Positions 1 to 34,520 of a stretch of DNA of 34,520 nucleotides are shown piece after piece. The notes below the pieces were generated by a model, which ran no database searches, was not told the origin of the DNA, and worked only from the letters and a program-made list of their open reading frames with translations. Position numbers and translations under genes: made by a program. Numbering within the stretch: the first letter of the stretch is position 1; every line of letters begins with the position of its first letter. This DNA comes from Syncephalis plumigaleata (Eukaryota > Zoopagomycota > Zoopagomycetes > Zoopagales > Piptocephalidaceae): assembly GCA_025201365.1 (NCBI GenBank), contig JAIXMF010000127.1, positions 1 through 34,520 on the forward strand. The letters run 5' to 3'.

Positions 1-1
1 G

Positions 2-3000
2 GAGGGTGAAGCTGCAACTACTACTACAGCAACCTTAGCTACCTCTAATCAGACACACGCGTTTGATGTTAATAAACCGCAATTATCGGAGATTTACCAC
101 AAATAATAGCATTACTAGATCAGCTAATGGTGTTGGAGGTAACTAGGAAATATCTCGTTATGTATATATAGTCTAATGATATTTACGGGATATCTTTTTC
201 TTTTAGTCCAGTTGGTTATCCGGTCATACACTGGCACAGACACTGTTCACCAGTCTACACTTTATGAATATACAGCATGTAGTATGGTCATCGGATGAGT
301 TGCAACCGAGTGAAGCAATAGCAAAGGATAAATGGTCCAATCTACCGGCGAGTTATCGAGTGACTAGTGTACATCGAACACTGTTAGTCTATGTCGCCGC
401 TCTTCTCGAATGTTACACCTATATATTAGAAGAGATGATGAAGGGACATACGTATGAGGTAAGTTATGCATACTAATCGCTACTTGTACATGCTAGTCAT
501 TAATCGTGCATGTCATCATCACATAGGATGAGGATTTCAGTTGTTATACATATGGCGTAGTGCTAATGGGAAATCGATTGGGCACCACTGATTCAATTCG
601 ATTATTAGAAAGAATCGAGCTTGAATGGCAGAACATGCTTGAGCAATATAACATTACGAACACTGAGGATAAGCAAGAACGCGATCTAGTCGATGGACTA
701 CTGAATAGAGTGGCATTTAGAAAGGTGGATAGATTATATATATACACACATATGCATATACATAGATGTATATATAGAATAGTTATGAATATCAATCAAT
801 AGTAATCGTCTATGTTGTAGCATTATTTAATCGGTTTAAATCGATTGGCAATAGCTCCATCAGATGACACGATCTATGCACTAGTAATTCGTGAATTAAA
901 ACAAGCTCATCAGTCATTAAGGAATAGTGTAATTCCATCGATATCGGAAGATGTCTCTTTTGGTAATATGAAGTTTGTATATGAATTACTCGTTGCAATC
1001 TAGACTAATCATTACTGCACTATTAGCCTTTGACCCGCATGTACATCGTCAACTAGCCTGTCAGGCACCACCTCGTCCCATTACACTATTTGATACATCA
1101 GAGGTAAGTTGATAACATACTAATGAACTATTCGCATACTAATAATGATGATAATGATCCAATAGGCTCATGCACTTATGGATCATATGTTACTTCAATT
1201 GGAATATGGCTGCCATATTGCATCTATTAGATCGGCATCTGTCATTTGGGTAAGCATTTGTAGTCGAGAGACAATCTAGTTGAAACGTGTAATAATCCTT
1301 ACGTGTATTATAGGCAGCACTGCCCATCTTTAGTTCATATAAGCCATTACCATTTGCTCGTTCGCAATTACTGGTAAGTGAAGAGGAGTAATTTATTGTG
1401 TAGATATTCATCTATCATGTTTATTACTAGACACTACTCACTGAACGACTACGATTACCGGGAGTACAAATGATTGGGCGTCAATTTACGCGGGAACTCT
1501 TAACGATGGATGGGCATCGACCTGCTCCTAAGAATTATACATTTACATTTGCCAAACCTAATACACGGACACAAGAACGCCCCTCCGTACAATGTGGCGA
1601 TTTCCTTGATCAAGCAGCAAAGGTAGATTGTCCTACAATGCTTACACACATGCATGGCTTTATATAACAATATCACATAATATATATATATATATAGTTG
1701 GTAGTGGATACGTTATATGCTCGCACGCAGAACCAGGCACGACAGCCACGTATATTCGGTAAACTGATCGTGGAATGGGATCAACTACAGACTAAGGTAT
1801 CATAGTGCATTACTCAGCATACTCGTATATACAATTAGACTATGCTCATCATTACCATTACCATTCATTACTTGTAGGCTAAATCGCTGGACACACAATG
1901 GCAAGAGAGACAAAGTAGTAAAGAGGAAGAGTATACGGTAAATGTCGATATCATCGAATGCATCATGCTTGTTAACTTGTTTGCCATTTTGTAATACTAT
2001 TAGCATACCTCGTATCTTACAAGCTGGGTCTACCACGAGAAGTTGACACTCATGTGCGATATACTCATGGCCGGTTTCGAGCTTCAACTCTATGGTACAC
2101 ATGAATATCTCATGCTAAGTTGGTCGGTGCAAATGACTTTTTACTAGCATTTATATATTTATATATGTATGTAGGTATACTTATCATTTGATATTCAAGA
2201 AGACACAAAATCTAGCCAACATTATCAATAGTATCAGTGTATTTGAGGGTAATTTATTATGATAATATATCGATACATGTACTTATTACAATATTGCTAG
2301 ATGATACTGTATCCACTATAGATTTGACGATAATCAAGCAGAACTACGATATAGTTAAGATACAAGAGGATATGCAGTATGGATTTCTATTAGTGAGTAT
2401 CATCATCCTTATCATCATCATTCATTTGTATTGATATGTCATTGTCATTCACTACTAGTTACTTGTTATGCTACGTCATTTCAATCTTCTAGAGACTACA
2501 CGCGGTGCCTATGACAATGAAATGGTACGATTCGCCAATCGATTCCGTCAGTTCAACTATGTCGCGTCACCGCCTATCCTCGATATTAGCGAGTATCGAG
2601 AACAAATAGCACAGTTGCTCGAGACAGATGTAAGTAGACGAGTAGATTATTTCATGTCATTCATATGTTTTTGTATATTGATGATGCATCACATATCATT
2701 TACACGTTAGCCAAGCGAGGTGATTCAATCGGGTCAGAAGGCATTAGCATCGGCTCGTAACTCTATTATGCAATTACGTAATACATTCAGCAGTAATGAT
2801 GGCAACGAGGATATTAGTGTAACTACACGAACAACCGATCTAGTCTGGTATAACAAGGCACAACTGGATGAACTCAATGCTTGTGCACGCGTGTGTATTG
2901 CCAATTCGCTAGTATTTCAACAATTAAATAGTTTACTATTGAAATCGGCAAAGAGTAAGAGAAAGAAGAGAAAGAAGAAGGATGATGATGATGATGATCA

Positions 3001-3073
3001 TTTACTGCCAACGATCTCATTTAACTTTACATATCATCATCGACAACCGGATGTTACATTAAAATATACATAA
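2..3073 (+). CDS. MAK10: NatC N-terminal acetyltransferase auxiliary subunit NAA35/Mak10 (5' partial)
   Basis: The non-catalytic large subunit of NatC anchors the Naa30 acetyltransferase to the ribosome for N-terminal acetylation of Met-Leu/Ile/Phe-type proteins. I read exons 2-138 (frame break near 101), 207-458, 527-724, 821-962, 1027-1103, 1166-1249, 1314-1373, 1431-1622, 1698-1796, 1878-1937, 2004-2122, 2175-2248, 2301-2392, 2459-2629 and 2711-3073, all in consistent phase. Family landmarks seen are WLSGHTLAQTLF near the left end, EDEDFSCYTYG after the second intron, the hallmark block GFELQLYGTHEYLML, and a C-terminal ISFNFTYH-type beta segment after a Lys/Asp-rich stretch. The N-terminus, which normally carries the DPKMD motif, lies left of the window. 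The first exon needs one extra base at about 101-103 to join its two in-frame halves. Identification is by remembered family motifs; no search was run. Confidence 0.82.
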
Positions 3074-3611
3074 GATAAAGCACAGTTCTACAAACAACAT
3101 TTTATTGATGATAATGAATGATAGCAATAAAAATACGCATATACTATTACTACTATTGTGTATATATATAACAACAATAAGGTATATCCAATCGCCTATG
3201 CTGTAATAATATATATGTGAATAATCAATCAATCTCATTAATAATATATATGAATGAGATTAGTATTAGCAGAGGGGAAATTCAGGAAATTTTTTAATGA
3301 AATAAGATGATAGCTTGTAAATGCACCACATACATACACACATAGTAGACAATATATGGCGAGAAATTGAACAAAAAGCGCGGGGTAGTGCAAATAAAAC
3401 GATCAACAGTGAAAGAAGGAAAGAAAGAGAGTATAGTAGTAAGCGGAAACCCGGCTTTCGTTCATTCACCGCGTATTTGTTAGTTAATAAATGCTAAAAC
3501 ACACACGGGTGGACATGAGGGAGAAGTAAGAGAGAGTAGTGCGTAGAAGAATGAGAGAAAGAATGAGAAAGGGAATATGGGTGATGATGATGACATACAC
3601 ATATTTCTTCC
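3074..3611. other. Convergent 3' intergenic region
   Basis: AT-rich spacer between the convergent NAA35 and HSP70 genes, presumably holding both 3' UTRs and polyadenylation signals. The only structure I see is a perfect 9-base inverted repeat at 3231-3239/3253-3261, listed separately. No coding potential is visible. Confidence 0.7.
3231..3261. repeat. Short inverted repeat (hairpin) between convergent genes
   Basis: Arms AATCTCATT and AATGAGATT are perfectly complementary around a 13-base AT-rich centre. It sits between two converging 3' ends, so it could form an RNA hairpin in either transcript. A role in 3'-end formation is only a guess. Confidence 0.4.
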
Positions 3612-4526
3612 TTAGTCAACCTCCTCGATGGTTGGGCCGTTGTCGCCACCGGCATCTGGTGCGGCAGCACCACCGGCACCTGGGAAGCCACCTGGGAAAC
3701 CGCCTGGAGCACCACCTGGGGCACCGCCAGCTTGTTGGTAGAGCTTCATCATGATTGGGTTGGCGACCTCCTCGAGTTCCTTTTGACGGGACTCGTATTC
3801 CTCCTTGCTGGCCTCTTGGTTGTTGTCCAACCAGTCGATGGCTTCATCGACGGCCTTGGTGAGCTTCTCCTTATCGGCACCCTGGAGCTTGTCGCCGATC
3901 TTCTCATCTTGCATGGAGTTGCGGAGGTTGTAGGCGTAGGACTCGTACGAGTTCTTTGAGCTAATACGAGCAGCGGCAGCCTCATCTTCAGCCTTGTACT
4001 TCTCGGCATCGGACACCATACGCTCAATGTCTTCCTTGGAGAGACGACCCTTGTCGTTGGTGATGGTGATCTGGTTGGAGCGACCGGTGGTCTTGTCCTG
4101 AGCGGATACGTTCAAGATACCGTTGGCGTCAATGTCGAACACGACTTCGATTTGTGGGACACCACGTGGAGCAGGTGGGATTCCGGCGAGTTCGAATTTA
4201 CCGAGCAAGTTGTTGTCCTTGGTGCGGGCACGTTCACCTTCGAACACCTGGATGAGTACACCTGGCTGGTTGTCGGAGTAGGTGGAGAAGATCTCGGACT
4301 TCTTGGTTGGCACGGTGGTGTTACGCTTGATCAATGGAGTCATGACACCGCCGGCGGTCTCGATACCCATGGAGAGTGGAGCGACATCGAGCAACAACAA
4401 GTCTTGGGTCTTCTCGGAAGTATCACCAGTGAGAATGGCGGCCTGTACGGCGGCACCGTAGGCGACGGCCTCATCAGGGTTGATGGAGCGATTTGGTTCC
4501 TTGCCGTTGAAGTAGTCGCTGACCAA

Positions 4527-4559
<33 letters not shown>

Positions 4560-5695
4560 GACCAAGACAATATCGTGCACGGCGGCCTTGTCGATCTTGG
4601 AGTCGCGCAATACCTTCTCGACTGGGTCCATGGTGGAGCGGAACAAGTCAGAGCAGAGTTCCTCGAAACGGGCACGAGTGATGGAGGTGTAGAAGTCGGT
4701 ACCCTCGAACAACGAGTCGACTTCAACGCTAGCCTGGGTGGAGGACGAGAGGGAGCGCTTGGCACGTTCACTAGCGGTGCGGAGACGACGCATGGCACGG
4801 GCGTTACCGCTGATGTCCTTCTTGTTCTTGCGCTTAAACTCTTGGACAAAGTGGTTGACGAGACGGTTGTCGAAATCTTCACCACCCAAGTGAGTGTCAC
4901 CGGCGGTAGCCTTGACTTCGAAGATACCCTCCTCGATGGTCAATAGGGAGACATCGAAGGTACCACCGCCCAAATCGAAAATGAGGACGTTCTTCTCGCC
5001 ACTGCTAGACGACTTCTTGTCGAGACCGTAGGCGATGGCAGCGGCAGTTGGCTCGTTAATGATACGGAGCACGTTCATACCGGCAATGGTACCGGCATCC
5101 TTGGTGGCTTGACGTTGAGAGTCGTTGAAGTAGGCGGGTACAGTGACGACGGCATCCTTGACGCTGGTACCGAGGAAAGCTTCGGCGGTTTCACGCATCT
5201 TAAGGAGGACCATGGACGAGATTTCTTCTGGGGTGAAGGTCTTTTGCTCGCCCTTGTACTCGACCTGGATGACAGGCTTGCTATCACGGTCGATAACCTT
5301 GAATGGCCAGTGAGCCATATCGGACTTTACTTCGCTATCGGCGAAACGACGGCCAATAAGACGCTTAGCATCGAAGACCGTGTTATGTGGGTTCATGGCG
5401 ACTTGATTCTTAGCGGCATCACCAATGAGACGCTCGCTATCGGTGAAACCGACATAGGATGGAGTGGTACGGTTACCTTGGTCGTTGGCAATGATTTCTA
5501 ATAATCAGTAAAGAAGAACAGTAGTTAGCAAAGATGAACAACACAGCATTAATCACTTCTATCTTATAAAGTAAAGAAAAAAGAGCAAAAAAGAGCAAAA
5601 AAGAGCAAATACTTACCGACACGATCGTTTTGCCAGACACCGACGCAAGAGTAAGTGGTACCGAGATCGATACCGACGGCCTTTCCTGCGGACAT
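3612..5695 (-). CDS. Cytosolic Hsp70 chaperone (Ssa-type)
   Basis: ATP-dependent chaperone of 654 residues, coding exons 5695-5617 and 5497-3612 with a 119-base intron after codon 26. All three Hsp70 signatures are visible: IDLGTTYS near residue 10, [10 protein letters not shown] near 200 and [10 protein letters not shown] near 335. The protein ends in a Gly/Pro/Ala-rich tail ([17 protein letters not shown]) and the cytosolic EEVD motif that binds TPR co-chaperones. The start [12 protein letters not shown] is the canonical Hsp70 start and has no competing upstream ATG in frame. Codons are strongly biased (GGT, CGT, GTC, ATC, AAG), as expected for a very abundant protein. The intron means it may be the constitutive (Hsc70-like) rather than the purely inducible form, but the upstream region carries HSE-like elements. 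Confidence 0.97.
5577..5612 (-). repeat. Three tandem decamers in the HSP70 intron
   Basis: On the coding strand, T-rich decamers of the form GCTCTTTTTT are repeated three times directly after the 5' splice site GTAAGT. U-rich tracts just downstream of a donor are known to help U1 snRNP recruitment through TIA-1-type proteins, so this may strengthen splicing. That role is inference. Confidence 0.5.
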
Positions 5696-5853
5696 GATTT
5701 AATAATAACGTACAACAAACGTGAGTATATGCGCGTGCTTAACAAGTAAGAGAAAGAGAGTGCGAATAGCAGCGTGAAGCTATTTGACAAACAATATGAA
5801 AGAAACCGCGATTAAACTAATACAAGTACGGGCGGACGACTGGATTACCGTCC

Positions 5854-5861
5854 ATTTTATA
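5854..5861 (-). promoter_or_regulatory. TATA box of HSP70
   Basis: TATAAAAT on the minus strand, about 160 bases upstream of the HSP70 start codon. The position fits a long heat-shock-type leader. No transcription start data are available. Confidence 0.55.
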
Positions 5862-5923
5862 GGAGAATCTTTGATGAAAAATTGTCGTGTCAGTTTTGCA
5901 GTTTTACCTGCGATCCATCAATG

Positions 5924-5952
5924 GAAAAGGGTCGAAATGTTCTAGCATCTTC
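5924..5952 (-). promoter_or_regulatory. HSE-like element upstream of HSP70
   Basis: GAA triplets start at 5924 and 5934 and TTC triplets at 5940 and 5950. This gives a symmetric pair of 10-base-spaced (gapped) half sites about 65 bases upstream of the TATA box. Gapped HSEs with units one helical turn apart are known for fungal Hsf1. The central GAA-TTC spacing is three rather than the canonical two, so the call is tentative. Confidence 0.35.
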
Positions 5953-6147
5953 TGTCGTTTTCGTCATGGTTGATAATCAACACGAATCAGGTGGAACATC
6001 ATGGAAGTTAAAATTTTATGCAGAGGAGAGAAAGAAAAAAAAGAAAAGCAAAAGTTGCACTTTATACCACACCCACTTCAACGCTCAATTAGTATCTTCT
6101 TTCTATTACACTAGAAGTAGTTATAGTATTTATTATTATGATAGTAA

Positions 6148-8770
6148 TCATGTACAAGTAGAATGAGATGAAACGAGTGTTAGTGCATGTTGCAAGTGAT
6201 CAGTAGTAATAAAGGCTGCCTCATTAGCATTCTCTCGTATACATTGCATGGCAGCTTCACGGCATAGGTTATCCAAGTCAGCGCCTTAATATTCATGTTA
6301 GCTAATATATACATACGTGTAATAAATACGTTGATTTACCTGTAAATCCTTCAGTATACGTATCAATCCATTGATCAATAGTAGTCGAGTCAATACAATG
6401 AGGAATACGCGCTAATTTACCCTTTAATATCTGACATCGTTGCTAATAATCATGATATTACATGTATCAGTAATCTATTGAGTTATGATTAATCATTTAC
6501 CTTAGTATCTGGCATATCAATGCCAATCATTTGATCTAAACGACCAGGTCGTAGAATGGCAGGATCGATACTTTGTAATCGATTTGTAGCTAGATTAGAT
6601 AGTAATATTGTTATTATAGTTACTCGATTGATTGCTACTATGTTGCTATAACATACCTGCAAGTATAAATACCGTTTGATCAATGGCTCTACTACTACTA
6701 CTTGTTGTTGTTGTTCGTTGTTTCGTATGAAACCCGTCCATTTCTACAATACATACACATCGATGAGTACACAATAAAGAATGATTCATTCATGTTTATG
6801 TTGGCACTTCAACTGCTAACAAGGAATAATTGTGCCTACCTGTCAAAAATCCTGTAACAATCCGATCTCCCGTATTTTCCGATGATGATGACGTGCCACG
6901 TCGTGGTACTAGCGCATCAATCTACAACAAGTAGTATAAACAGATGATCTAATAAGTAAATGAATAAGCAATAGATAGAAATCGCTTACTTGATCAATAA
7001 ATAGGATACATGGTGCATTGGCACGAGCACGAGCAAATAACTGAGCCAGTGCTTGTTCCGATTCTCCAACTATCATAGAACGGATTTGTGTCCCCTATCA
7101 TAAAATCAACATTGATTCTAGTAATACTTATATAACCTACCTGAACCCATATAAAGTTGATGCCAATCTCACGCGCTAATGCACAGCATAGCATTGTTTT
7201 ACCAACACCTGGTGGTCCATGAACGAGTAATCCACGAGGTGGATCCACTTGAAATTGCATATAATGCTCTGGATGTTGAAATGGTCGTAATACCGTATTC
7301 TAGTAGCAATAGTTTACACGCTCTTATCAGGTATAGTAATAGTCTCATTACTCATTGTTGACTTACGCGTAATTCATTAATGACATGATCCAATCCATAG
7401 ATATCAGATAATGAAATATTCGGTATCTAATATATATTAATATGTATTAATATCAATATATGCATGTATTGCTGTTACACTACCTTTGTTTGTAAGCTAC
7501 TAAGATTAGCTGGTTGTATCTCATCTAGTGCACGTATCCACCAGGATATATCAGCAATTGACTATGCAGTAATGGTAATAGTAGTAATTGTCAATAAGCT
7601 GTTGATACAATTGTATTTTATTTGTTCACTTACTGCTATGTCAGATCCTTCTGATTTGGTAATGGCACGCAATAGATTCGTCATTACTTGACCGCATAAT
7701 CGTTCTAGATCTGCCACGACGAATCCATGTGTTCGTTTGCCTATCTCCTGACATAGTATCTCTCGTTCCTTATCATTCGTAAATGGCAATTCTATATGAC
7801 ATTCCTGTTACTATCAAATGATCAATCAACATATGCACTAGTTTACTTTGTGTTAGTTGTAAAAGAATAGATTGTCGCTGTTCAGGAAGACGTGGCCCCA
7901 TAGTTAATCGTCGATCTAATCGACCTGAACGTACTAATTCCGGATGTAATGCTTCCGGTCGATTGGTGATCCCTACTACTTGTAAGTAAAGTAATGGAAT
8001 GCTATACTCGTTGTCATTATCATAGCTTACCGATAATAAATAATGCTGATATGTTAGAAGTAGATGCATCAAGATGATCATTTAATATCGTAAAGCCAGT
8101 ATCCATCAAATGGAAAAGTGTGTGTAGTAAACGAGTCTCTACATCTACAAAAGTGTTACATACAATGACGAATATCTAATCGTCTTACTACTAATTACCA
8201 GATCTATTACGATCAAGTGGTGGTGATAATATATCAATCTCTTCGATAATAAGCAGCGATATTGGTGATGTATCACTAGTACGTATTGCCAATTGTTTAA
8301 TATGCTCGATAAATTGTCGTTCACTCTCGCCTTCCACTAATAATAATAGTTAATGTTTATGTAAGATACTACATTTACTGTAACATACATGATTGAAATA
8401 GTGTAGGTGCTTCAATGATCTTGAATGGTACACCGGATGCTTCTAATAGCAATGTCATTTATTGGATAATAATAATTATTATTATTAGTACTCTACATAG
8501 CTAGCTGAATAATTAATTGATTAATTGATGCATAGACCTACTTGCTACATGTTGTACTAGGGCAGTCTTGCCAGTGCCTGGTAATCCCGTAACAATGCCT
8601 CCAGTAATAAATGAAGGTGCCTTATTACTATTGTACTCATTGGTATATTTCCGAGATTGTTCATATATCACTCTTTGTTCAAACCTTACTAGCCATTCAG
8701 CTAGCTGTTGTACTTCTTCCTCGACACCTACTAATTCATTAGTCTGTACTATCTGATCAAGTGATAGCAT
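6148..8770 (-). CDS. Tandem AAA+ ATPase, AFG2/SPATA5-SPATA5L1-like, divergent
   Basis: Predicted 572-residue type II AAA protein, exons (high to low) 8770-8542, 8442-8389, 8336-8199, 8138-8031, 7978-7847, 7791-7634, 7561-7484, 7426-7367, 7299-7141, 7094-6990, 6921-6840, 6743-6657, 6589-6501, 6442-6340, 6284-6148; phases all agree. D1 has Walker A GLPGTGKT, a Walker B-like LLIIEEID and sensor GITNRPEALHPELVRSGRLD. D2 has Walker A GPPGVGKT, Walker B CILFIDQIDAL, and ATNR...ILRPGRLD. The C-terminal lid GFTGADLDNLCREAA is typical. Order and motifs resemble Drg1/Afg2 and SPATA5L1, which act in 60S ribosome maturation, but there is no N-domain and the divergence is high, so NVL- or peroxin-like relatives are not excluded. 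In D2 the catalytic Walker B Glu is Gln. An in-frame ATG at 8875 would add 35 residues; the one at 8770 gives a better domain start. Confidence 0.75.
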
Positions 8771-8861
8771 AGTGTAATCTATTAGGGTTAAACAAGAATA
8801 GGACAGGAAAGAATTCACTGTAAAATAAAAACAAAACAAAAACAAAACTGCGCCTTTATTA

Positions 8862-9076
8862 CAGTGTTTTTCCATCCAATTAACACTGTTAGCCTTTTGT
8901 TTTACTAATATATAACGGTTATGTTAATACGTATTTGGATGTGAAAGCGATAATCCTCAACTGCTAGAGCAATGACAATTAGTCAATAATAATAGCAATG
9001 CGATAATGATGTTAACAATTATGCAAGATTATTTATTAATAAAAAGCAACAATGTTAATTGGTTGGAATAGTCTTG
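8862..9076. mobile_element. MITE-like element, copy A (215 bp)
   Basis: Bounded by TA dinucleotides at 8860-8861 and 9077-9078. The left end CAGTGTTTTTCCATCCAATT and the reverse complement of the right end (CAAGACTATTCCAACCAATT) form an imperfect terminal inverted repeat, best matched over the CCAATTAACA core. The right 90 bases closely match 11930-12020 and, inverted, the left part of 28915-29142. There is no coding capacity. TA duplications and such ends are typical of Tc1/mariner-derived MITEs. Confidence 0.6.
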
Positions 9077-9655
9077 TAGTAATGTAGAGATGACGATTAG
9101 AATATCGATGGATTTCAGTAGAGTGTAAGCGAGTGTGCGTGATAACAGTGCTAATTGATGACGCTTATAATTCATTACTAAGTGATGTGAATGAGATGTT
9201 GATTGATTTACGGCAAGGTGATGGTGGTATTGATCGTGGTTAATGGTTGACACGGATAGCCAAGTATTCAAATGACAAACGATGACGATACAGGCAACAT
9301 AAACACCTATTACTTGCAGATAAATGGCTGCGTATTGACCGGTGTGTTCCACTGAGTGGTGTGGCATAATCGTCAGATCTACAGGCAATGTCCAAGCAAT
9401 GGATGAAATGGTTGTCGAGGTCGACTTCATTAAAGCGGTATCTTCATGGAACAGTAGTCTCAATTGACTATTAAGCTGCTGGATCGATGTTTGTATCGAT
9501 TCCCTTAGTAATGTATCCAGTAGTTGATGATGGCCACTATTGTATAGGAATGTGAGGGTAGGTGATGGTGTACGGGTCGATTGATCGGTATCATTTGATT
9601 GAAGATGTTTGACGAACCATTCAGTAAAATTGGCCGGAATAACTAGAATGGCCAT
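9029..9655 (-). CDS. Unrecognised open frame, possible membrane protein
   Basis: A 208-codon frame starting MAILVIPANFTEWFVKHL. I recognise no family. It has a polar middle (STSTTISSIAWTLP) and a hydrophobic stretch near residue 115 (VIGVYVACIVIVCHL) that could be a membrane segment. That stretch could instead be intron, since CAA|GTAATA fits a donor there and the following 140 bases are His/Ser-rich low-quality coding. The last 15 residues and the stop are encoded inside MITE copy A, starting exactly at its right terminus. Additional 5' exons between 9660 and 9950 are possible but I could not define them. Treat as hypothetical. Confidence 0.3.
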   Translation of the reverse strand: MAILVIPANFTEWFVKHLQSNDTDQSTRTPSPTLTFLYNSGHHQLLDTLLRESIQTSIQQLNSQLRLLFHEDTALMKSTSTTISSIAWTLPVDLTIMPHHSVEHTGQYAAIYLQVIGVYVACIVIVCHLNTWLSVSTINHDQYHHHLAVNQSTSHSHHLVMNYKRHQLALLSRTLAYTLLKSIDILIVISTLLQDYSNQLTLLLFINK

Positions 9656-10142
9656 GTAGTCATCTTTATTTAATAGCTTTTACAACTAATTATCCATCAT
9701 TAGCAATCGATTATTTAGCGTATCAATACCTTCTTAGATTGTCTGTTCGTTACTTGGATTGTTTACACATCCTAACATTGTATTGACTAGTATGTTTATG
9801 TGCAATTGACCATTACATCGATGATAATGAATGGAATAATCATGTTAGTACTGATTTACATTCAGTCTATATTCATACACATGGTGTTCAATACAGTCAT
9901 TTCAATAGAATATAACCAGCCATGATGGTTGTAACAGGTGTACGCGTCATTATTGATGGAGCATTCTGAAATGATGATGATGTGTAGATTCATACAATTG
10001 ACAGATCATGCGGTTACACGACATGACAGACATTCATTCACAGTTCATCTAATTGGTACTAATTTGTTCGGTGTACTACCTACAAGCAATCGATTGACAA
10101 CTCGGTTATACCAATATCCACCATCATCACTATCATCTCGAC
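9656..10142. other. Intergenic region upstream of the micro-exon gene
   Basis: Divergent spacer between the uncertain minus-strand frame and the plus-strand peptide gene. Small frames such as the one from 9938 are Met/Ser-rich chance frames. No repeat or RNA gene is visible. Confidence 0.5.
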
Positions 10143-10149
10143 TATAAAT
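10143..10149 (+). promoter_or_regulatory. TATA box of the micro-exon peptide gene
   Basis: TATAAAT lies about 125 bases upstream of the ATG and is followed by a pyrimidine-rich leader. This is the arrangement seen in strongly expressed fungal genes. Confidence 0.5.
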
Positions 10150-10182
10150 CAAGCACTTTTTGACACACTCGACTTGCCATCT

Positions 10183-10235
10183 TCATACTCTACTCTACTC
10201 TACTCTCTCACTACTTTCTACTCTTGTTCTAGTCA
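10183..10235 (+). promoter_or_regulatory. CT-rich leader with TACTC repeats
   Basis: Repeated CTACT/TACTC pentamers and a CT-rich run lie between the TATA box and the start codon. Pyrimidine tracts at this place mark transcription start regions of highly expressed fungal genes, consistent with the biased codons of exon 1. Confidence 0.45.
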
Positions 10236-10273
10236 ACTTATCTGTCTATCCATTCCACTAGGCCAACATCAAC

Positions 10274-11667
10274 ATGAAGTTCTCTGCCGTTATCGCTATT
10301 GCCGTCGCCATTGTCGCTCTCACCAGTTTGGTCGCCGTTGAAGCTAGTCCCGTCCTGGAACGTCGTGGTATGTCTGGCTGTGACCCTATCAATTGATGTA
10401 CTAATCGTAGCCTATTGTTTCATTGTCCACCGATGATTAGCGGAAAATCGTAAGCTCATGTATATTAAATGGTTGTTTTGACACGCTAATCACATCATAA
10501 TATTTATTCTATCTGTCAAATTGTTAGCTCAAGGCGGTAAGCTATCCTATTGACCATAACAAGTACTATGCTAACAGTAGTATACATCAAAATCATGTGT
10601 GATTACCATTTCAAGACGTAAGTTAATATTATGGCTGTAATTTATGAAACTCTAATACTAATACGGTCCATGATCCACATATGTTCTTGTATGATAGGAT
10701 GTAAGTAATCATTCGGGTTGTGATTTATGAAACACTAATAATAATACGGCTACTAATCCACATATGCTCCTGTATGATAGGCTGTAAGTTATCATTCTAA
10801 TCGTAATGAACGAGTACTAATTACAACGTGGCGTATGATTCTATGTTCCTGTATGGCAGTTTGTAAGTTACTATTCTGACCGTAATGTATGGCACTAATT
10901 ACAACGTGGCGTATGTTCCTATGTTTCTGTACGATAGGTTGTAAGTTATCATGGGATTGTGATAAATGATTACTAATTACAACGTGATGTATGATCCTAC
11001 ATTTCTGTATGGCAGCTTGTAAGTTAATATTCTGACCGCAATGAACGAGTACTAATCACAGTATGACGCATGATCCACGTATGCTTGTATACGATAGGAT
11101 GTAAGTTACTATTCTGATCGTAATGTATGGCACGCTAATCACAGCATGGCGTATGATCCTATGTTTCTGTATGGCAGCTTGTAAGTTACCATTCTGACCG
11201 TAATGAGCGAGTACTAATCACAGTATGACGCATGATCCACGTATGTTTGTATACGATAGGGTGTAAGTTACCATTCTGACCGTAATGTATGGCACGCTAA
11301 CTATAGTATGGCACATGATCCATATATGTTTTTGTATGACAGCCCGTAAGTTACCATTCTGGCCGTAATGAATGGGGCACTAATTACAATGTGGCGTATG
11401 ATTCTATGTTTCTGTACGATAGGATGTAAGTTACCATTCTGACCGTAATGAACGAGTACTAATCACGCTATGACGCATGATCCATATATCTTCCTGTATG
11501 ACAGCCCGTAAGTTACTATTCTGACCGTAATGGACGAGTACTAATCACAATACTATTTACATCATCTGGATAACAGCGTCATTAAGCAGTAAGATAATAA
11601 TCCACGATAATCATACTCATACTAATCCATTATGATTACAGAACAAGACAAGGACATCATCAAGTAG
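10274..11667 (+). CDS. Secreted peptide precursor assembled from single-codon micro-exons
   Basis: Exon 1 (10274-10367) encodes a signal peptide (MKFSAVIAIAVAIVAL... ending VEA before SPVLERR) with a dibasic Kex2-like site. Then come exons of 9 bases (10441-10449), 9 (10528-10536), 2 (10616-10617), eleven of exactly 3 (10698, 10781, 10860, 10938, 11016, 11098, 11178, 11260, 11343, 11423, 11505), 12 (11577-11588), and a last exon from 11642. Full inclusion stops at 11583-11585 and gives a 51-residue precursor whose part after RR is AENPQGDDAFVLDLGPDPRH. Skipping exons 4-15 keeps frame to TAG 11665-11667 and gives AENPQGASLSKQDKDIIK after RR. Exon 1 codons resemble the HSP70 bias, suggesting high expression. 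Every internal intron has GTAAGT and CTAAT/CTAAC. I know no homologue. A peptide signal or effector is inference; the splice structure is read directly but unverified by RNA. Confidence 0.6.
10618..11576 (+). repeat. Tandem array of twelve near-identical introns with 3-base spacers
   Basis: Introns 10618-10697, 10701-10780, 10784-10859, 10863-10937, 10941-11015, 11019-11097, 11101-11177, 11181-11259, 11263-11342, 11346-11422, 11426-11504 and 11508-11576 are 69-80 bases long. Each starts GTAAGT, most continue as a TACCATTCTGACCGTAATG-type block, each has a CTAAT/CTAAC about 40-50 bases before its end, and each ends in GATAG, GGCAG, GACAG or ACAG. They are clearly copies of one another. From 10781 on two subtypes alternate, one ending GATAG and the other GCAG/ACAG, so the true duplication unit is a dimer of about 155-165 bases. 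Confidence 0.85.
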
Positions 11668-11795
11668 ATATTATAGGTATTCAAGTCAAGAATGGATTGG
11701 TGCAAGACCCTTTAGTGTTCATGCCATTCAAGTCATTATTCCTTGGTACAACAACAACAAGTATATCTACAAGACCATCATTTAATCATTTACTG

Positions 11796-11801
11796 AATAA
11801 A
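11796..11801 (+). terminator. Polyadenylation signal AATAAA of the micro-exon gene
   Basis: Canonical AATAAA about 130-210 bases after the two candidate stop codons, in an AT-rich 3' region. Position fits; cleavage site unknown. Confidence 0.4.
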
Positions 11802-11929
11802 TATGTCCTATTCTGACCATCACATCCATAGTTAATGTTCAAGCATATCAATCGTTTAATACGGTCATTATACTTGACAAATCATTACATTATTGATACA
11901 CATTGTCAGATCACTAGTACAGCTATACT

Positions 11930-12020
11930 AACTCAATAATAATAGCAATGCGATAATAATGTTAACAATTGTGCAAATTTATTTATTAATAGAAAATTGT
12001 TAATTGGTTGGAAAACCCTG
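11930..12020. mobile_element. MITE fragment, copy B (right end only)
   Basis: From TCAATAATAATAGCAATGCG to the terminus ...GGTTGGAAAACCCTG followed by TA, about 90 bases match the right part of copy A and the inverted left part of copy C. No left terminal repeat is seen upstream within 250 bases, so this is a truncated copy. It lies directly 3' of the CENP-W-like gene and probably in its 3' UTR. Confidence 0.6.
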
Positions 12021-12033
12021 TAGATTCATCTCA

Positions 12034-12716
12034 TTAACCATGGAATTGTCGTAATGTAGCCTAGTTGTATGGTTATCTTCTACTAGAATATATACATGCT
12101 ATCATTGACTACTTACCTTGGCCACCTCTTGAACATGTTTTCGCTTAATTATTGTACTTGATGATGGTAGATGATACCAATCTTCTATCTGGTTAATTCA
12201 TAGAATACGAGTACTATTAGTATGATGATTATAGATGTATATGTATATGATCATGGTACTTACCGGTGCAGCTGCTACAGCATTAGCAGGTGCAGTTGAC
12301 GCGTTATCAATACGATTTGTTGCGCCACTCATTGCAACTTGGTTAATCACCGTAGGAATTAGTGGTAACGGATGGTGACTCGACCGTGACAACGATGCCT
12401 TTACATAAACTATGGTAACTAAACAAGTATACATATATAAAAACAACACTAGCACTTACTGTATGACTGCGTTGCTGGTAGACACCTTTTGATATTGGTT
12501 TAGCCACATTAATGGCATTATTACATAGTTGTTGTAGGAATAGCAAGTAATTCAAGTAAATCTACGGTTGTTGTCGTCTACTTGTCAGTATACTAATAGT
12601 GTACACCCGCTAAGTATTCGACTTGCCAGTATGTCAACGTGTTCGGATAGTTCCATGTCCGGAATATGAGCATGGATTAATTTGCGCAAGGTAGCGCGTG
12701 GATATAAGCGCCGCAT
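12034..12716 (-). CDS. CENP-W-like histone-fold kinetochore protein
   Basis: CENP-W (Wip1 in fission yeast) pairs with CENP-T/Cnn1 to bind centromeric DNA as part of the CCAN. Exons 12716-12627, 12561-12460, 12398-12264, 12188-12117 and 12060-12034 give 141 residues. The histone fold reads PRATLRKLIHAHIPDMELSE (helix 1), VDILIYLNYLLFLQQLCNNA (helix 2) and TIIKRKHVQEVAKATLRQFH with terminal Gly (helix 3), matching the family layout including the end. Family members are about 90 residues; here exon 3 (45 codons, phase 0 on both sides, low complexity Ala/Ser/Asn/Pro) inserts a long loop between helices 2 and 3. Intron 1 is GC-AG (CTG|GCAAGT). Short histone folds are hard to tell apart, so MHF-type proteins remain an alternative. 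Confidence 0.65.
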
Positions 12717-13158
12717 GGTATTTCGATGTCTCTACGACGAGCGTGTAGACCAACAAATAAACAAAATATGAGTGTGCGTGAAGAGTGCACTGATTCTTCT
12801 CTTTCCCATTTCATTATTTAATTATCTAGTTTGTTCGTCATTGTCACCACTTTAGTTGCACTCGTAATATCCACTATTCTGACCTGGCGACAACCTATTT
12901 TAAACTGTTTCCTTCATTCACTCCACTAGTTGCTCATATATCTACACGTCACACTACAACAACTACCAGTATATTAGTCTATTAGTTTATTGTCTATCAA
13001 CGGATAACACGATAGCACTCGTCTCTATCGTTTGCGAATTATTCTCGTATATACATATATATACGCCAAGTAGTCTACAAGAAGTGCAGTTGACCCGTTC
13101 ATCTTTTAGCATTTATTGGACATACAAACACGATATTTAACCGAGACGACGGTCAGTC
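12717..13158. other. Divergent promoter region between CENP-W-like and EDE1-like genes
   Basis: About 440 bases separating two divergent start codons. No clear TATA box or repeat; no coding potential. Confidence 0.5.
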
Positions 13159-16100
13159 ATGTCACTTAACCGTCTCGGTACAGTACGTGGTGTACCACCA
13201 GCATCACTAGGTAAGCTATTATTTGGCTCATCCTTGTCTCTTGCACGACCTTCATCACGCGTTAACACCCTTGCATCTCTCGTAGGTGGTGCAAGTAGTA
13301 GTAGTAGTGCTGCTGCTGCTGCTGCTAGTGGCAGTGGCAACTTACTTCACCTCACACCTGAAGAGGCGCACATTTATGCTCAACTGTTCAACTATGCCGA
13401 TAACGAGCGTGAAGGTGTTCTTCGTGGACAGAAAGCCGTAACGTTCTTTCAAAAGTCTAAGCTACCAGCAAGTGTGCTAGGCGAGGTAAGTCAAAATAAT
13501 AACAGTAGTAGTTCTATTACAAGCTAAATAGTACAACTTCGCCTTTTATCTCGATCCACTAACGAATATGACTGGTACGCGTTTATTCGTGTTGTCACGC
13601 TTTATAATGATAGATCTGGCAGATTGCCGATTATGAGGATCGTGGCGCGTTAACACAGGGTCAATTTAATATCGCGTTAAAGCTGATTGCATTAGCACAG
13701 GATGGACGTGCAGCTACTGTGGCTAATTTGAATTCAGGCAAGTAATAGTGGGATATCATTCTATTTTACTAGATGATGTTATAGACTAACTATATACTCA
13801 TTGCTATAGAGGCATCACTACCTATCTTTGGTGATCTCTATCTTGAACCGTATGATCCATCGGATCCAAAACGTAATCTACTTAATGTTACTACTCCATT
13901 GCCACCATCTGCATTATCCGCTGGTCCTAGTGGTGCCAGTACGGCAATGGGAAGTATGGCGGGTCCTGTCATGCCTTCACCATCTCTAAGGGCGACAACG
14001 GCATCACCGTTGCCTGTAAGCAATGATCCTATTGGACCTGAGGCACGTAGTAAATTTGCACGCATGTTTGCTAGTTGTCAGCCAGTTAACGGTGAATTGG
14101 ATGGTAAGAAGTGACGTGGCATTGATTGAAACAATTGGTATTAACAAGCTTATACGACTATTAGGTGAACGAGCCAAAGCCATATTTATGAAATCGAAAT
14201 TACCAATGGAGAAACTAGGGCAAATCTGGTACATAATCTAATATCTCATAGCTGATAGTTGATATACTAATCAATTATTCATAATAGGACATTGGCTGAT
14301 ACGCAGAATCGAGGTCGTTTAGATGTTCACGAGTTTACTATTGCCATGTATTTGATTCAGCATACGATGGATGGTAGTTTGAAACAATTGCCTGCTCATC
14401 TACCCAATGGTTTCTACCCTAGTACATCGACACCAGCATCTAGTTCGATAGCCGGATCTCCTGTTATACATGCCCCACCTTCTGGTACAGTACCGCGTTA
14501 TCACGCACCAGCAGATCGAGCAATACCTTCGGGATCAATGACAATGTCGCGTATATTGTCGAATCGCAGTAATGATGCACGAAATTCCATGTTCCCCTCA
14601 GAGAATTCATCACCAATGAGTACTGCTCCCTGGGATGTGACATCAGAACAACAGGCAACATTCGGTCGTTACTTTGATGGATTAGATCAAGGACAGCGTG
14701 GATTTATCGGGGGTAAGGAGGTGGAGCAAGTTGATTAATGGATATACTCATTGACATTACGGTAATAGGTGATGAAGCAGTTCGATTCTTCTTAAACTCA
14801 AAGTTACCCGAAAGTGTACTGGCTCATATTTGGTACGTGTAGATGTGATACTAATACAGGATAGCATTGTCACATCATATGAAATAGACTAATGAATTGG
14901 TAATTAGGGATCTTGCTGATATCAATAAATCAGGCCGATTAACACGAGATGAATTTGCAGTAGCGATGCACTTGATACATCGTCAACTACGTGGTCAACC
15001 ATTGCCAAGTGCATTACCGAACAGTTTGATCCCACCTGCTATGCGTACAACCACGTCAACTCCCGTATTGGGTAAGGAATGAATAGTATTTAGAATGTGT
15101 ATTTAGCGTGTTAACCATCGACATAGGTCCATTTGATCCTAACTTATTCTCTGGCAATAATGGTAGTGCTACTATGCCAGTACGACGTAAGTTGATAGAG
15201 CATTGGATTATATATTGTCATTTTATCTAATAACGTATTTAGGCGGCTCTAATATCATGATGCCAGCTGCAGATCCATTTAGTACAAATGATTCACCATT
15301 TGGTATGGACACCGTGCGACGTGGTAGTGTACCAGCAGCACCTAAACCAAATTATCCAGAAGCATTAATGGATTTATTCGCAACACCGATTGAACCAATT
15401 ACGGTTGGACAAGTGAAGTGTAAGTATATCGATTGATCTAGTTAGTTGGTTAGTTAGTTGGTTAATGAATTGTCATATTAGCACCGGCAGAATCAACAGG
15501 TGACCTGTTCGATATTAATGGCGAGGATATACCGGCTGATAACTCCGTTGTCACTCAATCAGCAGCCACGGCACCCGATACATCTTCAACTAACACGGAA
15601 GAGGACGGCAAGTTTGCAGATATCCGTCGATTACAACGAGAGATTGCCGAGCAACAACGTGAGAATGAACTGATCAAGCAGCAACGAGCGACGGAGGAAG
15701 CAGACGCACAACGAATTGCTACTGAACGTCGTGATCTCAGTGTTCAATTAGCGCAATTGAAATCCATCTACGTCTCTGAATCGAAACAACTAGCCGATAT
15801 CCGTGCCACTTACGAGACAGAAAAGCAACAGCTTGACCAAGATCGTACAGATGTCATGAATACAGAGCATGAACTTTTACTGGTACGCAAGGAGAAAACC
15901 GATTTGGAATCGCAATTACTACGCGATAGAGAGGAGAATGCCAACCTCCAGAAACGTTTACGTGATGCCAATGAAGAGCTGGAACGATTACGCTTGAATA
16001 TGGTGGGATTGAAGAAGGACGCACGATTGGCATCAGCCCTACTGGATGCCAATAAACAATCGTTAGATAAGGCAGAGACTGAGAAATATGAATTACAAGA

Positions 16101-17088
16101 AGGTGGTAACGGTGGTGGATTGAAGGTTAGCTCACCTACGCACTCGGCCATCTCGGCTCCTAGTTTCGACGATCCATTCGCGGGTTTTGAAGACTCATTT
16201 AAAGCATCACCGCGTGCTTTATCCGACAGTGCCAAGAATGAAGGGCAGGAGACTACGAGTAGTGGCATTAATGCATTTGATCTGGCCGCTGCTTTTGGTG
16301 ATCCTGTAGAAGTGGCTGTCAATGTACCATTACCGACTAGTCAGAAGGGCTCGACAACTACGCCATTTACACCGGCCACATCGAGTGTTGCAGCCAATCT
16401 ATTTGCCACATCATCATCGGCAGTCTCACCGCCACACTCATCGTCTAGTCAGCATGGTTCATCGACGATGCTACGTACGGAGACATTACCGTCTGATTTC
16501 GATGCGTTATTTGCGGATATGGATCAACCAACAGCAACGACGGCAACTAGTAACACATCGACTACATCAAGTAGGGCTGCTGCATCACGTAAACCATTTG
16601 ACTTTGATACTGCATTTAAGAATGCTGATTTCGGATTCGACACTTTTGCCGCAACATCATCATCTACTGCTGCATCAACACCGGCCAAACTAGCGGGAAG
16701 ACGACCTGCACCTAGTCCACCGACATCTCGTCGATCAATAGCGTCGGCATCATTACCTGGATCTGATATTCTAGATCGTAACGACAAAGACAACGAATGG
16801 CCAACGACTAGCACCAATACAATGGTGACAGATCCAACACTTAAGCGAACGGGTAGTGTGACCCTTGAGGATTCAGATAATGATTTCGAGTCACGTTTCC
16901 CTGCTCTACCGGGCGGCCTTTCCTCCACACTACCACAAGATTCCTCGGTACTACTCGAGTCGACACCGCAATCACAAACATCGCAATCTCATACCAAGGA
17001 GGATGTCGATAAAGCATTTGATCTTCCGGTTAAAAAAGAAGATGTGCCACTAGGATTTGAGGATGCATTTGGTGACATCAAATCGTAA
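13159..17088 (+). CDS. EDE1: Ede1/Eps15-like endocytic scaffold with three EH domains
   Basis: Early-arriving clathrin endocytosis scaffold that binds NPF-containing adaptors. Exons 13159-13485, 13614-13737, 13810-14103, 14165-14228, 14288-14712, 14769-14832, 14908-15071, 15127-15186, 15243-15419 and 15482-17088 give 1101 residues. EH1 follows [15 protein letters not shown]2 contains [13 protein letters not shown] and [17 protein letters not shown]3 contains [12 protein letters not shown] and [20 protein letters not shown]. Then comes a Pro/Thr linker with DPF, a coiled coil of about 165 residues ([20 protein letters not shown] onward), and an acidic/Ser-rich tail with DPF, FEDSF and FDTAF-type motifs. 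The C-terminal UBA domain of yeast Ede1 is not visible; the protein ends [11 protein letters not shown], more like Eps15. The second intron is GC-AG (donor at 13738). The Ala-rich N-terminal extension is unusual. Confidence 0.9.
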
Positions 17089-17260
17089 TTGTGTCTACAT
17101 CATTATTATAAATAAACATCGCGATTAGTTCATTATTAAAAAGCACAGCTAAAGTGTATAAAATGAGATATTAGCACTCTCACTTGTTCCTAAATTTTGA
17201 TACCATGTCATTAAACATCTACTCCTTTTTTCCAACACCAATAATACTCGACCTATAACT

Positions 17261-18966
17261 ATGACTAGTACGAATAACCCTAATGACTATAATACCTGTA
17301 ACTACCGGGAAGATTCCAATAGGCAAGAGTGCCCGGTATGCTTTGAGAACTTTCTAGGAGACGAGCCGGCATTTCTTCACCATGTAGATAGTCATTTTAC
17401 AGAATCAGACCAAATACCAACTAGTCAGTATGATAGTGGTGCGTCCACTTCATTGTTAGCAACTAGCACGATCAATAGGAACGATAATGCTATAGATAAA
17501 TCATCAGAATCATCGAATAATCATGCTAGTAATAATGATGCTTTATTATCGCATTGTCCCGTATGTCAAATGGTCTTGAAGGGACCGGCCGATGAACGGG
17601 AACTACATATAGAATTTCATTTTACAACTAGCAGAACAGAACAAGAACCATTAGCACCAGCATCTACTAGTCATCTATGTAGTTATTGCGGCAAATTGGG
17701 TAAATACAAGTAATATTCATTTACTATGTCAATAACTTGATGAATGTCTATTGATTGAATAGTATCTAATGATGAATGGTCTGCTCATAAAGATTTACAT
17801 GTGGCACAAACATTGCAGCATGATATTAATGATGACAATGATGATACTGCAGCAGCAACACTAATGGTTGGGAATACTAATGAGGTATGCTATATAGATA
17901 GATTATAACTAATACTTACACATATATATCTAATGAATGTATTAGCTAGTGGATATAGCAATGAATTCAATGGAGGAACAAGAAACTACAAATACACCTA
18001 CGACCTTTTGTAATATACAACGATATCAAACTAATGTTACATTAGGTAATGAATTATTGATACACATGCGAGTAAAAATACTAATCGACTCTATCATTGT
18101 AGGAGTATTGAACATAATGAAGGAACGATTAGAGGGAAGAGCCAATCTATGTGACACGAGTATATCACATATTGTTAGTGGTGTTCCGGATCGTCGATGG
18201 GGTTGTGGCTACCGTAATATTCAAATGTTCATGTCTGTCTTAACACGACAATATCCGGATCGGATAGCGCGTGTCATGGAAGTAGTAGAGATACAGCGAT
18301 GTATCGAACAAGCATGGCAAAATGGTGAGTTATAGTAAGTTCTATCGGATGACAATCACAAGTCTAACTATACAGTGTAGGTTGGGATACAGCTGGTGCT
18401 CAACAACTCGGCTATCGCTTACAAGACACAGGTCAATGGATTGGTGCCACGGAGGTGTACACGTTCTTCTCGTCTCTCGGCATAAAGTAATAATAGCAAT
18501 CTAGTTACAGTTAATGAATATACTATACAATTGTCTAACATGATGCATGTTTAGATGTCATATCATTGATTTTCATCAACCTACCGGTGTACATAGACAA
18601 CATACTGCGATATTTCAAGTGGTGCGGGAATACTATACCACAGATTCCACATCTATGACATTAGGCACAGTGGATCATTCAATTTATTTGACGGGAAAGC
18701 CTCCGCTTTATCTACAGCATCAAGGTCATAGTAGAACTATAGTAGGAATAGAACAGTTGACAAATGGAACGCAATATCTTCTGTTATTCGATCCAAATAT
18801 GCCTGTACCAATGGATTTGAATCGACGCTCACGACGATGGTTGCACACATTTCGATGTGACCTACAGCAATTATCGCGTTATTCGCAGTATCAACTGCTA
18901 TATATTGATCCACAAGCTACTGTAACCACAAATGATCATGTCATTCGATCTGTTCGTATTCCATAA
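17261..18966 (+). CDS. ZUP1/Mug105-type C78 cysteine peptidase with zinc fingers
   Basis: The ZUFSP/ZUP1 family cleaves K63-linked ubiquitin chains and relates to UFM1 peptidases. Exons 17261-17699, 17763-17884, 17946-18324, 18381-18486 and 18555-18966 give 485 residues. Three C2H2-type fingers precede the peptidase: CPVCFENF...H...H, CPVCQMVL...H...H, and CSYCGKL...H...H, which is split across intron 1. The catalytic Cys lies in RRWGCGYRNIQM, the His in QHQGHSRTIVGIE, and the Asp in LLFDPNMP, the usual C78 order. The segment GWDTAGAQQLGYRLQDTGQW is a conserved family stretch. Human ZUP1 additionally has MIU/UBZ ubiquitin-binding helices; I do not see a clear MIU here. Confidence 0.88.
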
Positions 18967-19151
18967 TAGAAATTAAAGAGTACAGGTCAAATCAAATGGT
19001 ACTGAGAAAATGACATGGTACATTTTAAATCTGTAAAAAAAACATTATCACCAACTGCCACCAGCATTTCCATAGAAAAATATTTGTAATAAAAAAAAAG
19101 AAAAAATACATTCCTTTCTTTAGTCTTATTCCACCAATCCACATTGCCAAT

Positions 19152-20559
19152 ATGTTGCGTGCAGTGTAAGTTCCTATGATTACCGCGTAGATGATCGTTA
19201 ACACTTGTTGAATCGAGATAGTAAGCCTAAGAATGCTCGTTCTAAGCGTGCTCTACTTAAGAGAGAGCCAAAAGTTATAGAAAATGCAAAAACCGCACTT
19301 TTCATTCGATCAGCCAATACTAGTCAGTTGGTTAACGATGCGCTCACTGACCTGGTAAGTGTGATTACCTTGCATTCGTCTGCTTATTACTTTGTAACTA
19401 ATAGTCAACGTGTACTAGTATTTGTTAAAGAAGCCGCAAGCACTTCACTTCACGAAAAAGAACAATATTCGTCCGTTCGAAGACGAGACATCGATTGAGT
19501 TTCTGTCGCAAAAGAATGATGCCTCACTCTTCGCCGTGGGATCCCATTCGAAGAAACGACCGCACAACATTGTGCTGGGCCGTATGTTCGATCATCACTT
19601 GTTGGACATGATCGAAATTGGTCTAGATCGATTTGTGTCAATGAGTAATTTCAAGGTAATGTCTCGCTTCTGCCGTTGTATATTGACTACATATTATAAA
19701 TGCATTGCGCTAACAATGATGATTTAGACCAAGAAATGCGCGTCAGGCATGAGACCTTGTTTGATATTTAATGGCGATCTATTTGATCAACAGGAGGAAT
19801 ACGTTAAACTAAGAAACTTACTATTAGATATCCTTTTATGCGAGTATTATGATTATGATTACTATTGCTAATAGAGTACAGCTGTGTCGATATCTTTAAC
19901 CCTAATTGAATGATACATTTCTTCCAGGGAGAGAGAGCAGATGCTGTTAATCTAGAAGGATTGGAACACGTTATAGTTGTTACGGCGGGACCAATGCCCG
20001 AACCGAATAAAATGGGTCGTGTATTTCTACGTGTGTACACGGTGCAACTACGCAAGTCTGGCACGAAACTTCCTCGAGTGGAATTAGAGGAGATGGGTCC
20101 ATCCATGGATTTCACCATGCGTCGTACACAATTCGCGCCTGACGAGGTGATGAAGCAAGCCCTTCGTGTACCGGCCGAGATTAAGGTTGGTGTTTCATTG
20201 AGTATGTACGCCTTATTAGCAGCGCTAACATGATGTCATTGTAGAAGAAGAAGGTGAAGAACGTCGAACACGATGAATTAGGCGATCAATTCGGTAGAAT
20301 CCACATGGAACGACAAGACTTTAGTCAATTGCAAACACGTAAGATGAAGGGATTAAAACGACGAGCCGATGAAGATGACGACGAGGATACGGCATCGGAT
20401 AATAATGACGAAGATGGTGACAATACAACGAATGGTCATATGACAAGTGTTCCAGCAATGAGTATGGCTAGCATATCGGCATACGACGATGATGATGATA
20501 TGTCAGCCAAACCATCTCGTAAGCCAAAGGGCAAGGGAAAACGAACGCGTTCCAATTAA
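19152..20559 (+). CDS. RPF2: Ribosome production factor 2 (Brix domain)
   Basis: Rpf2 with Rrs1 brings the 5S RNP into the pre-60S particle in the nucleolus. Exons 19152-19165 (14 bases), 19222-19354, 19419-19655, 19728-19827, 19917-20185 and 20245-20559 give 355 residues, close to the 306-344 of known members. The N-terminus MLRAVKPKNARSKRALLKRE, the block KKPQALHFTKKNNIRPFED, LEGLEHVIVVTAGP and the tail FGRIHMERQDFSQLQTRKMK are all Rpf2 hallmarks. The end is acidic then Lys/Arg-rich, a likely nucleolar signal. Intron 4 (19828-19916) starts ATATCCTTTT and ends AC: only this reading restores LLLDFFQGE. Intron 5 uses a weak GTTGGT donor. Confidence 0.93.
19828..19916 (+). other. U12-type AT-AC intron in RPF2
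   Basis: Donor ATATCCTTTT matches the minor-spliceosome consensus; the branch region ATCTTTAACC ends about 17 bases before the AC acceptor, the close spacing typical of U12 introns. Splicing G|AT gives Asp and continues the family sequence LLLDFFQGE. No GT-AG alternative keeps the Phe-Phe of Rpf2. Confidence 0.85.
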
Positions 20560-20679
20560 ATTAGATTAGTAAACTTTAATGAACATTTACATTTTAGTAC
20601 GCGAGCACTTATGGTATACTAATGAAAATGATGAGAACGTAAAGTGGTTTATTATTGCTATTTTCTTTTAATATTGATA

Positions 20680-22174
20680 TTAAATTCGTTGTTTGACATC
20701 CTCTCCAATGACATCCGTCCATCGTTTACCATTGAGCTCTTGAACAATTTCATCTTTAATACGTCGTACAATGCCTGGTCCTTCGTAGACCATGCCAGTA
20801 TACAATTGAATGGTTGTGGCACCGGCACGCGCATACTCCAAAGCATCCTTACCGCTTTGCACGCCACCGCAAGCGATGAGTGGCACGGTGCCACCCGTTA
20901 AGCGGTACATTTCCTTTAGACAGTGCAGCGTCATTGGACGTACGGGTGGACCACTTAGACCACCGGTCTCACGAGCCAATACTGGATCTATTCGTTAAAT
21001 TGTACATCTATTAGCATCACCCCTTAATCTATTATGTGGTGACACATCATCACTTACCGCTCTTTAGTGTACTAGGTCGTTGTACGGTTGTATTAGCTAC
21101 GATAATACCATCAAGTTGGCAATCGTGCACTACTGCTGCAATATCTTGCAGTTCACCATCTGATAGATCGGGTGCTATTTTAACCAACAATGGTGGACGT
21201 GGTTCGGCCAATGCATCGCGTGCTTGTTTCACCTCTTGCAGTAGATTAAAGAGAACATCCTTGCGTTGCATACCACGTAGTCCTGGTGTATTCGGTGACG
21301 ACACGTTAACTACAAGATAATCGGCGAGATGGCCAAGTCGTTGTACACCTAGCACGAAATCATGTCCTGAATCCTCGGGTGATGTTTTATTCTTGCCTAG
21401 ATTAATGCCAAGTAGACGCTGCTCGTAGAATGATCGATACGTGTCGAGTTTACCATACGCTCTATGATGACGTTTTCGTGTTCGTAGATGCTCCAATACC
21501 GCCTGATGTCCCTGCGAGTTGAATCCATATCGATTGATGATGGCGTTGTCCTCGGTTAGACGGAAGACTCGCGGTTTTGGATTGCCAGGCTGTGGCTCGG
21601 GTGTTACTGAACCAATCTCTACGGTACCGAATCCTAGATTGAACATGCCATCGATACATTCGGCATTCTTGTCGAAACCAGCCGCCAATCCAATGGGGTT
21701 AGTTAATTCGCGACCCCATATCTAATAAAGTGGAACAGATATGATCGATGTTTAGTCATGATAATGAATTATTACTTCATATTACTAGTAGCTCTTGTTG
21801 ATTCGACTTACCGTTACGCGTAGCGTGTCGTCGTCTGTTTTCCAATCACGCGGGACTATGCCCCATTTAGCCGTGTCTACCGCCCATCGGTGTGCTTGTT
21901 CCGCGTCGAGAAAGTAGCGCATAAGCGGAGTGACGACATAACGATGTAGACCGGCGCGTGAATCAAAGCTATACACGGTGAAACCGACAGCTAGTGCGGT
22001 GGCACCCGCCACGTAAACAGGACGCAATACGCGACGTGTCACGCTAGGGTGGTGATTCGATTCACTGGCATAAGTACGGGCTTGTCTCGTCCATTGACCG
22101 CTCGAACCAAGTAGAGAAGGACGACGCGTTGTATGCGTCACAAACGACGCTACCTTGTAGCTGCGAGCAAACAT
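20680..22174 (-). CDS. Dihydroorotate dehydrogenase, class 2, mitochondrial
   Basis: Oxidises dihydroorotate to orotate in the inner mitochondrial membrane using FMN and ubiquinone, the fourth step of pyrimidine synthesis. Exons 22174-21812, 21721-21058 and 20987-20680 give 444 residues. An Arg/Ser-rich presequence (MFARSYKVASFVTHTTRRPS) is followed by a single membrane helix (VYVAGATALAVGFTVYSF). FMN and substrate motifs include LAAGFDKNAE, GFGTVEIGSVTP, INRYGFNSQG, LGINLGKNK and VVNVSSPNTPGLR with the class 2 catalytic Ser. GGLSGPPVRP, ACGGVQSGKDA and QLYTGMVYEGP end the barrel. Class 2 implies respiration-coupled pyrimidine synthesis, unlike the cytosolic class 1A enzyme of baker's yeast. 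Confidence 0.96.
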
Positions 22175-22529
22175 TTCGCTTCACAGTCTGTCAAGGTAAA
22201 CGAAAGGGAGGGGAGACAGAGGAGAAACGAGAAGCAATAAAGAGTAAGTGAGTGGAAAAAGAAAGAAAAAACCAATGGTTGCAAGTATTAAGACGTAATA
22301 GCATGAATGGTCATTATACCTAAACATCACTACACGTCATTAGTATATCATGTAGATTGGAGACAGATCTTGATGATTCCATTGAGATAATTCAGTAATT
22401 GGTATGTTAGCTAGCACGACTACTGATTGCATCAACTATAGATTGTAAGGAGATTATGTATAGATGACTTTTTATTAAGTAGATGATCTTGAAAGCAATC
22501 TTCTATTGTTGCAAGACAGTATTCATTTG
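22175..22529. other. Spacer between DHODH and NAA40 genes
   Basis: Promoter of the minus-strand DHODH gene and 3' flank of NAA40. A purine-rich run (about 22200-22270) lies just upstream of the DHODH start, i.e. a pyrimidine-rich leader on the coding strand. Nothing else is seen. Confidence 0.5.
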
Positions 22530-23646
22530 TTACATTGGCTTATTGGATGTCATGATAGTGTTCAGTAGACATTTACTAAGTATTTGATAGGAAATACGTT
22601 TCGCTTGATGTCTAGTAAGTATATTCTCGGGCGATATCTCATCGGATTGAAATCTGTATAGCGTACATCATACACAATTATATTAGACATGACAAATATC
22701 CAAATGATAATCGATGATTGCTAGTAGTAGTAAAAGTAACAGTGACTTACCCTAAGCGTTGATAGAATGTATGGGCAGCCTTGTTAACTATACATAGCAA
22801 TGAGTAACAACAAATAAATAATAGATGTCGCGTAATTACCTTTTAATACGGTAAGCATAATCTTCACCATATGCCATTGTCTAGCGATCTTTTCCAATTC
22901 TTGCATTAGAACACGTCCTATACCTTGTCCTTGAACGGAAGACATCACTTGTAATTCGTAACTATCGATATGATCCATTAGTTTGACACTATGATGATCT
23001 ATTCCTTCTTTATACGCAAGTCATTGTTTACCAGTAGAGTACAGGAATCATATCATCCGAGGTCATTTGCTCTTCCGTGTCGAATCGAAACATGGTAAAT
23101 GCCACCGGTATTTGTTCTACTTCTTGACTAGACTCTATCATCGTCATTATTGATTCACTAGATTCAGCTATGATAAAGCGCGAATCATCATGGAATAGCT
23201 CGGCTTGTTTCTCTCTCGAATCCCATCCCCAATCTGCTTTCATATACCTAATTGAATAATAATAATAATAATAATAATGAATAAGCAATGTATACGAGTG
23301 ATGATGATGATGGAAATCATATAGACTACATTGAACGCATATTATTCTTTACCAGCTGGTATATCCATTTCTTTTGATCTACAGATAATTCATCTGCTTT
23401 ATAAAGTCGTATTGCTATTTGATTGCTATTATCGAAAGCATTAATATTTATATGATTATCCTATATATCCGTTTCTTGTATACCTGTTAACTGCTACTGT
23501 TCGTGTTTGACAAAGCCATGGTGCTGGTTGTTTAGACTAGTATTGTACATTCAGTCATTTACACGTTGAATACTATCACTACAAGCTAGCTATACCTTGG
23601 TTGCCTTATTGGCGAGTAATTCTGACGAAGACTCTGGTGTTGTCAT
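22530..23646 (-). CDS. NAA40: NatD N-alpha-acetyltransferase NAA40 (histone H4/H2A specific)
   Basis: NatD acetylates the N-terminal Ser of histones H4 and H2A. Exons 23646-23596, 23536-23498, 23460-23330, 23247-23032, 22988-22840, 22787-22751 and 22653-22530 give 248 residues. Landmarks are the NMRSMYMKADWGWDSREKQA block, AFTMFRFDTEE, YELQVMSSVQGQGIGRVLMQ containing the acetyl-CoA loop QGQGIG, LTVLKVNKAAHTFYQRLGF and SYQILSK near the end. All are NAA40-specific rather than general GNAT features. The second intron would be only 37 bases (23461-23497, donor GTAGCA); the alternative donor GTATAC gives a 23-base intron and a stop, so this junction is uncertain, as is exon 2. Confidence 0.87.
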
Positions 23647-23992
23647 AGTTGGTATAGAAAATGATAGAATAAGGAAAATGATGAATCAATTAAATAAAAA
23701 ACAACATTTTACGATACTAACAGATTTTATTTAGTGGATATCCTTCTCAACATCATCAGTATATTCGATATCAAACAACAAGCTTCATAGTAATAATAGT
23801 TATAGTTATAGTAATGCTGATCGCTAGCAACTAAAGAAAGGAAATGAATAGATGGAGGAAAACTGAATATAATAGTTGCTATTCTTATGTCTTGCTAACT
23901 CCTTGAGATTAATACGATAGCAGGGCTATAATGGAAGTGAGGCAAGTTTGATATCATCATTATCATCACTTCAACGCTAGTTCATGCGCTTA
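23647..23992. other. Spacer between NAA40 and the KH-protein gene
   Basis: Promoter of NAA40 (minus strand) and 3' flank of the KH gene. AT-rich, with no clear elements. Confidence 0.5.
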
Positions 23993-24241
23993 TTATTGGT
24001 TCTGAGAAGCATTAGGCGCTTGATTATCCGTGCCTACCTCAACAGTGTCAATACAATAATGGTGCATCAATATAGATATATAGATATAGATATATAGTAA
24101 CAATGTAGCATACCTGGCTGCTGCGCTTGTTGCATCTGCTGTGCCTGCTGGCTATAATACTGCGCGTAGTAATCGGCATATTGCTGCCCATACTGAGCGT
24201 AATAGGCACTATAGTCAATTTGACCTTGTTGGCCGTAGGCT

Positions 24242-24277
<36 letters not shown>

Positions 24278-26760
24278 AGCCATCATCATAGTCATCACCA
24301 TAATCATAGAACAAATAAAAAAGAAACATAACAATCAGCATCATATCTCAAAACAGTGGAAGCATTATTCGCCTACCATATGCTTGCGCGTACGCGTTAA
24401 AGTAATTACGATTATACGCGTTAGTGTCTCTGTTTCTCCAAATGGTCAATTACTGACTAGTCAACAGATAATAATTAAACAAAAAATAACTTACTGTGCA
24501 CGTGGATCATAACGACCTGGGACACCTCGCTATAATGAAGGAAAATCATCGATAGCGATAATAGCAATTATACAAATGTATATGCATATATATACAAATG
24601 TAAATAGGCACATCATCATAGTATCATTCCATGCATGTATAATCAGAGGGTGCGTGTGTAGACAGCAGTAGTAATAACAGCAACGATAGCGATGGCAGCA
24701 ATAGATATAGTAGTAGTAGTAGTAGTAGTAGTAGTAGCAACAGTAGCAATAATAGTAGCAACCGTATTGCATCAAATAATCCGTGTGCATATAAAAAATA
24801 AAAACAAAAACAAACAAAACAAGATCAACATACAGCCGCATATACCGCATATAGTTACCGACATTACGTGCAGACACCTGTTCATCGATCATACTACGAG
24901 CACGAGAGACAGCATCTTGAGTTCCTATAGTAATAATGATGATGGTTAATTTGTTTAACTAGTACTTAGTGCTACTACTAATCGACTTACCAGAAATATG
25001 AACTTTACGCATCGGATTATTGCCATTAGGGTTGGGCTCCACTTGAATACGCGCACCCGATAATTGTTGTAGATATTTAACAGTCTCTCCACCTATTCTC
25101 CTTATCATTAGTAGAATGATAGCATATGTCAAAATGATATCTCATAGATGCTTGCCTCGTCCTATAATGCCGCCGATAGAATCGTGCGTTACTTCAATGG
25201 TTTCGGTAACTGTTCCGCCAGGACCTTGGACAACCACACTAGGCATGGGCTGAACTGCAGGAATCGTAGGAACTACAGTATTACCCGTAATCTAGACATC
25301 AAGATAGATGGTTATCATTACTCCTACACTGAATGGATTGTTCACTCATTCCATTATACACTTACGAGTGCGCTTGTTCCATCGATGATCTCATGTATAA
25401 GTGCACGGGCCATCTGCACACCTGACACATCGCCGATAACTTGAACCGGTCGTTCCGATTGTCCACCACTTGCTTGTGCATCAGGTGTAACATTGACTCT
25501 AACATTGGCACGTCGCTGAATCTCACGTATAGTCTCGCCGCCACGTCCAATCAATAGACCAACACGCTCATTAGGTACAAGTACCGTCTCCGATGTCTGA
25601 CCCGTCAGTACAAGTGCGTTGCCGGTCGTTTGGCCCGTCTGCGGATCTTCCAACAATGCTTGAACCAATTGATACGCCCTATCGACTCCTTCTGCCGAAC
25701 CAATGGCCGTTACTCGACGCATACCTTGCGCGTCAGGAGGATCTAGCATGACAATAAGTGATAAGGTAGATGTAATCCATCCCATATTGCATTGCAGTTA
25801 CCTTGAGTAAATTGGACTCTTGTCATCGTTTGCTGTTCTATACGCTTTAGATTCTCACCGCCACGTCCAATGACTAGACCAGCCATGGAGTGTGGCACTT
25901 GGAACTCCTTGGTCGTTGTACTTGCATTGATAATGGCCGATTGCACTGTCTGTATAGTTTGCAATGGAATGTTACTGATATTGCCGATGTTATTGCTATT
26001 GCTAGGATGATTGCTAGGGTTACTCTTGCTGATATTGCTATTCTTATGATGTTGTCCACCCGTGTTCTTTTGAAAATGCTCTTGATTCTTATGATGTTTC
26101 GTGTTTGGCGTTGTCTTCTTGGATGTATTCTCTAATGTTCAACTCTAGTGAATAATCATTCATTACTTGGCATATTGCACTAGTGATAATTACCATGACG
26201 TTTATCGAATGTACCACGCTTTGCTTCACGCTCCTTATGATTGATGTCGCGTTTCTTGTTTCCAGTCTTATTGCCTCCGTTTTCCACATCGTCATACGCA
26301 CGCTTAGTACCTTGTGCTGCGTCAGCCCCACGAGCTATATATTAGTGCGTGGTATTAGCAAGGTGTGCTCGCTCGTTCTCGTTCAACTGCCACGCTACTT
26401 ACCCGAGTCGTCCGTGCTGCTATGTGTGGTCATTAAAGCAGCAGCGGCTTTGGCGCGTGCTAACGCACCGGTAAAGTCTGCCTTCGGTGGTGCAGTACTT
26501 GTTGCTGTTACTCCTGTTTGCTTATTGTCATCAGTTGATTTCTGGTCATTGTCTATTTGCTTGTCAGCTGAATCTTGCTCTGTTGGCGTAATAGTATCCT
26601 TTGCCTAGTTGATATTAGTTTCACGTTCGTAAAGTGGAATCGAAAGCGTCGATGCCTTGGTTTCCCTTACCTCGGGCTTGTTGTCCGCTTTCTGCGGTGA
26701 ATCGGCCTTGTCGGCCAACAATGCCGAGTCATACTGCTCGTTGTCCGTTGGTGTCGACAT
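23993..26760 (-). CDS. Three-KH-domain FUBP/KHSRP-like nucleic-acid-binding protein
   Basis: Exons 26760-26671, 26604-26403, 26334-26194, 26131-25802, 25742-25366, 25291-25156, 25092-24991, 24924-24859, 24516-24495, 24429-24377, 24239-24114 and 24033-23993 give 561 residues. Each KH domain has an intact GXXG loop, GRGG: SMAGLVIGRGGENLKRIEQQ, RVGLLIGRGGETIREIQRR and SIGGIIGRGGETVKYLQQL. The N-terminus is acidic/Ala-rich then basic and Asn-rich. The C-terminus is Tyr/Gln repeats (YYAQYGQQYADYYAQYYSQ), as in far-upstream-element-binding proteins, which act in transcription, splicing and mRNA decay. The DNA/RNA targets cannot be told. Intron 6 is GC-AG, interrupting the third GXXG. The acceptor of exon 9 (22 bases) is ambiguous: CCCAG at 24517 keeps frame. 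Confidence 0.85.
24243..24278. repeat. ATC trinucleotide run in an intron
   Basis: About twelve ATC units on the plus strand within an intron of the KH gene; on the coding strand a GAT run just before the acceptor. Ordinary microsatellite. Confidence 0.8.
24708..24737. repeat. TAG trinucleotide run in the longest KH-gene intron
   Basis: About ten TAG units within the 342-base intron 24517-24858; on the coding strand a CTA run, which resembles repeated branch-point cores. It explains spurious Tyr-rich frames here. Confidence 0.8.
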
Positions 26761-28912
26761 AATAACAGTAGTCGTGGCTATGGTAATAATTTCTGTGGGA
26801 TTACAATGGAGGATAAAGAACGACACTTATCACTTTGGCACAAGCGTGAACGTGTGTTTAAAATCAATCACATTCAAATTGTAATTGGAATGGTAAACAC
26901 CCGCCACACACACGATTTCTCGTATTGATATACAAATGGTCAATGTATTATTCCTATGACAATGATATTGACCTATTACCATTTGAATTGTATTATGTAA
27001 TTGTTGTAGAACTGAAATAATGATATATTATAACATATAATGTATAGTTTGATGTAATAAAAAAAACGATCATTTACGGGTATGTTTATTCAGGTATTCT
27101 ATCATGCTAGTACAATTCTTTCAACATCAAATACAAATATGTTTATACTAAACCATTGTTAAAAGTGTACAGACTAATATACTAAATGGTTGAAATGTAT
27201 ATGTTATATAGCAGTAGCAACTCTTATGACAATATCGTAGACATCGGTGTTATGAAGCACAAATGGAAAAGCGGCCATAATAACATCGTAGCTGGCTCGG
27301 CATTGTTCATTACATCGTAGCATTCATAGCTTGCCTGCCTACTTGCTCGTTCACTCTTCCCAAGGGTATCACCCTAGAAAGAGGAAGGTCATTGTTTTGT
27401 CAGTTGTGAGGCATCGCCATTTGAACAAAATGTTCAAGTTTTAAACAACGATATTGCACCCTTACCTGTAAATGGCTGGTTAATAGATTGTGTGCCACTA
27501 GGGTTGATTATATTTGATATAATAAAGAAGGCATATGGCCAAATGTTCTAACAAGAAAAAAAACGCTAGGGTTGATTATGTATTTATTGTAATGAAAGAA
27601 GAAAAAAATGCGGTTCTCTTTTCTTTCTTATTATCCGCACTTCACCTTAGATCCCTTTGCACGGAAAAAAGCGTATCGTTGTTAGTTGTTTGTGTTTGCG
27701 TTTTCTTTTTGTTAACGCATTCCTGCAGCATGACATCGATGGTAATACGCCGAGTCTTGTCGCTTGGTGCGCCTTTCTCCTCTGGCAATCGCGCCGGATA
27801 TTGCACAGGCTTGAGTCAATGGTGCGGCAGAGTAAAACAACCGAATTGCGAATACTCCATCGACGAGCGTTTTGCTAGTTGATGCATGGTATTTGCGATT
27901 CATTATTTGTCTACCCGTTAGAGTATACGTCATATCAGTTTTTGATATGATAGTGTAGCCATGTCTGATGCTACTTTTGCCCGAATAGCTACTGCGGTTA
28001 AAGCAGTATTCTATTTTTATCGTAAATGTAGTATTAGACGGTGAAACGATACATTTTATAATAAACAATAAATGAAATAATTAATTGTAATCATTGTTAA
28101 CGATGCTAGCATAAAAGTGAATACTCGTATTTATATCGTCTATACTCTATGCTAATTGCACTAATATAGATATAGCATTTCTAATCTAATTGTCATTCAA
28201 ATGACATCAATGAATAGCTTTGTATTTATCCTTGGTAATATAGTTGTTCATTTTTACCATTTGTAAAACATTAGCAATATGTGTTCTAATCAATAGCATA
28301 CTAGATATGCATATTAAATGACAAATAAATCGTATATGAAGTAATTGAGTTGCTATTCAATCCAATATGAATTACAATAATATGTACGCATTCGTATTTC
28401 CAGATAGTTGCAATGAATGAGCTCTGTTTAACGTATCGAATAAGTAATACGACATCATAATTACAAATCTATTCGTATATTAACGTAATTTGATTCGTAA
28501 ATTAGAATTCAATATGAATAACATCTATAGTCTATTTTATTTTACGTACTAGCATTCAAGGTTCATCATTATAGTTGTATTTTAGCTTATCAATCGTACA
28601 ATAGACATTCATTGTGTAAGAACAACGCATAAAACAGAATCAATGGGCCGCGTGATAGCCTAATGAATGAAAGCACCGTCAAATCCTTGGCCAACATCAT
28701 TATGCTCAAGGTTGACAGTTCTATAGCTTTGCTTTATACTTGATTATCTCGTAATATTGAGGAAATAAAAATAGTATCTCGTAATACGGATACATATTGA
28801 CGCTAGGATCTCGTTGATTGAAATTGCATCGCTTATTATTACCATTGTTGTTACTGTTACTGTTGTTTCTCTTGAACGAAAGGAAACCTTTAGGGCACAC
28901 TATACTATTTCA
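26761..28912. other. Gene-poor AT-rich region
   Basis: About 2.15 kb with no gene I can support. The part from 27535 to 27890 is less AT-rich and open on both strands (plus 27535-27882, minus 27712-28068), without recognisable family or clear splice structure. GGGTTGATTAT occurs twice, near 27500 and 27569. The rest is AT-rich without visible repeats, tRNA or rRNA. Confidence 0.5.
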
Positions 28913-28914
28913 TA

Positions 28915-29142
28915 CAGGCTTTTTCCATCCAATTTGCGCATTTATCCTTTAACATTTGCAGTTCATTAATAAATAGATTTGCACAATTGTTAACACCATT
29001 ATCACCATAGAAATGCCAATTGATACAGCACGATAATAATAACAATTCAGTATTTGGTAATGGATCATTTATTGATAGCGATAACTATCATTTATTCGTA
29101 AAGACAAAAAGCTAACTGCGCAAATTGGATGGACAAAGCCTG
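28915..29142. mobile_element. Intact MITE-like element, copy C (228 bp)
   Basis: The terminal inverted repeat of 26 bases has one mismatch. The left end begins CAGGCTTTTTCCATCCAATT and continues TGCGCA; the right end is its complement with G for T at one place. TA dinucleotides at 28913-28914 and 29143-29144 look like the target duplication. Internally it carries the ATTAATAAATA and TTTGCACAATTGTTAAC blocks shared, inverted, with copies A and B. There is no open frame. Best explained as a Tc1/mariner-type MITE. Confidence 0.8.
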
Positions 29143-29144
29143 TA

Positions 29145-29167
29145 AAATCCCCTTTTCTCGCCTAGCT

Positions 29168-29208
<41 letters not shown>

Positions 29209-30320
29209 GTTTTATCCCTTTTGAACTTTCAGAACACTCGTCTTTTCCTGTCCAACTGCCTACTTGGCTTCAAATTTGTCATTTACAACGCCAGCACGTT
29301 TGACAACTCATATTCACTACTATCAACACCGCCGTCTTTCCTTTCTACGCACTAATAAAGCGGTATGCTTTATTTTCTCGGTAAGTTACGGAAATTATAA
29401 CCCGTAAGCATAAGCGTTCTCTTCCATACTTGTCACTCTTTTGATTCGCCTTCCTTCTCGTCTACCACCGAATGACGACAAGCGACAGCTGGCATACTGT
29501 TCTATCTCAGTTTCCCAAGTTGCACATTACGCTACGTTGAACAGAAACATACTTTCGTTTGCCGTTGCTGTTATCTTCCACTTTATATTCTCTATTTGGT
29601 ATACACAGTTGTAATCGTCAAGTTGCTCGAATACTTTTTGGGGTTTTTCTGTAGACGCTTAATGAACTAGACTGCTTGTGCTCTTGTTTGTTACGCAATT
29701 TTTGCAGACCTAAAGGCTATCTATGTTGAGCTTCAGTACTGGTAGCTTTGTGTTCATTCACTTTAGAATCGAAAGCACTTGCATTCTTTGACTATTGTAA
29801 CGGATCCACCGAACATAACTGATATTCTTGTCAAATCCTCTACTTGTCTAGAAAGACTTTGTAACCTCAAAGGTAATATACCAAGTCTCTCCTGTTTAGT
29901 ATCCACGCGGCTTGTGCGAACTGCTGCCATCTGTATGATTCTACAGAAGATACACTATATATAATAGAGTGGCAGTAACATATTATTAGCTACTGAAATA
30001 GCTAATAAGAGACTAAGGGTTCAGCTGTTGCTGTCGCTATTATTCTTTGGTCTGCATGCAGTATTGCGTTGTTTCAAAGCAGCCATAATATCTAGCTGTA
30101 CACGATCGATCATGTATTATGTTATCTTGCTGATATGTGTAATTATATTTTATCGTTACTAACTATAATGTATTATTGTAGGAAGTTATCAATACCGCTA
30201 TTTGAACATCTGCTACTAATCATCGAGGAGGAGCGCTTTGACTGTTTGGAGTGCCTATAGCACTACTATCGGCATCGTTGTCGCTATTGTTGCTGAATTG
30301 TGGAGTGCTGGTAAATTAAC
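29145..30320 (+). promoter_or_regulatory. Long upstream region of the zinc-module gene
   Basis: About 1.2 kb upstream of the ATG at 30321, including the CT run, pyrimidine-rich tracts (29220-29290) and a short palindrome AATAAAGC/GCTTTATT near 29352-29372. It may include non-coding 5' exons. Small frames here (29779, 30238) have no support. Confidence 0.4.
29171..29205. repeat. CT microsatellite
   Basis: Seventeen uninterrupted CT units about 1.1 kb upstream of the zinc-module gene and 26 bases after the MITE. Could be a transcription-start pyrimidine tract or a simple microsatellite. Confidence 0.85.
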
Positions 30321-33300
30321 ATGGATCCATCATTGCACAATCCCTCCAATGTCTTTTCATCACTTCCCATTGACCATAGTAGCCCGAAGAAAAAAGACTC
30401 CTACAGAGCGACAAATCCCATTAGTGGATCCAGATTACATATAAATAACAGTAAGTGGCTTCTTTATTAATAGTGTATGCATTGTAAATGCTAAACAAAT
30501 ATTATTACAAGCAGCATCCGGCAATACAGCTCCAAGCATGTATAATCAACTAATGGACACTGATAGACGATCGCACGAAACGACAGACGTGTCTATCGGG
30601 CGTAACCAGTTTGTGTCTTCGCAGTCACCCCGCGAATTAGCACAAAGAGGTCTCGATGACATGGCATTAACGCAAATCGGATTGCCCTCATCTGCAATGT
30701 CATCGAATGGCGAGAGTTATATGGATAGTCAACATGTCAATAATAGTAATGATAATAGTAACAACAACAACACTCCATTTACATCTGGTATTGTAACGGG
30801 GAATCGCGAGGAAGCATTATTAGAATCTAGTAGATCACCTGTAGCGCGTCCACAGTTATACGATATGAATGGTGCAGCATATAAGGAGGTAGAGGGTAGT
30901 GCACAATTAGCTGCTGGACAGATTGTCGATCGACAAGACGACTATCCCATTTATTATCCGGCAGATGCATCTAGACCAGTAGCACATCATAATACCATCA
31001 ATATGGAAACTAGTCCCTCCGAGTTGTTATCTAATAGTGATCGAAATGGTGATACTCCATGGCCCATACGTTACACATCATCGTCACATTATCCGCCGCC
31101 CAGAATCGATACATCTGTGTACTATCATCCATCATCGGTGGGACAGGAGGAACTCGTTGGAGACGATGCTCGATTAGGCAGCGCTTACATGTCGGCCACA
31201 CGACGAAATTACTACTCGAACTCGCCGATACCACCTGAATCATCTAGAAATGGATGGCATTCCTCACCGGTGGCAAGACCACCCCACGCCTTACCGGAGC
31301 ATTGCATATGTTGCGGTATGATGGCACCGCAATTTAATAGTGGCGAGTCATTTGATCCAGCATTATTGTGTCAAAACTGTCAGGATCTCTGGTTGGATGT
31401 TGGCGTTCGGTGCATGACATGCTCATGGATTCCATCGCGTGAAGATACCGAACGACTCTCCTATTGTCCACGATGTCACGCACCTGGATGGTCACTCGAT
31501 CCAACTGTCGGCGTTGAACGTGCTCATCGTTTATCTAGTCGATCTCGCTACTCGTATCCGTATCCGCCGAGAAGCACGCTAATATCTCCCGTAGTCTCAC
31601 GATACCCACCACCGACATCCTCTGTTGACTATGTATTATCCTCTCCTCGTAGATCATCCTGTACGGGACGTGTTGACAACATGCCCACAACACCGCGACT
31701 TGTTTGCTTCTCTTGCGGTGACTATCTCACGATTGAATCGTTAACAAAGGGAAACGGTATCGACGGTCAGATGTGGGGCGACAATGCCGTGCTTTGCGAG
31801 CGATGTCGTGCACGCTGGCGTCGTCATTTTCGACACTGTACACGATGCTGCTACGTGCCATCGGAAGCGGAACTTCGTCACCATCGTGCCAGCTGTCCTC
31901 GTTGTACAATGGGGAATTGGGCCGATGATCTACAAGCCAGCGACACGAATGATATTGACGAAGAATACGAGGAGCAAAGCAAGTCGAAGATAGTCAGCGA
32001 TGATGCCACGAGTTCCAGTGGTAAGCATCGATTGCAGGATGAATCGAAATCTCGTCGAGCGTATAGAAATGGCTCAAATGCACAAATTATCCGTAAGAAT
32101 AGCGATCAACGTGATAAAAGCATGTCGACGACATCAGCACGAAGATCGCTTGGTCATCGACGAAGCTCATCCCATTCACAAGTCTCGGAGTCGACATTGA
32201 ATGAACAAGCTGCACGTTCGCTAGATTCACGTAGACGTGTCAAACGTAAGTATTGAAATAGGAATAATTTATTTCATACATCTAACAGTAAGCAAAAACA
32301 AAACAGAACCTATTACGAATGGTCGTACAAAGCAGGCTAGAATTAGTAAGCCAGATAAGTCAAGACGTCGTAACACAAGAAACAGTATTAGCGATAATAT
32401 GTCAGAGGAGGAAAGTGAAGAAGAGGCAGAAGAGACAGAAGAGGAATCCATAGAAGATAGCGATGTGAAGATGGAAGAAGGTGATCAAATGATTGACGAT
32501 GACGATGATGTTAGTCATGAAGAAACCGATAACAATAGCGATTACGTCAATGAAGAGGAATCAAACTATAATGAAGACAGAAAGTTCGTTAATAGAGAGA
32601 ATACAAGCGACGACGAGACTATTACGCTAGGTAGACAAATCAGGGAACAGCAGCGTCTTCTCGGTAATACGACAAAGCCCATCTCTTCATCGAATAGACG
32701 ATCGAGTCTATCGTCCAATCATTCAACGGAATTAGGTAAAAGTTCCAGTAAGCGTTCATCAGCACAACCTGAATCCGAAAGTAAACGAGCACGAAACAAT
32801 AACGTGGAAGATGAAACATGATGAGAACACATCCGTCACACTTGATGCAAACGGTCAAAATGTTGATGCTCAACGGACTAGCTCGACTCATCAAGGAACA
32901 GGCACGCTTGATGCTAAGGATACGACACGTAGCCATACTGGTCGTGACGGATCTACTCCTGCTACATCAGGCAGACGAGCTCGTCATTCAGCTGGAGCAC
33001 AACGTAAAAAAGGTCGTTCTTTAGCCAAGGGTGCTGAACAACCGAGCAACCGACGAGTCCGACGAGCTCCTGCTGCTCCTCCTGCTCCCGCGCCAGTGGT
33101 AAAGCCAGAACGACCTGTACGCTTATCCGCTCGACGTGGTCAACCATCGTGCCAGTCCTGTACGGAGGCGCTAACCCCGAGTGAATTGGAGAACAATGAG
33201 GCTCAACTATGTAAGAAGTGTATGACACGATACGGGCATCATCATTTCCGTTGCACTGCTTGTCAATATATACCCACCATGCTCGAGTTGAAGAGTAGTC

Positions 33301-34520
33301 GTTGCACACGATGTGCTGGCGGTACATGGCTATTGGATGTGGATGCAGCATTGTCAGATCCTAAGGCAGTCACAAGCATGAAATCACGTACCAAAAATCT
33401 ACGTAAACCAGGTGATATAGTGGCAAGAGTGGCACCACCTACATATTACGACATGGAAGAAGTAGTAGAAGAAGCGAAAACATCCGAAACAAAGCCAGAT
33501 ACGACAAAGAAGGAAAGCGAAGATGAGAATATAGGGGAAGGTAACCACGATGATGAGAATAAAGAAGAGGAGGGTAAAGTAAAAGAGGAGAGCAATGATG
33601 CATCAACACAAGTGGAGTACGCCAGAAGACGGTGGCACTTCTTCTTTAGCATCATCAAAGGACGAGTCTCATATCAGAAATAATCCGATAATTATTTCAT
33701 CGAATGAGACCAACCCGAGCAGCAGTGATGATAGTAGTAGAAGAAGAAGAAGAAAAGAAGAAGAGAAGCATGATAAAGACGAAGAAGATGATGATGAAGG
33801 CGATGCAAATTATAATGGCAAGCAAATGACGACGAGAAAGACGCCAACAACGACAGTAATCCCGATGATAGCAACACTAATATGGAGTACACCTCATCAC
33901 CTACAGAATCGAATTTCACGGCAAATGCAAGTACAGGTAGCATGTCAGGAAACAATACTTTACACTCTGATGCGATGGAACCCGAGTCAACCAGCCAGTA
34001 CGATGAGCAAGAACTATTGGACAATAATGATGACGTGGTGAGGACAATGAAATATCTGGTAACTCATTGCACAAATCAAATATAACAAACGCTTATACAG
34101 AAAGTAGCACTTCTAGTGAAGTAATTGTACCGATGGAGAACAACCACAACAGTAAGTAATTGAATTGACTGGCTAATCTAGCGAATTTAATAGTAACAAT
34201 TATAATAATAAACAACGAATAGATTGTAATAACGACAAGACGTTCCCGTCAGCGTGAATGTGATAGCTGTCCCACTAAATTATCATCTACTATTGGACGT
34301 GCGATAGATAACTTGCTGTTATGCAATGATTGCTATGAACGATATCGAGGTCACTTTTCGCGATGTACAGCTTGTTCCTACATTCCAACTACTATGGAGC
34401 TATTGAAGAAGTTTTGCACTCGTTGTCATGGTGGTACCTGGCTAGTGGTAATTCAACCCGTTTCTATCAGTTCTAATGATAATAATAGTAATAATAATAC
34501 AGCATCAGCAAACAATACTA
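30321..34520 (+). CDS. Protein with four GATA-like eight-cysteine zinc modules (3' partial)
   Basis: Start MDPSLHNPSNVFSSLP at 30321; exons 30321-30450, 30512-32245, 32307 onward and 34223 onward, continuing past the window end. Four modules share C-x2-C, then LC-x2-C with a following RY/RW/DLW, then RC-x2-C-x-Y/W-I/V-P-T/S, then C-x2-C-x3-W, eight Cys each. The first half, for example LCNDCYERY, resembles a GATA finger (LCNACGLYY); the second half looks like an added zinc ribbon. Between modules 2 and 3 are long Glu/Asp/Ser- and Lys/Arg-rich linkers, suggesting a nuclear chromatin or transcription protein. Between 32736 and 34223 the frame changes several times without convincing introns, so the model there is incomplete. 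I do not recognise a named family. Confidence 0.65.
31297..31503 (+). other. Zinc module 1
   Basis: Cys pairs in HCICCGMM, LLCQNCQDLW, VRCMTCSWIPS and SYCPRCHAPGW. Basis for the four-fold repeat; the DLW after the second pair replaces the RY of modules 3 and 4. Confidence 0.75.
31696..31932 (+). other. Zinc module 2
   Basis: Cys pairs in LVCFSCGDYL, LCERCRARWRRHFRHC, CTRCCYVPSEAEL and SCPRCTMGNW. The longest spacing between first and second pair among the four. Confidence 0.75.
33141..33343 (+). other. Zinc module 3
   Basis: Cys pairs in PSCQSCTEAL, LCKKCMTRYGHHHFRC, CTACQYIPTMLEL and RCTRCAGGTWLLD. Confidence 0.75.
34253..34446 (+). other. Zinc module 4
   Basis: Cys pairs in ECDSCPTKL, LCNDCYERYRGHFSRC, CTACSYIPTTMEL and FCTRCHGGTWLVV. 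Closest to module 3, suggesting a recent duplication. Confidence 0.75.

Follow-up and report, generated by a model that had tools for sequence, protein, structure and literature searches.

Background

Several kinds of genes built from very small exons have been described. In the available part of the account of schistosome micro-exon genes (MEGs), the signal peptide lies mostly in a long 5′ exon, the central part consists mostly of micro-exons and the encoded proteins are relatively small; in MEGs 26-32, the length of 26 of the 33 micro-exons is divisible by 3 (PMC4671649). The bicycle genes of aphids, as the accessible portion of the report presents them, are a large and divergent set of putative secreted effectors with ~17 exons on average; many of the internal exons are unusually small, and almost all share a single phase (PMC9168663). 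Ultra-short exons are also on record: according to the excerpt at hand, 3 nt was the smallest exon characterised experimentally until 2015, and a 1-nt exon was reported in Arabidopsis APC11 (PMC4674806). For fungi, the available text states that functional micro-exons were previously undescribed in filamentous species and that fungal micro-exons had earlier been tested experimentally only in Schizosaccharomyces pombe; it describes one micro-exon switch in the Trichoderma transcription factor Xlr2 (PMC11121469). Syncephalis plumigaleata belongs to the Piptocephalidaceae, within the Zoopagales. It is named, in the section seen of one paper, in a binning context (PMC7865070). Among the matches listed from the open-licence PMC literature, we found no description of serial single-codon exons or of the gene family reported here.

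Results

Structure of the window gene

The window is the whole stretch of S. plumigaleata DNA that was analysed, 34,520 nucleotides long. In this stretch an earlier note had read a run of single-codon exons, built by duplication of an intron-plus-codon unit. The architecture it described is confirmed: positions 10618-11576 hold 12 tandem introns of 69-80 nt, each with GTAAGT, with CTAAT or CTAAC and with a TAG or CAG end (12/12 for all three), and the 11 spacers, each exactly 3 nt, read GAT GCT TTT GTT CTT GAT CTT GGT CCC GAT CCC as previously given. Additional micro-exons, absent from that note, flank the array at 10441-10449, 10528-10536, 10616-10617 and 11577-11588. The predicted parts of the gene are the following.

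10180-10273, + strand: 5′ flank or 5′ UTR common to the family (similarity search in the own genome)
10274-10367, + strand: exon 1, 94 nt, signal peptide MKFSAVIAIAVAIVALTSLVAVEASPVLERR, ends in phase 1 (splice model, translation)
10368-10440, + strand: intron GTATGT...TAG
10441-10449, + strand: micro-exon CGGAAAATC, phase 1, 9 nt
10450-10527, + strand: intron GTAAGC...TAG
10528-10536, + strand: micro-exon CTCAAGGCG (exon 3), phase 1, 9 nt
10537-10615, + strand: intron GTAAGC...AAG
10616-10617, + strand: 2-nt exon AC after the AAG 3′ splice site, shifting phase 1 to phase 0
10618-11576, + strand: array of 12 introns (69-80 nt) and 11 single-codon exons
10618-10697, 10701-10780, 10784-10859, 10863-10937, + strand: array introns 1-4
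10941-11015, 11019-11097, 11101-11177, 11181-11259, + strand: array introns 5-8
11263-11342, 11346-11422, 11426-11504, 11508-11576, + strand: array introns 9-12
10698-10700, + strand: single-codon exon GAT (Asp)
10781-10783, + strand: single-codon exon GCT (Ala)
10860-10862, + strand: single-codon exon TTT (Phe)
10938-10940, + strand: single-codon exon GTT (Val)
11016-11018, + strand: single-codon exon CTT (Leu)
11098-11100, + strand: single-codon exon GAT (Asp)
11178-11180, + strand: single-codon exon CTT (Leu)
11260-11262, + strand: single-codon exon GGT (Gly)
11343-11345, + strand: single-codon exon CCC (Pro)
11423-11425, + strand: single-codon exon GAT (Asp)
11505-11507, + strand: single-codon exon CCC (Pro)
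11577-11588, + strand: terminal coding exon CGTCATTAAGCA, stop TAA at 11583-11585 (splice model)
11589-11641, + strand: 3′ UTR intron GTAAGA...CAG (sequence)
11642-11667, + strand: downstream exon, reading ...KQDKDIIK* in phase 1 if the array is skipped (by hand)

Joined in this way, the exons would give the product MKFSAVIAIAVAIVALTSLVAVEASPVLERRAENPQGDDAFVLDLGPDPRH. The RR at the end of exon 1 is a candidate Kex2-type site, going by the motif. Skipping of the whole array in the window also leaves an open frame (...QGASLSKQDKDIIK*), and since the frame is not closed, a short isoform of the window gene is possible by this route. An 83% direct repeat, at 8964-9045 and 11914-11995, brackets the window gene. 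The window flank 9118-10036 is 91% alike in locus L040, and the matching flank of L002, a close copy of the window gene, is 90% alike in L003, L004 and L040. The Hsp70 encoded in the window has its highest similarity, among the best 120 of 7994 matches, to a JGI protein (96%); of the named fungi, Syncephalis fuscata (89%) and Thamnocephalis sphaerospora (87%) come next.

Genome-wide extent and spacing

The 5′ part of this architecture and the array recur in the genome of S. plumigaleata. With 10180-10370 as the query, all 40 scored matches (the best 40 of 198 first-look candidates) showed 88-100% identity, and a 33-base pattern taken from the start of exon 1, with at most 3 mismatches, matched the genome 167 times vs 0 for the reversed control. 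The window array as the query gave at least 169 matching pieces, many of them overlapping, from the best 40 of 112 first-look candidates. Counted by hand among the matches listed, there are at least 38 array clusters besides that of the window, each represented by at least one analysed locus; 20 of them were taken with 1.5-kb flanks only, and many genes were seen only in part.

A strict motif (GTAAGT, 55-85 bases, YAG, a spacer, GTAAGT) was then counted in the 32.6-Mb assembly, with the reversed pattern as the control. It matched 1899 times with a 3-nt spacer (control 47) and 89 times with a 6-nt spacer (control 30). With spacers of 0, 2, 4 and 5 nt the matches numbered 15, 13, 18 and 5, vs 97, 42, 88 and 52 in the control, which is thus exceeded at 3 and 6 nt only among the six spacer lengths tested (0 and 2-6 nt). 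A chance run as the reading of the window array is rejected by the excess at 3 nt. The assembly contains close collinear pairs of loci, which suggests that both haplotypes may be partly present; the 1899 matches therefore count some loci twice, and neither the motif counts nor the exon-1 counts can be read as numbers of genes in a haploid set. When IMG/VR was scanned for three donors in succession with spacers of 3 nt, 2 contigs had a single match each: in the first (L049) a tandem repeat of the intron-plus-codon kind was not found, and in the second (L050), which contains repeats of 42/84/126 nt, the consensus units as printed are without GTAAGT.

The spacer lengths bear directly on recursive splicing, one of the two alternatives that the earlier note had named. 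The units would then be stepping stones by which one long intron is removed piecewise, with no coding residue left, and the regular spacing of the donor and acceptor pairs would fit such a process. However, recursive splice sites join AG directly to GT, and the 0-nt spacer stays far below its control (15 vs 97), whereas the 3-nt spacer dominates and is free of TAA and TAG. The arrays do not have the 3′ splice site abutting a 5′ splice site that defines this class, and we regard recursive splicing as having almost no likelihood here.

In their content the 3-nt spacers resemble codons. TAA and TAG are missing from all 1899 strict 3-nt spacers, while ~37 are expected by our own arithmetic from the positional composition of 849 units, which are not independent of each other; the reversed pattern in the same test matches 16 times. 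The 849 distinct units of the analysed loci contain 2 stop triplets vs 25.8 expected. Both are TGA and lie in the second arrays of L037 and L039, two closely alike loci, where the arrays are read in another phase; the frame of the second array of L039 runs NGLEKTADKMRSIARAIQRKIKEYEGKE... before a stretch where the model missed introns.

Such stop avoidance is difficult to reconcile with the idea that 10537-11576 is a single long intron in which the array forms a tandem satellite, its splice signals being passengers of the duplicated unit. The likeness of the window units would agree with a satellite: the intron cores are 71% identical, vs 51% for shuffled letters, and tandem repeats are called there. 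Translation by hand agrees as well, as the phase 1 frame stays open when the array is skipped. Nevertheless, a satellite stands against the complete lack of TAA and TAG (0/1899), and also against the gene models, the database proteins and the divergence data described below.

Gene models and predicted products

Gene models spanning exon 1 and the sequence up to the 3′ UTR intron were obtained with a dynamic program whose scoring takes in donor, branch point, acceptor and intron length and nothing else. The donor of the 3′ UTR intron was located by similarity, and the tail ATCATCAA(G/A)TAG was a landmark in the first run; an initial anchor caught only the window and L002 and was hence loosened. 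The scoring threshold was loosened twice, and GC donors were added, after the translations had been seen, but the reading frame was never used in scoring. The first run, before the loosening, had already given the 15 clean peptides in the same form up to the stop (L034 and L043 there without a tail), those of L032, L035, L036 and L037 included.

Exon 1 was found in 31 of the 40 loci submitted and the tail also in 25, of which 15 gave clean models. In these, a signal peptide that closes with RR precedes an exon of 2 or 5 nt and a series of single-codon exons, and the terminal exon holds the stop. In all 15, the exons after exon 1 are 2-15 nt long, mostly 3 nt, and a single one of them, the 2- or 5-nt exon just before the run, is not divisible by three; this exon changes the phase from 1 to 0. 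Translation of all 15 meets its first stop within the terminal exon. Read in phase 0, the clean models have no stop among their 295 array codons (close copies included). In the other frames of the joined arrays, stops are found in 35/280 triplets for the +2 frame and in 0/280 for the +1 frame; since the +1 frame is also stop-free, an open frame by itself carries less weight than the stop avoidance seen across the genome. Open frames recovered by a frame-blind procedure are nonetheless a second argument against a satellite. GTAAGT is present in 270/309 donors of the clean models, a figure biased upward because the scoring favours GTAAGT.

The 10 unclean models out of 25 reflect missed introns or a false anchor in some cases and real lesions in others. 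L005 has a false anchor and was open in an earlier run; the tail anchor of L014 is doubtful; in L031 and L040 the scoring missed the intron of the 2/5-nt exon, where TTTCAAG is seen by eye; L039 carries an insertion; and L042 and L046 have an irregular 2-nt exon and terminal exon. The frame is broken around exon 1 in L006 and L007, and the acceptor for the 2/5-nt exon was not found in L009; these three loci may be pseudogenes or assembly errors. Exon 1 without a tail inside the locus was obtained for L011, L012, L018, L019, L027 and L041, and no exon 1 lies inside L008, L010, L013, L015, L016, L017, L020, L021 and L033. Excluded before the count were the loci contained in L031-L037 (L023-L026 and L028-L030) as well as L022, which is distinct from L034 but very similar to it, had no tail in an earlier run and served as a pair partner. 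L014, L018 and L040 form a subfamily with another exon-1 end (VEAKP) and additional early exons.

Across 12 selected models, exon 1 encodes a conserved MKFSA...EASP.L.RR, a predicted signal peptide as judged by eye. The pattern C...CC...C is found in 8 of the 15 clean products (L032, L034, L035, L037, L043, L044, L047 and L048, of which L043 and L044 are close copies), for example in TCSDGYHYVWSWETEQCCPNIGSGPCYDV (L034), GPCIKISNRCCYENSDKPGTLFCDDR (L044) and DCKKDEYFHLDDNKGGKCCKIDDNNLDCRYD (L048). The splice-model product of the window is without Cys, as are those of L002, L003, L004, L036 and L038; that of L045 has two. A protein search with 11 mature peptides, the signal part being masked, gave no match at E up to 10 (174 candidates).

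Database proteins

A protein search with the family returned 21 proteins: 15 named S. plumigaleata, one further from ncbi, four from jgi and one from ena. From residue 32 onward, each was tested for runs of residues that lie each on its own 3-nt exon in the analysed loci. Three proteins contain such single-codon-exon runs, of 24 (P0124), 18 (P0121) and 6 residues (P0122), vs 3-5 reached by five shuffles of each. The best runs of the other 18, several of which are encoded outside the analysed loci, are 3-4 residues vs 2-7 in shuffles (P0138: 4 vs 3, one above). The exon-by-exon map places P0121 on L019 and P0124 on L011, two loci of contig C362, and in each case the protein extends over most of the array; both differ from the splice models near the array starts, and P0122 reads on into an intron after its 6-residue run. 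The match between proteins and models is agreement between predictions, not proof of splicing; as such, it also counts against a satellite. Five metagenome proteins from jgi and ena (P0135, P0136, P0138, P0140 and P0141) have a related signal exon, with MVDATPVLDRRG... in several, and four of them seem to read into intron 1; they may be relatives of the family elsewhere.

Within the arrays, P0121 omits a Cys before GTAGGT, a Gly before GTGAGT and Thr-Pro before GTAAGC, and P0124 omits a Cys, a Pro and one of two adjacent Cys before GTAGGT (which of the two is ambiguous) as well as an Arg before GTAAAT. These omissions are consistent with a variant of the single-codon-exon reading, compatible with it, in which frequent skipping would let one gene produce a mixture of peptides. 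Any 3-nt exon can be skipped with the frame kept, and the donor type is linked to the codon, GTAGGT following a Cys codon in 31/59 units. However, the omitted codons may stem from the annotation method; P0121 and P0124 do contain some codons that precede GTGAGT, GTAGGC, GTAAGC and GTACGT; and CC recurs in the products of different arrays, which suggests that both Cys are used. Frequent skipping thus appears rather unlikely to us. As a separate observation, GCAAGT follows TGG in 4/4 units of the analysed loci.

Divergence of the arrays

In seven close pairs of loci, the splice 9-mers differ at 11/1258 positions vs 277/9747 in the rest of the introns (p=5e-6); the micro-exons differ at 21/533 and are not below the introns. 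A split of the pairs made after the counts had been seen separates two kinds. In the three collinear pairs L036/L038, L043/L044 and L034/L022, the micro-exons differ at 1/282 vs 134/5267 in introns (p=0.015), or at 3/338 vs 150/6214 when L005/L006 is added (p=0.09). In the three pairs whose units have been gained, lost or shifted (window/L002, L003/L004 and L045/L048), the micro-exon differences are higher than those of the introns, 18/195 vs 127/3533 (p=5e-4), and misaligned units may inflate them. The window gene has 11 single-codon exons after its 2-nt exon and the close copy L002 has 13; with all 3-nt exons counted, L045 has 19 and L048 has 31. Such unequal codon numbers between close copies indicate that whole codons have been gained and lost.

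In the second arrays of L039 and L037 the similarity between introns is close to background. The intron cores are 54% identical in L039 (shuffled 51%) and 53% in L037 (shuffled 50%), and yet the modelled exons are 3 nt in 30/32 and 22/24 cases, respectively; we read the two longer exons in each as containing introns missed by scoring. An array with intron similarity near background level looks old, with the exon size having outlasted the intron sequence. This speaks against a satellite and also against the decaying, intron-derived satellite that the earlier note had offered as its other alternative, and so do the splice sites, which change less than the remainder of the introns. Given the diverged introns with 3-nt exons in L039 and the spacers without TAA and TAG, the tandem satellite or minisatellite class was rejected, and we consider it a very improbable explanation of the window array.

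The second arrays of L037 and L039 are neighbouring arrays that use another intron phase; the peptide they encode is, as far as it was read, basic and devoid of Cys. The gene in L039 (C193) measures 5164 nt from exon 1 to the tail vs 2990 nt in its close copy L037, and an insertion of ~2.2 kb interrupts its first array. In L041, an over-extended model downstream of the gene contains a zinc-knuckle-like and a protease-like stretch, presumably as in an LTR retroelement, going by these motifs.

Discussion

The exact 3-nt spacing, the stop avoidance, the open frames of frame-blind models, the Cys pattern and the agreement with three database proteins support the earlier reading of a single-codon exon run from a duplicated intron-plus-codon unit, with splicing itself predicted from sequence; the alternatives then proposed fare worse. 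We assign a probability of about 0.92 to the window locus being a genuine single-codon-exon gene, one of a large family in S. plumigaleata, with the array as the part that would encode the mature peptide.

In the route we propose, exon 1 would encode the signal peptide with its final RR, and an exon of 2 or 5 nt would change the phase from 1 to 0. Every 3-nt exon thereafter would add one amino acid, and the terminal exon of 9-15 nt would supply the stop. The product would be a small preproprotein; that it is secreted, cut behind RR and held by disulfide bonds among its Cys residues is deduced from sequence only, and any role of such peptides in the life of S. plumigaleata, which parasitises other fungi, would be hypothetical. 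As a donor, a branch point and an acceptor are present in every intron of ~80 nt, splicing would proceed by intron definition. Simultaneous binding at both ends of a 3-nt exon is hardly feasible, from which we infer a stepwise removal of the introns; this would be sequential, probably 5′ to 3′. The U1 and U5 snRNA genes were located in the genome, at C340:646534-646698 and C1:2629628-2629738. The arrays gain and lose whole intron-plus-codon units, by which residues are added or removed without frameshift.

More tentatively, and at clearly less than even odds, these genes may represent a class in which exon equals codon. One codon would be added per splicing step, in the 5′ to 3′ direction, and residues could be singly skipped, duplicated or lost. 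A single locus could in this way yield a combinatorial set of small secreted peptides, many of them rich in Cys, and the inclusion of a residue could depend on how strong its donor is (many Cys codons are followed by GTAGGT).

If the single-codon-exon reading is true, the micro-exon gene idea is pushed to its limit, the codon, with ~1900 strict 3-nt spacers in one fungal assembly. The arrays would also be a test of how the spliceosome handles dozens of consecutive exons too short for binding at both ends, and the peptides could evolve residue by residue without frameshifts. In addition, there seems to be a blind spot in annotation: 3 of the 21 family proteins show single-codon-exon runs, many others being encoded outside the analysed loci.

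Introners and spliceosomal twin introns are known cases of many related introns in one fungal genome; introner elements are scattered over unrelated genes and bear signatures of insertion. In contrast to these, the related introns of the S. plumigaleata arrays analysed here stand head to tail in one gene family, with a codon between each. The ultra-short exons covered by the available excerpt show that the spliceosome can splice an exon of 1-3 nt; those exons are isolated, whereas the S. plumigaleata ones stand in serial runs (PMC4674806). The micro-exon of Trichoderma Xlr2 is also fungal but single, not serial, as the accessible text has it (PMC11121469). With the bicycle genes, the S. plumigaleata genes share the large divergent family and the small exons in one phase. 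However, the bicycle internal exons are in phase 2, and the available portion of the report mentions no single-codon exons for them (PMC9168663); in our clean models, the single-codon exons are in phase 0, and in the second arrays of L037 and L039 they are in another single phase (introns in phase 1).

The schistosome MEGs are similar in architecture, on which this comparison is based, having the signal peptide in the 5′ exon and central micro-exons mostly divisible by 3. In the part of the MEG account available, micro-exons are described as <36 bp (PMC4671649), whereas every exon in the S. plumigaleata runs is exactly 3 nt long, equals one codon and has the same phase as its neighbours. With a signal peptide in the 5′ exon and micro-exons that are shorter than 36 bp and mostly divisible by 3, the S. 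plumigaleata family falls structurally within the micro-exon gene idea, with its exons at the codon limit.
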